Assembly (NCBI GenBank): GCA_003164815.1
Contig: PLUF01000102.1
Location: forward strand, 1 to 64,000
Reading direction: 5' to 3'
DNA from: Candidatus Gagatemarchaeum stordalenia
GTDB lineage: Archaea; Thermoproteota; Nitrososphaeria; Nitrososphaerales; Gagatemarchaeaceae
Length of the DNA: 64,000 nt
Shown: positions 1 through 64,000 of the stretch, piece after piece
How positions within the stretch are numbered: position 1 is the stretch's first letter
How the letters are laid out: each line of letters opens with the position of its first letter
Notes under the pieces: model-generated
Told to the model about the DNA's origin: nothing
The model's input: the letters and a program-made list of their open reading frames with translations, nothing else
The model's database searches: none
Translations under genes and position numbers: made by a program

Positions 1-239
1 TCCGAGAGGTGGGCGCTTAAATGCGCCGCCAGAGTGTTGTTTTGCCCGACTGCGCGAATATGAGTCTCCGGCCCTAAACTGGAGATGAGCACAGGAACTA
101 CCAGAGCCGCAAAAACGTGGTCAACGAGCGCAGGGGTTCTTCCACGGCGAGGCGGCCAACGGGTCGAAGAGGAAGACACCAATCATTGACTTTCCAGCGA
201 ATGCCCTCCTGGCGAGATCCCGGGAGGGCGAACCAGCGT

Positions 240-536
240 ATGTCTGCCGAACAGGCGGACGAACAAGCGAAGTCGCGCAAGCGAACTCAGGAGCTGAAAA
301 TGCCGGATGCAAACCAATGCAAACAAGAAGAAGAGGGGAAGGCGAGTCTTGAGCAGTACGACGTCGAACGGGCAATCGGCATCGTCCGTGAGCTGGGAGA
401 GGGGCTGATTGCGGCGACGGCGCACTCGAAGCACCACTTCCGAAAGGAGTGGCTCGACCAGCTCGTAGAACGGTACCGGAGACAGCATTGCATGATACTT
501 ATGAGAGAGGATAGCTGTTCCGCCGGCGATGGATGA
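240..536 (+). CDS. Small hypothetical protein upstream of the MazG-like gene
   Basis: An open frame of 98 codons from ATG 240 (another ATG at 300) overlaps the start of the MazG-like gene by 8 nt, so it could be translationally coupled to it. The product is hydrophilic and charged, with a Gln/Glu/Lys-rich first half and a helical second half (VERAIGIVRELGEG). I recognise no family. Codon use is mixed and the frame may be fortuitous. Bases 1-239 hold no gene I can support, only a GC-rich inverted repeat around a TTAAAT core at 12-27 that could be a promoter. Confidence 0.3.
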   Translation: MSAEQADEQAKSRKRTQELKMPDANQCKQEEEGKASLEQYDVERAIGIVRELGEGLIAATAHSKHHFRKEWLDQLVERYRRQHCMILMREDSCSAGDG

Positions 537-897
537 TTCAGTCACCACCGTGGCAGAACTGAAACAGATAGTCAAGGAGTTCTCTGACGCCCGTGATTGG
601 GACGGGTTCCATGGGGCAAAGGACCTCACCATTGGAATTGTTACCGAGGCATCGGAACTATTGCAAGATTTCAGGTTCAAATCTGATGACGAGGTCGAAG
701 AGATGTTCAAGGACCCCATCAGGGCAGAGATGATCGGCGACGAGATTGCAGACACGTTGTATTTCATTCTCCGATTGGCCCAAAAGTATGATCTTGATTT
801 GAGTCAGGAACTTCAGAGGAAGATGAAGAAGAACGCGATAAACTATCCAGTGGAGAAGTCACGCGGCTCGAACAAGAAATACAGTGAGCTAAGATGA
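529..897 (+). CDS. MazG-like nucleotide pyrophosphohydrolase
   Basis: The 122-aa all-alpha protein fits the MazG/dCTPase-like NTP pyrophosphohydrolase superfamily, which hydrolyses (d)NTPs to NMP and pyrophosphate. The metal-binding pattern is visible: ExxE at residues 40-43 (EASE) and ExxD at 72-75 (EIAD), followed by a Leu-rich helix. It is a short single-domain form. Its stop overlaps the start of the next gene by 4 nt (ATGA), so the two are probably co-translated. MazG-like enzymes are recurrent partners of mobile and defence genes; a role in draining or cleaning the nucleotide pool during infection is inference. A- and T-ending codons are commoner here than in the core genes. Confidence 0.8.
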   Translation: MDDSVTTVAELKQIVKEFSDARDWDGFHGAKDLTIGIVTEASELLQDFRFKSDDEVEEMFKDPIRAEMIGDEIADTLYFILRLAQKYDLDLSQELQRKMKKNAINYPVEKSRGSNKKYSELR

Positions 898-2771
898 GAC
901 TCTACTCGGGTACTTCACAGCAGTTCGTCGAGGACAACTTCCAGAACCAGATAGCCGAGAAGCTGAAGCTCGCCTTCTTCGAGAACTTCCGGTTCAACCC
1001 GTCGCCGAACGAGGTTGGTTCCTGGAGGAACTCCCTGCGGGCGATGTCCCAGGTCATCGAGCACTCCAAGTTCTTGGATCAGGGAGTCCTCCTGGAGTAC
1101 CAATTGCCGCTCAGCTCGCGAAGGCTGGATTGCATCCTGTGCGGGGAGGACAATAGAACGGTCGACAACGCCGTGATTGTGGAGCTCAAGCAATGGGAGA
1201 AATGCAAGGATTCGACAGGGGACCGGGAGGTCAGCACGTGGGTGGGAGGGGCGAACAGGGACGTCCTGCACCCCTCGGCGCAGGTGGGGCAATACAAGCA
1301 CTACCTGCAGGACGCACACACGGCCTTCTACGAGGGGAACAGTCCGGTCGTCCTGAACGGGTGCTCGTACCTTCACAACTACAACTACTACAAGGAGGAC
1401 ATCCTCTTCTCCCCCAAGTTCAACGAAATCGTCGGAGAATGCCCCGTGTTCACGGCAGATGACGTCATGAGGCTCAGCGCATATCTGAAAGAAAGGGTTG
1501 GGGGAGGGAACGGTCAAAGAGTCCTCGGCAGATTGGAGCAGAGCAAGTACCGCCCCAGCAGGAAGCTGATGGACCACGTGGGGCAGATGATCAGGGGTAA
1601 CAGCGAGTATGTCCTTCTCGACGAGCAACTGGTGGTCTACGATAGGATCGTCTCTCTGACCAAGCAATCCTTCCACGACAAGCAGAAGGCGGTGGTCATC
1701 GTCGAAGGAGGGCCCGGGACAGGGAAATCCGTGATTGCGATAAACCTGATGGCCGACCTCTCCCTGGCGGGATACAACGCCCAGTACGCGACTGGGTCGA
1801 AGGCGTTCACCGAAACGCTCCGCAAGAAGACGGGTTCGAGAGCGGCGGTCCAGTTCAAGTACTTCAACAGCTACGCAGGCGCAGAGGACAACGCTATTGA
1901 TGTACTGATAGCCGACGAGTCGCACAGGATCAGGAAGACGAGCTACAACAGATTCACACCCCGTCTGGAGAGGAAGGAGGCCCCGCAAATCGAGGAACTG
2001 GTCAGCGCGGCGAAAGTCGCTGTCTTCTTCATCGATGACAAGCAGATTGTCAGGCCGGACGAGATAGGCTCCGTCCAGTACATCCGAGACTACGCCGAGA
2101 AGAGGGGGTGCAAGGTGCTGCAGTACAAGCTCGAGGCCCAATTCAGGTGCAGCGGCTCTGACGGCTTCGTGAACTGGGTCAACAATACCCTAGGCATAGA
2201 GAAGACGGCAAACGTGCTCTGGCAGGGGAACGAGAACTTCGATTTCAGGATTATGGATAGCCCGGAGGAGCTGGAGACGGCTATCAGGAGCAAGGCGCAG
2301 GAGGGCAACACCGGGCGGCTGATGGCGGGTTTCTGCTGGAAGTGGTCCGACCCGAACGAAGATGGAACCCTACGAGATGATGTCGTGATTGGAGACTATC
2401 AACGTCCCTGGAACGCGAAGCCCGATGCGAAACATCTTGCACCCGGAATCCCGAAGTCGACGCTGTGGGCGAGCGACCCCAACGGAATCGACCAGATTGG
2501 ATGTATCTACACTGCACAAGGTTTTGAGTTTGACTACGCAGGGGTGATTTTCGGAGAGGATCTGTCCTACGACTTCGGATCCCAATCCTGGGAAGGCCAT
2601 CTTGCTAACTCCGCGGATAAGACTGTCAAGAGATCTGTGGAGGGTTTCGTCGACCTTGTAAAGAACACCTATCGGGTCCTACTGAGCCGGGGGATGAAGG
2701 GGTGCTACGTCTACTTTGTCAACAAGGATACCGAGAATTTCGTAAGGTCGAGGATAGAAGCTACCAACTGA
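894..2771 (+). CDS. PD-(D/E)XK nuclease-like domain fused to DUF2075 SF1 helicase
   Basis: This is a 625-aa protein. The C-terminal two thirds match the DUF2075 (Schlafen group 3-like) helicase family: Walker A GGPGTGKS at about 272-279, Walker B DESH at 341-344, and helicase motifs around QFRCSGSDGF and YTAQGFEFD. The first 200 residues hold a probable PD-(D/E)XK nuclease core with Asp79 in RRLDCILC and E97-L-K99 in VIVELKQW. That makes a nuclease-helicase fusion. It is coupled to the MazG-like gene by an ATGA overlap. The pair resembles two-gene antiviral modules, but that function is inference. Codon use is less GC-rich than in the host core genes. Confidence 0.75.
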   Translation: MRLYSGTSQQFVEDNFQNQIAEKLKLAFFENFRFNPSPNEVGSWRNSLRAMSQVIEHSKFLDQGVLLEYQLPLSSRRLDCILCGEDNRTVDNAVIVELKQWEKCKDSTGDREVSTWVGGANRDVLHPSAQVGQYKHYLQDAHTAFYEGNSPVVLNGCSYLHNYNYYKEDILFSPKFNEIVGECPVFTADDVMRLSAYLKERVGGGNGQRVLGRLEQSKYRPSRKLMDHVGQMIRGNSEYVLLDEQLVVYDRIVSLTKQSFHDKQKAVVIVEGGPGTGKSVIAINLMADLSLAGYNAQYATGSKAFTETLRKKTGSRAAVQFKYFNSYAGAEDNAIDVLIADESHRIRKTSYNRFTPRLERKEAPQIEELVSAAKVAVFFIDDKQIVRPDEIGSVQYIRDYAEKRGCKVLQYKLEAQFRCSGSDGFVNWVNNTLGIEKTANVLWQGNENFDFRIMDSPEELETAIRSKAQEGNTGRLMAGFCWKWSDPNEDGTLRDDVVIGDYQRPWNAKPDAKHLAPGIPKSTLWASDPNGIDQIGCIYTAQGFEFDYAGVIFGEDLSYDFGSQSWEGHLANSADKTVKRSVEGFVDLVKNTYRVLLSRGMKGCYVYFVNKDTENFVRSRIEATN

Positions 2772-2906
2772 ACCATCCTGAATAGCATCAGGGATTGGAA
2801 TCCTTCACAACGGCTCGCTGGCGCGGATGATAGCCAACATCGCGTCGCCTTTCGTAAAAAGTCATGGCCATCTCGCCGCGGAAGGGTTTCGAAGCAGGCT
2901 TGGTCA

Positions 2907-2995
2907 ATTCCGAAATTCACATCGACGGCAGAAGCACTCAAATTCGTTCACAAACGGGCATATAGGCGCGATTTGCGATTATCGGGCACCGTGCC
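2907..2995 (+). pseudogene. Decayed copy of the EF-2 5' end
   Basis: Read from 2910, this stretch encodes PKFTSTAEALKFVHKRA, which matches the N-terminus of the intact EF-2 (PKFKSTTEALKIVHDRA, from 4376). DNA similarity continues with two single-base gaps through the part encoding IGIIAHV and stops at the place where EF-2 is interrupted. Many differences are synonymous (aag/aaa, gag/gaa, gcc/gca), so the copy came from a diverged functional EF-2, not from a recent local duplication. The initiator codon is now ATT and the frame closes at 2997. A heptamer CTAAACT directly after it (2996-3002) also occurs inside the EF-2 insertion (4477-4483). The rest of the 2772-3121 gap holds nothing I recognise. 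Confidence 0.8.
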
Positions 2996-3121
2996 CTAAA
3001 CTGAGTCAATACTGGAAAGAAGGGTCAAACTTCGTCTGCAAAGTTAGCGCCATTCAGAGGGTGGTGCTTATTGGTCAACCCGAGCTGGTGATTCCAGTCT
3101 GGAAAACACCTGGTTTGGAAT

Positions 3122-4279
3122 ATGCCTCACTCCATTCAAGATCTTGCCTCGGGTTTGGCGAAAGAAACAAGCATCAGAGAGCATCGATTCCTGCCTGGAT
3201 GGGTCGTTCAACTGTCAAAGCGCTACAATGAGCGGCCTGAAAACCCAACGGTCCACCTGTGCGACCTAACCGAGAACTCAATCGTCTATCTGCGGTCGGA
3301 GGGCCGCTCCGTCGTCGAACCCTGTTGGGAGCGGCTGGGTGTCTTGAAGGGGAAGCGATGGGCGTGGTACAACTATCGTGGAATAGCCAACTACCTTACA
3401 GGGGCGTCTGGAAAGGTTGCCAGGCTGAAGAAGTGGAAGGACTTCGCGAAACTGACCGGTTTCGACGTGAACATGCTCGAGCCCTTCGTCTCGTCCCTTA
3501 GGACCTCCGATGGACCCTACATCCGAACTCTGCGTAATCCCAAACTTCCATTGAACCTCGCAACGCCTGCAGGTGCCCGTCTCATCGGGTACTACGGCGA
3601 CTCGAACAACCGTAATGGCGCTTTCACTAACAAGGATTCGGCTTTGCACGAAGATTTTCGCAAAACCGTCACGAAAGTATTCGGTGACCTAACAATGTCA
3701 GAGACCGTTTCGAACAGGGGAGGCTTCAAGGATGGTAGGTACATTAGAAGCAATGTGGGCAAAATCGTACCCGCTGCTCTTACAGTAGCCGGATTCGACA
3801 ACACTCGGGACCAGAAGCAGGCAAACAATCCGCTGCCTTCATGGATATTCGATTGCAACCATCTCATCAGGTCGGAATGCCTTTCTGCCCTATGGGATGC
3901 CGAGGGGTCAGTCAATTATCGGGACCTCAAGATAGGTCAAGCGATACCGGTTGTTCTCTATCCGGAGGAGACAATCCCGGTCTGGCCGTCTAACAAAGCC
4001 TTTCGACGCATCAGTCTGGACGACCAGTCATGCGTGCTTGAACACCCTCCACTCCTGCTGATCTCAGCAGCCCTGTTGCTCTATTCCCTTGGAATTGTGA
4101 GCAGAATCATGCCCACAAAGCTCTCCAGCAGTCAAGGTGAGATTACTGCTTATTGGCAGCTGCGGGTACAAAGGGACCAAAGTATCAAGGCCTTCCACTC
4201 GCAGATCAGACTTCGTTCGGAGCATAAGCAGAAGGCACTCGACTCCATGGCAGGGGTTTCCTCGCATCTCCCACTGTAG
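3122..4279 (+). CDS. Free-standing LAGLIDADG homing endonuclease
   Basis: The 385-aa protein has two LAGLIDADG-type helices: ARLIGYYGDSN at 152-162 (acidic Asp160) and CLSALWDAEGS at 253-263 (Asp259, Glu261). After the second comes the usual pattern of a Leu-rich helix, a LGIVSRI strand and a YWQLRV strand. The first 140 residues are not typical and may bind DNA. The gene is not inside an intein or open intron. It sits between a decayed EF-2 5' end and the intact EF-2, 93 nt upstream of the latter. That position suggests it spread by cutting EF-2 at the P-loop coding region, as inferred in the findings. Its GC content is lower than that of the surrounding core genes. Confidence 0.8.
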   Translation: MPHSIQDLASGLAKETSIREHRFLPGWVVQLSKRYNERPENPTVHLCDLTENSIVYLRSEGRSVVEPCWERLGVLKGKRWAWYNYRGIANYLTGASGKVARLKKWKDFAKLTGFDVNMLEPFVSSLRTSDGPYIRTLRNPKLPLNLATPAGARLIGYYGDSNNRNGAFTNKDSALHEDFRKTVTKVFGDLTMSETVSNRGGFKDGRYIRSNVGKIVPAALTVAGFDNTRDQKQANNPLPSWIFDCNHLIRSECLSALWDAEGSVNYRDLKIGQAIPVVLYPEETIPVWPSNKAFRRISLDDQSCVLEHPPLLLISAALLLYSLGIVSRIMPTKLSSSQGEITAYWQLRVQRDQSIKAFHSQIRLRSEHKQKALDSMAGVSSHLPL

Positions 4280-4372
4280 TCGACAGACAGTCTCTCGTCT
4301 GGTAGAATCCCGTTAACTGCAAGGAAAGGTTCATAACCCGAACCCGAAAAGGCAAGTCCAAGGTCAAGGATA

Positions 4373-6585
4373 ATGCCGAAGTTCAAGTCGACGACAGAGG
4401 CCCTCAAGATAGTTCACGATAGGGCACACATACGCAACATTGGGATCATCGCGCACGTGGACCATGGGAAAGAGGACTAAACTCCTCCCCAAGAACGACC
4501 ACGTCGGATAGTCTCCTAGCAGCGTGTGGGATGTTGAGCCCCAGCGTAGCTGGTCAAGCGTTAGCCCTCGATTACATGGAGCTGGAGCAGTCGAGGCAGA
4601 TGACGATCAAGGCCGCAAACGTTACACTCTATTATGAAGATGAAGGCCAGCCGTACGTAATCAACCTCATCGACACGCCGGGCCACATCGACTTCACCGG
4701 GAAGGTCACAAGGTCGCTTAGGGCTGTTGATGGAGCCATTGTTGTCGTAGACGCCGTTGAGTCGGTCATGACTCAGACCGAAACAGTCACCAGGCAAGCA
4801 CTTGAAGAGCGCGTCCGCCCGATCCTCTACATCAACAAGATTGACCGCCTCATAAAGGAACTTCGCCTGTCGCCGGAAGCGATGCAGAAGTGGCTCTTCA
4901 ACATAGTCAACGACTTCAACCGCCTCATCGACACCTATGCCGAGAAGGAGTACAAGGAGAAGTGGAAGGTGACGGTCCAGAACTCCCAGGTTGCTTTCGG
5001 GTCAAGCAAGGACAAGTGGGGATTCAACGCCAGCATGCTGAAGAACGCAGGAATGAGCTTCAAGGACATCATCGACGCCTATAACAGTTCGACGCCGGAG
5101 GAGCTGGGCAAGAAGCTCCCGCTCCACGAGTCACTCCTCGGCATGGTCGTCAGGCACCACCCCCCGCCCGACGTCGCGCAGGCCTACCGCATCCCCAAAA
5201 TCTGGCAGGGAGACCTCACCAGCGACGTCGGCAAGTCGCTCCTTGCGTGCGACGAGAACGGCCCGATGGTCATGATGGTCACCAACGTCGTCGTCGACCC
5301 GGCCGCGGGCCTCGTGGGCGTCGGCAGGCTCTTCTCCGGCTCGGTCTCCAACGGCGACCCGGTCTACCTGCTCAACTCGAAGAAGGAAGGCAAGATCCAG
5401 TCGGTCCAGCTCTTCATGGGCTTCCAGCGAGAGATCGTCGACTCGCTCCCGGCGGGCAACATCCCGGCGCTGCTCGGGCTCGACATCCGCTCCGGCGAGA
5501 CCATATCGAACCTCAAGGACGTCATGCCGTTCGAGTCCATCCACTACGTCTCAGAGCCAGTCGTGACGACCGCGGTCGAGGCGAAGCACCCGAGGGACCT
5601 CCCGAAGCTCGTCGAGGCGATGCGCAAGCTCAACATCGAGGACCCCAACCTCATCATCACCATCAACCAGGAGTCCGGCGAGACGCTGATGGCCGGCATG
5701 GGCGTCCTCCACCTCGAGATAGCCACGACCATGCTCCAGCAGCAGGGGCTCGAGATCATCACCTCGCCGCCCATCATCAACTACAGGGAGACGGTCCGGC
5801 AGGCGTCCGGCCCTATCATGTCCCGGTCCCCGAACAGGCACAACAAGATCTTCATCAAGATCGAGCCTCTCGACCCGCACATCGTGGAGCTCATCCGCAA
5901 CGGCAGCCTCAACGAGATGACGGACAAGAAGGGCATCCAGAAGACCCTGAGGGACAACGGCTGGTCCTCGGACGAGGCGAAGTCCGTGGTCACCATCGAC
6001 CCCAAGGGCAACATGCTCACCGAGGAGACCAAGGGAGTCCAGTACCTCAGCGAGTCCATCGACTCCATCAAGGCGGGCTTCGAGGACATCATGCAGAACG
6101 GCCCCCTCGCGTACGAGATCTGCAGGGGAATCAAGGTCACCCTCACGCACTACGTCCCGCACGAGGACCCGGCCCACCGGACCTACGCGCAGCTGATGCC
6201 GGCGACGAGGAGGGCGATTCTCGGTGCGATGCTGACGGCGAACCCGACGCTCCTAGAGCCGATCCTGGGCATAGAGGTGAAGGGGCCCGGCGACCTCATC
6301 GGGGCGATAACGGGCGTCATCAGCTCCAAGAGGGGCAAGCTCATCAACGTCGAGCAGAGGGAGGTCGTGACCATCATCCAGGGCGAGATCCCGGCGGCCG
6401 AGACCTTCGACCTCTCGCAGGTCATGAGGGGCGCGACCGCGGGCAAGGCCACCTGGAACACCAACTTCAAGCTCTGGCAGTCGGTCCCGACGAACATGCT
6501 CCTGCCGCTGGTCCTCGAGACGAGGAAGAGGAAGGGCCTCTCCCCGGAGCCGCCGACGCCGGCAGAGTTCATCGACAAGGAGTAG
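4373..6585 (+). CDS. fusA: Translation elongation factor EF-2, split by a 23-nt intron
   Basis: EF-2 is the ribosomal translocase GTPase. Exon 1 (4373-4470) encodes the N-terminus to HVDHGK; exon 2 (4494-6585) continues TTTSDSLLAACG. Joined, they give about 729 aa, the normal archaeal length, with an intact P-loop (HVDHGKTTTSD), DTPGH (G3) and NKIDR (G4). His594 in DPAHRTYAQ is the expected diphthamide site. Unspliced, exon 1 ends at a TAA (4478) five bases into the insertion. About 36% of codons in 4531-4800 end in A/T against about 3% in 5221-5490, so the 5' third looks foreign or recombinant. A weak TATA-like element (around 4330) lies before the ATG. Confidence 0.93.
4471..4493 (+). other. 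Putative 23-nt bulge-helix-bulge mRNA intron in EF-2
   Basis: The insertion breaks the P-loop codons and holds an in-frame stop. Its RNA folds as an archaeal splicing substrate. UGGG (4465-4468) pairs with CCCA (4488-4491) to make the 4-bp central helix. AAA (4469-4471) and AGA (4492-4494) are the two 3-nt bulges. GAGGA (4472-4476) pairs with UCCUC (4483-4487) around a 6-nt loop, and ACGUGG (4455-4460) pairs with CCACGU (4499-4504) outside, across a small internal loop. Cutting after the second base of each bulge removes exactly 4471-4493 and restores GKTTTSD. The exon-side helix is relaxed rather than canonical. Confidence 0.85.
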
Positions 6586-6595
6586 ACAACGGCAG

Positions 6596-6623
6596 ACCGG
6601 GCGCATCAGGAATCAGGCCCGGT
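6596..6623 (+). terminator. Hairpin after EF-2
   Basis: ACCGGGC (6596-6602) pairs perfectly with GCCCGGT (6617-6623) around a 14-nt loop, 11 nt after the EF-2 stop and just before the convergent kinase gene ends. A strong stem between convergent genes is a plausible transcript end or RNA-stabilising element; there is no clear T-run after it. Confidence 0.45.
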
Positions 6624-6627
6624 CGCC

Positions 6628-8337
6628 TCACTCCGGTCCAGGTTCAATACCCATTGCAGCGTGACCGAGCTCCGCTAGGCGATCTTGACCGGCGCCGTAG
6701 GGCGAGGAGTGCCTTTCGAGCGAGTCCCTGATCACGGCTGTGATGCTGGACTTGAGGAAAGGCTGGAAGGGGAGCAGATATCGTACACCCTTCGCCTTTG
6801 CTATCGTCCCGGTGCCGTTCTCGTCTCGGTAGCTGGCAAGGAAGGAGTCAGCCACTAGCTTCATTCCCTCCTCGTTCTTGGCGCTCCTCCCCGAGAAGTA
6901 GAGGAACTCGGCTAGGTCCCAAGCCGGGTCCCCGTCTTCCACGGTCTGCTCAAGGTCGAACAGGCTGATCTCGTCCTCCGACACTATCACGTTCTCCGCC
7001 TTGGTGTCTCCGTACACCAAGCCGTCCCTGTGCATCTTGGCCAGCGTCTTGGCATACTTTGCGACGTACTTCGTGTCGTTGCCTTTCCCACCCGTAACAG
7101 CCCCTACGAACTTTGACAGCGGAACCCCCGTCACGAACCTCGTGACTAGTATCTTTTCGTCTGGCGCGATGCCCACGATGCGGTGAGTCGGTATTCCGAG
7201 CTTGCGGAGCCGGAAGACGCCCTCATACTCCCGCTGGAGCATCGCGAATGGCGTCATCCTGAACTTCTTGCCGGTGAAGGCCCACAGGTTCAGGAGCGCC
7301 CACTTCACGGCCCTTAGCTCAGGGAAGCCCTTTAGGATGAACTCCACCCGCTTCCCTTTGCTCGAGATCTCGAGCAACTGGGTGGCGGTGTATGACTCCC
7401 CCTTCTTCCTCTGTTTGAAGGCATATTCCCCGCTGAACCCGGAAATTCGGGCGAGCTCTTCGGTTATCTTGCTCGCATCGTCAAAGATCACCCCCTCATC
7501 GAGGCGGAGAAGCTTCCTAGGACGGGCGAGCTCTATCGGTTGCTCGACAACGTCTCCCTTTTTCCTCCCTCCGGCACGGGTCTCGGTCTCCACGGCTCGC
7601 GTCCCCGTCAGGACCTCTTGACCGCTGGCCTTGACCTGCGAAGCACCCTCCTTGGTGGGCGACATTAGGGCAGCGATCTTCGAGACCACATCCGTGGGAA
7701 CCTTTCCGGGCAGAATCCTGACTGATTCGTCCGTGGCCTCGACCGTCCCGCTCGCGGAAATGGACCCTGCCGCCTCACGAAAGCCTCGGACCGCAAACTC
7801 AATGTTCTCTTTCTTGAGGTGGCATGTGTAGATCCTACTGAGAGGGCCGGTTACCTCAGGGTAGGCGACGGTCCTCTTGTGCAGTTTGTTGAAGAGGAAA
7901 TACTCATAGGGAATAATCAGGTCTGAGGAGAATCCGCCGTATTCGGACTGGAGCTCAGTGAGAGCCTCGGCGATGACCCTCCTCTTGTATTCGAGCTCGA
8001 CGCTCAGCAGGAGCTCGGCCCCAACCAGAGGCTCGTAGACGTTCAGTAACCTGCCCACGACGAACTCCTTGGATGATGACCCGCCCGCTTCCTCGCGCAT
8101 GATCGCCTCGTCAACGACTAGCGCCGATACAGCTGGAAGACCCTGGACCTTTGCCAGCTTCGTTCCGTCCTTGAAGCCCTTACCTACGATGAGCAGGTCG
8201 TACTCAGAACCCACTCTGGCACACCCTGAGACACGGGAACCGTACGCACAGAGCGCGACCATGTCGTCCCTTCTAACTAATGTCTCGGCAGCGTGACGCA
8301 GGCTGGACTTCTCCGTCGCTCTGAGCCTGCTCCTCAA
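6628..8337 (-). CDS. Nucleotidyltransferase-protein kinase fusion
   Basis: The N-terminal domain looks like a polymerase-beta-type nucleotidyltransferase: GSRVSG followed by SEYDLLIV, with the first metal-binding Asp of the usual SDxDL replaced by Glu. The C-terminal domain is a small Bud32/RIO/aminoglycoside-kinase-like fold: GLVYGDTKAENVIV (catalytic Asp and Asn) and LFDLEQ for the metal, then DPAWDLAEFLYF. The linker is long and charged. I place the start at TTG 8337 because the TATA box lies at about 8376-8387; the open frame runs to 8589 but that part would be upstream of the promoter. About a third of sampled codons end in A/T, suggesting acquisition. Substrate unknown. Confidence 0.7.
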   Translation of the reverse strand: MRSRLRATEKSSLRHAAETLVRRDDMVALCAYGSRVSGCARVGSEYDLLIVGKGFKDGTKLAKVQGLPAVSALVVDEAIMREEAGGSSSKEFVVGRLLNVYEPLVGAELLLSVELEYKRRVIAEALTELQSEYGGFSSDLIIPYEYFLFNKLHKRTVAYPEVTGPLSRIYTCHLKKENIEFAVRGFREAAGSISASGTVEATDESVRILPGKVPTDVVSKIAALMSPTKEGASQVKASGQEVLTGTRAVETETRAGGRKKGDVVEQPIELARPRKLLRLDEGVIFDDASKITEELARISGFSGEYAFKQRKKGESYTATQLLEISSKGKRVEFILKGFPELRAVKWALLNLWAFTGKKFRMTPFAMLQREYEGVFRLRKLGIPTHRIVGIAPDEKILVTRFVTGVPLSKFVGAVTGGKGNDTKYVAKYAKTLAKMHRDGLVYGDTKAENVIVSEDEISLFDLEQTVEDGDPAWDLAEFLYFSGRSAKNEEGMKLVADSFLASYRDENGTGTIAKAKGVRYLLPFQPFLKSSITAVIRDSLERHSSPYGAGQDRLAELGHAAMGIEPGPE

Positions 8338-8375
8338 GGGTCCACGGATCTCTCTTCTTTTCGACGGTTCTGGCG

Positions 8376-8387
8376 TATATATAGCAG
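8376..8387 (-). promoter_or_regulatory. TATA box of the nucleotidyltransferase-kinase gene
   Basis: The minus strand reads CTATATATAC about 40 nt before the TTG start at 8337. This is the clearest promoter in the 8.3-8.6 kb gap and is the reason for rejecting the longer N-terminus. Confidence 0.6.
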
Positions 8388-8582
8388 ACAGCGGCGCAAA
8401 TTGTCTTATGGTGGTCTGATCCTGACGATGCCTCATCGGTCGAGACAGGGGTTGTCTGCCATCCAGGCCCAGGAATCGCGCGGCGACAGCCAACGGCTCG
8501 TCGTTAGCCATCCCAGCGAGGTGTTTATGTGTCGAGCGGCGATGTTGACCTGAAGTTGCCTTCAACCCGGAGAAGGTTCCAC

Positions 8583-8769
8583 ATGTCAATCGAGAAGGAC
8601 GAGTCTGGGTTGTACGTCGGACGGTGCAAGGAACTCTCCAACGCGTTCACGAAGGCAAGGACCATCCCCAGCTCAAGGAAAGGATGGCGGAAGTAATCTC
8701 TCTGATAATGAGGGCATAGAGGAAGAGCAAGTCAAGGACCCAAAGAAGATCGTCGAAGTTGTAGTCTGA
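8583..8769 (+). pseudogene. hicB: HicB-like antitoxin remnant
   Basis: From ATG 8583 the frame reads MSIEKDESGLYVGRCKEL, the start of a HicB antitoxin beta-strand unit, then shifts frame near 8665-8675. In the next frame it continues KERMAEVISLIMRAIEEEQ up to the TGA at 8767, the helix typical of the HicB RNase H-like domain. HicB normally neutralises and represses the HicA mRNase. With the shift the gene cannot make an intact antitoxin. It is immediately followed by a HicA remnant in the same orientation. Confidence 0.6.
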
Positions 8770-8770
8770 A

Positions 8771-8983
8771 GTGCCCAAGTTCTATTCTTGGAGAAAGGTA
8801 GCCAAGGCGCTCAATACGCTCGGATTTAGTGCGGTCCGACAGCGAGGGAGTCACATCGTATTCAAAGGGACGGGAAGACGGTCCCTGTTCCTCATGATGA
8901 GCAGATAGGTCCCAGGCCTGATTGGTGCGATCGCGGCTGAGATAGGAAAGACCAGAGAAGAATTCGAGAGACTGATGGATTAG
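8771..8983 (+). pseudogene. hicA: HicA-like toxin remnant
   Basis: From GTG 8771 the frame reads VPKFYSWRKVAKALNTLGF and then RQRGSHIVFKG, the dsRBD-like HicA mRNA interferase with its catalytic His in GSH. Downstream the reading passes through two frame changes (VPVPHDEQIG, then PGLIGAIAAEIGKTREEF) before the TAG at 8981. The order HicB then HicA with 1 nt between is one known layout. Several shifts mean this is a decayed toxin-antitoxin locus rather than one sequencing error. Confidence 0.65.
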
Positions 8984-9004
8984 GTTACTCCGAGGGTGCA
9001 AACG

Positions 9005-9034
9005 ACCCCGTCGGAGTTAATCGACAAGGAGTAG
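9005..9034 (+). pseudogene. Decayed copy of the EF-2 3' tail
   Basis: This stretch translates as TPSELIDKE followed by TAG. The intact EF-2 ends TPAEFIDKE and TAG (6556-6585). Over 31 nt the two differ at four positions, and the last 15 are identical. Weaker similarity appears to continue past the stop to CAATACC-ATT-GCAGCG (6645-6661 versus 9092-9112). No other EF-2 sequence precedes it, so it is a displaced gene end lying 2.4 kb beyond the real one, after the kinase and HicBA genes. Confidence 0.65.
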
Positions 9035-9137
9035 GCCTGAGGCTGGCCGGGAGGGGTTCAGAGCCCGTCCTGCTTCCTTCGTCCGGCTCGTCCAATACCT
9101 ATTTTAGCAGCGCCAGGTGATTAATCCCGAAAGCATA

Positions 9138-9494
9138 ATGGTCGACAAGATGGCGAGAAGAGTCCGCAGCCAAGTTGGAGCAGTGGAAAGATACTGCACC
9201 CTGTGCAAAGAGGAGGGCAGGCCGAGCGAGAGTGCCCGCGACGTCGTGACGATTCGGCCGAGAGGAGGAGGGAAGGCGATGAGGGTCCCTCTCTGTCTCG
9301 CCCACACCGAGGGGCTGGGCAAGCCCGGGTCTCTCTACGAGCTGGTCATCGCGCCGGCGAGGGTAGTCCCCGTGAAGGGTTCGGCTCGTCAGAACCTGCA
9401 CGTTGAAGGGAAGAGCGAGAAGGGGGACATCAGCAGGACCCTGCGCGTGACCGAGAGGTACAGCAAGGGACAGAGGGGCAGGCTCGGAGAGTAA
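9138..9494 (+). CDS. Conserved-looking small basic protein with Cys/His pairs
   Basis: The 118-aa basic protein starts at ATG 9138, about 30 nt after a TATA-like CTATTTTA (9100-9107), which fits a leaderless transcript; an upstream start at 9117 is less likely. It contains CTLCKEE and a later LCLAH that could form a small metal site, and many Arg/Gly residues. I do not recognise a family. It stands alone between the island and the cyclase gene; the 135 nt after it hold no gene. Confidence 0.5.
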   Translation: MVDKMARRVRSQVGAVERYCTLCKEEGRPSESARDVVTIRPRGGGKAMRVPLCLAHTEGLGKPGSLYELVIAPARVVPVKGSARQNLHVEGKSEKGDISRTLRVTERYSKGQRGRLGE

Positions 9495-9629
9495 CCTCTT
9501 CTTCGAGGCGCGGCATAGCGCAGGAGTCGGTCCAGGTACTCGCCCCTCGACCTCGAGTTCCAGTCTCACCATGTTCGCATGAGGATGATCTCGTCCGCCT
9601 TGAGGCGCCTCCTGCTCATGCGCGAGACC

Positions 9630-11543
9630 TCAGGGCTTTATTCCGACCTTGGCGCAGAACTCAGGATAGCGAGGGTCTTTTCGCAGGTCCGCATAGAGCG
9701 GATCTATCTTGATCAGGGAGGGCCAGGACCGCGTCTCGGCCTCCCGCATGAGGACCCTGAAGGCCTCGTCGAGGTTTCCCAGAGCGCACTGCACCCAGAG
9801 CTCTCCGTTAAGTCTGAAGGTCTCGTTCTCGTTGGCCAGGACCTCACTGAGGGCATCTTCGGCCTCCTTCCTCCTGCCTGTGAAGCCATAGAGCATGCCC
9901 TGTGAGACGGTTAACACCGGCTCGCTCGGGCTGACGCCGCGGGCCGCGTCTATCATCTTCTGGGCCTCGTCGAAGTCCTTCTTCTCCATGTAGTAGTCGG
10001 CGGCGGCGAGGTACACCCGCGGGTTCCTCGGGTTGAACTCCCTCAGCCTTGCGAGGACTTCTCTGGCCTCCTCATCCTCGCCGGCCCACGCCGCCGTCGA
10101 GGCCAGCATCTCGCCCGCGCCGGGGGAGAGAGGGTCGAGCTCGTAGGCGCGCCTGAACATCGCCAGGGCGTCTCCGGCGGTGCGCTTGAGGCCATCCAGG
10201 ATCCCGAGCGCCATGTAGGCCTCCGAGAGGTTCGGGTTAATGCGCACGGCTGTCTCGGCCTCGACGAGCGCCGACCCGAACCTGTCGAACATCGAGTGAA
10301 CCCTTGCCATCGCCGAATGCGCTTCCGCTAGCCCGGGGTCCAGGCCCAGCGCCTTCACCGCGGCCGCCTGGGCGTTGCCGCCCATCGCCGCGAAGTCCTC
10401 GTATCCGCTAACCGCCAGAGTGCACCAGGCCTCGGCCAGCGATGCATGGGCGCGGGCGAATGCTGGGTCCTTCGAGATCGCCCGCTGGAGGAGCGCCACC
10501 GTCTCCCTCATGCTAGGCTCCGTTGTCTCGTAGGAGAGCTGCAGCGCCCTCAGGTACAGGGTGTACGCCTCGGTGTCGTCCGTGTCCTTCTTCACTTCGT
10601 GTTTGAAGAATCCGGCCGAGAGCGACGCCGCGACCTTCGAGGCAACGTCGGTCTGTATGGCGAAGATGTCGTCGAGGTTGTTGTCGTAGTTCGACGACCA
10701 CAGGTGCTCCTCCGTACGGGCGTCGATCAGCTGGACCGAGATCCGTATCTTGTTCCCCGCCTTCCTGACGCTCCCCTCGATTATCGACCCCACCTCCAGT
10801 TCCCTCGCGATCTCCGAGACCTTCTTGTCCTTCTTCTTGTAGCTCATCACCGAGGTCCGCGAGATAACCTTCAGGCCGCGGAGGTCGGAGAGCTTCGAGA
10901 TCAGCTCCTCGGTCAGCCCGTCCGCGAAATACTCATCGTTCGAGTCTTGGCTGATGTTAACGAAGGGGAGTACGGCCAGCCTCTTGCTCTGCCCTGTGCT
11001 CTTGGGGTCGGATCGTCCCCCCGGGATCGAGTTGATTTTGTAGACCACGATCGGGAGGTCGACGTTCTTCAGTTGCACGCTTCCCACCTTCTCGATCTGG
11101 AGCTCGGACTTGTTCCTGACCTGGTCGAAGACCTGCTGCGAGATGGCCACCCCTCCGGGGTCCGCGAGCGGCTCGATCCTCGAAGCGACGTTGACTGCGT
11201 CGCCGTAGATGTCGCCAGACCCGGACACCACGTCGCCGACGTGGATCCCGATCCTCAGCTCCACCCTCCGGGACGGAACGGCGCCCTTGTTCCGCTCCTG
11301 CATCTTCTTCTGGACATCGACGGCGCACAGCGCCGCGTCCAACGCGCTCTTGAACTCGACGAGGAAGGCGTCCCCGATGGTCTTGACCTCTACTCCGCCG
11401 TGGGCAGCGAACACGGGGCGGAGGAGACCACGGTGCTCCTCAAGCAGCTCCAGCGACAGGGACTCGTCCGTCTGCGACATGTGGGTGTATCCCACTATGT
11501 CGGTGAACATTATCGCCGCGAGCCTCCTCTCACCGCCTGCCAT
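9630..11543 (-). CDS. Class III adenylate/guanylate cyclase with TolB-like and TPR domains
   Basis: The 637-aa protein has three parts. Residues 1-170 are a class III nucleotide cyclase: FTDIVGYT with metal-binding Asp15 and IGDAFLVEF with Asp58, then GDIYGDAVNVASRIEPLA. Residues 190-310 resemble the TolB/FlgO-like domain found between cyclase and TPR domains (VLPFVNISQDSNDEYFADGLTEEL). The rest is TPR repeats. It has no membrane segment, so it is likely a cytoplasmic cAMP or cGMP producer governed by protein contacts. This architecture is much better known from bacteria, so lateral transfer is plausible. A cNMP-binding protein lies at 24.3 kb. Confidence 0.85.
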   Translation of the reverse strand: MAGGERRLAAIMFTDIVGYTHMSQTDESLSLELLEEHRGLLRPVFAAHGGVEVKTIGDAFLVEFKSALDAALCAVDVQKKMQERNKGAVPSRRVELRIGIHVGDVVSGSGDIYGDAVNVASRIEPLADPGGVAISQQVFDQVRNKSELQIEKVGSVQLKNVDLPIVVYKINSIPGGRSDPKSTGQSKRLAVLPFVNISQDSNDEYFADGLTEELISKLSDLRGLKVISRTSVMSYKKKDKKVSEIARELEVGSIIEGSVRKAGNKIRISVQLIDARTEEHLWSSNYDNNLDDIFAIQTDVASKVAASLSAGFFKHEVKKDTDDTEAYTLYLRALQLSYETTEPSMRETVALLQRAISKDPAFARAHASLAEAWCTLAVSGYEDFAAMGGNAQAAAVKALGLDPGLAEAHSAMARVHSMFDRFGSALVEAETAVRINPNLSEAYMALGILDGLKRTAGDALAMFRRAYELDPLSPGAGEMLASTAAWAGEDEEAREVLARLREFNPRNPRVYLAAADYYMEKKDFDEAQKMIDAARGVSPSEPVLTVSQGMLYGFTGRRKEAEDALSEVLANENETFRLNGELWVQCALGNLDEAFRVLMREAETRSWPSLIKIDPLYADLRKDPRYPEFCAKVGIKP

Positions 11544-11702
11544 GGTAATCCTAGGGTGCGCCCCTCGGCTTTCAGATAAAGTTCTTGCGGACGTCCTGAG
11601 CCCGACGCCGGAGAGGTATCCGAAACCGAAGCACGTCTAGTCCGAAACGCGACTCGAGCGAGAGACGCACATCCTATATCGCAGCCTTCGCTGGGCCATT
11701 TC

Positions 11703-12644
11703 ATGCGAGCGGCACAGTTCAACAGGTACGGCGGACCCGAGGTAATCGAGTTCAACCCGGAGGCGGCGGGACCCAGCGCGAAGGAGGGACAGGTGCTGGT
11801 GGAGGCCCACGCGGCCTCCCTCAATGCCATAGATACGGTCGTCAGGGCGGGTTACATGCAGGCGATGGTCCCGTTGACGTTCCCGGTGACCGTCGCGGGG
11901 GATTTTGCGGGCGACGTGAAGGAGGTCGGACCCGGCGTCTCTGACCTCAAGCCGGGCGACCATGTGTTCGGATTCGCCCCTGTCATAGCCGGGGGGTCCG
12001 GCGCGGCGGCGGAAATCATCGCATCGAACGCCATGATGATCGGGCGCAAGCCGCGGGCGATCAGCTACGGGGAGTCCGCAGCCCTCCCTCTCGCCGGCGT
12101 GAGCGCCATGCAGGCGCTGGAAGACTACATGAAGGTCGAAGCCGGTCAGAAGGTCCTCGTCCACGGAGGAGCCGGAGGGGTGGGCTCCTTTGCCGTCCAG
12201 TACGCGAAGCACCTCGGCTGTCACGTCGCCACCACGGTGCGCGGCTCCCAGGAGGGTTTCGTCAGAAAGATCGGCGCTGACGAAGTGATTGACTTCGAGC
12301 TCAAGGAGTTCGAGACCGTCGTCAGGGACTATGACGCCGTGCTCGACACTGTCGGTGGAGAGGTCTACAAGAGGTCGTTCGCCTCGCTGAAGGCAGGAGG
12401 CGTGCTCGCTTCGCTGGTCCAGAACCCGCCGGACCAGGAGCTGGCCGCGAAGTTCGGCGTCAGGTCCGTCGCGGTGACCGCCCAGGTCAGCGCCGGTTCG
12501 CTGAGCCGTCTGGCCTCTCTCGTAGAGAAGGGAGCACTCAGACCCCAGCTCGACAGTGAGTATCCTCTGGAGCAGACCCGTGGCGCCTTCGAGCACCTTG
12601 AGAACGGTCACCCCATGGGCAAGGTCGTCGTCAGGATCAAGTAA
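11703..12644 (+). CDS. Zinc-independent NADPH:quinone oxidoreductase-like MDR enzyme
   Basis: The 313-aa protein belongs to the medium-chain dehydrogenase/reductase superfamily, quinone oxidoreductase branch. It starts MRAAQFNRYGGPEVIEF, typical of that branch, and has the nucleotide-binding Rossmann motif VHGGAGGVGSFAVQYAK. The catalytic and structural zinc ligands of alcohol dehydrogenases are missing. It probably reduces quinones or enones with NADPH in the cytoplasm. A TATA-like CTATATC precedes ATG 11703 by about 30 nt. Confidence 0.85.
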   Translation: MRAAQFNRYGGPEVIEFNPEAAGPSAKEGQVLVEAHAASLNAIDTVVRAGYMQAMVPLTFPVTVAGDFAGDVKEVGPGVSDLKPGDHVFGFAPVIAGGSGAAAEIIASNAMMIGRKPRAISYGESAALPLAGVSAMQALEDYMKVEAGQKVLVHGGAGGVGSFAVQYAKHLGCHVATTVRGSQEGFVRKIGADEVIDFELKEFETVVRDYDAVLDTVGGEVYKRSFASLKAGGVLASLVQNPPDQELAAKFGVRSVAVTAQVSAGSLSRLASLVEKGALRPQLDSEYPLEQTRGAFEHLENGHPMGKVVVRIK

Positions 12645-12775
12645 CGTTTGAACCAAGAGTGGGCGGAACGGGAGTCGGGAACATCCAGGTGGTGGGTCTA
12701 CCCAACACCGGTCCATGCCGATTCTGACGGCTTGGGCCCTGGTGACCTGCTCCGCGATGCCCGCGCAAGGAACAC

Positions 12776-12797
12776 TTATATTGGGCATCCAATATAA
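12776..12797. promoter_or_regulatory. Perfect inverted repeat upstream of the MFS gene
   Basis: TTATATTGG (12776-12784) and its exact reverse complement CCAATATAA (12789-12797) are separated by GCAT. The left arm contains a TATA-like element. Such a symmetrical site on a promoter is what a dimeric repressor would bind. It lies about 110 nt before the MFS start codon, so the transcript would have a leader of roughly 100 nt unless a closer promoter exists. Confidence 0.5.
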
Positions 12798-12908
12798 CCG
12801 ATGTGTTAGCTATTTGCTTCAGAGCTTCGGCCCGCTCGCTCGGCTGTCGGGCCGTCCGACCTACCAAGAATCGCATCCAGTAGTCCCCGGCCAGAGGAGA
12901 GGACCGTA

Positions 12909-14379
12909 ATGGCACCCGAGGGAGGAGGGTCGGAGAAGCGGCCGGCGACACAGCGGACAGGCCTGATACTGGGCCTCCTCGTCATGGCTCAGTTCGCCGT
13001 GGTGGTAGACTTCTCGATAGTCCAGATAGCCCTGCCCACGATCCGCGCGGAGCTCGCCATGTCGCTCGGCGACCTGCAGTGGATAGTGAGCGCCTACGGA
13101 CTCACTTTCGCAGGCCTGCTCCTCCTGAGCGGTCGCCTCTCCGACATCTACGGCCGCAAGAGGCTCTTCCTCGTCGGGCTGCTAATCTTCTGGATCTCGT
13201 CACTCGCGGCCGGGCTCGCGACGTCCGAACAGGTCCTGATAGCGGCAAGGGTGGTGCAGGGCGTCGGGGCCGCGATGGCGTCCGCGACCTGCCTGGCGCT
13301 AATAGTCAGAATCTTCGGGCCCCTCGGCAGGCTCAACCAGGCCCTGGGGATATTCACCGCCGTGTCTTCAGCGGGGTTCTCGGCAGGGCTCGTCCTCGGC
13401 GGGGTCCTCACGGAGGCCCTTGGGTGGAGGTGGATCTTCTTCGTGAACGTGCCGATCGGGATAGTGGCGACCCTGCTCTCCGCGAGGTATCTCCCGGACC
13501 CGGCCGGCGACAGAAGTTCCGGGCGTAACCTTGACGTACCAGGCGCCCTCTCCGTTACCGGCGGCCTGATGTTGCTCGTCTACGGACTAAGCGAGGTCGG
13601 GAATGGCGACACCTCCGCCGGCACGTATCTGGTCTTCCTCCTGTCGGTGGTCGCCCTTGCCGCGTTCATCGGGATCGAGCACCGTTCGGCCGCTCCCCCT
13701 GATGCCGCTGCGCTTCCTCCGGCGCAGGACGGTCTTCTTCGCCAACGCGACCGCCCTCCTGACGTTCGCGACATCGACCTCGATGATCTTCCTGTTGACC
13801 GCGTATCTCCAAGTGCTCCTGTCGTACACGCCTCTCTACGCGGCCCTGGCACTCATTCCGGGAGCCCTCATCTACTTCCTCCTCGGCGGGTTCGGCGCGC
13901 CCAGGCTGGTCAGGCGCTACGGCGCGCGGCCGGTGCTCGTCGTCGCCATGGCTTCGCTCGCGGTGGGGGTCCTCTCGTTCTCCAGGATCTCGCTCACCTC
14001 TGAGTATCTGTCGGTCGTCCTTCCGGCGCTCCTTCTGGCGAGCGTCGGGGGCGCCCTCTCGGCCACAGCGTCGAACATCGCCGCACTGGGTGGCGCTGAG
14101 CGCGGGGAGGAAGGCGTCGCTTCAGGGCTCATCAACACCTCGAGGCAGATAGGGGGACCGATAGGGCTGGCGCTCGCGGTCAGCGTGATCGGCCTGGTGA
14201 CCCACGGCGCCGGGGTGACGGCGCCCGGCGGCGAGGTCCTTACCGCACTCCGATACGCCTTCATCACGTGTGCGTTCTTCGCGGCTTTCGCGATGGTGTG
14301 CTCGCTTCTTCTCAAGGGGAAGCCGCGTTCCACCCCCATCGGGACTCCCCAGAGCCCACCGCCACTATCGCCCAAGTAG
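12909..14379 (+). pseudogene. MFS drug-efflux-type transporter with a one-base frameshift
   Basis: The first frame (12909 to about 13699) encodes MFS helices 1 to about 7, with the motif GRLSDIYGRKRL between helices 2 and 3. The protein then continues in another frame (PLMPLRFLRRRTVFFANATALL onward, to TAG 14377). Removing one C from the C5 run at 13695-13699 rejoins them into a single protein of about 490 aa, the size of 14-TM DHA2 exporters. The shift may be an assembly error, a recent mutation or phase variation at the C run. A possible operator lies upstream at 12776. Drug or metabolite efflux is inferred from family only. Confidence 0.75.
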
Positions 14380-14448
14380 GGCAATTTCGGGTGAGCACGC
14401 TGCCGCAGACCACTTACTTTTTATAAGAATCAGCCCGCAAATCCGTCC

Positions 14449-14769
14449 ATGGCTCAGTATTCGTTTGAGCAATTCGAAAAGGACTTTCCGGAGTTAGCCT
14501 CGAAGTACGTTGAACTAGTCGAGGCGCAGCGGTCACTGAAGGGTATTGACGCGAAGACCAGGCAGCTGATTAACGTAGGCATCCAGACGGCGAATCGCAA
14601 CCTCAGGGGAGTGAGGTACCATGCCTTCATGGCGAAGGAGGCAGGGGCGACCCGGAACGAAGTCCTGGGCGCCGTGGCCCTCAACCTCCATCTTCGGGGG
14701 GTGGGTGTCGTCCTCGACACCCTGCCGGAAGCCATTGCCGGGTTCGAGAGCAAGAAAGTCGACCGGTGA
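14449..14769 (+). CDS. Carboxymuconolactone decarboxylase/AhpD-family protein
   Basis: The 106-aa helical protein has the CMD-family core: KTRQLINVGIQTANRNLRGVRYHAFMAKEAGATRNEV as the paired helices. The usual AhpD CxxC is absent; the corresponding residues are NRN near the helix start, so a thiol peroxidase role is unlikely and the activity is open. A TATA box (CTTTTTATAAG around 14416) precedes ATG 14449 by about 30 nt, consistent with a leaderless transcript. The neighbours (MFS exporter, NDH-2) do not specify its substrate. Confidence 0.75.
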   Translation: MAQYSFEQFEKDFPELASKYVELVEAQRSLKGIDAKTRQLINVGIQTANRNLRGVRYHAFMAKEAGATRNEVLGAVALNLHLRGVGVVLDTLPEAIAGFESKKVDR

Positions 14770-14802
14770 ACGTGACTGCGGCCGGCGAGGCAGCAAAGCC
14801 CG

Positions 14803-16053
14803 CTAGACTTCGGTGTGGGCGACGTTTCGCGTGTTGAAGTAGGCTAGGGTCCAGTCAAAGGCCACCCCGAGTCTGTTGCGGGAGGTCGAGATCAGCGAGA
14901 TGTGCACCACCCTCCAGATCATCCAGCCGAAGAAACCCGAGGTCTTGAGCCAGTGGAGGTCGGCCACCCCGGAATGCCTGCCGATCGACAGCATGAAGCC
15001 CCTGTCGCGGTAGGCGAACGGAGCGACGCTCCTGCTCGCCATGAGATCGGGGAGCGCGTCAGCGAGCCACTTTCCCTGCTGGACCGCGACAGCCGCGGTC
15101 TCGGCTAGCCGCCTTCCGGACTTGGCGTCGATCAAGTAGGTGATGTCACCGAGCGCGAAGGCCTCCGGGTGTCCGCCGACCCTGAGGAAGCCGTCGACCT
15201 TCACCCGGCCCCTCTCCTTCTCGACATTCAGGGACTCCACGACCTTGGCCGGTTTGACGCCTGCGGTCCAGAAGACGTTCGCAGACGGGATCAGCTCTCC
15301 TCCCAGCAGGAGGACGCCTTCTTTGCTCACCTCGACGACCTTCGACGAGGTCCGGACGTCTATGCCCCGCTCTTTGAGGGCCTCTGTCGTCTTCCGGACC
15401 GCGTACGCTGAGAGGCCGGGAAGCAGGTTCGGGAGGGCCTCGACGATCGAGACCTTCGGCTTCTCCGTTATCTCGGGATAGTCCTTTGCCATCACCTTGA
15501 CAAAGTCCCGCAGCGACCCCGCAAGTTCGACCCCCGTCGGCCCTGCGCCGATGACCACGAACGAGAGGAGGGCCCGGCGGGTCGCCTCGTCCTTCTCCAC
15601 GGCCGCCATCTCCATCGCCCCGACGATTCTGTCGTGCATCAGCTTCCCGTCGTTGATGCCCTTGAGGGAGAGCGCGTTCTCGGCCACCCCCTTCACCCCG
15701 AAGTCGTTGTTGACGGACCCGACGGCCAGCACCAGGTAGTCGTAGGCCAGCTCGCCGAAGCTTGTCTGGACCGTCTTCTTGTCCAGGTCGACAGAAGTGA
15801 CGTCTCCCTCCAGGAAGCGGAAACCGTGCGCCCTCGCCTGAGGACGGACCGTCTGGGCCAGGTGGTCCATGTCTATCACCCCCGTCGCGGTCTGGTAGAG
15901 CAGGGGGGTGAAGAGGTGGAAATTCCGATGGCTTACGAGGGTGACCTCCGCCCCGATGTCCCTCTTCAGGTGGACTGCGGTGGCCATGCCTCCGAAGCCG
16001 GCCCCCACAATCAGGATCTTGGGCTTCGCCGCCCCGGGCAAGACTACGGCCAT
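14803..16053 (-). CDS. ndh: Type II NADH dehydrogenase (NDH-2)
   Basis: The 416-aa flavoprotein transfers electrons from NAD(P)H to quinone without pumping protons. The N-terminal FAD-binding motif is ILIVGAGFGGMATAVHL; a second dinucleotide fold carries FVVIGAGPTGVELAGSL; FALGDI marks the FAD-pyrophosphate contact near residue 300. The C-terminal 60 residues contain an amphipathic stretch (FFGWMIWRVVHISLI) fitting a monotopic membrane attachment as in NDH-2. It stands alone. A 10-nt palindrome just upstream (16082-16091) could regulate it. Confidence 0.9.
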   Translation of the reverse strand: MAVVLPGAAKPKILIVGAGFGGMATAVHLKRDIGAEVTLVSHRNFHLFTPLLYQTATGVIDMDHLAQTVRPQARAHGFRFLEGDVTSVDLDKKTVQTSFGELAYDYLVLAVGSVNNDFGVKGVAENALSLKGINDGKLMHDRIVGAMEMAAVEKDEATRRALLSFVVIGAGPTGVELAGSLRDFVKVMAKDYPEITEKPKVSIVEALPNLLPGLSAYAVRKTTEALKERGIDVRTSSKVVEVSKEGVLLLGGELIPSANVFWTAGVKPAKVVESLNVEKERGRVKVDGFLRVGGHPEAFALGDITYLIDAKSGRRLAETAAVAVQQGKWLADALPDLMASRSVAPFAYRDRGFMLSIGRHSGVADLHWLKTSGFFGWMIWRVVHISLISTSRNRLGVAFDWTLAYFNTRNVAHTEV

Positions 16054-16081
16054 CCCCGCGGGCCTGGAAATCAGGAAATAT

Positions 16082-16091
16082 CAATCGATTG
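16082..16091. promoter_or_regulatory. Palindrome upstream of NDH-2
   Basis: CAATCGATTG is a perfect 10-nt palindrome, followed 5 nt on by CGATTGTCG, a partial second copy. It lies just upstream of the likely minus-strand TATA element (GATATTTCC, 16071-16079) of the NDH-2 gene, where an archaeal repressor or activator would sit. Short palindromes are common, so support is weak. Confidence 0.3.
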
Positions 16092-16264
16092 GTGTCGATT
16101 GTCGAACGGTAATGATAAGAGGGTCGAGGAGAGACCCCGCCTCCGAGCCCCGCGCTCTTGGGACTCTTAGACGCGCATCGGTCTCGACTTGGACGGAAGC
16201 TCATCAGGCTGATTTGGGCGCGTATCGCTTATATTCTCCGAGCCGGTGTTATGATGTGACACGA

Positions 16265-16548
16265 ATGGGAGAAGTGGACGAGATACTCAGGAAGATGCAG
16301 GAGCTGAGACGGGACCCCGCGAAATGGGACGCCTACATCTCTTCGAGGGCAGACAAGGTGTTGGAAAATTGGCCGGGAAGGACGACGCCGAAGCACAAGA
16401 AGAACTCTCTAGGATCCTCCTGAAACTGCGAAGGATCGTAGTACGACGAGCGATAATTGCCTGGGAGAGAAGCCAGGAGACGTTCGGTGACGAGATCCTC
16501 GCTCTGAACGACATAGACGAGGCGCTTCGCAACAATCTGACCCCATAG
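16265..16548 (+). pseudogene. Small helical protein, frame broken by one base
   Basis: ATG 16265 opens MGEVDEILRKMQELRRDPAKWDAYISSRADKVLE. The continuation KLAGKDDAEAQEELSR to the TAG at 16546 lies in another frame. Adding one A to the A4 run at 16365-16368 joins them into one charged helical protein of about 94 aa. Both halves have coherent helical, Glu/Lys/Arg-rich composition, so they were probably one gene. A TATA element (CTTATATTC, about 16228) precedes it. No family recognised. Confidence 0.55.
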
Positions 16549-16627
16549 GGCGCCGGGGAGCGCCAGAAGCCCGGGATGAACGACCCGGGCGGCCGCGCTT
16601 AAATGAACGGGGCTCCTTGAAACTCTG

Positions 16628-16948
16628 GTGCCCGTCTGCCCGAAGTGCCACGAACTGATCAGCGAGGAGCACTGGGAGCGCCACCTCAGCCGCTGTGGAG
16701 TCCACCAAAAGCACGGGCCGATGCCGCTGTTTAGCACCTCAGGCGGCACGACGGGGGCGACACCCTACGATCCTGATCTCATCCCTCCGATCGCCTATCC
16801 CTGGTGGAAGTATGGCCTCCAGGTGTGGCCGCCCCGCCGCCTGACCAGGAAGCAGAAGGTGTACCTGCTGATATACTACATCCTGGCGTTGGGTGGCATC
16901 GGCACATTCGTCGTGCTGGTGCTGGGCATTATCGCCCTCCCGCTGTGA
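16628..16948 (+). CDS. Zinc-finger membrane protein
   Basis: This 106-aa protein starts at GTG 16628, about 25 nt after CTTAAATG, so it is probably leaderless. The N-terminus has CPKCHELISEEHWERHLSRC, a CxxC...HxxxC finger of zinc-ribbon/C2H2 type. A Pro/Gly linker leads to one C-terminal membrane segment (residues 78-104). It is likely a membrane-anchored zinc-finger protein facing the cytoplasm. Function unknown. Confidence 0.65.
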   Translation: MPVCPKCHELISEEHWERHLSRCGVHQKHGPMPLFSTSGGTTGATPYDPDLIPPIAYPWWKYGLQVWPPRRLTRKQKVYLLIYYILALGGIGTFVVLVLGIIALPL

Positions 16949-17025
16949 CTCAGACCAGGGGGGCCGAGGACGGCGGAACGGAATGGGTTTAACTAATCAT
17001 GCTTCGAAGAGGGAGACGAAACGTG

Positions 17026-17604
17026 ATGGGGGTGGACTATCTCTTCCTCGTGAGGCACGGCCAGACCAGGGCCAACGTCAAGGGAATCGAGGCGGGTCCG
17101 ATGGACTATCCGCTGACCAAGAAGGGAGAGAAGGACGCCTCTTTCATAGCCAAGACCCTGTCGAAGACCAAGATCAACGCCGTCTACAGCAGTCCGGTCT
17201 TTCGCGCCGTCGAGACCGCGAAGATACTGGGACGCCCCCACGATCTGAAGGTGAAGACGCTGGAGGAGCTGACCGAGGCCAAGATAAAGCCCCAGTTCGT
17301 CGGGAAGAAAGGGAGGCACCACATACTTACCGACCCCGAAGACTACTCTGAGACGAACGGCGAACTCCTCGAACGGGTCTGGAGGGCGGTCGAGATCGTC
17401 CGGAAGCGAGCTGAAGGCAATGTGATCATGGTCTCTCACGGCGATGTGATAACCGCGATGCTGGAGCGCGTGGTGGGGCGGAGCGCCACAGAGAAGTACT
17501 ACGTCCTCCACCCTGACCCTGCCTCGCTCAGCGTGGTCGAGGTCAAGACGAGGCCGTTCCTCGTCCTGTACAACTACCACCGCAGGCAGTTCGCCCGGTC
17601 CTGA
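17026..17604 (+). CDS. Histidine phosphatase (phosphoglycerate mutase-like)
   Basis: The 192-aa protein carries the family signature RHGQTRAN with the phospho-accepting His near residue 10 and the second catalytic motif VSHGDV near residue 137. A TATA-like element at about 16985 favours ATG 17026 over the ATG at 16999, giving MGVDYLFLVRHG. Members range from phosphoglycerate mutase to sugar- and nucleotide-phosphate phosphatases; nothing nearby selects a substrate. Confidence 0.88.
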   Translation: MGVDYLFLVRHGQTRANVKGIEAGPMDYPLTKKGEKDASFIAKTLSKTKINAVYSSPVFRAVETAKILGRPHDLKVKTLEELTEAKIKPQFVGKKGRHHILTDPEDYSETNGELLERVWRAVEIVRKRAEGNVIMVSHGDVITAMLERVVGRSATEKYYVLHPDPASLSVVEVKTRPFLVLYNYHRRQFARS

Positions 17605-17679
17605 CAACGGATTCAGAGGCAAAGGGAGCCACCCGAAGTCTGGGATGGTCCTCGGGCGCGGTGCCCTTGTGATGCCCGA

Positions 17680-18117
17680 ATGGGCTGCGACGCGGCCTAC
17701 GATTCCGCGAAGGGCGAGGTCTTCGTGGGCAACTCGGTGAGCGGCACGAACGACGTCTCAGTTATCTCGGACGCGAGCAACACGGTCGTCGCGACGATGG
17801 ACGTGGGGAACGAGCCCTACGCCTTGGCCTACGATCCGGGCAAGGGGGAGGTCTTCGTCGCCAGTTACTCCAACGGCGCCGACGGCACCGTCTCCGTGCT
17901 AGCTGACACCTCCGCCGCTTCGAGCACGTCTGCGGCATCCACCACCCCGTCGGGTTCCGTTCAGTCGAGCTCGGTGGCCTCCACGACCTCCGGGTCCTCG
18001 TCTTCGCTCTCGTCAGGCTTCCTCGGGATAGCCGCCATCGACGCGGCGGTCCTCGCGGCGCTGGCCCTGATTGCCATGAGAAAGGGCAGGGCTGCCGGAT
18101 CGGTCGGCTGCGAGTAG
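17680..18117 (+). CDS. Truncated YVTN beta-propeller surface protein with C-terminal anchor
   Basis: Two YVTN-type repeats are visible (DSAKGEVFVGN... and YDPGKGEVFVASY, with VISDASNTVVATMDVGNEPYAL between them), then a Ser/Thr-rich stalk and one hydrophobic segment with a basic tail. Full proteins of this kind carry 5-7 repeats behind a signal peptide. Here only the last part remains, with no signal peptide, so it is probably the tail of a degraded S-layer-like surface protein. Confidence 0.5.
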   Translation: MGCDAAYDSAKGEVFVGNSVSGTNDVSVISDASNTVVATMDVGNEPYALAYDPGKGEVFVASYSNGADGTVSVLADTSAASSTSAASTTPSGSVQSSSVASTTSGSSSSLSSGFLGIAAIDAAVLAALALIAMRKGRAAGSVGCE

Positions 18118-18229
18118 TTCCGGGCAGCGGGATTGGGATGGCGAAAGCCGCTTGCGGGTTAGGTCAATTGGCGACGGGGAATCCTATCTCGACAGGGATT
18201 GGGCCCCTGTGCATCCCTGTTCCCCTGTC

Positions 18230-18961
18230 CTAGTTGGTCGGCGTGATTGTGAAGTGGTACGAGATTCCACCCGAAAGGTTTTCCGACACCGTAGTCGGGA
18301 TTGACGCAACGCTGATCTCGTTTGGATAGACGGCTAGGAACGGGGTAGTATTGCCTGTCGCGGAGCCCGCGTTCGGGGTGGCCTTGCAGGTCAGCGCGGC
18401 GGTGACGTTCGCAGGGGATGGGATACCGACGAAGATCGTGATGTTACCGCCGAGGATGTTCGTGGCGTCAGGAATCTGGAAGGTGCAGGGGACCGTCACT
18501 CGACCGCTGCAGAACCCGGTGGTCGTCATCGTAATCGTGCCGCGTCCGCTGCCCGAACCTGAATAGGTGCTTGGATTCAGCGTGAAATTGAACGAGCCGG
18601 ACGCAACCTGCACCGACGTGTAGGTGTCGACCGTGTCGTTGTTGCTGAACGTCAGCTCTCCGAACGGACCCTGGGGGACGGTGAAGTTGAACGTGGCGCT
18701 GTACGTCTTCACCCCTGACGCTGCGGTCGTGGTGCTGGTCGTAGAGGTTGTGGTCGTTTCTCCCACTCCGAAGGAGGTGCTGCTCGAGGTCTGGGTGGTG
18801 GTCGGGCCAGAGGAGGTGGCCGACGAACCGCCGGACGTCACGAGGTAGACGGCGGCCACGGCCACGACGACTACGATCGCAATCACAATCGCAATCATCG
18901 CAATCCCAGGCCGTTGCCCGGGACGAGGAGAACCGCGGGTGGCCGACTGGATCAACAACAT
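18230..18961 (-). CDS. Membrane-anchored secreted protein with Thr/Ser stalk
   Basis: The 243-aa protein has a basic N-terminus, a membrane helix at residues 20-43 (IAMIAIVIAIVVVVAVAAVY), a Thr/Ser stalk and then a beta-rich outer domain of about 160 residues with Asn-X-Ser/Thr sites and one Cys pair (FCSGRVTVPCTF). The layout is that of archaeal surface proteins tethered at the N-terminus, probably glycosylated. No catalytic motif seen. Confidence 0.65.
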   Translation of the reverse strand: MLLIQSATRGSPRPGQRPGIAMIAIVIAIVVVVAVAAVYLVTSGGSSATSSGPTTTQTSSSTSFGVGETTTTSTTSTTTAASGVKTYSATFNFTVPQGPFGELTFSNNDTVDTYTSVQVASGSFNFTLNPSTYSGSGSGRGTITMTTTGFCSGRVTVPCTFQIPDATNILGGNITIFVGIPSPANVTAALTCKATPNAGSATGNTTPFLAVYPNEISVASIPTTVSENLSGGISYHFTITPTN

Positions 18962-19043
18962 TGAGTTACACTCATCGTTACAACGTATGTAATAAAAGGT
19001 TTGGGAGAGATTCAGTCATCTCGGAGATCCCTGATCTCGGTGA

Positions 19044-19301
19044 CTAGTAGCCCCAGTACACGTTTGCGGTAGCCGTCGTGCTGTTAACGAACGAAGGGTT
19101 GGCGAAGACCACGTCGTACGTGGTCTGGTTGGTGAGCGCCGGCAGTTGGACGGCGAACGACCCTGACGTCCCCAGCCCGCTGTTGTAGTACACCATCAAC
19201 TCCGGCCGGCTGCAGTCCGACCTGAACTTGGCTACATCGCCCACACCCCAGAGAGACAGTGAGCGTCTGATAAGCATCCTCCCGGCGGGGTGCCGAGTCA
19301 T
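19044..19301 (-). CDS. Possible C-terminal fragment of a secreted protein
   Basis: This open frame of 85 codons ends in a beta-rich, Asn/Thr-rich stretch (FAVQLPALTNQTTYDVVFANP) like the outer domains of neighbouring surface proteins, but it has no signal peptide and its first 35 residues look non-native. It is probably a gene remnant. Low certainty. Confidence 0.3.
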   Translation of the reverse strand: MTRHPAGRMLIRRSLSLWGVGDVAKFRSDCSRPELMVYYNSGLGTSGSFAVQLPALTNQTTYDVVFANPSFVNSTTATANVYWGY

Positions 19302-19354
19302 AGGACGCTAGCCCGATGGTACCAATTTTATAGCGGTCGAGACTCGTCGGATGC

Positions 19355-19843
19355 ATGAAGGAAGTTGTCTTGAGGCCCGTCGGCGTCGTTCACACGGACG
19401 CGACCTCCGAGGTGATAAAGAGCCGGGTCCCCGGTGTCGAATCCGTGGTCGAGGTCTTCCCTGAGTTCGAGCCTGCGCTCGAGGGTCTTGAGACGCACTC
19501 CCACATCTTCGTGCTTGGGTACTTCCACGAGCTTAGGCCCGAGCAGATCGGTCCGCTCAAGGTGAAGCCCAGGGCGCTTCTCCGGTTCGGGGTCAAGCCC
19601 GATGACCTGCCGACCGTTGGCGTCTTCTCTCTCGACTCCCCCACTCGCCCCAACCCAATCGGACTGGCGCTGGTCCCCCTCGTCAAGAGGGAGGGGAACA
19701 AGCTCCACGTCACCGGGCTGGACTTCTTCGACGGCACGCCGGTGCTGGACATCAAGCCGTACCAGGACAGCTACCGCGTGGACGACTACAGGCTCCCCGA
19801 GTGGCCTGCGAGGCTTCTGAGAGAGGCCGGGCAGTCAAAGTAG
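19355..19843 (+). CDS. trmO: tRNA (N6-threonylcarbamoyladenosine37-N6)-methyltransferase TrmO
   Basis: The 162-aa protein matches the TrmO/TsaA (formerly UPF0066) family: an N-terminal VVLRPVGVVHTDA strand, the FVLGYFHEL segment and the signature DSPTRPNPIGL near residue 96. It methylates t6A at position 37 of ANN-decoding tRNAs using SAM. The t6A machinery includes KEOPS, whose Pcc1 subunit is encoded at 54.4 kb. A TATA element (AATTTTATAGC, about 19324) precedes ATG 19355 by about 30 nt. Confidence 0.88.
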   Translation: MKEVVLRPVGVVHTDATSEVIKSRVPGVESVVEVFPEFEPALEGLETHSHIFVLGYFHELRPEQIGPLKVKPRALLRFGVKPDDLPTVGVFSLDSPTRPNPIGLALVPLVKREGNKLHVTGLDFFDGTPVLDIKPYQDSYRVDDYRLPEWPARLLREAGQSK

Positions 19844-19888
19844 CATCCGCCAGCCGGTTCCCTCGGCCCCACATGCAACCTGCTTGAG

Positions 19889-22129
19889 TCACTCCGAAAG
19901 GACCTTGCGTATCGACTCTTCCGCGATGGGAATAGACGGCAGGAAGACGGTTCGCCCCTCGGCAGACAGGGCGTTCTCGACGGCGTTCACGATGGCGGGA
20001 AGTGAACCTATCCTCCCGGCCTCGCCGGCTCCCCTGGCTCCGTGCAGATGCTGGGAGGTCGTCAACCGAACCAGGACGTGCGTGAACTTCGGGGTGGCCA
20101 CCGCCGACGGCATGAAGTAGGAGCGGATCAGCCGACCCCACGGGTCGTATCCTATCCTTTCCTGAAGAGCCTCCCCTATCGATTGCATGACGCCGCCCTC
20201 TATCTGCGCTATCAGGGCCGAGCGGTCCAGGACGGTCCCCAGGTCGTCGTATGAGAGGTGCCGGACGACCCTGACGGAGCCCGTGGCACGGTCGACCTCC
20301 ACCAGGGAGATGTGGCACCCCGTCGAGAAGGTGGGGGTCTCCGACCTGTAGGTCGCGTCGACGGCCGTCACGCTCTTGAGCTCCCGGGCCACTCCGGCAA
20401 AGTCGAGGTCGCGGCTGCTTCCGCCCTTGAATCTCTGGTGGAACAACCCCGCTCTGAAGGTGACGGAGGCCGACCGGCCGTGGGACGATTCCCCCAGGCG
20501 GTCTCCTATCCGCATGATGAGCTGCTGACACGCCAGAAGGGCGGCCGATCCCGCGTATGCGATGCTCCTGCTCGACTGCGTCCCCGCCCCGAAGTGGCTC
20601 GTCCTCGTGTCTCCGAATCGGACCTCGACCGAGGACTTGCTCGTGTGCAGGCTCTCCGAGATCATCGTCGCAAGGGTCCGTTCGCTCCCCTGCCCCGTGG
20701 GCGCGACGCCGACGAATAGGACGAGCATCCCCCCCTTCGAGAGCTCCAGACGGACCGTCTCCTCCGACGGCGGTGCGGACTCGGAGAGGTAGAATGACAC
20801 CCCGAAACCGAGGAGCTTTTGTCCCGAACTGTGCGACGCGCTCTGAAACAGCTCTCTCGTCTCCTTTGAGTTCCTGGCGGCCTCGAGAAGGTCGGTGAAG
20901 CGCAACTCGGGGATAGAGACCCCGAGCGCGGTCTTGTAGACCGATGAGTCGTCGCAAATCAGATTCGCCTTCCGGACCGAGAACTGGTCTAGTCCGAGCC
21001 GGCCGGCGATTTGATTCATGGTCCTCTCTAGAATGAGGGTCGCGATCGCGCCTCCCGAGCCCCTGATGGGCCCCATCATCACCTTGTTCGTGGCGACCGC
21101 TGTTACTCGGACCTCCACGTCCCTGATGTCATATGGGCCCGTGCTCATCGAGACCATCTGGTCTATGGCGGTGGTGCCGTGCAACGTCTTCGTCCCTGGC
21201 CGTGCCAGTGGTCCCCCGGCCGTACCTGCATAGTATGCGCCCGCATCCACGAGCACCCGGTCCCGGAACGCGAGTATCCTGCCCGAATCGTCGTATCCGA
21301 CCTGAACCTCGTGCGTCTCGGCAGGCCGGTTCGTCAGGGTGAACAGCTTCTCCTCTGGAAGTGGGACCCACTTCACGTTCCTGCGAAGCCTGTTGGAGAC
21401 CAGATACGAGGCCAGATCCTCGGCGTACGGGAATATCTTGGCGCCGAAGGCCCCGCCGACCGCCGTCTGGATCACGCGGACCGGCCGTGACCCCGTCGTA
21501 GACTTCACCAGGAACTGCTGGAGCTGAGAAGGCGACTGCGTGGAGGAGTACACGATGGTCTCGGAGCGCCCGCGCTCGATCACGATGCCTCTCCCTTCGA
21601 GAGGGTACGGAGAAAGTCTCGGTATCTGGAAGAGAAGTTTGAGCGTGTGCAGGGACCGCTTCAGGACCTGAGAGGGGCGCCCGGCTTTGGACTCCTGCTC
21701 GAAGACGATGTTGGACGAGGCCGTGGAGAGCCACTTGTCGTTGTCCTCCATGGCGCGCATTGGATCCAAGACCTCGGGCATTGCTTCGTATCGGACGCTG
21801 ATCGCGTCCAGACAATCCTCCAACTGCTGTCTCTTGGAAGCGACTATCGCCGCGACCGGCTGGCCCTGGTAGACCACCTCGGACACCGCTAGGGGAAACT
21901 CCCGCCAAACGTCCGGGCTGACGAGGTCCTGAAGGTCGGGTCCGGTGAACACGCGAAGCAGGCCATCTGCGTTGCGGGCCCTGCCGGCGTCGATCTCCCT
22001 GATTCTCGCGTGGGCCACTGGAGAGCGGAGGAACGCGACGTAGAGCTGGTCGCGAACGTTCAGGTCCTCGACGAAGGTGGCCCGTCCGGAGAGATGCGAC
22101 TGGAGCTGCTTCTCGAGGCGCCTGACCAT
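19889..22129 (-). CDS. Molybdopterin-binding subunit of an aldehyde oxidase/xanthine dehydrogenase-family enzyme
   Basis: The 746-aa protein is the large (Mo-cofactor) subunit type: an N-terminal a/b-hammerhead domain (VAHARIREIDAGRA, VVYQGQPVAAIVA) and the cofactor-binding domain with GGAFGAK, GPIRGSGGAIATLILER in the active-site loop region, and GEAGRIGS near the C-terminus. The loop is not the AYRCSFR of form I CO dehydrogenase, so this is not a CO oxidiser by that criterion. No FAD or 2Fe-2S subunit genes are nearby. The substrate (aldehyde, purine or other) is unknown. Confidence 0.8.
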   Translation of the reverse strand: MVRRLEKQLQSHLSGRATFVEDLNVRDQLYVAFLRSPVAHARIREIDAGRARNADGLLRVFTGPDLQDLVSPDVWREFPLAVSEVVYQGQPVAAIVASKRQQLEDCLDAISVRYEAMPEVLDPMRAMEDNDKWLSTASSNIVFEQESKAGRPSQVLKRSLHTLKLLFQIPRLSPYPLEGRGIVIERGRSETIVYSSTQSPSQLQQFLVKSTTGSRPVRVIQTAVGGAFGAKIFPYAEDLASYLVSNRLRRNVKWVPLPEEKLFTLTNRPAETHEVQVGYDDSGRILAFRDRVLVDAGAYYAGTAGGPLARPGTKTLHGTTAIDQMVSMSTGPYDIRDVEVRVTAVATNKVMMGPIRGSGGAIATLILERTMNQIAGRLGLDQFSVRKANLICDDSSVYKTALGVSIPELRFTDLLEAARNSKETRELFQSASHSSGQKLLGFGVSFYLSESAPPSEETVRLELSKGGMLVLFVGVAPTGQGSERTLATMISESLHTSKSSVEVRFGDTRTSHFGAGTQSSRSIAYAGSAALLACQQLIMRIGDRLGESSHGRSASVTFRAGLFHQRFKGGSSRDLDFAGVARELKSVTAVDATYRSETPTFSTGCHISLVEVDRATGSVRVVRHLSYDDLGTVLDRSALIAQIEGGVMQSIGEALQERIGYDPWGRLIRSYFMPSAVATPKFTHVLVRLTTSQHLHGARGAGEAGRIGSLPAIVNAVENALSAEGRTVFLPSIPIAEESIRKVLSE

Positions 22130-22294
22130 CAGGGGAGACCGCCCTTCTCCGGGAGATAAGCATGGGCCTGATCAGGAAGTCAGGCAGGAATGACTTCGGG
22201 GATGCGGTTTGACCTGTGCAGCCCTTGGCGGCTCAACTCGGCACACCTAGATTATCCGAAAAAAATTGGTTCGACCAGGTCCGACTAGCGGCGA

Positions 22295-22721
22295 CTACTC
22301 CCGCTTCATGTACTCGCGGAGATGCTTCAGCAGGTGTTGATCCTTGTTGAGAGCCGCGGTCAGCCGCTCGAGCGCCCGCGTCGTCTGCGGGTGGAGGTGG
22401 TGCTCGATTCCCTCTGCGTCTATGTATGCGGTTGCCGAGTCGACGCCTATCATCGTCAAGAACTCCATAAGTATCTCGTGCCTCGAGACCACAGACTTGG
22501 CCACCTTCTCCCCCTTCTCTGTGAGCTTCATGCCGCGGTATGGCTCGTAGGACAGATAGCCCCCGTTGGCTAGGTGCTTCACCATGCTCGAGACGCTCGG
22601 AGCGCCGACTTCGAGTCTTTCGGCTATGTCAAGGGTAGTAGCATAGCCATTCTCCTGGACCAAGCGGTAGATCGCTTCGAGGTAGTCTTCAGACCTCTGG
22701 GTCTCCCCCTTGACCTGCACC
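22295..22721 (-). CDS. mntR: DtxR/MntR-family metal-dependent repressor
   Basis: The protein has an N-terminal winged helix (RSEDYLEAIYRL, then TTLDIAERLEVGAPSVSSMVKHLANGGYL) and a dimer/metal domain with EILMEFLTMIGV and EGIEHHLHPQT, whose His and Glu residues match DtxR/MntR metal ligands. It is divergent from an Nramp-type transporter, so it is likely the Mn(II)/Fe(II) sensor for that gene. I chose GTG 22721 since a TATA-like element (ACTTTTATG) lies about 22762-22772; the open frame extends to 22789. Confidence 0.88.
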
Positions 22722-22811
22722 GTTCTCGCCAAGGCGCTCCGGAGGACCGATGGTGTTGAGTGCATAAAAGTATTGCGAGTGACCGCCAAAGTTTTGAAGC
22801 ATCGAGAAATA

Positions 22812-22836
22812 TTAGATGCGTCTAAGTTTAAATACC
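22812..22836 (+). promoter_or_regulatory. Candidate MntR operator and TATA box of the Nramp gene
   Basis: TTAGATGCGTCTAA (22812-22825) is an inverted repeat with 5-bp arms. It directly abuts the TATA element GTTTAAATACC (22826-22836). The A of ATG 22861 lies about 28 nt from the TATA box, implying a leaderless mRNA. Known archaeal DtxR-family sites have TTAGG/CCTAA arms, which this resembles. Binding here would block TFB and TBP. Confidence 0.6.
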
Positions 22837-22860
22837 ATGTGGTTTTCCAATGATGTGACT

Positions 22861-24180
22861 ATGAGTGGAAGCTCCGACAGAAGTCTCAGACCACCTGAGC
22901 AGATGGATAAGGTGGAGGTTACTGAGCACCAGAGGAGCAACCCTAGGATCACTCTACGCGACTTCTTCGCGTATCTTGGCCCGACCCTGATAGTGAGCCT
23001 GGCCTACATCGACCCCGGCAACTTCGGGACTGACATTGCGGGGGGCTCGCAGTTCAACTACGGTCTGATCTGGGCTGTCTGGATGGCGAGCGTCTTCGCC
23101 ATGATGCTCCAGTACCTCTCAGGGAAGCTCGGAATTGCCACAGGCACAGGTCTTGCGCAGCTGATCAAAGGCTCGCTGAAGACCAGGGCGAAGATAATCC
23201 CGTACTGGCTCGCGGCCGAGGTCGCCATCGGCGCGACCGACCTGGCGGAGTACCTTGGTACCGTCATAGCCCTGAACATCCTCTTCAATATCCCACTCAT
23301 CTACGCAAGCATCTTCGGGGCCCTGGACGTCATCATACTACTGGCGCTGACGAGCAACCGCTTCCGCGTGATAGAGTATTTCTTCATGGTCTTCGTCTCG
23401 GTGATAGCTATCGGGTTCCTATACGAGCTCCTTCTATTGAATCCGAGCGTTCAGCAGATCGCGATCCACTCGGTCTCGCCGGACATATCAAGCGCCACCC
23501 TGCTGGTCGTCGTGGGGATAGTCGGCGCCACGGTCATGCCCCACGTCCTCTGGCTCCACTCCTCGCTTACCTCGACCAAGCTGACGAGGTGGGGGATCAA
23601 GAAGGACGATCACGCCTCGAAGAGGAAGTTCCTCAAGCTGCACCTCCGGGAGACCGTGATTGTCCTCTCGATCGCCGGGTGCGTGAACGTCGCGATCCTC
23701 GTGATGGGGGCCGCCGCATTCTACAGATACGGGTACACGAATATTCAGCAGATCAGCCAGGCATATGCGATACTGGGGCCCCTGTTCGGTCACTACTCGG
23801 ACAAGATCTTCGCCATCACCCTCCTCGCTTCCGGAATCGCTTCGTCGGTCGTCGGGACGCTCGCAGGGCAGGAGGTCATGACGGCAATGATCGGCGCCAA
23901 GATCAACCCGTATCTGAGGCGTATCGTCACCCGGGGAATCAACGTCTTCCCAACGACCGCGTGCATCCTCCTCGGGATAAGCCCGCTGGCGCTGCTCTTC
24001 TACAGCCAGGTGTTCCTGAGTGTCCTGATCCCTCTCCCCATGATCCCGCTGATCTACTACACCTCCAAGAGCAGCGTGATGGGCCCGTACGTGAACAGGC
24101 ACGCGACGACCATCGCCGCGCTTGTGGTCGGGGGAGCGATAGTGCTGCTGAACATCGCGCTGATCTACGCCAGCATCTGA
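22861..24180 (+). CDS. mntH: Nramp-family Mn2+/Fe2+ transporter
   Basis: The 439-aa membrane protein carries the Nramp helix-1 motif DPGNFGTDIAGG (metal-binding Asp and Asn in DPGN) and the helix-6 region ATVMPHVLWLHSSL, whose MPH contributes to the metal site. About 11 membrane helices are visible. It imports Mn2+ or Fe2+ with protons. The start at ATG 22861 follows from the promoter; the upstream ATG at 22816 lies inside the operator. It is divergent from mntR, the expected arrangement for metal-repressed uptake. Confidence 0.92.
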   Translation: MSGSSDRSLRPPEQMDKVEVTEHQRSNPRITLRDFFAYLGPTLIVSLAYIDPGNFGTDIAGGSQFNYGLIWAVWMASVFAMMLQYLSGKLGIATGTGLAQLIKGSLKTRAKIIPYWLAAEVAIGATDLAEYLGTVIALNILFNIPLIYASIFGALDVIILLALTSNRFRVIEYFFMVFVSVIAIGFLYELLLLNPSVQQIAIHSVSPDISSATLLVVVGIVGATVMPHVLWLHSSLTSTKLTRWGIKKDDHASKRKFLKLHLRETVIVLSIAGCVNVAILVMGAAAFYRYGYTNIQQISQAYAILGPLFGHYSDKIFAITLLASGIASSVVGTLAGQEVMTAMIGAKINPYLRRIVTRGINVFPTTACILLGISPLALLFYSQVFLSVLIPLPMIPLIYYTSKSSVMGPYVNRHATTIAALVVGGAIVLLNIALIYASI

Positions 24181-24319
24181 ACTCGGAGGCTCTCAGCTCG
24201 GACGCAGATGTGAGCCCTTGCGCCGACCCGCTCTGCTACCGTCGCCCCGCGGTCGGGATCAGCCAATCGAACGGTACCTCAGAAAGCATTAAATCCGCAG
24301 AGGTGGTCGACGGACACGT

Positions 24320-24751
24320 TTGCCGAAAGATTCTCACGAGCAGGTGACCGACATGCTGCGGAAGGTCCCTCTCTTCTCTACGCTCAACGGGAAGCAGCTG
24401 AAGACGATAGCGAAGAGCGGCAAGGAACTCTCCTATGCCCCGGGTCAGGAGATCATCCAGGAAGGTAGCATAGGGGTCGGGTTCTTCCTGATACTCGACG
24501 GCCACGTCCGCGTGAGGAAGGGCAAGAAGACCCTCGCTGAGCTGAAGACCGGAGATTTCTTCGGTGAGATGTCCCTGTTCGACGAGCAACCGCGGTCTGC
24601 GACCGTCGAGGCCACGGCCGACACGAAGTGTCTCGGGATAACGGCCTGGTCGTTCATCGGTATGGTGAAGTCCAACCCGGACATCGCTGTAAACCTGATG
24701 AAGGAGCTGGCGGTTCGTCTCAGGGTATCTAACAAGGCTCTCCCCGAGTAG
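24320..24751 (+). CDS. Cyclic-nucleotide-binding domain protein
   Basis: The 143-aa protein is a single cNMP-binding (CAP/PKA-regulatory type) beta-roll: LRKVPLFSTLNGKQLKTIA, PGQEIIQEGSIGVGFFLILDG, and the phosphate-binding cassette FFGEMSLFDEQPRSATVEA with Glu and Arg at ligand-contact positions. It has no DNA-binding or channel domain. It starts at TTG 24320 after a CATTAAATC promoter element. It is a candidate cAMP receptor for the cyclase at 9.6-11.5 kb; that link is inference. Confidence 0.85.
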   Translation: MPKDSHEQVTDMLRKVPLFSTLNGKQLKTIAKSGKELSYAPGQEIIQEGSIGVGFFLILDGHVRVRKGKKTLAELKTGDFFGEMSLFDEQPRSATVEATADTKCLGITAWSFIGMVKSNPDIAVNLMKELAVRLRVSNKALPE

Positions 24752-24775
24752 CAGCACGAAGCGGAAGTTAGACTT

Positions 24776-25606
24776 CTAGGTCCGCGCGCTTATCGTCAGC
24801 CTTCCTGATTCCCAGGGCTTCATAACGAGATCCCAGGCGGTCACGACTTCCTCCTTTTTCTTGATCGCGAGACACGGTCCCCAGTCCTCAAGTCGAAGGA
24901 CGGCTGCCTGCAGGCTCGTCCGGCCTCCCACCTCGATCGGCGTCATCTTGTCCAGCGCGCCTATCTTGGCGTCGAGCACGTCGGTCTTCGAGCCTTCGCG
25001 GATGCGATCGAGTGAACTCGGGCCGAAGACGCGGTCGATGATACTCCGGTCTGAGATGTACTTCCGCTGACCGGATATGAAGACCGTCCTGTGTGTGAGG
25101 CGGAACATCGCTGAGAGGGCCTCCCGTATGGAGGACTTGCCGGCCATCGAGAATATCGGGCTGGAAACCTCGCCGACGAGCATGTCGGACGTAATCTGCT
25201 TCGTCTTGTAGAGACCCATGATGTCCACGAGGCTGACGAGGATAGTGCGCGGCTCGCCCCTGACCTTCCCATTTACAAGTGAAAAGCCCAGCTTCCGCTT
25301 CTTGAAAGCTTCGAGGAGCTTCTCGACGTCGTCCTCAAGGCCGAAGGAGTCGAGCTTCTCGGCACCGCGTTCGCAGGGCCCGTCGAGGAACTCGTCGAAT
25401 GCGGCCGGAGACAGGTTCATGAGCTTGGGCAGGCTCGAGTATCCGAAGACCGCCCGCCGGCTCGTCAGACCCTCGGAGAGCGGGACCGCGGCCACGTCCA
25501 CCATGCGGAGGAGGTACAGCACACTTACCAGGGAGTAGGATGGTTTTACGGTCGGGTACCTCCGCTCCAAAAGTCGGGGAAATGCAGAGCCTATCCTCAA
25601 GTCCAC
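24776..25606 (-). CDS. CBS-domain protein
   Basis: The 276-aa protein looks like tandem degenerate CBS domains: VGEVSSPIFSMAGKSSIREAL with HRTVFISGQRKYISDRSIID, then KMTPIEVGGRTSLQAAVLRL with EEVVTAWDLV. CBS pairs bind adenosyl ligands and act as energy or ligand sensors. It is soluble, with no fused catalytic domain. It is convergent with the cNMP-binding gene (24 nt apart). Target unknown. Confidence 0.6.
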   Translation of the reverse strand: MDLRIGSAFPRLLERRYPTVKPSYSLVSVLYLLRMVDVAAVPLSEGLTSRRAVFGYSSLPKLMNLSPAAFDEFLDGPCERGAEKLDSFGLEDDVEKLLEAFKKRKLGFSLVNGKVRGEPRTILVSLVDIMGLYKTKQITSDMLVGEVSSPIFSMAGKSSIREALSAMFRLTHRTVFISGQRKYISDRSIIDRVFGPSSLDRIREGSKTDVLDAKIGALDKMTPIEVGGRTSLQAAVLRLEDWGPCLAIKKKEEVVTAWDLVMKPWESGRLTISART

Positions 25607-25773
25607 GTGAACAGTCGCGCTCCGGAGTAATTAACCCGTAAGTACCAATCCAAACCAATTGCAGTTACTCGTCGACCACCGCAAGCGCCCGCGGGCAGCC
25701 CCCGACGCCTAGTCTGGGCGGGAATCGCCTGCTTCGGTCGATTTCAGGCTATTCTTGGTGGAGACAAGTCCGT

Positions 25774-25803
25774 TTTCAGGCGCTTTCACGCGCTTTCAGG
25801 CGA
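25774..25803 (+). repeat. Three tandem 10-bp repeats
   Basis: TTTCAGGCGC, TTTCACGCGC and TTTCAGGCGA follow one another without gaps, and a fourth related copy (TTTCAGGCTA) starts at 25742. Ten-base spacing puts each copy on the same face of the helix. They sit in the 500-nt non-coding stretch 25607-26103, in which I see no protein gene. Confidence 0.5.
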
Positions 25804-25930
25804 TGCGCCACGGCTCCGACTCAGGCCTTGCACGCCAGCTAGGCGACAGGGGCCATGGCGAATCCCATCGAGCAGGAAGGAGGGTGAGACCGTCGTGCTC
25901 GAAGAGTCTCCGCTTGAGCTGGCCGTGGGG

Positions 25931-25947
25931 CCCGAAGCACCTTCGGG
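25931..25947. other. Strong hairpin in the 25.6-26.1 kb non-coding stretch
   Basis: CCCGAAG (25931-25937) pairs perfectly with CTTCGGG (25941-25947) around a CAC loop, and a TATA-like GTTTATTG follows at 25950. It may be part of a structured RNA or a terminator. I found no RNase P, SRP or tRNA signature in the stretch. Confidence 0.35.
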
Positions 25948-26103
25948 TGGGTTTATTGCCCCGCCGAGCACTCGGTCCGCCGGCAGTGCAAGCACCCGTA
26001 CTCTTCGGCCCGACCAACGTTAGGGCGCGCTCGTTGCAACACCTCTCGAAGAAGGAAGGTGCCATTCGGGCTGATGTGCCGTCCACAGGAGAACGATTGA
26101 AAG

Positions 26104-26709
26104 TTGGACTCTAGGGCGACCGACAATACCGCGCTGATCACGATACTGATCGTTATGATAATCACGGTCTCCTCGACCGTGGGGTATGCGGCAACTTCCT
26201 CGGTCGGCGAATCCTCGACGACGGCCCGCACGAGTTCGTCTGCGTCCGCCGTTGCCTGCACCCAGCCCCAGGTGACCGCGGTGAGCCCAATAACCACGAA
26301 CGCCAGCGCGACGATCGTGATCAAGGGCTGCGGCTTCGGGAACAATCCCGAGACCGTGGTCAACCCCTACGTGCAGGATGGGACGGTGGACACGGTCGAG
26401 AGCGACGTCTCGCCGTCGATGGCCATCATAGACGGAAACCCGGCGGGTTCCTGGGCGTGGGAGGCCGGGTTCGCGATCAACAGCAACACGCCGGACTCTA
26501 TTGGAATCCACCTTGCGAGCTGGAACGACACCACGATAGTAATCGACGGGCTGGGTTCGGAGTTGGGACCGGGCGGGAGCGGCCTGTACAGCCTGTCCGC
26601 GGGAGACCCCATCTCCATCATCGTCGTGGGACCGAACTGCACCGCGGCGACGGCGCCCTTCCCGCCGTTCCCGCCGACTTGCACCGCGACATACCAGACG
26701 ACCGCCTAG
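26104..26709 (+). CDS. Secreted protein with an IPT/TIG-like domain
   Basis: The 201-aa protein starts at TTG 26104. It has a hydrophobic signal or anchor segment at residues 9-30, a Ser/Thr linker, and an outer domain beginning QPQVTAVSPITTNASATIVIKGCGFG, the pattern of IPT/TIG immunoglobulin-like folds, with a later NDTTIVIDGLGSELG strand pair. It is probably displayed on the cell surface. Its ligand is unknown. Confidence 0.6.
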   Translation: MDSRATDNTALITILIVMIITVSSTVGYAATSSVGESSTTARTSSSASAVACTQPQVTAVSPITTNASATIVIKGCGFGNNPETVVNPYVQDGTVDTVESDVSPSMAIIDGNPAGSWAWEAGFAINSNTPDSIGIHLASWNDTTIVIDGLGSELGPGGSGLYSLSAGDPISIIVVGPNCTAATAPFPPFPPTCTATYQTTA

Positions 26710-26767
26710 GTTGGACGATCTGCGGGAATCCTGACTGATGCCCTTACGAGGCCCGGTGTTTGTAGCC

Positions 26768-27388
26768 CTAGACGCTCTGGTACATCGAGCCCATCAGGCT
26801 CGAGAGGTCGTCCTCGAGCTGCGCGAACGACTCGCTCGAAGAGAGGTGCGCCTGCAGGAAGACGTTCCCGTCCGTGCAGACCCCGTTTGCCACAGCTATC
26901 CCGTCCACGTCCTCTCCGTAGGCGTAGCAGCTTCCATACTGCTCGTAGCTCGTGAGGACGCTCGTGACGTCGGTGTACCCCGCCAGCCCCTTCACGTTCG
27001 TAGTGAAGACGCCGTAGTAGGACTGGCTGGCGTTGGCCGAGTCGAAGACCACGACGGTCATGTTGGCTGCCGCCTGCCCCTCGTCCCCGTTGAGGATTGC
27101 GTCCTCCGCGCCCTGCTCACCTGGATAGGTGGGCTTCAGAGCACCGGTGGAGGTGGTGGCGTACCCCGCAGGATTCTGCTGCACCGCAGACTGGATGACC
27201 GACGACGCCGCCACCTCGTAATTGGTGCTCGTCGTCTGGGTGTAGGTCGGGCCAGGGGCGGCGGTGTTGGACTCCAGTGCATAGATCGCGAGGATCGCGA
27301 CAAGGACCACGGCTATCGCCCAGGCGATGTTGCCCTTCTTGAGGTATCTTCCGGCCGTAGTCCGGCGTTCCGTTTCGCTGACGTTCAT
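26768..27388 (-). CDS. Membrane-anchored secreted protein
   Basis: From ATG 27388 the protein begins MNVSETERRTTAGRYLKKG, then one membrane helix (WAIAVVLVAILAIYAL) and an outer domain of about 160 residues with one Cys pair (YGSCYAYGEDVDGIAVANGVC) and Asn-X-Ser/Thr sites. The longer frame to 27457 would start upstream of the TATA box at 27420-27429. No known domain recognised. Confidence 0.6.
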   Translation of the reverse strand: MNVSETERRTTAGRYLKKGNIAWAIAVVLVAILAIYALESNTAAPGPTYTQTTSTNYEVAASSVIQSAVQQNPAGYATTSTGALKPTYPGEQGAEDAILNGDEGQAAANMTVVVFDSANASQSYYGVFTTNVKGLAGYTDVTSVLTSYEQYGSCYAYGEDVDGIAVANGVCTDGNVFLQAHLSSSESFAQLEDDLSSLMGSMYQSV

Positions 27389-27419
27389 CTGGGAGGGTTC
27401 GAGCCGGCGCGAGATTTCC

Positions 27420-27429
27420 CGATTTATAT
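27420..27429. promoter_or_regulatory. Shared divergent promoter
   Basis: The sequence ATTTATATAT is nearly symmetrical and lies 30-40 nt from both ATG 27460 (plus strand) and ATG 27388 (minus strand). It can serve as TATA box in either direction, so the two genes probably compete for it. Confidence 0.5.
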
Positions 27430-27459
27430 ATCCGACCCACAACGAAGTCAACGACATAG

Positions 27460-27873
27460 ATGGCAGTCAAGACAATCGTGCACTTTGAGATTCCCGCAGA
27501 CGACGTAGGCAGCCTCAGCAAGTTCTACAGGGACGTCTTCGGGTGGAAGTTCGACCTGTCTCCGATGCCGGAGATGGAGTACTGGCTGATCACCACCGGA
27601 CCCGCAGGGAAGAGCGTGGGTGGCGGGATGTACAAGAAGATGCACCCCCGAGACAGCCCTCGGAACTTCATCGCCGTCGAGGAGATAGATTCGGTGATCG
27701 CCGCCTTCAAGAAGGCCGGAGGGAAGGAGCTCGTAGAGAAGATGGAGGTCCCCAACGTCGGGTTCACCTTCATCGGGGCCGACCCGGAGGGCAATGTGAT
27801 AGGCCTCCACGAGTCTCACCGCGGCGCCGCGCGGACGCGGCCCGCACCCAAGAGACGCGGCAAGCAGAAGTAG
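27460..27873 (+). CDS. VOC/glyoxalase-family protein
   Basis: The 137-aa protein has the vicinal oxygen chelate fold: VHFEIPADDVGSLSKFYRDVFGW at the N-terminus and FTFIGADPEGNVIGLHES at the end. The first metal His (VHFEIPA) and the Glu/His positions of glyoxalase members are partly kept. The C-terminal 15 residues are basic. It could be a glyoxalase-like isomerase, dioxygenase or antibiotic-binding protein; the family alone does not decide. Confidence 0.8.
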   Translation: MAVKTIVHFEIPADDVGSLSKFYRDVFGWKFDLSPMPEMEYWLITTGPAGKSVGGGMYKKMHPRDSPRNFIAVEEIDSVIAAFKKAGGKELVEKMEVPNVGFTFIGADPEGNVIGLHESHRGAARTRPAPKRRGKQK

Positions 27874-27933
27874 GCCGCGCCAGAGCAGGCGGTGAGTCGT
27901 TCCCGATGAAACGTGGCGCGGTGCCGATGCGCG

Positions 27934-28530
27934 ATGAATAGACTGGGGCCCGAGGACTACCAGAGCAACAGGCACATCCGGAAGATAATGCGCCTCGCGC
28001 AGGCTTCGAAGCGCGACGTCTTCTTCGATCTGGGCTGCGGGATGGGCAAGCTCTGCGTCATCGCCGTGAAGGAGTTCGGTGTGAAGAAGGCGGTGGGGAT
28101 CGAGATGCACAGGGGACGCGCGTCCAAGGCTGCCCGGTTCGTCCGGGATCAGGGGCTCTCCGACCGCATCGAGATTTGGAACGAGGACTACATGGAGTCT
28201 GACCTCGGGGAGGCGACCGTGTTGTTCTGCGGCCACAACGAGACCGAGGAGGACGTCCCGCATTTCGAGGATGCGCTGGGCAATGGAAGCAGGTTCGTCT
28301 CCCTGTTCCTGCCGTTCGTAGGCGTCGTGCCCGACGCGGTGGACTACCCCTTTTACCTCATGAAGCTGCCGTTCAAGAAGACTGAGGACGGGTCGCGCTG
28401 GGCCTCCGCGGTGCTCACGAAGAAGGCCGAGGTAGAGGAACTCTACCGGGAGCTCGACACCGACCGGGAGTATCGCTATGACAAGCGCCTGATGGGCCGC
28501 CTCATGAAAGACAGGTTTGGCGGAGTCTAA
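27934..28530 (+). CDS. SAM-dependent methyltransferase
   Basis: The 198-aa Rossmann methyltransferase shows motif I FFDLGCGMGKLCVIAVK near residue 31, an acidic GIEMHRGRA at the end of strand 2, and EIWNEDYMES as motif II. The post-I layout with GRASKAARF resembles DOT1/KMT4-like lysine methyltransferases, though that is only a likeness. It starts at ATG 27934; a cytoplasmic enzyme with unknown target. Confidence 0.8.
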   Translation: MNRLGPEDYQSNRHIRKIMRLAQASKRDVFFDLGCGMGKLCVIAVKEFGVKKAVGIEMHRGRASKAARFVRDQGLSDRIEIWNEDYMESDLGEATVLFCGHNETEEDVPHFEDALGNGSRFVSLFLPFVGVVPDAVDYPFYLMKLPFKKTEDGSRWASAVLTKKAEVEELYRELDTDREYRYDKRLMGRLMKDRFGGV

Positions 28531-28564
28531 TCCGAGCCGGCGCTGCGGGCATCATCAAGGGGGC

Positions 28565-29212
28565 TTACTTTGAGAGAGACCCTGAGAGGTCGGAGAGCCA
28601 CTGTCGCGCAGTCTCGATATCGGCCTCTGTGAGCTGGTGTCCGGCCTCGTGCCAACGCAGCGTCACCTCGGCTTTGCCCCTTCGGAAGATCTCGGCGAGC
28701 GCATCGGGCTGGTCCCTGGGGACGACGATGTCTTCGGTCCCCGCCTCGATTAGGACGCGGACGCCGGAAAGGTCAGGTACGGTCTTCATCGTGAAGGGGA
28801 CCATCGGCCGGAAGAGAACCGCCCCGGCGAGGAGCCTGGGCCTGAGAAGCAGGAGGCTCGCGGCGATGTTCGCGCCGTTCGAATAGCCCACCGCCACTAC
28901 CTTCTTGCCGAAGCCGCGCTTGGTCGACATCTTCTCAACGAAACTGGCGAGCTCCTCGGTGCGGTTGGCCAGATCGTTGAGGTCGAAGATTCCCTCGGCG
29001 AGGCGCCGGAAGAACCTCGGCATCCCGTTCTCCAGTACCTTCCCCCTTGGGCTGAGAAGAGCGGCGCCTGGGAGGAGCTGGCTTCCGAGGCCCAGGAGGT
29101 CGTCCTCATTGCCGCCCGTTCCGTGGAGGAGGAGCAGCGTGATCGGGCCGCCATCCACCGAGGGCACGAACCGGTGGACGAAGCCCGGCGACTCGGACTC
29201 TGGAGTGGACAA
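28565..29212 (-). CDS. MhqD-like phospholipase/carboxylesterase
   Basis: The 215-aa alpha/beta hydrolase has LLLHGTGGNEDDLLGL at the oxyanion hole, the nucleophile elbow GYSNGAN (Ser), Asp in GTEDIVVP and His in HEAGHQLTEAD: a complete triad. It matches the YodD/MhqD branch. It follows the MhqO-like dioxygenase by 15 nt on the same strand, which is the same pairing as the bacterial mhqO-mhqD quinone-stress genes. It starts at TTG 29212. Confidence 0.85.
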   Translation of the reverse strand: MSTPESESPGFVHRFVPSVDGGPITLLLLHGTGGNEDDLLGLGSQLLPGAALLSPRGKVLENGMPRFFRRLAEGIFDLNDLANRTEELASFVEKMSTKRGFGKKVVAVGYSNGANIAASLLLLRPRLLAGAVLFRPMVPFTMKTVPDLSGVRVLIEAGTEDIVVPRDQPDALAEIFRRGKAEVTLRWHEAGHQLTEADIETARQWLSDLSGSLSK

Positions 29213-29227
29213 ACCTGAGTCCCCTGC

Positions 29228-30298
29228 TCAGTTGGATTGCGTTAAGGCTTCCGGCCGCTTCGGTGTGAGGGGGTAGACGGGCGGCCAGGAGACCGGGTTC
29301 CCCGCATCGGTCTTCCTGAGGAACGCCTCTATCTCGGTCCTTCTCGGCTCGACCCACTTGGGGAGGACCAGCCGAGACCCCAGCGTCTCCCTCGATTCGT
29401 CCGCCGTGTATCCCGGACCCTTGGTCGCGACCTCCAGGAGGTTGCCGTCTGGGTCCCTGAAGTAGAGCGAGTGGAACCAGAACCGGTCTATTATGCCTGA
29501 GTTCCCGATCCCCACGTCGTCCAGGTGGCGCTTGATCTTGAGCTGGTCCCTGTCGTCTTCCACTGCCATCGCGATGTGGTGGACGCTGCCCCTGCCGACG
29601 TACCCCTCGCGGGCCCTCTCGGAGGCGAGATATCGGATGAAGTCGGGCCTCTCCGCGTTCCCGATGGCGAGTATCGTCGCGTCCCCCTGGTCAGGGGCGG
29701 GGAGCGAGAAGTTGTCCTTGAGACCGACGAACTTCTCGAAGAACCGCGCGGTCAGCTTCGGGTCCGACGAGACCGGGCTCGCGTGGTCGAACGTGGTCAG
29801 CCTCATGCCGCTCGTGACCGCCGTTACGCCGGGCAGGTTCCTTCCGAGCTCCTCCACGTCGCTCTCAGTGAGCTTCTGGTCGTTGGCAGCGGTGAGCTCG
29901 ATGCTCACGTTGTCAGGGTCCCTCAGGTAGAGGGAGACCCTGCCGTCCCGGAGCAGCGGGCCCACCACGCTCACCCCCGCGGCGCGGAGCCACGATGCCC
30001 ATGATGGGAGGGCGTCGACGCTGGGGACCCTGTACGAGAGGTGGTGAGGAGACCCTAGCCCCGCCGTGCCGGGAGGGAGCTCCGGCCACTCGAAGAACGT
30101 TATCGCGCTCCCCGTCGTGGCGTCCTCGTCAGCGTAGAAGAGGTGCCGGTGGAAGACGTCGTCCTGGTTGACCGAGAGCTTGACCCTGCGGAGTCCCAAC
30201 ACCTCCGTGTAGAACCTCCGGTTTACCTCCTGGTTCGAGGTCACCAGCGTGATGTGGTGAAGGCCCTGGACCAGACCGTCGAGTGATTGAAACGTCAT
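29228..30298 (-). CDS. MhqO-like ring-cleaving dioxygenase (two VOC modules)
   Basis: The 356-aa protein is built from two VOC units: GLHHITLVTSNQEVNRRFYTEVLGLR with ELTAAND, and LTTFDHASPVSSDPKLTARFF with VHHIAMAVEDD and DPDGNLLEVATKGP. Metal-binding His and Glu are present. The closest type is the MhqO/catechol 2,3-dioxygenase-like family that opens hydroquinone rings. It leads a two-gene operon with the MhqD-like hydrolase. The promoter is AGTATAAATG about 25-30 nt before ATG 30298, so the mRNA is probably leaderless. Confidence 0.88.
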   Translation of the reverse strand: MTFQSLDGLVQGLHHITLVTSNQEVNRRFYTEVLGLRRVKLSVNQDDVFHRHLFYADEDATTGSAITFFEWPELPPGTAGLGSPHHLSYRVPSVDALPSWASWLRAAGVSVVGPLLRDGRVSLYLRDPDNVSIELTAANDQKLTESDVEELGRNLPGVTAVTSGMRLTTFDHASPVSSDPKLTARFFEKFVGLKDNFSLPAPDQGDATILAIGNAERPDFIRYLASERAREGYVGRGSVHHIAMAVEDDRDQLKIKRHLDDVGIGNSGIIDRFWFHSLYFRDPDGNLLEVATKGPGYTADESRETLGSRLVLPKWVEPRRTEIEAFLRKTDAGNPVSWPPVYPLTPKRPEALTQSN

Positions 30299-30466
30299 GG
30301 CTATATCGGAGACGCTCTCCCATTTATACTTGGTAGTAAAGCGCTACTGATTACATTAGCTCTCGGTGACTGGGTAAGCCCCGGCATACCGCGCGCCGCT
30401 CGAGGACGTCTCGAAAGTGCCAAATGTTGAATAACTCGGCCTTCGCTTACTGAAGCGGCGCCCAGA

Positions 30467-30700
30467 ATGGCATCAGATGATCGCGAATTCCAGAAGAGAA
30501 AAGCCGAGCTTGAAGAGAGGCTAGAGTCACTCGAGAACGAGAGGGTCTCTTTGATGACGGAGGTGGAGGCGTTGAGGCAGAAGCGCACACTGCTCGACCT
30601 AGAGAAGAAGGGAGCGACCCTGCAGGCAACCGTGGACATGCTGAAGATGGAGAAGGCGGACCTAGAAGGACAGATCGCCTCCATCGAAGGCACCCAGTAG
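30467..30700 (+). CDS. Short coiled-coil protein
   Basis: The 77-aa protein is almost wholly heptad coiled coil (KRKAELEERLESLENERVSL, then EALRQKRTLLDLEKKGATL), Glu/Lys/Leu-rich, with no Cys. It is convergent with another coiled-coil gene (30708-31157), 7 nt away; the two might form a heteromeric coil. Function unknown. Confidence 0.6.
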   Translation: MASDDREFQKRKAELEERLESLENERVSLMTEVEALRQKRTLLDLEKKGATLQATVDMLKMEKADLEGQIASIEGTQ

Positions 30701-30707
30701 TCTCGTT

Positions 30708-31157
30708 CTAGGGAGCGGCAATCTCGTTCTTCAGGCGGTCCCGTTCCGCCTGGAGGTGCTTCACGTGCTTCTCCAGCTGACCTAGTTCAGACTCGAGGCT
30801 GGATATCACCTTGTCGCGCAGCTGCCTGGTCATGACGTCATCGTGATCCTGCTTCTCCTTCTTCAGGGCGTCGATCGACAGCTCGAGCTCGTCTGCCCTC
30901 GTCTTGTTCTCCTCTGCGTCCTTCTTGATCCTGTTGAACTCCGTCTCGGGGACCAGAAGATAGTGGATCCGGCCCAGCACTCTGGGGAACGTCGTGTCGC
31001 ACCTGGGACACCTGTACATCCCGACGTCCCTCTTGACCACCCCGCGCTCTCCCTGCTCCGGTTCCACCACTACCTTGTAGACCCTCTCCGTGGAGGCGAC
31101 CGCGGCTTTACAGTTGGGGCATGCCGGCAACGTCTCCTTGTACACTAAGCCAAGCAT
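30708..31157 (-). CDS. Zinc-ribbon and coiled-coil protein
   Basis: The 149-aa protein has a zinc ribbon (CPNCKAAV near residue 13 and CPRCDTTF near 51) followed from residue 75 by a long coiled coil (EFNRIKKDAEENKTRADELE, ending in AERDRLKNEI). This suggests a chromatin- or ribosome-associated adaptor, but no specific family is recognised. Confidence 0.65.
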   Translation of the reverse strand: MLGLVYKETLPACPNCKAAVASTERVYKVVVEPEQGERGVVKRDVGMYRCPRCDTTFPRVLGRIHYLLVPETEFNRIKKDAEENKTRADELELSIDALKKEKQDHDDVMTRQLRDKVISSLESELGQLEKHVKHLQAERDRLKNEIAAP

Positions 31158-31163
31158 TTATGC

Positions 31164-31367
31164 GTGATGGGAGCGGATTTGCGTTCCCCCGGCGACGACG
31201 GGCCGCTACGCGCTGCGAAGGTCTTGCTCGACTCTCTTGTCGAATTCTCTCCTGAGAGGCTCTACGACGGAAGGACAGGCGACCTGTACGTAGAGGAGAC
31301 CCTCAAGAGCGGAAGAGGCGTCGCCAGGTCTGCTCGCCCGGGCCCTGCTCATCTCCGGTCACGGTAG
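31164..31367 (+). CDS. Possible small protein
   Basis: This open frame of 67 codons starts at GTG 31164 (ATG 31167 next to it), divergent from the zinc-ribbon gene and overlapping the end of the convergent exported-protein gene by 19 nt. The middle (VLLDSLVEFSPERLYDGRTG) reads like real protein, the ends less so. It may be spurious. Confidence 0.3.
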   Translation: MMGADLRSPGDDGPLRAAKVLLDSLVEFSPERLYDGRTGDLYVEETLKSGRGVARSARPGPAHLRSR

Positions 31368-32962
31368 ACCTTGACCCAGACCACCGCGCTCGCCACAGAG
31401 CCGATTCCAGCGGTCGCCAGGAGTAGGTAGAGGCCCTCTCGGTCGGGACTGGTCGTGAAGTAGGCGCTCAGGACCGATGAGCTCCCCGTCTCGGAGAGTA
31501 CTTTCTCGACGATGGTGGAGTTCCCCAGCGAGACCCTGACGGTGTAGTTCCCCTGAGGGAGGTAGAAGACCGAGAACCCAGCTCCGCTCACTGCGTGCGC
31601 GATCGTCCCGCTCCCCGTCATGACGTTGATTGATGCCCCGGAAGCAGGTTTGCCGTTCAGATAGGTCGCCACGCTCAGCTTGCTGGAGTTAACCTGAACC
31701 ACGGTCGATGAGAAGGGCTGTTCCACGGATATGGCCTGTGTCTGACCCCCGACCGACACCCCGACCTGAACCGGGTAGTGCGAGGATATCATGTAGAAGG
31801 TAGCGCCCCCGGAGGAAGAGTCTGCCACTCCCGACCCGGGTGTGAAGGTAATCAGAGAGTCGTTCAGCGGGACCTCCCAGGAACTCGCCAGGACTCTGAC
31901 AGCGGCAGGCTGAAGGCCGAGCCTCGTCTCGGTGACCATCTCGACCCCGTACGACGTGTACATGGTGTAGACCATGGTGGGCCAGCTTGAGACGGGGTCG
32001 GCGAGCGACGCCGAGAGGGAGAAGGTCGTCGTCTTTACGCCTGCCGTGGATGAGCAACCCTGCAGCGATATCCAGGTGTCGTTGCCGGGAATGAGGATCG
32101 GGGTCTGCTCAACCGCTATACCTGTCGGAGTGTCGAAGAAGGCCCTCACGGTGAACCGGCCATCCCGAATCTGAGCGTTGTCGACGAGTGTGGCGTTGGC
32201 CGAGGTCTGGTTGGCCGTCATCTGCACCGTCGTGATTTCGGCGACCGCGACGTCTCGAGAGATCACTGTCGAGGGCCCGTTGGTCGCATAGGAGTAGTTC
32301 TGATGTAGCTCCACCCAGAACTCGAACGGATGAAGTATGCTCCCCTGCGTGGAGATGTCGAGCGTGCTCCCATTCTTTGCTACTAGGAGCCGGCCTGTCC
32401 CGACCGAGGAAGGGATGGAGAGGGAAGCGGCCTCTGGAGGGGCGCTTCCCACCGCGCACGCCTGGATATCGTACTGGGTGGTCGTAGACAGGGTGAGGTT
32501 CATGGCGAGCTGGCCGCCTCCGGAGAGCGAGTAGTTGTCGAGGGTCGCCGGGGCTAGCCCGTTCTGTCCCGCCACGAACAAGGTCGTCTCCTCTCCAACG
32601 AGCGGCTGAGACGAGGGAGCAATCGTCAGGATCAGGCTGCCTTCAGGACCTGAGCTCGGGAGGGCGTATAGAAGCACGGGGTCCATCGGTGCCAGATTGA
32701 CGCTTGCTACGGCCGCACCTCCGGGTATCGTGAGCGTCGCCGTCAGCTCGTCCTGGGAGTCTGACGCCAACCAGATCTGGTCCCCTTGAGTGTAGACGGG
32801 AATCCCCTGGCTCACCGGGGTCAGGACGCCTGGGCCGAAGCCCATCGAGAGCGGGTACTGCGAGAAGGCCTGGGTCTGTGCCCCTACCGGCGCGGGTTGG
32901 AACGAAGACGAGGCCGCGAGCAGGACCAGCAGCAGCGGCAAGATAAGTAGGCTAGTTCTCAC
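31349..32962 (-). CDS. Large exported protein with C-terminal membrane anchor
   Basis: The 537-aa protein has a signal peptide (LLILPLLLVLLAASSS), a long beta-rich outer region rich in Ser/Thr and Asn-X-Ser/Thr, a segment like a carboxypeptidase-regulatory fold (VATYLNGKPASGASINVMTG, then FYLPQGNYTVRVSLG), and one C-terminal helix with a basic tail (VASAVVWVKVYRDRR). It is the last gene of the MoxR-DUF58 operon, overlapping the preceding gene by 11 nt. It is probably a surface structural protein handled by that system. Confidence 0.7.
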   Translation of the reverse strand: MRTSLLILPLLLVLLAASSSFQPAPVGAQTQAFSQYPLSMGFGPGVLTPVSQGIPVYTQGDQIWLASDSQDELTATLTIPGGAAVASVNLAPMDPVLLYALPSSGPEGSLILTIAPSSQPLVGEETTLFVAGQNGLAPATLDNYSLSGGGQLAMNLTLSTTTQYDIQACAVGSAPPEAASLSIPSSVGTGRLLVAKNGSTLDISTQGSILHPFEFWVELHQNYSYATNGPSTVISRDVAVAEITTVQMTANQTSANATLVDNAQIRDGRFTVRAFFDTPTGIAVEQTPILIPGNDTWISLQGCSSTAGVKTTTFSLSASLADPVSSWPTMVYTMYTSYGVEMVTETRLGLQPAAVRVLASSWEVPLNDSLITFTPGSGVADSSSGGATFYMISSHYPVQVGVSVGGQTQAISVEQPFSSTVVQVNSSKLSVATYLNGKPASGASINVMTGSGTIAHAVSGAGFSVFYLPQGNYTVRVSLGNSTIVEKVLSETGSSSVLSAYFTTSPDREGLYLLLATAGIGSVASAVVWVKVYRDRR

Positions 32963-33740
32963 GGCTCCCCAACCACATTATCGCGATGAGCACGATCGAA
33001 GGAGCTCCGAAGATCAGGAAGGTGTCTGCGGTGAACTCTGAGACGACGAGGCCCCACAACAAGGCCAGGGCCGAGCCGACCGCGGAGAAGACGAGAAGGA
33101 GGTCTCCGACAGGAGGGGCCCCCTCGGCCCCCATCGTCGAGTAGACTATCAGGCCGAGATAGAGAACGGCCCCGGCGACGAGGACGATCGGATCGGCGGC
33201 AGCCACTGTGGCTCCTTGCGTCAACGTAGACAAGACGAGCTTCGTCATCCCGGTCAGCCCCGTGATCGTCGTGGTCTGCTTGGTAGCGGAGAGCACGAGG
33301 GCGAGGACAGCGAAGAGGCTGGTCGCGGTCGGGACAAGCGCCGTGAGCGACGCTCCCCTACGGATCATGGCGATGACCTTGTACATGGCGAACGTCGGGA
33401 AGACGAGCAGGAACGAGGAGGTCCAGGCCCACAGCAGGTTCCCTGCGAGAGGCAGGTACTGCCCGTTGCCAAGAAGGACCTCGACCACACCGAGGACCGG
33501 GATGAGAAGCACCTCTGCTGCGAAAAGATCGATGATGATGATCCCATTCATCCGCCGCAGTCGCCCGATCGAGAGCACAACTGCCAGCCGGATGATCTGG
33601 CTGCCGAGGATCACCGTCTCGAAGGTGTTCGCCGGGAGGAAGACCGGATTCTGGGCCAGCCAGAGCAGGACCGCGCCATAGAGCGACGCCAGGGCGGCGG
33701 TGACCACCGCGACCACTGCCCATGCGAAGCGCGTGGTCAT
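32952..33740 (-). CDS. Polytopic membrane protein of the MoxR operon
   Basis: The 262-aa protein has about seven predicted membrane helices and few charged loops (for example RRMNGIIIIDLFAAEVLLIP). Its start overlaps the DUF58 gene end (4 nt) and its end overlaps the next gene, so it is translated as part of the operon. It may anchor or form the membrane part of the MoxR/DUF58 assembly. No family recognised. Confidence 0.65.
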   Translation of the reverse strand: MTTRFAWAVVAVVTAALASLYGAVLLWLAQNPVFLPANTFETVILGSQIIRLAVVLSIGRLRRMNGIIIIDLFAAEVLLIPVLGVVEVLLGNGQYLPLAGNLLWAWTSSFLLVFPTFAMYKVIAMIRRGASLTALVPTATSLFAVLALVLSATKQTTTITGLTGMTKLVLSTLTQGATVAAADPIVLVAGAVLYLGLIVYSTMGAEGAPPVGDLLLVFSAVGSALALLWGLVVSEFTADTFLIFGAPSIVLIAIMWLGSREN

Positions 33741-34858
33741 CCCGCCAGCACCAGCGATGTCATGGCCGACAGGTCCTCCCTCCCCGTGAATACCGAGGCC
33801 CCCTGGGGAGTGTACGGGAGTCGGTCCTGTTCAGAGACGACGAGGAGCCGGCGAGACCGGGGGAGCGAGTCAAGCCCGGTCCCGCAGGCCTCCTCTGGGC
33901 CCACGATGACAAGGTCGAAGGAACCGGCGGCCGGCAGGGGCAGCGGCGTCGGAATCACATCCTGACCCGAACCCCACGCCAGCTCGGTCGCGTCCGCGAG
34001 CTCCCCCAAGTTCGACGCGGTCGCCCTCCCGGTCCCGCGGGGCGAGGAGTAGGTTATCTCGAGGACGGTTCCTATCTGGAGAAGCTCCACCCCCATCTGG
34101 GCGATGGCCTCCGCTACGAGGTCGTCTCTCCTCGCCCTCTCCTCTTGGTTCCGGGACCCGACCCTAATCCCGATCGAGACGACCTTTCTGACGTTGGCCT
34201 CTCTGATGCGGACAGGGAGCGTCTCGTCGGTCATCCCAGCCACCCTCCTCCACATTATGTCGTGGGGGTCCAGGCCGAGCTCGTACTCGCTCACGGCGTA
34301 GAGCTCTTGGCCCGACCCGCTCCTTCCCGCCGGGTTCTCGCCGAACGAGCGCGGGGACGCCTGCAACCGGAGGGGCGCCCTTCTCAGCGCGAGCGGGAGC
34401 GACTCTAGGACGAAATCGAGTTCCAATGTGCGCTGCTTCGTGAACAGCCCGAGCTGGTCGGTCGCCTTGAGCATCACCTTCAGGCCCTCCGTCCTACCGG
34501 CGAGGCTGGGCGTAATCACCAGCTCGGAGGCTCCCGACCGGAACTGGTTGACCCTGCACGCGAGTCCGGGACCGCCCTCCAGGCTAGCGGAGGTCAGTCT
34601 GAGCCATCTCGAACCCCCCGTCCCGATCTGAATCGGGATCGTCTTGCTCTCGTTCTTGAAGGTGCGGACCCTCTTGACTCCCGTCGCGACGCCGGCTCTT
34701 CGGAACTGAGACCAGAAGAGCCCGAGAGATGCGACGGCCATGATCGAGAGCGTGAAGCCAAGGGTCGCCGCGATCGTTGGCCCGGCGAAGCCGAAGATCA
34801 GACTTGTCAGGGCCGCGGCCCCGAGGTAGTCTCTTCCCCTCCGTGTGAGACCTACCGT
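33737..34858 (-). CDS. DUF58-family protein, apparent ACG start
   Basis: The DUF58 signature is present as YAVSEYELGLDPHDIMWRRVA (family form: EYxxGDDxRxIdW), behind an N-terminal hairpin of two membrane helices. The conserved N-terminus VGLTRRGRDYLGAAALTSL and both helices lie upstream of the first ATG (34741). No ATG, GTG or TTG is in frame there, a TGA closes the frame just upstream, and the only fitting codon is ACG at 34858-34856, 10 nt after GGAG within the end of moxR. DUF58 proteins pair with MoxR ATPases in cofactor insertion and envelope assembly. Confidence 0.75.
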   Translation of the reverse strand, partial: TVGLTRRGRDYLGAAALTSLIFGFAGPTIAATLGFTLSIMAVASLGLFWSQFRRAGVATGVKRVRTFKNESKTIPIQIGTGGSRWLRLTSASLEGGPGLACRVNQFRSGASELVITPSLAGRTEGLKVMLKATDQLGLFTKQRTLELDFVLESLPLALRRAPLRLQASPRSFGENPAGRSGSGQELYAVSEYELGLDPHDIMWRRVAGMTDETLPVRIREANVRKVVSIGIRVGSRNQEERARRDDLVAEAIAQMGVELLQIGTVLEITYSSPRGTGRATASNLGELADATELAWGSGQDVIPTPLPLPAAGSFDLVIVGPEEACGTGLDSLPRSRRLLVVSEQDRLPYTPQGASVFTGREDLSAMTSLVLAG

Positions 34859-35787
34859 GGCGGCTCAACTCCGTCGACCACGTCCCGGATCACCGCCGTG
34901 ACCGAGATCTCTTCCCCGCTGACCTGTGTGGACGACCTCAGCCTCATCCGGTGCGAGAGCGACTCGACGGACAGTTCCTTGACATCGTCCGGGGTCACGT
35001 AACCGCGCCCGGCTAGGTACGCCCTGGCCTTGGCGCACCTGGTGAGATGGACCATCGCTCTCGGGCTCGCGCCGAGCACGACCCTGCTGTCCGATCTGGT
35101 CGCGATCGCGAGCCGAGCGAGGTAGTCGATGATCTCCTCCGAGACCCTCACCTCCCCGACCTCCCGGAAGCACCTGGCCAGTTCTTCCTTCGACACGACG
35201 CCCCTGACGGGCTCCCCCCCTTCGTCCGAGATGTTCCGCCTGATCACCTCAGACTCCGACTCGCGCGAGGGATATCCGAGGGTGATCTTGAGCATGAATC
35301 TGTCGAGTTGTCCCTCCGGGAGAGGATAGACGCCCTGGAACTCGATGGGATTCTGGGTCGCGATGACCATGTGCGGGGAGGGGAGGGTCTCTGTATGGCC
35401 CTCGATCGTCACCTGCTGCTCCTGCATCGCCTCGAGGAGCGCGCTCTGGACCTTCGCGGGGGCCCTGTTGATCTCGTCGGCCAGGAGGATGTTGGTGAAG
35501 ACCGCGCCCTTCCTAAACTCAAACTCCCTCTCCTTCATGTTGAAGATGAACCCACCCACTATGTCAAGCGGGAGCATGTCTGGCGTGAACTGGACGCGGC
35601 GGAAGTCCAGTTCCAGGCAACGCGAGAAGCACTTTGTCAGCAGCGTCTTCGAGACGCCGGGGACGCCTTCGAGCAGAACGTGCCCCCTTGCCAGCAGGGC
35701 CGCCAGGAGCAGCTCCGTCTCCCTCTCCTTGCCGACTACAACCCTGCCGAGCTCGGTGACGACCCTGTCGCGCAGACCCGTGGCCAC
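34852..35787 (-). CDS. MoxR-family AAA+ ATPase
   Basis: The 311-aa ATPase has LLEGVPGVSKTLLTK as Walker A (GxxGxxKT), FTNILLADEINRAP as Walker B and ATQNPIEFQGVYPLPEGQLDRFM as sensor 1 with the arginine finger region, the MoxR/RavA arrangement. It starts at ATG 35787, overlapping the stop of the preceding DUF4129 gene, and overlaps the DUF58 start. MoxR proteins act as chaperone-like ATPases with DUF58/VWA partners. Confidence 0.92.
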   Translation of the reverse strand: MATGLRDRVVTELGRVVVGKERETELLLAALLARGHVLLEGVPGVSKTLLTKCFSRCLELDFRRVQFTPDMLPLDIVGGFIFNMKEREFEFRKGAVFTNILLADEINRAPAKVQSALLEAMQEQQVTIEGHTETLPSPHMVIATQNPIEFQGVYPLPEGQLDRFMLKITLGYPSRESESEVIRRNISDEGGEPVRGVVSKEELARCFREVGEVRVSEEIIDYLARLAIATRSDSRVVLGASPRAMVHLTRCAKARAYLAGRGYVTPDDVKELSVESLSHRMRLRSSTQVSGEEISVTAVIRDVVDGVEPPR

Positions 35788-36137
35788 TAGCGGCGCCTCC
35801 AGAGAACCTTCACGAGCTTCATCAACTCCGACTGCGGAAGGTCCGGTGCCGACCCATCCCCGTACCTGTACGCCTCATAGTCCGCGAGGCCCTGGTCTAT
35901 CTCGTCCCACCTCAGGTTGAGGCCTGCCAGCCTCGCCCTGGAGAGACCCTCCCTCAGCGTGAACCCCGTCGGGAGGTCCGGGAAGGCCCTCCTCAGGCCT
36001 GAGGCCAGGAGCCGGAAGGTGCCTTGGGCGTCTGAAGCGCTGGGCGGTCTCTGCCTGCGCCACTGGAGGAACCCGGCCCCGAGTGAGACGCAGACGGCCA
36101 CGTTCAGGACGAGGGCGACGACGGTATCGCTATCCAT
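35787..36137 (-). CDS. DUF4129-like membrane protein
   Basis: The 116-aa protein has one N-terminal membrane helix and a soluble domain with FPDLPTGFTLREGLSRARLAG and YEAYRYGDG, resembling the C-terminal DUF4129 domain that accompanies MoxR/DUF58 genes. It overlaps both neighbours (8 nt and 1 nt). It may be a membrane adaptor in the same complex. Confidence 0.6.
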   Translation of the reverse strand: MDSDTVVALVLNVAVCVSLGAGFLQWRRQRPPSASDAQGTFRLLASGLRRAFPDLPTGFTLREGLSRARLAGLNLRWDEIDQGLADYEAYRYGDGSAPDLPQSELMKLVKVLWRRR

Positions 36138-36954
36138 GGACGAATATCCTCGTCGTGGCGCTGTAGGTCACGAGCGTGAGGCCGACCAGGCTCTGGACGG
36201 GCAGGAACGACTCTGGGTGAAGCGTGAGCCAGAGGAGGGTCGAAGCCCCTGAACCGCTGACCTGCGACGCGGTCACCGTCACCGGGACCTCCGTCACCTT
36301 GTTCAGGACGAACCCCGTCGAGGCGGTCCCGTAGTAGAGATCGAGAAAGCCGGCGCTTGTCTCAGTCGGCGCCGAGGACGCGAGGACGGCCAGGTTGATG
36401 CTCTGCCAAGGCGCGACAGATCCCGAGGAGTCCTCGTCGGACAGGTCGCTGAAGACGGCCTGATTGACAAGCCGACTTACCAAGACGTCGGCCTCGGTCG
36501 TCAGGCTCTGGTAGATCCGGATCTGCACTGACGTGCTGAAGGACGGGGTCGAGACCGTCAGGGTGTAGTTCCCGGCGACCAGCTGCGAACCCGCTTCTCC
36601 ACTGGAGTTCGTCTCGAGCTGAAGCGGGAAGGAACCCAGGGCGTTCCTCTGTACCTTCACTGTTGCGTTCGGGATCGGTATGACCACAGTCCTCGCCGGC
36701 GCCACCTCCTCGAGCGATGAATTCAACGGGAACACCGAAAGCGAGGTGCTGACCAGAAACGAGGTGTTGACCAGAATCCTGCCAATCTCTATCGTCACCG
36801 TCTGTTGGGCCTTCGTCGAAGGATGAAGGGACGGCAATCCCTGCAGAGCCGAGGAGAGGGGCGAGACCAGCCCCGTGCTAAGGCTGCCCAAGAGGAGCGC
36901 GAGCAGAGCGACGCAGATCACGAGCGTGGCAGTTCGCGCCTTCGTCGTCTTCAA
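36130..36954 (-). CDS. Exported protein heading the MoxR operon
   Basis: The 274-aa protein has a signal peptide (LVICVALLALLLGSLSTGL), beta-rich outer segments with an Ig-like pattern (NATVKVQRNALGSFPLQLET, then NYTLTVSTPSFSTSV) and a mildly hydrophobic C-terminus. It is the first gene of the six-gene run 36954 to 31349. Likely a surface protein or client of the MoxR system. Confidence 0.6.
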   Translation of the reverse strand: MKTTKARTATLVICVALLALLLGSLSTGLVSPLSSALQGLPSLHPSTKAQQTVTIEIGRILVNTSFLVSTSLSVFPLNSSLEEVAPARTVVIPIPNATVKVQRNALGSFPLQLETNSSGEAGSQLVAGNYTLTVSTPSFSTSVQIRIYQSLTTEADVLVSRLVNQAVFSDLSDEDSSGSVAPWQSINLAVLASSAPTETSAGFLDLYYGTASTGFVLNKVTEVPVTVTASQVSGSGASTLLWLTLHPESFLPVQSLVGLTLVTYSATTRIFVHG

Positions 36955-37054
36955 ATTTGTCGAGACGATTCGGGGATTCTAGAGTTCTAAAGGCTTTGTG
37001 GCCCAGGCGGGCATGTTGGATTTTAACCTGCCAAATCAGGAGTTGGGAATAGTC

Positions 37055-37768
37055 ATGGCGACAAATGCCGGTCCCAGAGGGCCGCGCTCTCACCCGAGGG
37101 CCCCCGCCTACGCGCTCCTCGGCTTCCTTAGCGTGATCTGGGGGCTCGCGTTCGTCGCGATAAGGGTGGCGGACTCCGACCTCTCCCCGCTTTCGCTGTT
37201 GCTGATCAGGTGGCTCATTGCCAGCGCGGGGTTGGCGATCATCGTGCCATTCGCGAGGCCAAAGACCAAGTTCCAGAGTAGAGACCTCCCGCGACCCCTC
37301 GCCTTCGCACTGATGATGGTGGCTCTCTATGGGACGGCCCTCAACTACGCCGAAACCTCGATCTCATCGGGGCTGGTGGGTCTGCTGGTCTCCCTCGGTC
37401 CGGTCTTCATCGTAGCCTTCTCGGCGGTCACACTGAAGGAGAGGTTGAGCCGGAGGCTGGTCTACGCGCTGCTCCTCGCCTTGGTCGGGTGCGTTCTCCT
37501 GTCCGCGAGCGACCTGAACGCAGGAGGGAACTCCCTCTCGGGCGCGCTGGAGGCGATAGTCGCATCGCTAATCTACGCCGGCTTCACCGTCCTCTCGAAG
37601 CCACTTGTCGACAAGTACGGCGCGCTCTCGGTCACGATCTGGGGTTCGCTCACAGGGACGGTCTTCCTCCTCCCCCTCGCTTCAGCCGAGTTCGTGAGAC
37701 AGGTCTCGGCACTTCCCGCGGAGGGCTGGGTCGCGGTCGGGATCGTCCGGACGAGGAGCGAGAGGTGA
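37055..37768 (+). pseudogene. EamA-family transporter truncated at the C-terminus
   Basis: The protein starts MATNAGPRGPRSHPRAP with the usual helix 1 FLSVIWGLAFVAIRVA and the first EamA repeat to LLSASDLNAGG, then a second repeat (ALEAIVASLIYAGFTVLSK). It stops after WVAVGIVRTRSER, about 238 aa, where EamA proteins continue for two further helices (290-300 aa). The next gene begins 70 nt on, so the missing part is deleted and not just out of frame. It may still fold but is probably a remnant. Confidence 0.7.
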
Positions 37769-37840
37769 CGGATGACCCGGGTGTCGCGGCTTCATCCAGT
37801 ACAGTTCAAATAAGGTCGCCCGAACCTCAGGAACAGAGCC

Positions 37841-38337
37841 ATGAAGAAGAGGGTTTCTCACGGCGGAACCTCCGAGGGTTCGGGGCTGCAAAGGATACGG
37901 AAGGCGCTGGCCGAAGGGTGGACGCCCCCGGTCGCGGAGCTCGTCGGCTTCAGGCTGACGAAGATCGAGAGGGGGACTGCGGCGATCGAGCTCCAGGCCA
38001 GCCGGGAGCACGAGAATCCGATGGGAACGCTCCACGGAGGAATCATCTGCGACATCGCCGATGCGGCGATGGGGATGGCCTACGCCAGCCTTCTCCGAGC
38101 GGACGAGTCGTTCACGACTGTCGAGCTGAAGATCAACTTCCTTCGTCCGTTCTGGAGCGGACGGCTCGTGGCAAAGGGGAAGGTGATCAAGAAAGGCCGC
38201 ACATGGGGCTGCTCGAGTGCCGGGTGACGGACGATGAGCGGAGGCTCGTGGCCTACGCGACGAGCACCTGCATGACGCTCGATGGGATTAAGGAACAGGG
38301 ACTAACCAGACCGAGGAACGACACCGTCTCCGCGTGA
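37841..38337 (+). pseudogene. PaaI-type hotdog thioesterase with a one-base frameshift
   Basis: The hotdog core is clear: ENPMGTLHGGIICDIADAAMGMAY (active-site HGG with Asp in the next helix) and TVELKINFLRPFWSGRLVAKGKVIKKGRTWG. The frame then ends early (CSSAG and TGA), while the expected continuation LLECRVTDDERRLVAYATST lies in another frame to 38337. One extra G in the G4 run at 38205-38208 would restore a 165-aa acyl-CoA thioesterase. Either an assembly error or a recent null mutation. Confidence 0.75.
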
Positions 38338-38381
38338 CATCGGCTCCGGTGGTTCTTCGTCTGGTAGAATTCACGCTAGAG

Positions 38382-38391
38382 ACTTTTAATC
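38382..38391 (+). promoter_or_regulatory. TATA box of cdc48
   Basis: CTTTTAATCA lies about 28 nt before ATG 38414, implying a leaderless transcript. The 14-mer TCGTCTGGTAGAAT at 38357-38370 just upstream is also found before EF-2 (4295-4308), which may be chance. Confidence 0.5.
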
Positions 38392-38413
38392 ATAGTCGCC
38401 GCTCGAATGGGTC

Positions 38414-40555
38414 ATGGAAAAGAGCGTGACCCTGAGAGTCGCGGAGACAAACTCGCGGCTCGTCGGACACGGGATAGCGGTAATCGACCCCAAGGTTATG
38501 GAACAGCTCGGGTTGACCAGCGGCGACGTCATCGAGATAACCGGCAAGAAGAAGGTCAGCTTCACGCTGCTCTGGGCCGGATACCCGGAGGACTACGGTC
38601 TCGGACTGATACGCATCGACGGGTACACGAGGAACAATCTCGGTGTTGGCCTGGATGACACCGTCACGATAGCGCAGACGGAGGCCCACGCCGCTCAAGA
38701 GGTCGTCCTGGCCCCGACCGAGACTCTGAACATCACGGGTCTCGAGGAGTACCTCCCGGAGGCGCTCGAGGGCCGCGTCCTGACGAAGGGCGACTCCCTC
38801 CCGCTCAACATCATGGGGTCCAAAATCGACTTCCTGGTCGACAGCGCGGCTCCGTCAGGCGCGGTGGTCGTCACTCTGGAGACCCGTTTCCGCCTCGGGA
38901 CAGTACGCAAGCCCACGAACACGGGCGTCCCGAGGATAACCTACGAGGACATCGGCGGCCTCACCAACGAGGTCCAGAAGATCCGCGAGATGATCGAGCT
39001 CCCGCTCAGGCACCCTGAGATCTTCGAGAGGGTCGGAATCGAGGCCCCGAAGGGAGTGCTGCTCTACGGACCGCCGGGGACGGGGAAGACGCTCCTCGCC
39101 AAGGCAGTCGCCAACGAGACGAACGCGAACTTCTCTTCGATCGGCGGTCCGGAGATAATGAGCAAGTACTACGGCGAGTCCGAGGAGAGGCTGAGGACAA
39201 TCTTCAAGGAGGCGCAGGAGAAGGCGCCGAGCATCATCTTCATCGACGAGATCGACTCGATCGCGCCCAAGAGGGAAGAGACCTCGGGAGAGATGGAGAA
39301 GAGGATCGTCTCCCAGCTGCTGACGCTGATGGACGGGCTGGAGGCGCGAGGGAAGGTCGTGGTCATAGGGGCCACCAACAGGCCGGACTCGCTGGACCCG
39401 GCGCTGCGGCGCCCGGGACGCTTCGACAGGGAGATCGAGATTGGCATCCCCGACGAGAAGAGCCGGCTCGAGATCCTTCACATACACACGAGGGGCATGC
39501 CGCTCGAACCGGACGTGAAGCTAGAGGAGGTGGCCAGGGTCACCCATGGGTTCGTCGGGGCCGACCTCCAGGCGCTCGCCAAGGAGGCCGCGATACTCGC
39601 GGTGAGGAGGGTGCTCCCTGAAATCGACATGGAGTCGACCAAGGTCCCCGCGAAGACCCTCAACAAGATCAAGGTGAGGATGCAGGACTTCCAGGACGCC
39701 CTTAGGGACGTTCAGCCCTCGGCAATGAGGGAAGTCCTGGTCCAGGTGCCCAACGTGAAGTGGGAGGACATCGGGGGCCTCGGGTCGATTAAGGAGGAGC
39801 TGACCGAGGCCGTCGAGTGGCCGCTGAAGTACCGCAAGCTCTTCGAGAAGGGCGACGTGAAGCCTCCGACAGGGATCCTCCTCTACGGCCCTCCGGGGAC
39901 GGGGAAGACGTTGATAGCCAAGGCCGTCGCGAACGAGAGCGAGGCGAACTTCATCAGCATAAAGGGGCCCGAGCTCATCTCTAAGTGGGTCGGGGAATCC
40001 GAGAAGGGCGTCAGGGAGGTCTTCAGGAAGGCCCGCGCCGCCGCTCCGTGTGTGATCTTCTTCGACGAGATCGACGCCATAGCCCCGCGCCGCAACGCTG
40101 GGGAGACCGACAGCCAGGTCACCGAGCGCGTCGTCAGCCAGCTCCTCACCGAGATGGACGGGCTCGAGGAGCTGAAGGGAGTCGTCGTTCTCGGCGCGAC
40201 CAACAGGCCGGACATCATCGACGAGGCGCTCCTGCGGCCCGGAAGGTTCGACAGGATACTCCAGGTCCCGCCCCCCGACAAGGAGGGGAGGATCCAGATC
40301 CTCAAGATCCACACGAAGAGAAAGCCGATCGCGAAGGACGTCGACATGGTCAAGCTCGCGGACATGACCGAGGGCTACACGGGCGCGGACCTGGCTTCCG
40401 TCGCCAACGCCGCCGTGATTGGCGCAATCAAGAAGTACGTCAAGGAGCACGGGAAGGACGCGGACGAGACCTCGGCAGGCCTCTCGGTCACGATGCAGGA
40501 CTTCGAGGAGGCGATCGAGAAGCTCAAGCGCAAGAAGTCCGGGGACTTCAAGTGA
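38414..40555 (+). CDS. cdc48: CDC48/p97-type AAA+ unfoldase
   Basis: The 713-aa protein has the N-domain (double-psi barrel plus second subdomain, residues 1-180) and two AAA+ rings. D1 has [20 protein letters not shown] and [13 protein letters not shown]2 has [20 protein letters not shown] and [12 protein letters not shown]. Both have complete Walker motifs and arginine fingers ([18 protein letters not shown]). It unfolds proteins for the 20S proteasome. The C-terminus KKSGDFK lacks a clear HbYX motif. The proteasome alpha and JAMM genes are in this window at 57.8-59.1 kb. Confidence 0.95.
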
Positions 40556-40575
40556 CCCGGAGGGGACGGAGCGGG

Positions 40576-40761
40576 TCAGGACTTCTCAGAGGGCTTCTGC
40601 CCTAGCGCGGCGAGCCTGTCAGCGAGCTCCTTCACCTTCGGCGAGTAGGAAGCCGTCTTGGAAGGGTCGGTCCTGCTCACCTCCTCGATGTAGGAGACGA
40701 ATCCGCTGATCTCGTTCATCATCTCGTCCATCGAGGGCGGCTTCCTGATTTTCATCTTCAT
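40576..40761 (-). CDS. Small hypothetical protein
   Basis: The 61-aa protein (MKMKIRKPPSMDEMMNEISG...) is charged and helical, with codon use like its neighbours. It is convergent with cdc48 (20 nt) and overlaps or abuts the start region of the SHOCT gene on the other strand. No family recognised. Confidence 0.5.
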   Translation of the reverse strand: MKMKIRKPPSMDEMMNEISGFVSYIEEVSRTDPSKTASYSPKVKELADRLAALGQKPSEKS

Positions 40762-40780
40762 CGCGTTCTTCGCGGTCCGG

Positions 40781-40942
40781 ATGGTATTCTGGGGCTGGGG
40801 GTGGAGGCGCGGCTACTACCACGGCAGCCGCTGGGGCTACGGAGGAGACGCCAAGGAGACGCTGAAGCTCCGGTACGCCCGCGGCGAGATAGCCAAGGAA
40901 CAGTTCGACCAGATGAAGAAGGACCTGGACGAGCAACCCTAG
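40781..40942 (+). CDS. SHOCT-domain small membrane protein
   Basis: The C-terminus KETLKLRYARGEIAKEQFDQMKKDL is a SHOCT domain, a short oligomerisation motif usually behind a membrane helix. The helix is present in frame upstream of ATG 40781 (FLIFIFIAFFAVRMVFWGW), so the true start is probably earlier, yet no ATG/GTG/TTG exists between the upstream stop (40691) and 40781. The start is therefore unresolved; an ACG lies at 40697. Confidence 0.6.
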   Translation: MVFWGWGWRRGYYHGSRWGYGGDAKETLKLRYARGEIAKEQFDQMKKDLDEQP

Positions 40943-41020
40943 TCTCCTGGCGCGCTCGCCCCGCCCCTCGGACTAGTCTTATAGTCGGCGGCGGGGGAGG
41001 ATGTGCCACCCTTGAGAGCG

Positions 41021-42076
41021 ATGAGGCTGGAGAGCTATGGTGCGCCCCTCAGTCTCGAGGAGATCGACCGGCCGGAAACGGGGGATGGGGTCCTGGTCAG
41101 GGTCGAGGCGGCCGGGGTGTGCCACACCGACCTCCACATCGTCTCAGGTTCGTACGACCTGGGAGAAGGAAACCTGCTGAAGATGTCCGACAGGGGCATC
41201 CTGCTCCCGATCACGCCCGGCCACGAGATAGCCGGGACCCTGGTCGACCTCGGAGGCCATGTTGATACTTCCCTGAAGGAAGGAGACCGCGTCGTCGTCT
41301 ATCCCTGGCTCGGCTGTGGAGAATGCAGGAAGTGCGCCGCGGGTTTCGAGAACCTATGCGAAGCGAAACCGGCGAGCCTAGGCATCTTCAACGATGGAGG
41401 ATACGCAGAGTACGTCCGCGTCCCCCATCCGCGGTACCTCGTCCCCACAGGAGGGATAGGCCCGTCGCAGGCCGCACCGCTCGCTTGCTCAGGACTCACC
41501 ACGTTCAGCGCACTCCAGAAGTGCGGCCTCCACGAGGGCGACCTGCTCGTGATTCTCGGCGCTGGAGGACTCGGGACGACCGCCATACAGCTCGCGAAGA
41601 AGACGACCGGCGCTAGGGTCATGGTGCTCGATGTCAACCCCTCGAAGCTCAGGCTCGCGTCCGAGCTCGGCGCGGACCAGACGATCGAGACCTCGGGGCG
41701 GGAGAAGACTGACGTTGTCTCGGAGATAAAGCGGTCGAACAGAGGGAGGGGCGCGGACGCGGTCCTGGATTTCGTCGGCAACCCCTCGACTAGCACGATG
41801 GGATTCGAGATGCTGACGAAACAGGGTCGGCTCGTGATAGTCGGGCTCTTCGGGGGTTCTGCCCCGTTCTCCCTGCCCCTCTTCCCGCTCAGGGGCGCCA
41901 GCGTCCTCGGGAGTTTCACAGGGACTCTCGCCGAGCTCTCGGAACTGGTCCGTCTGGCGGCCGCGGGCACGGTGAGGCCGGTGGTCTCCGCAGAACATCC
42001 CCTGGAGGACGCGAACTTGGTGCTCCAGAAGCTGGGCAGCGGCGAAGTGATGGGAAGGGCAGTCCTGCGGCCCTAG
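41021..42076 (+). CDS. Zinc-dependent alcohol dehydrogenase
   Basis: The 351-aa medium-chain dehydrogenase has catalytic zinc ligands (CHTDLH with Cys, and GHEIAGTLVDLG with His-Glu), the structural-zinc lobe CGECRKCAAGFENLC, and the NAD-binding ILGAGGLGTTAIQLAKK. It starts at ATG 41021 after a TATA element (CTTATAGTC, about 40978). It oxidises alcohols or reduces aldehydes; the natural substrate is unknown. Confidence 0.9.
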   Translation: MRLESYGAPLSLEEIDRPETGDGVLVRVEAAGVCHTDLHIVSGSYDLGEGNLLKMSDRGILLPITPGHEIAGTLVDLGGHVDTSLKEGDRVVVYPWLGCGECRKCAAGFENLCEAKPASLGIFNDGGYAEYVRVPHPRYLVPTGGIGPSQAAPLACSGLTTFSALQKCGLHEGDLLVILGAGGLGTTAIQLAKKTTGARVMVLDVNPSKLRLASELGADQTIETSGREKTDVVSEIKRSNRGRGADAVLDFVGNPSTSTMGFEMLTKQGRLVIVGLFGGSAPFSLPLFPLRGASVLGSFTGTLAELSELVRLAAAGTVRPVVSAEHPLEDANLVLQKLGSGEVMGRAVLRP

Positions 42077-42097
42077 GACGGAAAGGCAGGAGGGAGG

Positions 42098-42331
42098 CTA
42101 GGTTCCGGTGACGATGATGGTATTCGTTGCCAGCACATTCTTCAGCTTCCGCATATCGGAGTTCACCGTCTCCTTGAGCTCCTCCATGCTGCTCGCTGCG
42201 ACCTCGGCGACTATGTCGTAGACGCCGTAGACCTCATAGACCTTGTCGACGTACTTGAAGGTCTTGAGCTCGCTGACTACATCCTTGTCGGTTCCCACCT
42301 TGACGTTTATCATGACGAATGCTCGAGGCAA
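42098..42331 (-). CDS. Stand-alone Lrp/AsnC ligand-binding (RAM) domain
   Basis: The 77-aa protein is a ferredoxin-like RAM domain: AFVMINVKVGTDKDVVSELK, VYEVYGVYDIVAEVAA, then ATNTIIVTGT. It lacks the helix-turn-helix of full Lrp regulators; such short forms bind amino acids and may co-assemble with Lrp proteins. TATA (CTATATAGC, 42371-42379) is about 40 nt upstream. GGTTCGAACC, a 10-nt palindrome, lies between them (42338-42347). Confidence 0.85.
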   Translation of the reverse strand: MPRAFVMINVKVGTDKDVVSELKTFKYVDKVYEVYGVYDIVAEVAASSMEELKETVNSDMRKLKNVLATNTIIVTGT

Positions 42332-42370
42332 GTTGCTGGTTCGAACCCGTCCAACGCAGCCCTCCGCACG

Positions 42371-43846
42371 CTATATAGGATTCTCGCCGATGCCCGCATC
42401 CCTGCCTTCGGGCCGGGCCGGTCCCGTTCTCAGAGGCGGGCTCGCAGGGCCGCGGCCGGTGCCTCCGTTGGTCTTCGCGCGGACCAGGGACGTGAGGATT
42501 CCTATCGCGCAGAGGAGGGCCGCCAGGAGGAACGCGTAGTGCATCCCGGTGACGAATAGCTGGGCCGTCCTACCGGAAGCGACTGACCCACCGCTGAGCG
42601 CGGCGAACGCGCCTGCCGGCATGCTCGCCGCCACGACCCCGCCCAGGACGGCGACCCCGACGGACTGTCCGGCCGATCTCACGGTCCCTAGCGTCCCCGA
42701 GGCCAGTCCGATCTGGTCGCGCGGGACGGAGCTCATGATGGAGTTGGAGTTAGGGGACGAGAAGAGCGCGTGCCCGAGCCCCAGGAACATGAGTGGCAGC
42801 CAAATCGACTCTCCTGAGGAGGAGACACCGAGGAACGAGAGCGCGAGGAAGGCGAGGACCTTGATGAACATCCCGGCGGCGCTCAGTAGGCCGGGGCTGA
42901 TCTTGTCCGATAGAGCCCCGGCGACAGGGGCGGTCAGGACCATCACGGCCGGCTGGACGAGGAGGACCAGGCCCGCGGAGACAGGCGAGTACCCGAGGAC
43001 ATCCTGGAGGTAGAGGGAGACCACCAGAAGCGAGCCTGAGGCGGTGATGTAGTTCATCAGCGCGGTCGCGTTGCCCGCGGCGAAGAGCCTGTTCTGGGTG
43101 AAGAGCCTCAGGTCGATGAGGGGAACGGTGCCCTTTCTCCGCTCGAGCAGCAGGAACCCTGCGAACGAGCCCATGCAGGAGAGGACCAGTAGCGCCGTCT
43201 CCCAGGCGTAGGCCGCCAGTCCGCTCAGCGCCAAGAGCATCGTCACCAGGAATGCCGTGAGCGCTATCGCGCCCGGGAAGTCGAACCGCGCTTCGCCGAT
43301 CGAGGCCTTCTCGCTGCTGAGGTAGACGACCGCGAGGGCCGCTGTCGCGATGCCGATCGGCACGTTGACGTAGAAAATCGAGCGCCATCCGAAGACCTGG
43401 ACCAGCACCCCTCCCGCTGCCGGGCCCGCCGTCAGACCTGTGTATGCGGACGCGAGCGTGATGCCCAGCACCCTGCCGCGCTCGGCAACGGGGAAGGCCT
43501 TCACAACCAGCGCCCCGGCGACCGCGCTCATCATAGCCGCGCCGGCGCCCTGGACGATCCGGAAGACGATCATCTGGCTGACGCTCCCGGAGAGGCCGGC
43601 GAGGAACGAGCCGCAGGTGAAGACCACGACCCCTATGACCAGGACCGGCTTCATGCCGCTGCGGTCGCCCACGCGGCCGAACGTCGTCTGGAGGGAGGCG
43701 ATGACAACCAGGTACGCGGTCGTGATGAGTATGATGTCGGCGAAGGAGGCGCTGAACGCCTTCGCTATCGAAGGCAGCGCGAGGTTGACTATGCTGCTGT
43801 CAAACGGCGCCATGAACGACGCGATGCACGCGATGAAGAGTACCAT
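42371..43846 (-). CDS. MFS multidrug exporter (DHA2/EmrB type)
   Basis: The protein has 14 predicted helices. It starts MVLFIACIASFMAPFDSSIVNLALPSIA with the DHA2 motif D1 (LDSTIVNVALP-like), GRVGDRSGMKPVL between helices 2 and 3, and the antiporter motif GPAAGGVLVQVFGWRSIFYVNVPIGI in helix 5. I chose ATG 43846 because the minus-strand TATA (GATTATATC) is near 43889. Probably drug or metabolite/H+ antiport. Confidence 0.88.
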   Translation of the reverse strand: MVLFIACIASFMAPFDSSIVNLALPSIAKAFSASFADIILITTAYLVVIASLQTTFGRVGDRSGMKPVLVIGVVVFTCGSFLAGLSGSVSQMIVFRIVQGAGAAMMSAVAGALVVKAFPVAERGRVLGITLASAYTGLTAGPAAGGVLVQVFGWRSIFYVNVPIGIATAALAVVYLSSEKASIGEARFDFPGAIALTAFLVTMLLALSGLAAYAWETALLVLSCMGSFAGFLLLERRKGTVPLIDLRLFTQNRLFAAGNATALMNYITASGSLLVVSLYLQDVLGYSPVSAGLVLLVQPAVMVLTAPVAGALSDKISPGLLSAAGMFIKVLAFLALSFLGVSSSGESIWLPLMFLGLGHALFSSPNSNSIMSSVPRDQIGLASGTLGTVRSAGQSVGVAVLGGVVAASMPAGAFAALSGGSVASGRTAQLFVTGMHYAFLLAALLCAIGILTSLVRAKTNGGTGRGPASPPLRTGPARPEGRDAGIGENPI

Positions 43847-43958
43847 CCATCTGTTCGAGGTGATTCTGCAGCCCCAGCGCTTGGGCCGATATAATCGTTG
43901 AAACCCTGTCGCCGCAGAATCCGGGCCGCGCAAGACCTAAAACCCGTGAGCAGAGCTA

Positions 43959-44789
43959 ATGCTCGACTTGCCCGACGGAGTCCACACCAAGCGGTACATG
44001 GTCCAGCCCGGGACCAAGCTCAGGCTGGAGAGATGGGACCCCTCCGACAGCTCAGGATTCGGCGGAGAGGAGGCACGCCCTGTTGGACTCTCGAAGAAGC
44101 TCGACGAGAAGCTGGACCTGCTCCAGGCGAAGCTCTTCGCGGAGCACAAGCACATGGTGCTGGTGGTCCTTCAGGCCATGGACACGGGAGGCAAGGACGG
44201 GACGATTCGGAGGATCTTCAGGGGCGCGAACCCATCAGGGGTGCGCGTCGCCCACTTCAGGGAGCCCACACAACTGGAGCTCGACCACGACTTCCTCTGG
44301 AGGGCGCACGCCCAAGTCCCGGCGAAGGGTGAACTCGTCATCTTCAACAGGAGCCACTACGAGGGAGTGCTGGTCGAACGAGTCCACGGGCTCGTGACCA
44401 AGGACGTGTGGAGACAGCGCTACAGGCAAATCAATGACTTCGAGAAGGAGCTCTCGGAGTCGGGGACTACGATTCTGAAGTTCTTCCTGAACATCGATTC
44501 AGGTGAACAGAAGCGAAGGCTCCAGGAACGGCTCTCGGATCCTGACAAGCAGTGGAAGCTCAGCCGCGACGACTTCGAGGAGAGGCGCCTCTGGCCCAAG
44601 TACATGAAGGCCTACCAACAGGCCCTCGAGGCGACGACCACGGATTTCGCGCCCTGGTACATCGTCCCCTCCAACAAGAAGTGGTTCAGGGACCTGCTGG
44701 TCTCCGCGGTAATCGTGGACGCCCTCGAAGGGCTGCACATGGAATATCCGCCGATGACGGTGGACCTGAAGTCCGTGAAGTTACGATGA
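43959..44789 (+). CDS. ppk2: Polyphosphate kinase 2 family
   Basis: The 276-aa PPK2 enzyme has Walker A VLQAMDTGGKDGTIRRIF, Walker B NRSHYEGVLVERV, and the lid helix KQWKLSRDDFEERRLW. PPK2 enzymes phosphorylate nucleoside mono- or diphosphates from polyphosphate. The class (AMP, ADP or GDP preferring) cannot be set by eye. It is divergent from the MFS exporter. Confidence 0.9.
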   Translation: MLDLPDGVHTKRYMVQPGTKLRLERWDPSDSSGFGGEEARPVGLSKKLDEKLDLLQAKLFAEHKHMVLVVLQAMDTGGKDGTIRRIFRGANPSGVRVAHFREPTQLELDHDFLWRAHAQVPAKGELVIFNRSHYEGVLVERVHGLVTKDVWRQRYRQINDFEKELSESGTTILKFFLNIDSGEQKRRLQERLSDPDKQWKLSRDDFEERRLWPKYMKAYQQALEATTTDFAPWYIVPSNKKWFRDLLVSAVIVDALEGLHMEYPPMTVDLKSVKLR

Positions 44790-44844
44790 CGCGGACCGCG
44801 AGTCCGAGGTCAGGTAGGGTGGGGCGCGCAGGTCGGCGGCTCCC

Positions 44845-45432
44845 TTGAACTACGACAACCGGTCCGTCTCCTTCGGGTCCCTGGAACTCGGCTACCGAAT
44901 CGAGGGCGATGGCCCGCTGAAGGTCTTGCTCCTCCACGGGCTGAGGTCCCACTCCGGGACCTGGAGAAGGGTCATCCCCGGCCTGTCTAGGGCCGCCACC
45001 GTGGTCGCGCCCAGTCTGCCCTCCAGGACGGGGGACGCGACCTCCGAACTCGCCGAGCTCTACACGGAACAGGTCAGCGCCGTCTGCGCCCACGCCGGGC
45101 TCTCGCACGCGGTCGTTGTAGGCAACTCGATGGGCGGCTGGGTCGCGATGAGGCTCCTCTCGAAGCACCGGAACCTCGTCTCACGGATCGTCCTCGAGGA
45201 CACCGCAGGGTCGGATTCAGAGGACGTGAGGACGCTCGAGCGCTCGCAGATCGCTGTGCTCATAGTCTGGGGGGAATCTGACGGCATCCTCCCCGTCACC
45301 TCCGGAAGGGAGCTCCATTCGAGGCTCCCAAGGAGCGAGCTGCGCGTCATATCGGGCGCAGGCCACGTCCCGCACTGGGAGACGCCCGAAGCGTTCAGTG
45401 GAGTCCTCGGTGAGTTTCTAGGGAGACGCTAG
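44845..45432 (+). CDS. Alpha/beta hydrolase without cap domain
   Basis: The 195-aa hydrolase has LLLHGLRSHSGTW (oxyanion loop), GNSMGGWVAM (nucleophile Ser), Asp in GESDGILPV and His in GAGHVPHWE. The cap between strands 6 and 7 is almost absent, which makes it shorter than usual (about 260 aa). It starts at TTG 44845. Likely an esterase; substrate unknown. Confidence 0.82.
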   Translation: MNYDNRSVSFGSLELGYRIEGDGPLKVLLLHGLRSHSGTWRRVIPGLSRAATVVAPSLPSRTGDATSELAELYTEQVSAVCAHAGLSHAVVVGNSMGGWVAMRLLSKHRNLVSRIVLEDTAGSDSEDVRTLERSQIAVLIVWGESDGILPVTSGRELHSRLPRSELRVISGAGHVPHWETPEAFSGVLGEFLGRR

Positions 45433-45434
45433 TC

Positions 45435-45632
45435 TCAGCACTCTATCTCGCTGAGCACGACCCATTCCTTCATCGCTCCGTCGACCGACCGGAGCTGGAA
45501 TATGGTCACGGCGTCGTACTCCCCGCTCTGCTCGAGAAAGTCCCTGAGGTTGAGGGCGCCCTGGAGCGAGTCCTGGGAGAACTTGTTGAGCTTTGAGGTG
45601 TTTCTTGCCACCACGAGAAGGGGCTGGGCCAT
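45435..45632 (-). CDS. Small hypothetical protein
   Basis: The 65-aa protein (MAQPLLVVARNTSKLNKFSQ..., ending WVVLSEIEC) alternates short strands and helices and looks like a small folded domain. It is convergent with the hydrolase, 2 nt apart. A minus-strand TATA (AATTATATATAATAG, about 45652-45666) lies 25-30 nt before the ATG, which supports it as a real leaderless gene. Family unknown. Confidence 0.6.
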   Translation of the reverse strand: MAQPLLVVARNTSKLNKFSQDSLQGALNLRDFLEQSGEYDAVTIFQLRSVDGAMKEWVVLSEIEC

Positions 45633-45722
45633 GGGTCCTGCGGTGATATTCCTATTATATATAATTCTCTGCGAAATTTATTCCTGCGAGTCTCGGTTCC
45701 TCCCCTCGCCAGCGACAGAGGC

Positions 45723-46937
45723 TCAGCTGTCTCTGACCGGCTTGAATGGGTGCTGAGACGGGGAGGCGGCCTTCTTCCCTATCCGCTGAAGGAAGGGCCC
45801 GGCCATCGCCGTGACAAGCACCATCAGGCCGAGGATAGAGAATGTCGAGGTGTCGATCAGGCCGGCGGCGAGGGCGGCCTGGCCGATGATGAAGGAGAAC
45901 TCGCCACGCGGTACCAGCCAGGCGCCGACCATCCGGGGGTCCGTCTCCCCGAGCGGGTCCCTCGCGCCCATGATCCTGCCGATCAGGACCCCGCCGGAGT
46001 ACTTCGCAGCGATGAGGAGCACTGCCACCAGGGCGAACGCCGGCCAGATCTGGAGCGCGGGGAATGGGTCGATCTGGCTGCCCATGTAGACGAAGAAGAT
46101 GAAGACGAGGAGCCCCTTGATGGGCGCCACCTTGCCAGAGAGGTACTTCGAGTGCTTGCCCCGCATCGCGAGGCCTATGATGAACGCGCCGACGCCCGCA
46201 GAGTACCCGAGATAAGCGCCCAGGACCCCGAAGGCGAACCCGAGACCGATCGCGAAGAAGAACGGGAGCTCCTCGAACTCCTCCTCGTAGTGGCTGAGGA
46301 AGTTTATCGCGGGCGGGGCGACGTATCTGGCCACCACGACGCCGATGGTCAGGAGGGCGAAACCCCCAAGGATCGTCTCGGAGATAGCGAGCAGCCCGGT
46401 CCTCGCGGTGATGACGCCTCCCGCGGGGAGCGAGGAGATCACGATGAGGAAGACGACCGCGACGATGTCCTCGATCACGAGGATGCCGACGATGAGGCGC
46501 GAGGTCTGGTCGCGCATGCCGCGCGAGAGGAGGAACTGCCCGACGATCGCCGTGCTCGTTGCGGACGCCGCCATCGCGAAGACGAGCGTCTCCGAGAAAT
46601 CAAGGCCGAGGAAGTGCGCGCACGCCAGGCCGACGATGAAGGTCAGGCCCATCTCGAGGAGCGTGAGCGATCCGGCCCGCCTGATCATCCTCAGGAACTT
46701 AACAGGGTCCAGCTCGAGCCCTATCAGGAAGAGCAGGACCACGATCCCGACGCTGGCGATGTCGCCTATCACCGAGATGTCCGATATCCACCCGAGAACG
46801 TAGGGCCCGACCAGCATGCCGGCGAGTATCTCCGCGGCGATCACCGAGGTACGGAGCCTTGCGAAAAGAAGTCCGAGGAGGAGGGCCACGCCGGAGATGA
46901 TGCCCAGGCTTAGGAGGAATCCGACGTCTTCGACCAT
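45723..46937 (-). CDS. CPA2-family Na+(K+)/H+ antiporter
   Basis: The 404-aa membrane protein has about 12-13 helices. GMLVGPYVLGWI is the TM2 region, and SATSTAIVGQFL with VIEDIVAVVFLIVI (Asp pair in TM5) marks the CPA2 ion site. There is no C-terminal TrkA/RCK domain. It exchanges monovalent cations for protons at the cell membrane. Confidence 0.9.
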   Translation of the reverse strand: MVEDVGFLLSLGIISGVALLLGLLFARLRTSVIAAEILAGMLVGPYVLGWISDISVIGDIASVGIVVLLFLIGLELDPVKFLRMIRRAGSLTLLEMGLTFIVGLACAHFLGLDFSETLVFAMAASATSTAIVGQFLLSRGMRDQTSRLIVGILVIEDIVAVVFLIVISSLPAGGVITARTGLLAISETILGGFALLTIGVVVARYVAPPAINFLSHYEEEFEELPFFFAIGLGFAFGVLGAYLGYSAGVGAFIIGLAMRGKHSKYLSGKVAPIKGLLVFIFFVYMGSQIDPFPALQIWPAFALVAVLLIAAKYSGGVLIGRIMGARDPLGETDPRMVGAWLVPRGEFSFIIGQAALAAGLIDTSTFSILGLMVLVTAMAGPFLQRIGKKAASPSQHPFKPVRDS

Positions 46938-47047
46938 CTTCTACGTTTGACAATCAGGAAGGGTTCGTCCACAAAACTCTTTCGGTCTCCACCGAGTCCT
47001 TCGGACGGAAGCAACGCTTAATCCCGCGTCCGCTCGTCGGTCGGTCG

Positions 47048-47848
47048 ATGCAGGACATCGACCCCGTCCTTTTCCTTGCGCCTCTGGCCACCGTGGTCTT
47101 CAGCGTCATTCTCGTGGTCTGGTGGCACTACAAGCGGAGGCTGACCGCTACCATCCTGGTCGTCGCCGCCCTGGCGTATTTCGCCGCGATCGGTCTCAAG
47201 GTCGTCGTCCAGGAGGCCACCTATGGCTGGATCCAGTCGACCTTCGGTACGGTGAGTGTCCCCGCGGGGTTGTACTTCGGGCTCCAGACGAGCTTCTTCG
47301 AGGTGGGCTTGGCGTACCTGGTGGCACGGTTCGCGGTCTCGCACTGGAACATAGACGCCAGGGACGGCGAGGGCTACGGGGTATCGCTCGCGTTCTGGGA
47401 GAACGGCATCCTGACCGGCGCGCTATCGCTCTTCAGCCTCGCGCTCACCTACGTCTTCATCGCCGACGGCCTGCTGCCACAGTCGACCTACCAGACGCTG
47501 GTGACCTCACAACCATCGGTATTCTACCCCCGGGCCCAGCTACTCTTTCCTACCGCCCTCAGCATCCTCGAGAGGTTCTCCTCGTTCCTGATCCACTTCT
47601 CCTGGGGCTACCTCTGCGTCCTCGCTGCATATCTCCACAAGAGGAACTACCTCTTCCTCGCGCTCCCGATGGGACTGGTGGACGCCCTCGTCCCGTTCGC
47701 CGGGGAGGTGCCGCTCTGGGTCTTCGAGCTGGGTCTCTTCTTAATCGCGCTGGGGGCGTTCGCCGTGACCTGGAGGGTGACGGAGCGCGACAGGCGCAGG
47801 GGCTACGCCAAAGAATTAACTCCGGCGATTCCCGCCACGCCGGCATGA
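47048..47848 (+). CDS. YhfC-like intramembrane protein
   Basis: The 266-aa protein has about seven membrane helices. A Glu in the membrane (VSLAFWENGILTG) and a His in a later helix (FLIHFSWGYL) resemble the YhfC/CPBP-type putative intramembrane metalloprotease family. It starts at ATG 47048 after CGCTTAATC. It overlaps the following flavin reductase gene (ATGA), so the two are probably co-translated. Activity not established. Confidence 0.65.
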   Translation: MQDIDPVLFLAPLATVVFSVILVVWWHYKRRLTATILVVAALAYFAAIGLKVVVQEATYGWIQSTFGTVSVPAGLYFGLQTSFFEVGLAYLVARFAVSHWNIDARDGEGYGVSLAFWENGILTGALSLFSLALTYVFIADGLLPQSTYQTLVTSQPSVFYPRAQLLFPTALSILERFSSFLIHFSWGYLCVLAAYLHKRNYLFLALPMGLVDALVPFAGEVPLWVFELGLFLIALGAFAVTWRVTERDRRRGYAKELTPAIPATPA

Positions 47849-48387
47849 GAAAGGTCGAGGGCTCGAAGGTCTACCGACTCCTCTATCCCTCCGTCCCGGT
47901 CGTCGTCGCCGCGTCCCACCGGGGAAAGGTCTCGGCCATGCCTGCGATCTCCGTCATCTCGCTCTCGAACGACCCGGCATTGATAGGCGTCTCGTCGTCC
48001 CCCTCCCACGACACGTATGGGACCATCATCAAGGCACGGTGCTTCTCCGTGTCTTGGCTCGACGGTCGGTACGCCAGCGCGGTCGTGGGCCTTGGGAGCG
48101 TCTCGGGGGCCGGGATCCCGGACAAGCTCCGCACAGCGGGCCTGCACCACTCTCTCAGAGGTACTCCCGCGGTCCCGGTCGTGAAGGAGGCGTCCGCATA
48201 CCTCGCTTGCACGCTCTCCAAGGTGGAAAGGTTCGGCGACCACGACCTGCTGGTCGGAGAGGTCCGGGAGGCGAGGGCGATCGGCGACTTCAGGGACTAC
48301 TGGGCGTTCAAGCTCTACCGGCCCATCCTCTACTTGGGGTCCAGAGGACCCAATGGGGAGCGAGCCGGTCCGGTCAGACGACCCTGA
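47845..48387 (+). CDS. Flavin reductase-like (DIM6/NTAB) protein
   Basis: The 180-aa protein has the split-barrel FMN-binding fold: YPSVPVVVAASHRGKVSAMPAISVISLSNDPALIGVSSSPSHDTY, followed by a LVGEVREA strand. These proteins bind FMN and reduce flavins or serve as oxygenase partners. It starts at ATG 47845, overlapping the preceding stop by 4 nt. Its end overlaps the convergent Fno gene by 14 nt. Confidence 0.85.
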   Translation: MRKVEGSKVYRLLYPSVPVVVAASHRGKVSAMPAISVISLSNDPALIGVSSSPSHDTYGTIIKARCFSVSWLDGRYASAVVGLGSVSGAGIPDKLRTAGLHHSLRGTPAVPVVKEASAYLACTLSKVERFGDHDLLVGEVREARAIGDFRDYWAFKLYRPILYLGSRGPNGERAGPVRRP

Positions 48388-49009
48388 TCGAGGGCGACCT
48401 GATCTTGTTGAGCTTCCCGACGTTGAGGAGGCTCGGGGTTATCCCCTCGACCATCCTAGAGTTTCTCAGAGGGCCGGCATAGAGCGGACGGAGCTTGGGC
48501 ACGCTCGCGACGACCTCTGCCGTCTCCGCGTAGACCTCCTTCGTCTCGGCCGTGACGAGCACGTCGTAGTCCAGCTCCCTGTCGACCTCGAGCAGGCGAG
48601 CGGCAGGGACGGTGTGGAACGCGCCGGCAACCCTCGTCCCCAGCAGCGAGGCCACCTTCTCAGCGGCCGATCCGGACTCCAGAGACGGCGCGAAGAGTCC
48701 GTCCCGGAAGACCATCGGGACGATGGGAGAGATCACGAGCTTCCCGGCGAGGTGCGGCTTCAGCGAGGCGAGCAGGTCGTCGGAGGGCAGGTCCGGGATT
48801 GCGAGTATGGCGATCTCGGAGCCGTTCGCGGCGTCGCCGTTCTCCTCCCCGAGGACCGTGAACCCTGACAGCCCGGAGACCTTGGAGGCGGCCGCCAGCG
48901 CCTTCGTCGCGTCGCGGGAGCCTATCGTGACCTGGAACGACCTCGACAGCCGTGCGGCGAGGCCCAGGCCCAGGTCCCCCGTCCCTCCGATTATGGCGAT
49001 CCTCTTCAT
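48374..49009 (-). CDS. fno: F420H2:NADP+ oxidoreductase
   Basis: The 211-aa protein starts MKRIAIIGGTGDLGLGLA, the NADP-binding motif of Fno/NPDR, with IGSRDATKA binding the phosphate and IPDLPSDDLLASL and SRMVEGITPSLLNVGKLN in typical positions. It moves hydride between reduced F420 and NADP. It overlaps the upstream XPF-type nuclease gene (4 nt) and is the last gene of the ECF-transporter run. Confidence 0.88.
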   Translation of the reverse strand: MKRIAIIGGTGDLGLGLAARLSRSFQVTIGSRDATKALAAASKVSGLSGFTVLGEENGDAANGSEIAILAIPDLPSDDLLASLKPHLAGKLVISPIVPMVFRDGLFAPSLESGSAAEKVASLLGTRVAGAFHTVPAARLLEVDRELDYDVLVTAETKEVYAETAEVVASVPKLRPLYAGPLRNSRMVEGITPSLLNVGKLNKIRSPSIRVV

Positions 49010-49692
49010 AGGAGCCGCTCCTGTTTGGGTGCGGCGCCGCTCTGGGTCGCGTGGAGGGTGTCGAGCATGTGCGCTATCCTCGCGGCCTTCTTGCTCCCGA
49101 CCCCCTGGACCATCGCTAGCTGGGACTCGGTGAGGCCCATTATCTTCCGGGGCGTGCCGTACCTCGAGAGCATCCTCTTTGCGAGCTTCATGCCCACGCC
49201 GGGCAGCGAGGAGACGAGATAGAGCTGTTGCTGGGGCTCGTCCTTCGCCTTCGGGGCCGCGGCCACGAAGCCCACCGGCACCGGCCTCGCGTGGCTGTGT
49301 TGGATGAGCGCGGCTATCGCCGCCGCGGTCTGCAGCGGGTCGGCGGTGTGGATGACCCTGAGGTCGTAGGCGAGCGTGACCGAGGCGATCGCCCCGTAGT
49401 AGGAGTTGATGTTCTTGGTCAGGCTCGTGAGCTCCTTGATGTCGCCTTCGACGATCAGGTACGGCTTCCTGTAGGAGCTCGAGATCGCCGAGGCCTGGAC
49501 GAAGAGCCTGCCGTCATAGACGGACGAGACGAAGTCTGGGAGGGCCTTCCTCTCGACCGCGATCTCCGGACTGATCACATAGTCGGCCGTCGGCAGCCGG
49601 CTGAAGTACACCCTGACGTTGAGCCTTGAGAGCTGCTCGGGGACACCGCAGCCCCTCTCCCTCTCGTCGACAACCACCCGCGGCGGGATCAT
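49006..49692 (-). CDS. XPF/Mus81-type ERCC4 nuclease with helix-hairpin-helix domain
   Basis: The 228-aa protein has the ERCC4 nuclease core: VVVDERERG, then IAVERKALPDF (ERKxxxD motif) and DGRLFVQA. A tandem HhH domain follows (SSLPGVGMKLAKRMLSRYG, then VQGVGSKKAARI). It has no helicase part, as in the short crenarchaeal/thaumarchaeal XPF. It cuts branched DNA, usually with PCNA; the C-terminus PKQERLL is not a clear PIP box. It begins at ATG 49692, overlapping the ECF-T stop by 1 nt. Confidence 0.9.
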   Translation of the reverse strand: MIPPRVVVDERERGCGVPEQLSRLNVRVYFSRLPTADYVISPEIAVERKALPDFVSSVYDGRLFVQASAISSSYRKPYLIVEGDIKELTSLTKNINSYYGAIASVTLAYDLRVIHTADPLQTAAAIAALIQHSHARPVPVGFVAAAPKAKDEPQQQLYLVSSLPGVGMKLAKRMLSRYGTPRKIMGLTESQLAMVQGVGSKKAARIAHMLDTLHATQSGAAPKQERLL

Positions 49693-50432
49693 CAGAACGG
49701 AAAGTTGTAGAAGTGGTAGATATACAGTGCTACGCCGAAGACGGCCACGCTGGCGACCAGGACGACCCAGTCGTACCAGTTCAGCTTCATTCTGTAGAGC
49801 GAGGTCGGATGGGGCGTCGAACCGTACCCCCTCGACTCCATGGCCTCGGCCAGCTCCCCGCTCCTGATCACCGAGTTGACCACCAGCGGGATGAGTATCG
49901 GGATCATGTTGCGGACGCGGGCGATGAGGTTGCCCTTCTCCAGCTCGAGGCCCCTCGATTTCTGCGCGTCCATTATCTGGAAGGTATCGAGCATTACGAC
50001 CGGGATGAACCTGACCGCCGTGACGAATGCGAAGACTACGTCGCGGGGGACCCTCAGCCACTTCATGATTTGCTCGAGCTCGTCCGGAGATGTGGTCACG
50101 AAGAAGAGGCTGGTCGAGCTGATTATGGCGAGGAAGCGGAGGGCGTAGGTGAACGCCCTCAGGATGCCGAGCCCGAAGACTATGTTGATGCTGAAGATGA
50201 AGACCGCGAAGACGAGCGAGAACGCCATGGTCCTCCCGATCCTCCTGAGCGACCTGGCGAGGACCGCGACGCCGAGGATGGAGAGCAGGACCGCGCTTAT
50301 CGAGATTATCGAGGAGGCGGCGAGCGAGAGCGCAAAGAACTCGATCGCGATGATGAGCTTGGTCCGCGGGTCGAGCTTGTGGAACGGGGAGACGACCCTC
50401 CTGAAGAGGAACCCGCCTGCGAGCCAGTACAA
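49692..50432 (-). CDS. ecfT: ECF transporter T component
   Basis: The 246-aa membrane protein has HKLDPRTKLIIAIEFF at the start (CbiQ/EcfT family) and the two coupling-helix motifs as SRGLELEKG and ESRGYGSTP (ARG-type). It scaffolds the ATPases and S component. It starts at TTG 50432, 1 nt after the A2 stop. Confidence 0.9.
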   Translation of the reverse strand: MYWLAGGFLFRRVVSPFHKLDPRTKLIIAIEFFALSLAASSIISISAVLLSILGVAVLARSLRRIGRTMAFSLVFAVFIFSINIVFGLGILRAFTYALRFLAIISSTSLFFVTTSPDELEQIMKWLRVPRDVVFAFVTAVRFIPVVMLDTFQIMDAQKSRGLELEKGNLIARVRNMIPILIPLVVNSVIRSGELAEAMESRGYGSTPHPTSLYRMKLNWYDWVVLVASVAVFGVALYIYHFYNFPF

Positions 50433-50433
50433 C

Positions 50434-51249
50434 CTAGCTCGTCCCCCTCTCTATCCAGGCCCTGGCCTCAGATACGTCCCTGAAGGGCTGGTCGGGCCTC
50501 ACGTTCAGCGCGTCGTACAGCTGGACGAGCTGGGGCTGCGACACCCTCGCGCCCTCGAGCAGCATCCTGTCCTTCATGACGGTCGCGCATGGCCCGTCCC
50601 CCACCACAGACCCCTGCTTCATCACGAGCAGCCGTGGCTGCAGGGTCCAGAGGAACTCGACGTCGTGCGAGACGGTTATGATCGTCTTCCCTGCAGAGTG
50701 AAGCAGCTTGATGATCTCGGCGAGTTTCTCCTTCTGTATCGCGTCCTGGCCGACCGTCGGCTCGTCGAGGACCACGACGTCGGGGTCCCACGCGAGGATC
50801 GAGGCGAGCGTCAGGCGCTTCTTCTCGCCGCCGCTGAGTATCAGGGGCGAGGACTTGCGGTACTCTTCGAGCCCGAAGAAGCCCAGCGCCCAGTCGAGGC
50901 GCTTCTGGATGAGCCCGGGGTCGAAGCCGAAGTTCTTCAGGGCGTAGGTGATCTCGTTCTCGACGCTGTCCGAGAAGAGCTGCTGGTTGGCGTTCTGGAA
51001 GGCTATCCCGACATTGCGCGCAAGGGCAGCGGTGCTGACGTCCCGCGTGTTCTTCCCGTCGACGGTCACTGAGCCGGAGGTCGGCTTGAGGAGCCCGTTG
51101 ATGTGCTTGACCAGCGTGGTCTTACCCGCGCCGTTCTCGCCCACGATCCCGACGAGCTCGTCCCTCTCCACCGAGAGGCTTACGCCCTTCAGGGCCGTCA
51201 CGCCGTTCTGGTGGACGAACGTCACGTCCTTGAACTCGATGAGGCTCAC
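50434..51249 (-). CDS. ecfA2: ECF transporter ATPase A2
   Basis: The 271-aa ABC ATPase has Walker A GENGAGKTTLVKHINGL, Q-loop NQQLFS, signature LSGGEKKRL and Walker B VVVLDEPT. It starts at GTG 51249, overlapping the A1 stop (GTGA). It works with A1 to power vitamin uptake. Confidence 0.92.
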   Translation of the reverse strand: MSLIEFKDVTFVHQNGVTALKGVSLSVERDELVGIVGENGAGKTTLVKHINGLLKPTSGSVTVDGKNTRDVSTAALARNVGIAFQNANQQLFSDSVENEITYALKNFGFDPGLIQKRLDWALGFFGLEEYRKSSPLILSGGEKKRLTLASILAWDPDVVVLDEPTVGQDAIQKEKLAEIIKLLHSAGKTIITVSHDVEFLWTLQPRLLVMKQGSVVGDGPCATVMKDRMLLEGARVSQPQLVQLYDALNVRPDQPFRDVSEARAWIERGTS

Positions 51250-52094
51250 CGACCGTTGACCTCCTCCGCAAGTTCGAGTGGGGTGTCGGGGACCGTCCCG
51301 AGCGGGAGCCCGTCCCTCGTGAGGTCCGTGTAGAGTTTCGAGATGGGAGGCACGGCTATCCCGTAGACCGCCGCCTGCGGGTCGGTGAGCACGTCGGCCG
51401 GCTTCCCCTCCATCACCTTCCGGCCCCGGTCCATCACCACGATGCGGTCGGCTATGGGGGTGAGGAGCTCGAGCCGGTGTTCTACAATGACGAAGGTGAT
51501 CCCGAGGTCTTTGTTGAGCGTGTGCACGAGCGCCACGAGCTCGGACGCCGTCTGCGGATCGAGGAGCGACGTCGGTTCGTCGAGGATGATCAGCCTCGGC
51601 CTCATGGCGATGACGCCGGCGAGCGCCACCCGCTGCTTCTGCCCGTCGGAGAGCTCGTGCGGGGCGCGCAGGGCGAGGTGCGTGATCCCCAGGAGGCGCA
51701 GAACCTCGTCGACCCTCCTCCTGATCTCCTCCCTCGGCAGCCCGAGGTTCTCGAGCCCGAACGCGATGTCCCTCTCCACCGAGAACATGAATATCTGGTT
51801 CTCCGGGTTCTGAAAGAGCAGGCCGACCTTCTGGGCGAGTTCTCCCATCTTCGTCTTGTCGACCGTCAGGCCGTCCATGGTTATCCCGCCCAGATACTCG
51901 CCGGGGTACATGTGGGGGATGAGCCCGTTCATGCACCTGAGCAGGGTGGACTTTCCGCAACCGCTCTGCCCTGCGAGGACGGTGACGGTCCCCTGCTCTA
52001 TCTCCAGGTCGAACTTCTCAACGGCCCACTTCTCAGTATCGATGTAACGGAACGAGAGGTTCTCGACACGGAGCAGGGTGGTCAATTGTATCAC
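51246..52094 (-). CDS. ecfA1: ECF transporter ATPase A1
   Basis: The 282-aa ABC ATPase has Walker A GQSGCGKSTLLRCMNGL, Q-loop NPENQIFM, a signature LSDGQKQRV and Walker B LIILDEPT. It is first in the minus-strand run A1-A2-T-xpf-fno. The region 52095-52252 upstream is shared with the divergent S component. Confidence 0.92.
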   Translation of the reverse strand: MIQLTTLLRVENLSFRYIDTEKWAVEKFDLEIEQGTVTVLAGQSGCGKSTLLRCMNGLIPHMYPGEYLGGITMDGLTVDKTKMGELAQKVGLLFQNPENQIFMFSVERDIAFGLENLGLPREEIRRRVDEVLRLLGITHLALRAPHELSDGQKQRVALAGVIAMRPRLIILDEPTSLLDPQTASELVALVHTLNKDLGITFVIVEHRLELLTPIADRIVVMDRGRKVMEGKPADVLTDPQAAVYGIAVPPISKLYTDLTRDGLPLGTVPDTPLELAEEVNGR

Positions 52095-52203
52095 TGGGTC
52101 AGGGGCGCCTTTGGGCGCTGTGCGGACGGGCCCCGCGGACGCAAGATAACCCTTTGGAGGTCATGTCCCTCCGGGTTGGAGCCCCCGAAGGGTATTACTA
52201 AGT

Positions 52204-52221
52204 ATTTGGTTATTACCAAAT
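52204..52221. promoter_or_regulatory. Inverted repeat between the ECF A1 and S genes
   Basis: ATTTGGTTATTACCAAAT has perfect 7-bp arms around TATT. It is followed at once by the S-component TATA-like TTCTTATTAG (52221-52230), about 27 nt before GTG 52253. Its position on the divergent promoter region makes it a candidate operator for both ECF halves. Confidence 0.55.
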
Positions 52222-52252
52222 TCTTATTAGACTCTTCCGGAACGGCAGGGAC

Positions 52253-52942
52253 GTGGCGAGCTATTCGAGGACAGGACTCGACAGCAGGTCGCTCGCGGGG
52301 GTCGCCGTCTTCGGCGCGCTCGCGGTGGTCCTCACGTCGATATCCCAGGCCCTGGGACTCAACTTTCCCGTTATACCGTACCTGCAGTTCGACCTTGGGG
52401 AGATCGCGATACTCCTCGCGTTCTTCATCTTCGGTCCCATCCCTGCGCTTGCCGCGGCGTTCATAGAGTTCGCGACGCTGATGGCGATAGGTGTGAACGT
52501 CGCCTTCTTCGGTCCCGAGCTGAAGCTGATAGCGATACTCTCATCGCTCCTCGGGCTCTGGATCGGCTTGGTGGTGGTCAGGCGGCTGAAGCGCCCGACC
52601 GTCGGCAAGGCGATCGGTCTCGGCGCAGGGCTGGGAATGGCCATCCGGGCCATTGCGATGACGCTGCCCAACTACCTGATAATCATCTACCTCTACGGTC
52701 TCTCAGGGATAATCGGGTACGTGTCTGGCGGCTTCAAGGACGTCGGCATCTCGCTCTCGGATTCCAACGCGCTCCTGCTCATACTGGCGATGACGGGAGT
52801 GTTCAACGCCCTCCAGTTCGCCTTCGTCTCCGTCGTCTCCTACGGGATTGTGAGTCTGCCGCAGGTCCAGAACACGAGGGCCGCCGGACGGAGGCTCTGG
52901 ATCCTGACCTACCTCCAGAGCAAGGACCAGAAGGTCACTTGA
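52253..52942 (+). CDS. ECF transporter S component, RibU-like
   Basis: The 229-aa protein has six predicted helices. FPVIPYLQFDLGEIAILLAF early in the protein resembles the conserved substrate-site region of the riboflavin S component RibU, so riboflavin or FMN is the best guess. It starts at GTG 52253, probably leaderless. It is divergent from the A1-A2-T genes, which should serve it. Its end overlaps the convergent DHH gene by 8 nt. Confidence 0.78.
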   Translation: MASYSRTGLDSRSLAGVAVFGALAVVLTSISQALGLNFPVIPYLQFDLGEIAILLAFFIFGPIPALAAAFIEFATLMAIGVNVAFFGPELKLIAILSSLLGLWIGLVVVRRLKRPTVGKAIGLGAGLGMAIRAIAMTLPNYLIIIYLYGLSGIIGYVSGGFKDVGISLSDSNALLLILAMTGVFNALQFAFVSVVSYGIVSLPQVQNTRAAGRRLWILTYLQSKDQKVT

Positions 52943-53915
52943 CCTCGGTCGGGGGCTCGTGGAGCAGTCCGCCGATGAGGACCAGGAACTGCTTTATCAC
53001 GTCCTCTTCGCTTGCGGAGCAAGTGAAGGACGCCGCCGTCGGGTGACCGCCGCCGTAGCCTCTCCCCTTGGAGAGGACCTCGGCCACGTCCGTCCCTAGA
53101 TGGACCTTGGTCTCCGAGCTGAACCGGCTGTTGGCGCGGAGCGACCCACGCAGCTCGCCGTCGAAGTCCCCGACGACCAGCGAGACGTCGGCCCCGAGGT
53201 GGGTGAAGGCCCTCGCGACGTTCGCCTGGAAGGATCCCACGGTGCTTATGAGAATCACCCAGCCAGAGGACCTGTAGATCCGCGACCTCCTCGCGGCCTT
53301 CAGCTTCGCTATCACCTCCCCGTAGTCAGGAGGGGACCTGAGGATCGCCCTGGCTTCGTCGAGGCTGGCCCCGAGGTCTGTGAGCTCGACCACGGCCTTG
53401 AGGGTGCCGACCCCCGCGATGGAGAGGTGCTGCGAGTCGAAGAGAATCGCGACCAGGAGGGCCTGCGAGGCCTTCGCGTCCGGGACGACGCCGGCATCCT
53501 TGAAGAGCCTGTAGACAATCTCGGCGGCCGAGGAGGCGGTCGTGTCGACCACGAGCTGGTCGTAGGGTGTCCCCTCCTGAATCGGGTGGTGGTCGACCAG
53601 TATCTTGGCGCCGCGGCTCTTCGTGAGCTTCTCGCTCCAGTCCTTGAGGAGCTCCATGTGCCCGATGTCGACGGCGATCAGGAGGTCGTAGTCTTGGCTC
53701 TCCTCGTGCTTCTCGTGGGGGAATGACAGGGCTAGCCGCTGCGTCAGCGAGCTCATCCCGTCTGGGATGATTATCGAGGTCTCGGCGCCCGGCATGAGCT
53801 TCCCGATCATGAAGGAGAGCGCGTACGCGGAGAGGTAGGTGTCGGCGTCAGCGTGGCGGTGGCAGAGTATGGCGACCTTCCTGACGTTCTCTGCCGGCGG
53901 CAGGGTCAGGCGCAT
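52935..53915 (-). CDS. DHH-family phosphoesterase
   Basis: The 326-aa protein has CHRHADADTYLSAYAL (HxDxD metal site), DIGH, the ILVDHHP that names the family, and a DHHA1 domain ending GRGYGGGHPTAASF. Relatives are nanoRNases, pAp phosphatases or cyclic-dinucleotide phosphodiesterases. No extra sensory domain is present, so the substrate is open. Confidence 0.88.
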   Translation of the reverse strand: MRLTLPPAENVRKVAILCHRHADADTYLSAYALSFMIGKLMPGAETSIIIPDGMSSLTQRLALSFPHEKHEESQDYDLLIAVDIGHMELLKDWSEKLTKSRGAKILVDHHPIQEGTPYDQLVVDTTASSAAEIVYRLFKDAGVVPDAKASQALLVAILFDSQHLSIAGVGTLKAVVELTDLGASLDEARAILRSPPDYGEVIAKLKAARRSRIYRSSGWVILISTVGSFQANVARAFTHLGADVSLVVGDFDGELRGSLRANSRFSSETKVHLGTDVAEVLSKGRGYGGGHPTAASFTCSASEEDVIKQFLVLIGGLLHEPPTEVK

Positions 53916-53988
53916 TCTTTCACCGGGACCGGCGCTCTCCGAAAGGTAACGGAAGATGGCAGGGGACTGGGGACGGCGGTCACGCGCT

Positions 53989-54372
53989 CTAGGAGCCCTT
54001 CGATGAGTCTGAGGCGGAGCCCTGGGTGCGGGCCTTGATCATCTCGTCGATCTTCGTCTGGAGCTCCTTGATGTTTTCCTTCAGCCTAGACTCCTGCTTG
54101 TTGAGCACGAGTGTGCGCGTGGTTGAGATGTCCTTCTTCTCCTCGAGCTCCTTCGAGATCGCTTCCTTGGTGACCTTCACGAGCAGGCTTCCGACGTACT
54201 TGTAAATCTGCTCCTCATCGGCGACGGTCTTCAGCTCTTCCAAGGTCTTCTCGGCGTCGGCGAGCTCCGCGTCCACCTGCTGCTTCTGCATCGCGACGGA
54301 CTGGAGGTTCTGCTGGAGGTTGTCGAGCCTGGTGAGCTGCTCTCTCAACCAAGGCGGTAACTCTTGACTCAA
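53989..54372 (-). CDS. pfdB: Prefoldin subunit beta
   Basis: The 127-aa protein has two long coiled-coil helices around a beta hairpin (QIYKYVGSLLVKVTKEAISKEL), the prefoldin beta pattern. Prefoldin passes unfolded proteins to the thermosome. It is the last gene in the exosome/proteasome run, 24 nt after Pcc1. Confidence 0.9.
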   Translation of the reverse strand: MSQELPPWLREQLTRLDNLQQNLQSVAMQKQQVDAELADAEKTLEELKTVADEEQIYKYVGSLLVKVTKEAISKELEEKKDISTTRTLVLNKQESRLKENIKELQTKIDEMIKARTQGSASDSSKGS

Positions 54373-54396
54373 ACTGTTCGCACCGATTTTCCAAGA

Positions 54397-54621
54397 CTAC
54401 TTAAAGTCTTTCGGGGCTTTGAGGGCCTCGCCTAGGCGCGAAATCTCCGCGATGGCCTCGCTGAGGTCTGACGTCTGGGATCGTCTGACGAGCGTGGTCC
54501 CCGAGACCTTCGACCCTTTGAGAGCCCTGGCGGCGAGGGCCACGGTTTGTCCGTCGCCCTCGACCGTTACCTTGAGCTGAATCCTCTTGACGGGCCTAGC
54601 CCTTTCTTGTCTGCGAGACAT
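54397..54621 (-). CDS. pcc1: KEOPS subunit Pcc1
   Basis: The 74-aa protein is the Pcc1 dimerisation subunit: KRIQLKVTVEGDGQTVALAA, SGTTLVRRSQTSDLSEAIAEISRL. KEOPS makes t6A at tRNA position 37. ATG 54621 overlaps the end of the L37Ae gene by 26 nt; an upstream in-frame ATG at 54633 is possible. TrmO at 19.4 kb acts on the same modification. Confidence 0.85.
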   Translation of the reverse strand: MSRRQERARPVKRIQLKVTVEGDGQTVALAARALKGSKVSGTTLVRRSQTSDLSEAIAEISRLGEALKAPKDFK

Positions 54622-54817
54622 CGTAGGCCCCACCAGCGATCGTGAACCCGCAGCTCCTGCAGCTCCAGATCCCCGAGGAGACCCTCTTCAGCTTGAGGCT
54701 GGCACAGGACGGGCACTCCTTCTTGGCCTTCAACAGGCGATGGACGTTGGTGTAGCGCTTCCGGACCGTGCCTCCGTACTTCGCCCCGAGGCCCCTAAGG
54801 GACTTGGACCTAGGCAC
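54596..54817 (-). CDS. rpl37ae: 50S ribosomal protein L37Ae
   Basis: The 73-aa protein has the four-Cys zinc ribbon CPSCASLKLKRVSSGIWSCRSC and the basic N-terminus RSKSLRGLGAKYGGTVRKRY. It is normal in length and overlaps the end of rrp42 (8 nt). This position after rrp42 is the conserved archaeal arrangement. Confidence 0.93.
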   Translation of the reverse strand: MPRSKSLRGLGAKYGGTVRKRYTNVHRLLKAKKECPSCASLKLKRVSSGIWSCRSCGFTIAGGAYDVSQTRKG

Positions 54818-55625
54818 GGTGGGTGGCCTCCTTGATCTTGGCGCGTATCTCCTTGCCTCTCGAGATGGCCCAGTCGGCCGCCGTGAGTATCTGTTCCTGG
54901 GTCAGCGAGCCGGGCTCGCCCTTCTGGCCAGCGCAGATGTTGCCGTCGTCGACCGTGGTCAGGGTTATCCTTGCGTCCATCACACCCTCCTCCTCTGCCG
55001 TCGGGTCCGCGACGAGCATGCCGTTTATGCTGGCCATGGTCAGCGAGACCGGGATCTTGCTGACGGGTACCGGCATCTTCCTGCCCGTATTCTTGACTGC
55101 GTCTCCCTCGAGCACGAACTCGGGCATGTTTGCGGTGAGCAACGCCGAGACGACCGCGTAGTTGGTCGCGTCGAAGAGGTTGCCGTCCACGTTAAGGACG
55201 TTCACGTCGACGAAGACGGCGTAGACGAACTTGCCCTCCTTGATGACCAGGCTGCTGACGTCAATCATCTCGGACTCCCGGACTCCTCTGTCGACGACCC
55301 TCGCGAGCTCTATCGCCTTCTCGTCCGGCGGCCCCGCCTCTACATAGGAAGCCGCCATCGGAAGGACCTCTGCGCCGACGATGAGCAGACCCTTGTCAGG
55401 TGTGTCCGGAAATGGGGTTCCCTTGTCGATCATGACTCCCGCTATGACCTGGGTCTTCCCCAGGCTAACCATCGCGGAACCGTTGGCCTTCTCGATCAGG
55501 CCGGTTTGAATCTCGAGGTTTCTTACCTGGTCGAGTGCTCTCCCGTCGAGCCTCGTTCCCTTTGAGAGGAGCTCGAGCAGCTGGGCCTTCCTCAGAGCTT
55601 CTACTACGTACGACTTTTGGGGCAT
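54810..55625 (-). CDS. rrp42: Exosome subunit Rrp42
   Basis: The 271-aa RNase PH-fold protein (TRLDGRALDQVRNLEIQTGLIEKANGSAMVSLGKTQVIAGVM) is the non-catalytic ring subunit. It alternates with Rrp41 in the exosome hexamer. It begins 1 nt after the Rrp41 stop. Confidence 0.93.
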   Translation of the reverse strand: MPQKSYVVEALRKAQLLELLSKGTRLDGRALDQVRNLEIQTGLIEKANGSAMVSLGKTQVIAGVMIDKGTPFPDTPDKGLLIVGAEVLPMAASYVEAGPPDEKAIELARVVDRGVRESEMIDVSSLVIKEGKFVYAVFVDVNVLNVDGNLFDATNYAVVSALLTANMPEFVLEGDAVKNTGRKMPVPVSKIPVSLTMASINGMLVADPTAEEEGVMDARITLTTVDDGNICAGQKGEPGSLTQEQILTAADWAISRGKEIRAKIKEATHRA

Positions 55626-55626
55626 C

Positions 55627-56391
55627 TTACTCGCCTACCTCCTCTGTGGTTGTCTCGACGCTCGCACCCGCGAAGTACTTCCTGAGCAGTGCTTCGCGCT
55701 GAAGCTCGTAGACCTTCCTTGCACCTTGGTTGGCCATCTCAAGAGCCTGCTTGAACTCGTCCGGGGTGAACATGCCATCGAGCTGGAGCAGTGTGATCTG
55801 GTTCAGGTTCGGCATGAACGCGTAGGGCATGTCTCCAGATCCCTCCTTGTCCTCCGTGTCGTTCAGGTCGAGCACGACCTTGCCGTCGACCTTGCCGACG
55901 GCGCATCCGACCACGAGGTCGCGCATGTTGATCCCTGCGTCCGCGAGGGCGAGGGATGCTGCCGTGATGCCAGCGACGCGAGAACCGCCGTCAGACTGCA
56001 GGACTTCGACGTAGATCTGGATCGCGGTGCGTGGGTAGTCCTCGAGGATCACCGCAGGCTGCAGCGCCTCCCTTATCACCATGGATATTTCGATCTCCCT
56101 CCTTGAGGGTGCGGGGTTCTTGCGCTGGTCGACGGAGAACGGCGCCATGTGATATCTGCACTTGAGCACGGCCCTGTCGGCTAGAAGCATGTGCTTCGGG
56201 TGCATCTCCTTGGGACCGTAGACCGCGGCCATTATCTTGTTCTTGCCGAACTCGATGTAAGCTGACCCGTCTGCGTTCTGCAGCATGCCGACTTCAATCT
56301 TGATGGGCCTAAGCTCGTCCCATCTGCGGCCATCGGTGCGCAGACCGTTTTCATCGATCAGTTTCTTTTTCTCTTCCAATCTATTCACCAC
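55627..56391 (-). CDS. rrp41: Exosome subunit Rrp41
   Basis: The 254-aa RNase PH-fold protein starts [46 protein letters not shown], with [15 protein letters not shown] and the catalytic Asp in the [11 protein letters not shown] region. It is the phosphorolytic 3'-5' RNase subunit. It overlaps the Rrp4 stop by 11 nt. Confidence 0.94.
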
Positions 56392-57055
56392 TAGTGAGGA
56401 AAGCCTCTACCCTCTGTGTCAGGTCGGCCAGATGCGCCTCCTGCTCTATCAGGTGTACCGCCTTCACCGCCTTCACGACTCCGTCCGGCGGCCCCTCCAG
56501 CACGACAAGACCGTTCTGCCCGACGCGAATGTCGCAGTGGGTCAGGTCCCCTATCATCTTGATCATGTATCCCTTCTTCCCTATCAGCCGCGCGACCTTC
56601 GTGGGCGAAATCTTCACGAGCTCCCCGCCTGGGATTATGCCGAGACCCGGCCCCCTGATTGAGAGCTGGGGGTCCCTCGAACGATCGTACGCCTCGATCT
56701 TGGCGAGCATCAGGTCGCCGACCCTGAACCTCGAGCTGAGGTCATGGGTCGCTGGCGAGAAGTCTCGGCCGAAGACGAACTGCGCCGGCAGGTAGCCGAG
56801 GAAGCACGAGTTGATGTCGACCTCCCAGCCGTAGCCGGTAAGGTTCGAGACCTTCCCCACGACGAGGTCCTCCACGCGGGGGATATAGATCCCCGAGAGA
56901 GGGATGACTCTAGCGTCGCTCCTAACGATCTCCGCGAGACCAATGCGCAGAGCGATGAGGTCGTTGCCCCTGCGCTCGACAAAGCTGCCTGGTCTATAGT
57001 CCCCACTGACGATTACGTCTCCGGGGATTACCTGCTTCCTGACTATCTCTGGCAA
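56381..57055 (-). CDS. rrp4: Exosome cap subunit Rrp4
   Basis: The 224-aa protein has an N-terminal domain ([17 protein letters not shown]), S1 domain ([20 protein letters not shown]) and KH domain ([21 protein letters not shown] with GKKG). It forms the RNA-binding cap of the exosome. Confidence 0.93.
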
Positions 57056-57056
57056 T

Positions 57057-57746
57057 TCATTTCACCAATGTTACTTGTGCCGACCCCTTCGTCACAGCCC
57101 CCAACTTTTCAAGAAGGCTTGGCTGGATGGCAGCCGGTACCTCTAACACTACGGACAGTCCACCGTCCTGACCCCACTCCTCTTTAAGTATCTCGCCGAA
57201 TCCTTTCAGGACTCCTAGGGATTGCCCGGCGTACTGGGCGGGAGTCCTGACAGCCAGCTTGACCCTCTCGGACTTTAGCGGGATTATCGGCCTCAGCTTC
57301 TCAAGGATCTCCTTGGTCTGCTCGTTAGCGTCCTTGAACGGGTCGATGGAGATCCTCGCCTCGAGCATGGCCTGCTCTATCCTCACGGGGGGGTGGGGGA
57401 GGCTGGTCCTCGGGTCCACGTAGCTCTTGGCGATTATCGAGATGACCTGCCGCCTCTTCTCCTCGGTGAGCCTCACCCTCTGCTCTTGGGTCAACTGGAG
57501 CTCGCCTCTCTTGAGGACCTCCAGCGCCGCCTTAGCGTGGTCCTCGGTCTTGAAGTGCCTCTTCAGCTTCTCCGCCGAGGCCCGCAGGCCCTTGGAGGAG
57601 TCGAAATAGACCTCGTCGATGGCCAGGACGGATAGCGGGTCGACGTTCCGGCCCATCTTGAAGTTCAGGGCGGCGTCTGGGTATACGAGTATCTCGTAGT
57701 GCTCGCCCTCTATGGTCATGCGCACGCTCGTGAAACGGTTGCTCAT
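57057..57746 (-). CDS. sdo1: Ribosome maturation protein SBDS
   Basis: The 229-aa protein matches SBDS domains I-III: EHYEILVYPDAALNFKMGRNVDPLSVLAIDEVYFDSSKG and later DPRTSLPHPPVRIEQAML. It helps release the anti-association factor aIF6 during 50S maturation, together with a translocation-type GTPase, so EF-2 at 4.4 kb is a likely partner. It starts 1 nt before the Rrp4 gene region, in the same run. Confidence 0.93.
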   Translation of the reverse strand: MSNRFTSVRMTIEGEHYEILVYPDAALNFKMGRNVDPLSVLAIDEVYFDSSKGLRASAEKLKRHFKTEDHAKAALEVLKRGELQLTQEQRVRLTEEKRRQVISIIAKSYVDPRTSLPHPPVRIEQAMLEARISIDPFKDANEQTKEILEKLRPIIPLKSERVKLAVRTPAQYAGQSLGVLKGFGEILKEEWGQDGGLSVVLEVPAAIQPSLLEKLGAVTKGSAQVTLVK

Positions 57747-57762
57747 GACCTTGCCTCGGGGG

Positions 57763-58512
57763 CTACGCGCCCTTGTTCGGTGGCTTGTCGCTGCGTGTCT
57801 TCGCGTTGGCGGCGCTCTTCGCGATCTCTTCCTCGGAGAGCTTCCTCATCATCTTAGACTCGGCGTCGACCACGGCCGTCTTGATGTGGGCCGTGCCCTG
57901 CTTGTCCTCGCTCACGAGGTAGATGCACTCGATCGCCAGCCGTATGCCGTCATCGAGGCTCATGCCCTTGTCGTAGTTCTTCTCTAGGTATTCGTTGACC
58001 TGGTCGCTGCCCGCCCCGATTGCTATCGCGTCGAAGCTGAGGTATGCGCCCGTCGGGTCGGTGAGGTAGACCACAGGTCCCCTGTTCTCGTCGACGCCGG
58101 CGAGGATGAGCGAGACGCCGAACGGCCTGACTCCCGCGTACTGGGTGTACTGCTGGTTGAGGTCGGCGATCCGCTTGGCCACCGTCTCGATGTCGACCGG
58201 CTCCTCGTAGACAAGCTTGTTGCTCTGCGCGATGACCCTGGCGTTGTCGACCTGTATACGGGCATCCGGGATGTAGCCCGCGCCGACCGCGCCGATATGG
58301 TCGTCGATCTGGAACATCTTCACGACGGAATAACCACTCTGAAGCTTCCTGCCCCTCTCCTCCACAGCGAGGACGACACCTTCGTTTGTCCGGACTCCTA
58401 CTGCCAGGCTTCCCCTTCTGACTGTCTCAAGAGCATACTCGACTTGGTATAGTCTGCCATCGGGCGAGAAGATGGTAATCGCCCGGTCGTAACCTGCTGA
58501 GGGTGCGAACGT
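57763..58512 (-). CDS. psmA: 20S proteasome alpha subunit, apparent ACG start
   Basis: The product matches alpha subunits: FAPSAGYDRAITIFSPDGRLYQVEYALETVRRGS. The codon expected to be ATG is ACG (58512-58510). The SD-like AAGGAG lies 10 nt upstream and the TATA TTTAAAA at 58555-58562. The only in-frame ATG, at 58620, lies upstream of that TATA box, and no GTG or TTG intervenes in the plausible region. With ACG the protein is 249 aa, the normal length. It leads the superoperon psmA-SBDS-rrp4-rrp41-rrp42-L37Ae-pcc1-pfdB. It is divergent from a JAMM protease. Confidence 0.88.
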   Translation of the reverse strand, partial: TFAPSAGYDRAITIFSPDGRLYQVEYALETVRRGSLAVGVRTNEGVVLAVEERGRKLQSGYSVVKMFQIDDHIGAVGAGYIPDARIQVDNARVIAQSNKLVYEEPVDIETVAKRIADLNQQYTQYAGVRPFGVSLILAGVDENRGPVVYLTDPTGAYLSFDAIAIGAGSDQVNEYLEKNYDKGMSLDDGIRLAIECIYLVSEDKQGTAHIKTAVVDAESKMMRKLSEEEIAKSAANAKTRSDKPPNKGA

Positions 58513-58663
58513 GTTCTCTAATCTCCTTAGATGGAGAGGAGGCTTTTGGGGTCGTTTTAAAGGATTCTGTCCGGGCCGCCGTCGATCGAGAGGTGCGGGC
58601 CGCGCCCCCGACCCCTCCAAAAGGCATTTACCCCCGCCCCGCGACGCGGGGCTTGCTTCTTCC

Positions 58664-59065
58664 TTGCCAGTCCGCAGCGTTACCGTACTGAGAGAGGTGG
58701 TGGACAGCGTCCTGACCTACTCGCGCAGCGCCTATCCCAGGGAGGGCATACTCCTGCTCCGGGGGAAGAGCAAGAAGGGCGACGTGCGGATCGAGAGCGT
58801 GATGATCCCGCCGATGGCCACCCACGGGGAGGGGTTCTCGAGCTTCAGCTGGACGCTGATGCCGATCGACCTGACGTTCATCGGGGTGGCCCACTCCCAC
58901 CCCTCCGGCTACGCGGTCCCTTCCCACCAGGACCTGCTTCACATGATGGGGAAAATCATGATGATCGCTGGCTACCCGTACAGCGACGAGAGCTGCATCA
59001 AGATCTACGACAGCCACGGGGAGCCCCTAATCTTCCAAGTGGCCGAAAAACAGACGCAATCTTAA
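58664..59065 (+). CDS. JAMM/MPN+ metalloprotease
   Basis: The 133-aa protein has the JAMM motif AHSHPSGYAVPSHQDLLHMM (H-x-H, then Ser and Asp) and an upstream Glu in YPREGILLLRG. It starts at TTG 58664, with a TATA-like GCATTTAC near 58624. Relatives Rpn11 and HvJAMM1 remove ubiquitin-like modifiers. Head-to-head placement with psmA suggests it cleaves modifiers from proteasome substrates. Confidence 0.85.
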   Translation: MPVRSVTVLREVVDSVLTYSRSAYPREGILLLRGKSKKGDVRIESVMIPPMATHGEGFSSFSWTLMPIDLTFIGVAHSHPSGYAVPSHQDLLHMMGKIMMIAGYPYSDESCIKIYDSHGEPLIFQVAEKQTQS

Positions 59066-59093
59066 ATACGAAAAACGAACGCTGAGCGGCAGA

Positions 59094-59276
59094 TTGGCGG
59101 TTTCGCACACGACGGGCCAGACCTGGGCCGCGCTCAAGAAATCATGGAAGGCTTACAAGATTGCAAAGGTGAAGAACGAGGAGGCGAACATGGTCGAGTA
59201 CGCGAAGAGGATCGTGAAGCTCCAGAAGGAGCTCGGCGTTCGGCAGGCCAAGTTCCCCGAACTGGACCTCAGCTGA
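59094..59276 (+). CDS. Small basic helical protein
   Basis: The 60-aa basic protein (TTGQTWAALKKSWKAYKIAK..., then KRIVKLQKELGV) starts at TTG 59094, about 30 nt after CTTAAATAC, whose TAA is also the JAMM stop. The product is probably a two-helix, nucleic-acid- or ribosome-binding protein. Family not recognised. Confidence 0.6.
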   Translation: MAVSHTTGQTWAALKKSWKAYKIAKVKNEEANMVEYAKRIVKLQKELGVRQAKFPELDLS

Positions 59277-59282
59277 AGTCGG

Positions 59283-59672
59283 TCATCGATTCCGTTCTGG
59301 AATCATACCCGTCTGGTATATCGTCATGACGGTCTCCCGGAGGTTAGCGACCTGGTGCAGGTCGAAGTCCGGCTCCGTGGACACGAGCATGAAGTTCACC
59401 CCGAGGTTGAAGATCAACATGTTCACCCTCTCCCTCTTCAGGAAGGTGTACTGGATGTTCCCGAAGTAGCGGTCCCAGGTCTTGTCGGTGCCGATCTGAA
59501 TCGTCAGGTTCGCCATAAGCCTGAGGTCTTCGCTCAGCGGTTCGAGGGAGCTTATGCCCTTCCGCATCCCGCCCGCGATTATCCTCCCGGTGTCGTCGAG
59601 AACGCTCGCGTACCGGATTCGTCGGTCATATTTGAATATCTGGGCACATAACTTGTCGAGAGGATACGTCAT
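59283..59672 (-). CDS. Roadblock-like small protein, DUF6659 type
   Basis: The 129-aa protein starts MTYPLDKLCAQIFKYDRRIRYASVLDDTGRIIAGG and continues DLRLMANLTIQIGTDKTWDRYFG. It resembles the thaumarchaeal DUF6659 family of roadblock/profilin-like proteins; this is recalled, not searched. TATA (AATATATATAT, 59705-59719) favours ATG 59672 over 59699. Possibly a small-GTPase or signalling scaffold. Confidence 0.6.
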   Translation of the reverse strand: MTYPLDKLCAQIFKYDRRIRYASVLDDTGRIIAGGMRKGISSLEPLSEDLRLMANLTIQIGTDKTWDRYFGNIQYTFLKRERVNMLIFNLGVNFMLVSTEPDFDLHQVANLRETVMTIYQTGMIPERNR

Positions 59673-59839
59673 AGTAGGGCCGGGGCTGTAGTGTAGCATA
59701 GTGAATGATATATATATTGTTGGCCGAGGTTTCGGCTCGCTTTTCCGGGCGCGTCCTACGTGTTGAGGCGATTGTAAAAGACCTTTGACTCGCCATTAGA
59801 AGACGTGCTACCGCGCCTGAAGTCACAGGTGTATTGAAA

Positions 59840-60280
59840 ATGGTGTTCGAGCAAGTGCTCACCATCATCTTCGCCGTAGGCGTAGGTGCTGCCCTGATTG
59901 TGTATGCCGCAAGGCCAAGACACAGAGGTGCATCCATCTCGGTAGGTGCGTCAGCGATTGGCTCGTTCGCATCCACTGAGTCAGTGCAGGCAGTGCCGAT
60001 GCCACAGGTAGCAGCCGTCGAATCACCGGTGGCCGTGATCTCTCCCCCAGAAGCTGAGGTGGTGGCGGAGGTCGCGCCAGTGGTGGCAGACGTGGCAGCA
60101 GTGGGCCCCGTCGAGGTCGCATCCAGCACGGCCCTCCAGGCCGCTGTTGCACCAGCCTCGATCGCTGAGACCGTGGAGTCTCCCGCGCGCACCGCGGTGA
60201 CCACGCACAGGGCGCAGAGAAAGAAGAGCACGGCGACAAAGAGTCGCGCTAGGTCTACGCGCAAGGCTAAGACTAACTAG
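59840..60280 (+). CDS. Membrane protein with Ala/Val/Pro linker and basic tail
   Basis: The 146-aa protein has one N-terminal membrane helix (VLTIIFAVGVGAALIVYAA), a long Ala/Val/Ser/Pro-rich linker, and a Lys/Arg-rich tail (HRAQRKKSTATKSRARSTRK) like a histone tail. The tail would be in the cytoplasm if the N-terminus is outside, and could touch DNA or RNA. No family recognised. Confidence 0.6.
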   Translation: MVFEQVLTIIFAVGVGAALIVYAARPRHRGASISVGASAIGSFASTESVQAVPMPQVAAVESPVAVISPPEAEVVAEVAPVVADVAAVGPVEVASSTALQAAVAPASIAETVESPARTAVTTHRAQRKKSTATKSRARSTRKAKTN

Positions 60281-60347
60281 ACCCGGCCGGAAGACATTGG
60301 TGGGTCGAGGCGACAAGCCTTATACCCACACCCTCTCTATTTTACCC

Positions 60348-61199
60348 GTGAGAGATCCCCTCGTCGGGTTTCACGTTTCCATAGCAGGCTCCATCGACCT
60401 TGCAGTCGACAGGGCGCTGCAGGCGAACTGCACGACGTTCCAGCTCTTCACGCGCAATCCACGCGCCTGGAACTTCAAGCCGCTCCGGGACGAGGAGGTC
60501 GCGGCTTTCAAGGAGAAGAGGCACAAGGCCGGGTTCAAGAGGGTGGTTGTGCACATGCCTTACCTCCCTAACCTGGCATCCCCGGTGAAGTCCGTCATCA
60601 AGAAGAGCAGGGCCTCGCTCACCGCGGAGGTCGGAAGGTGCGGCGCGCTCGGCGTGGACTACCTCGTCGCGCACATCGGTTCACACATGGGGAAGGGGTC
60701 CCTGGTCGGGGTGAGGGACGTCGTCGACGCCTGCAACGAAGCCCTGGAGGCCAACCCCAACTCCATGACGATCCTGCTCGAGAACATGGCGGGCCAGAAG
60801 AACAGCGTCGGAGCGAGGTTCGAGGAGCTGCGCATGATGCTCGACGGAGTAAAGCAGACCGACAGGATCGGGGTCTGCCTCGACACCTGCCACCTCTTCG
60901 CGGCGGGCTTCGACCTCTCCGCGCCCGCCGGGGTCGACGAGACTCTGGGCCTATTCGACCAGATCGTCGGCTTCGACCGGCTCATGGTAGTGCACCTGAA
61001 CGACTCCAAGGGTCACCGCGGGAGCAACCTAGACAGGCACGACCACGTCGGCCTGGGACGGATCGGCGAGAGGGGCTTCAAGAGCATCCTCCACCGCCCG
61101 GAGATCCACAGGCTGCCCATCCTGATGGAAACCCCCGTGGACGACAGGAGGTCCGACGCGGACGAATTGGCCTACGTCCGGGCGCTGATAGCTGACTAA
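60348..61199 (+). CDS. nfo: Endonuclease IV (AP endonuclease)
   Basis: The 283-aa TIM-barrel enzyme keeps the three-zinc site: VVVHMPYL, LVAHIGSHMGKG, LLENMAGQ, CLDTCHLFAAG, VHLNDSKG, RHDHVGLGRIG and METPV. It cuts 5' of abasic sites in base excision repair. It starts at GTG 60348 after CTTATACCC (about 60319). It is convergent with topoisomerase IB, overlapping by 4 nt. Confidence 0.93.
   Translation: MRDPLVGFHVSIAGSIDLAVDRALQANCTTFQLFTRNPRAWNFKPLRDEEVAAFKEKRHKAGFKRVVVHMPYLPNLASPVKSVIKKSRASLTAEVGRCGALGVDYLVAHIGSHMGKGSLVGVRDVVDACNEALEANPNSMTILLENMAGQKNSVGARFEELRMMLDGVKQTDRIGVCLDTCHLFAAGFDLSAPAGVDETLGLFDQIVGFDRLMVVHLNDSKGHRGSNLDRHDHVGLGRIGERGFKSILHRPEIHRLPILMETPVDDRRSDADELAYVRALIAD

Positions 61200-64000: not shown

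Follow-up and report, generated by a model that had tools for sequence, protein, structure and literature searches.

Predicted bulge-helix-bulge introns in the EF-2 genes of eleven archaeal families

The EF-2 gene of the archaeal genome studied here is interrupted by a 23-nt insert, and interrupted EF-2 genes recur in its relatives. By far the best explanation, which we consider very likely, is that the insert is a bulge-helix-bulge (BHB) intron removed by the tRNA splicing endonuclease, in which case the expression of EF-2 depends on splicing. This reading rests on observations that are shown, namely the interruption itself, its recurrence, the common geometry of the inserts, the covariation of their helices, coding flanks that are complementary specifically at the intron site, and genes for the enzymes.

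The interrupted EF-2 gene and the fold of its transcript

The window, that is, the whole stretch of 64,000 nucleotides that was analysed, sits on contig C28 of a draft genome of 2.84 Mb in 115 contigs. The EF-2 gene occupies positions 4373-6585 of the + strand, and its frame is broken within the Lys codon of the P-loop, the same codon at which relatives have introns. Without splicing the gene reads MPKF...HVDHGKED*, ending at codon 36 with the TAA stop at 4478-4480. The insert (4471-4493, + strand) interrupts the Lys-33 codon after its second base, and the removal of these 23 nt, which include the in-frame TAA, restores GKTTTSD exactly and gives a single EF-2 protein that runs through the P-loop HVDHGKTTTSDSLL to the stop at 6583-6585. 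The alternative cut register, 4472-4494, leads to an identical mRNA. Exon 1 (4373-4470, + strand) comprises codons 1-32 plus the first two bases of codon 33 (Lys); it aligns with residues 1-35 of the EF-2 query and agrees with congeners in 26-28 of 33 residues. Exon 2 (4494-6585, + strand) encodes the rest of the GTPase domain and domains II-V, with the Pfam domains GTP_EFTU, EFG_III, EFG_IV and EFG_C and a dN/dS of about 0.12. In the predicted spliced protein, for which there are no protein data, a tryptic peptide across NIGIIAHVDHGKTTTSDSL would span the junction. The frame break, its coordinates and the exact restoration of GKTTTSD had been claimed in an earlier note made without database searches, and all three held.

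The fold of the transcript contains the elements of a BHB motif, all on the + strand. In the central helix, the exonic strand UGGG (4465-4468) pairs with the intronic strand CCCA (4488-4491), an assignment supported by the fold and by covariation over 24 distinct cores. The 5' bulge AA^A (4469-4471) places the predicted 5' cut after 4470, and 35 of 39 introns have AA^N at this point; the 3' bulge AG^A (4492-4494) places the predicted 3' cut after 4493, and its third base is A in 34 of 39. The inner, intronic helix is formed by GAGGA (4472-4476) and UCCUC (4483-4487), with support from inner-helix covariation. The outer helix joins an exon-1 strand (4442-4460) to an exon-2 strand (4499-4515); its clearest part is the pairing of ACGUGG at 4455-4460 with CCACGU at 4499-4504, and more pairs extend out to 4442-4446. 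Both the central helix (UGGG/CCCA, 4 bp) and the inner helix (GAGGA/UCCUC, 5 bp) are present in the minimum-energy fold, as is the AAA bulge of 3 nt. In the same fold the G of the 3' bulge is paired with a C of exon 1 and is not free, and unpaired bases near the AGA bulge precede the 6-bp ACGUGG/CCACGU helix. The motif of the window is thus slightly relaxed, with an outer helix that is not perfect. The 4-bp helix between two 3-nt bulges, with cuts after the second bulge base, had been described before and held; the imperfection of the outer helix had gone unmentioned.

The statistical support available within the window is uneven. The fold has a z of -1.92, and an equally good fold was found in 9 of 200 shuffles. 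The central helix has four of four pairs, and a core as good at any frame-keeping register was obtained in 0 of 4000 draws when the intron was shuffled. A blind scan of both strands of the window returned 687 strong BHB motifs. Splicing at 15 of these would connect two open frames, and within that group the EF-2 motif ranks fourth by score. The motif is not unique, and therefore the relatives must decide: taken alone, structure within the window is only suggestive, and the comparative evidence is decisive. As for the 14 other frame-joining candidates, ten translations were inspected, none resembled a real interrupted gene, and no second intron is claimed.

EF-2 introns in related genomes and their shared geometry

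The search of related genomes for the same insertion, which the earlier note had proposed, was run and found introns of different sequence but one geometry in 39 genomes from 11 families of the same class, at three places in the EF-2 gene. The 37 distinct sequences range from 16 to 63 nt. Ten of the genomes belong to family f1, six to f2, four each to f4, f14 and f18, three to f12, two each to f3, f7 and f17, and one each to f5 and f11. In all 39 interrupted genes the insert brings an in-frame stop and its removal restores the EF-2 frame. The first site, used in 23 genomes, is the Asn codon of QIR^NFG, which precedes FGVIAHVDHGK; the second, used in 15, is the Lys codon of the P-loop. At both, the interruption follows either the first or the second base of the codon. 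The third, found in a single genome (G021), lies at the Val/Asp boundary before DHGK, after base 1 of the Asp codon. The shortest intron, AGGTTTAACCCGAATA of genome G088 (locus L082), has 16 nt, with a 3-bp inner helix and a 3-nt loop. The insert of the window had been placed among the shortest mRNA introns, yet this shorter EF-2 intron exists, and it is perhaps itself among the shortest, its splicing being inferred.

Of the 46 genomes in the window's family, 36 gave a match: EF-2 was interrupted in 10, the P-loop was uninterrupted in 25, and one match was weak and paralog-like. The search of the order covered 400 genomes with 349 matched; only the best rows were listed and chosen family members were inspected in two sets of 30 genomes, so that some matching genomes remained unread. 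The search of the class (130 genomes, 128 matched) added more introns. Every inspected genome's own EF-2 was interrupted in f2 (6), f3 (2), f4 (4), f12 (3), f17 (2) and f18 (4), while f14, f19 and f20 were mixed. No interruption was seen among the inspected or listed members of f8, f9, f10, f13, f15, f16, f21, f22 and f24, with G286 of f10 unresolved. The counts exclude G286, whose gene is in two pieces, and G095 of f2, both unread. Most of the genomes compared are drafts; one intron-bearing genome, G046 (f2), is a single contig, and its intron has 37 nt. Three further candidates were set aside. The apparent 18-nt insertion of G433 is a run of N, the match in G082 (L097) resembles the EF-2 of another archaeon, and in G117 (L098) the start of a Lys-site intron is present but the beginning of exon 2 is missing, which probably reflects a deletion or a misassembly.

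The inserts share one geometry. All 39 introns have a frame-restoring register in which a central helix is flanked by a 3-nt bulge on either strand, with cuts after the second bulge base. The 4-bp central helix is complete in 34 of them, has three of four pairs in G005, G058 and G071, and two of four in G106 and G114. Its sequence varies widely and includes UGGG/CCCA, CGGG/CCCG, ACGG/CCGU, AUGG/CCAU, ACGU/GCGU, UUCG/CGAA and CAGG/CCUG. When the introns were shuffled, with slides that keep the mRNA allowed, the observed core was reached at a frame-keeping register with a frequency of at most 0.001 for 31 of 37 introns, the highest value being 0.0195. The register used was the best of the one to six that restore the motif, which inflates the pairing slightly. 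In the 24 distinct cores of 20 nt, the fraction of cells that pair is 95.2%, compared with 51.2% after shuffling and at most 45.8% after sliding; the covariation score is 1.05 against 0.20 in shuffles, and cells that change on both sides number 71 against 21.2. Two of the five covariation measures, the pairs with both-side change and the further pair types, were unremarkable, since 72 and 54 of 500 shuffles, respectively, were as high. For 24 of 37 introns the minimum-energy fold of the region shows every central pair that can form; in the other 13 an alternative pairing wins.

The coding flanks carry a corresponding signal. The analysis used 95 loci, obtained from 132 by leaving out 12 (inteins, distant or broken copies) and merging 25 duplicates; the separate site of G021 was excluded. 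Complementarity between the flanks of the Lys site had a mean z of -3.40 in the 13 genomes with a Lys-site intron, compared with -0.60 in the 58 intronless genomes and -0.35 in the 23 with an Asn-site intron. At the Asn site the mean z was -2.99 in the genomes with an Asn-site intron, -0.25 in the intronless ones and -0.12 in those with a Lys-site intron. The Mann-Whitney p values were 2e-6 and 1e-9, and within the window's family, where 7 genomes were compared with 21, p was 3e-4; here, as in the other statistics, related genomes are treated as separate. The flanks in the window show no more than moderate complementarity (z -1.8). Exon flanks are therefore mutually complementary where the genome has its intron. 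This leaves two readings: either pairing of this kind is a precondition for an intron to settle, or the choice of synonymous codons serves to maintain the outer helix. The earlier proposal of a BHB intron cut by the tRNA splicing endonuclease is supported by the relatives, the covariation and the flank complementarity, with splicing itself inferred.

Splicing machinery and alternative explanations

Two members of the tRNA splicing endonuclease (EndA) family are encoded in the genome of the window. One subunit best matches the solved EndA structure 3p1z, which we take to be the Aeropyrum enzyme, and keeps Tyr, His and Lys; the other is without the His. Tyr, His and Lys form the catalytic triad of EndA. 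The combination of one catalytic and one His-less subunit suggests a hetero-oligomeric (alpha-beta)2 enzyme, whose assembly and specificity are inferred from sequence alone. Hetero-oligomeric EndA can also cut relaxed motifs, although one (alpha-beta)2 enzyme is constrained (PMC6379350). A gene for the RtcB ligase is present. With introns allowed, ARAGORN reported introns of 13-20 nt in seven tRNA genes, Arg(TCT, CCT), Thr(GGT), Tyr, Pro(CGG, TGG) and Ala(TGC), a count that omits a doubtful eighth gene at a contig edge; when no introns were allowed, it recovered a smaller number of them and gave a different reading for one. A strict BHB finder applied to ten long tRNA genes left their introns unresolved.

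In the proposed mechanism, the exon flanks of the EF-2 transcript would pair with each other as the outer helix, and four exon bases would pair with the 3' end of the intron as the central helix, which would leave two 3-nt bulges on opposite strands. The tRNA-splicing enzymes would then cut the intron out of the mRNA, and the P-loop frame would be restored. On an unspliced mRNA the ribosome would stop at codon 36, so that production of EF-2, and hence protein synthesis, would depend on splicing. The cutting and joining, the enzymes involved and the dependence of growth on them are inferred, without RNA or protein data. The earlier claim that EF-2 expression depends on mRNA splicing is likewise supported only as an inference.

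Several other explanations may be considered. The one that survives best is a refinement and not an exclusive rival: the BHB intron could be retained for regulation, with splicing efficiency, set by temperature or growth state, determining the level of EF-2. The long exon-exon stems and the families f2, f3, f4, f12, f17 and f18, with no uninterrupted EF-2 among those inspected, speak for it. On the other side, the intron is absent from 25 of the 35 members of the window's family with a readable P-loop, and site and sequence are free to vary, a pattern that a tolerated or mobile insert explains at least equally well; there are no expression data. We regard a regulatory role as unlikely.

Translational bypassing or frameshifting, in which the ribosome would hop over the 23 nt of an uncut RNA, is less plausible still. 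Phage T4 gene 60 is a precedent for bypassing, and the insert has features that recall it, being short, non-coding, placed within an essential frame and provided with a hairpin and an in-frame stop. Known bypassing, however, uses matching take-off and landing codons, and in the window the frame resumes after an AGA codon instead of AAA. Moreover, the inserts occur at three places with differing flanking codons, and bypassing predicts neither covarying 4-bp helices between 3-nt bulges nor outer exon-exon helices. This explanation is very unlikely.

An error of sequencing or assembly, or decay of EF-2 into a pseudogene, is all but excluded. The source is a draft of 115 contigs, and the EF-2 of the relative G117 is broken, probably by deletion or misassembly, which lends an artefact some credit; against it, EF-2 introns are present in 39 genomes, the single-contig G046 among them. 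Against a pseudogene, EF-2 is complete and is a single-copy gene, as judged by domain III (PF14492, one match). It is under purifying selection, with dN/dS of 0.096/0.81, 0.093/0.87 and 0.135/0.81 against three congeners (a fourth, G001, was left out because Ns prevented the computation), and it clusters with two congeners in the EF-2 tree. The cbf5 frame is unbroken in 55 of 61 relatives, the 55 with a match over the cut-off, and therefore the EF-2 breaks do not reflect general gene decay. Group I, group II and spliceosomal introns are rejected for an insert of 23 nt that starts with AG, ends with AG and is far too short for a ribozyme, as is an intein for so short an insert with an in-frame stop. 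A BHB intron thus remains the preferred reading.

Evolution, mobile neighbours and significance

EF-2 introns have been gained, lost or moved several times at the three places. On an EF-2 tree built by a quick method, the four states need 14 changes, with 8 for the Lys-site and 5 for the Asn-site introns. The tree holds 64 of 80 rows; the other 16 were too short, among them three f2 rows and every row from f18 or with an intein. The Asn-site intron is also found in f18, outside the order, and may therefore be old, with losses. Among close f2 relatives the introns range from 37 to 63 nt with a nearly unchanged stem and conserved cut sites. TTAG and TTAA tandem repeats occur in f2 intron loops (L085, L141).

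The same region of EF-2 also receives inteins. In six genomes of f6, f19 and f20, inteins of 526-613 aa lie between the K and T of the P-loop (loci L142, L133, L134, L135, L136 and L137 of G050, G418, G402, G414, G415 and G425, respectively), at a distance of 1-2 bases from the Lys-site introns. The one intein scanned has Pfam intein and LAGLIDADG domains, and no EF-2 gene among those read has both an intein and an intron. A 521-aa intein between the same K and T occurs in a Woesearchaeota contig (L057). One literature search returned no title on EF-2 inteins.

An open reading frame at 3122-4279 (+ strand), 93 bases upstream of EF-2, encodes a LAGLIDADG-like protein. Its PF14528 match is below the curated cut-off, while that of its homolog in G032 is above it, and its profile matches the endonuclease part of the EF-2 inteins with an hhalign probability of 95.9% (E 5e-9). 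A PDB profile search gave no match at E up to 1; it is the only control against other LAGLIDADG families, and specific descent from the EF-2 inteins is not claimed. Homologs were found in 7 of the 46 family genomes, one of them merely a fragment. The full-length homologs lie upstream of EF-2 on the same strand in six of six genomes; the adjoining EF-2 has an intron in five of these and lacks one in the sixth. Counted over the family genomes whose P-loop could be read, a full-length homolog is thus present in 5 of 10 with an intron and in 1 of 25 without; G028, G036 and G038 have one common intron and are not independent for this association. The G005 copy has a TAG where its match ends, apparently its ordinary stop. 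The product of 3122-4279 could be a stand-alone homing endonuclease, its target in EF-2 being inferred, and it would then stand outside the splicing mechanism. Farther upstream lie a Schlafen group-3 helicase-like gene (894-2771) and a MazG-like gene (529-897); with EF-2 beside them, these may form a mobile or defence cluster. The widespread set of introns with several gains, losses or shifts, the GK^T inteins and the LAGLIDADG-like gene adjoining EF-2 go beyond the earlier note.

A bolder reading of these observations is possible, though less likely than not: the P-loop region of EF-2 would long have been contested by intervening elements. Stand-alone LAGLIDADG genes beside EF-2 and GK^T inteins would attack the uninterrupted P-loop site, tiny BHB introns in the Lys codon or shifted re-insertions would block the attack, and splicing would keep EF-2 alive. 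The introns would be gained by DNA insertion coupled to homing, after which synonymous codons would be tuned to hold the helix. They might be ancestral in the class and have been overlooked because f8 and f10, families with many genomes, are uninterrupted.

Whichever way they arose, the kind of intron is known from cbf5, the only confirmed example in an archaeal coding sequence (PMC7714728; PMC2738675); the earlier note had correctly named cbf5 as the established case. The cbf5 pre-mRNA intron of Sulfolobales and Desulfurococcales was described by Watanabe 2002, cited in Yokobori 2009 (PMC2738675), and unconfirmed introns, including 12-bp ones in a rudivirus, have been predicted in other genes (PMC2738675). 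In both cbf5 and EF-2 a small BHB intron interrupts a protein gene, with predicted cuts between the second and third bulge residues, and splits an important codon, that of the catalytic Asp in cbf5 (PMC2738675) and that of the P-loop Lys in the EF-2 of the window. The cbf5 intron, too, has been lost in some lineages, and its motif is often unconventional and thought to need a hetero-oligomeric endonuclease. The EF-2 introns differ in gene and class, in their three sites, in the excess complementarity of the coding flanks and in size, reaching down to 16 nt, while 33, 36 and 39 are quoted for cbf5 (PMC2738675); moreover, cbf5 splicing was shown by cDNA, whereas that of EF-2 is inferred. The introns of archaeal pre-tRNAs cut by EndA share motif and enzymes, but the substrate here is an mRNA. 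At the BHB site of Haloferax HVO_1309, EndA likewise acts on an mRNA, yet in the 5' UTR and not in coding sequence (PMC7714728). Inteins in nucleotide-binding motifs occupy the same region of EF-2 (GK^T) but are removed at the protein level. EF-2 has been reported as an integration target of casposons, without mention of an intron (PMC6563490). The earlier statement that no EF-2 intron was known to have been described agrees with the open-licence literature, in which none was found; subscription papers were outside the scope. Very likely, then, the intron is of the cbf5 kind in a new host gene, a new class and several sites, with splicing inferred.

Until now, confirmed cases of mRNA splicing in archaea came from a single gene, cbf5, in two orders (PMC7714728, PMC2738675). 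EF-2, as a second and essential gene interrupted at three places in 11 families, would make such splicing a general phenomenon. The 37 natural variants offer material for the study of how introns arise, disappear and slide, of how small an intron can be (16 nt) and of endonuclease specificity. Gene finders will miss or truncate EF-2 in such lineages, and the production of EF-2 in the lineages that carry the intron should depend on the tRNA-splicing enzymes.
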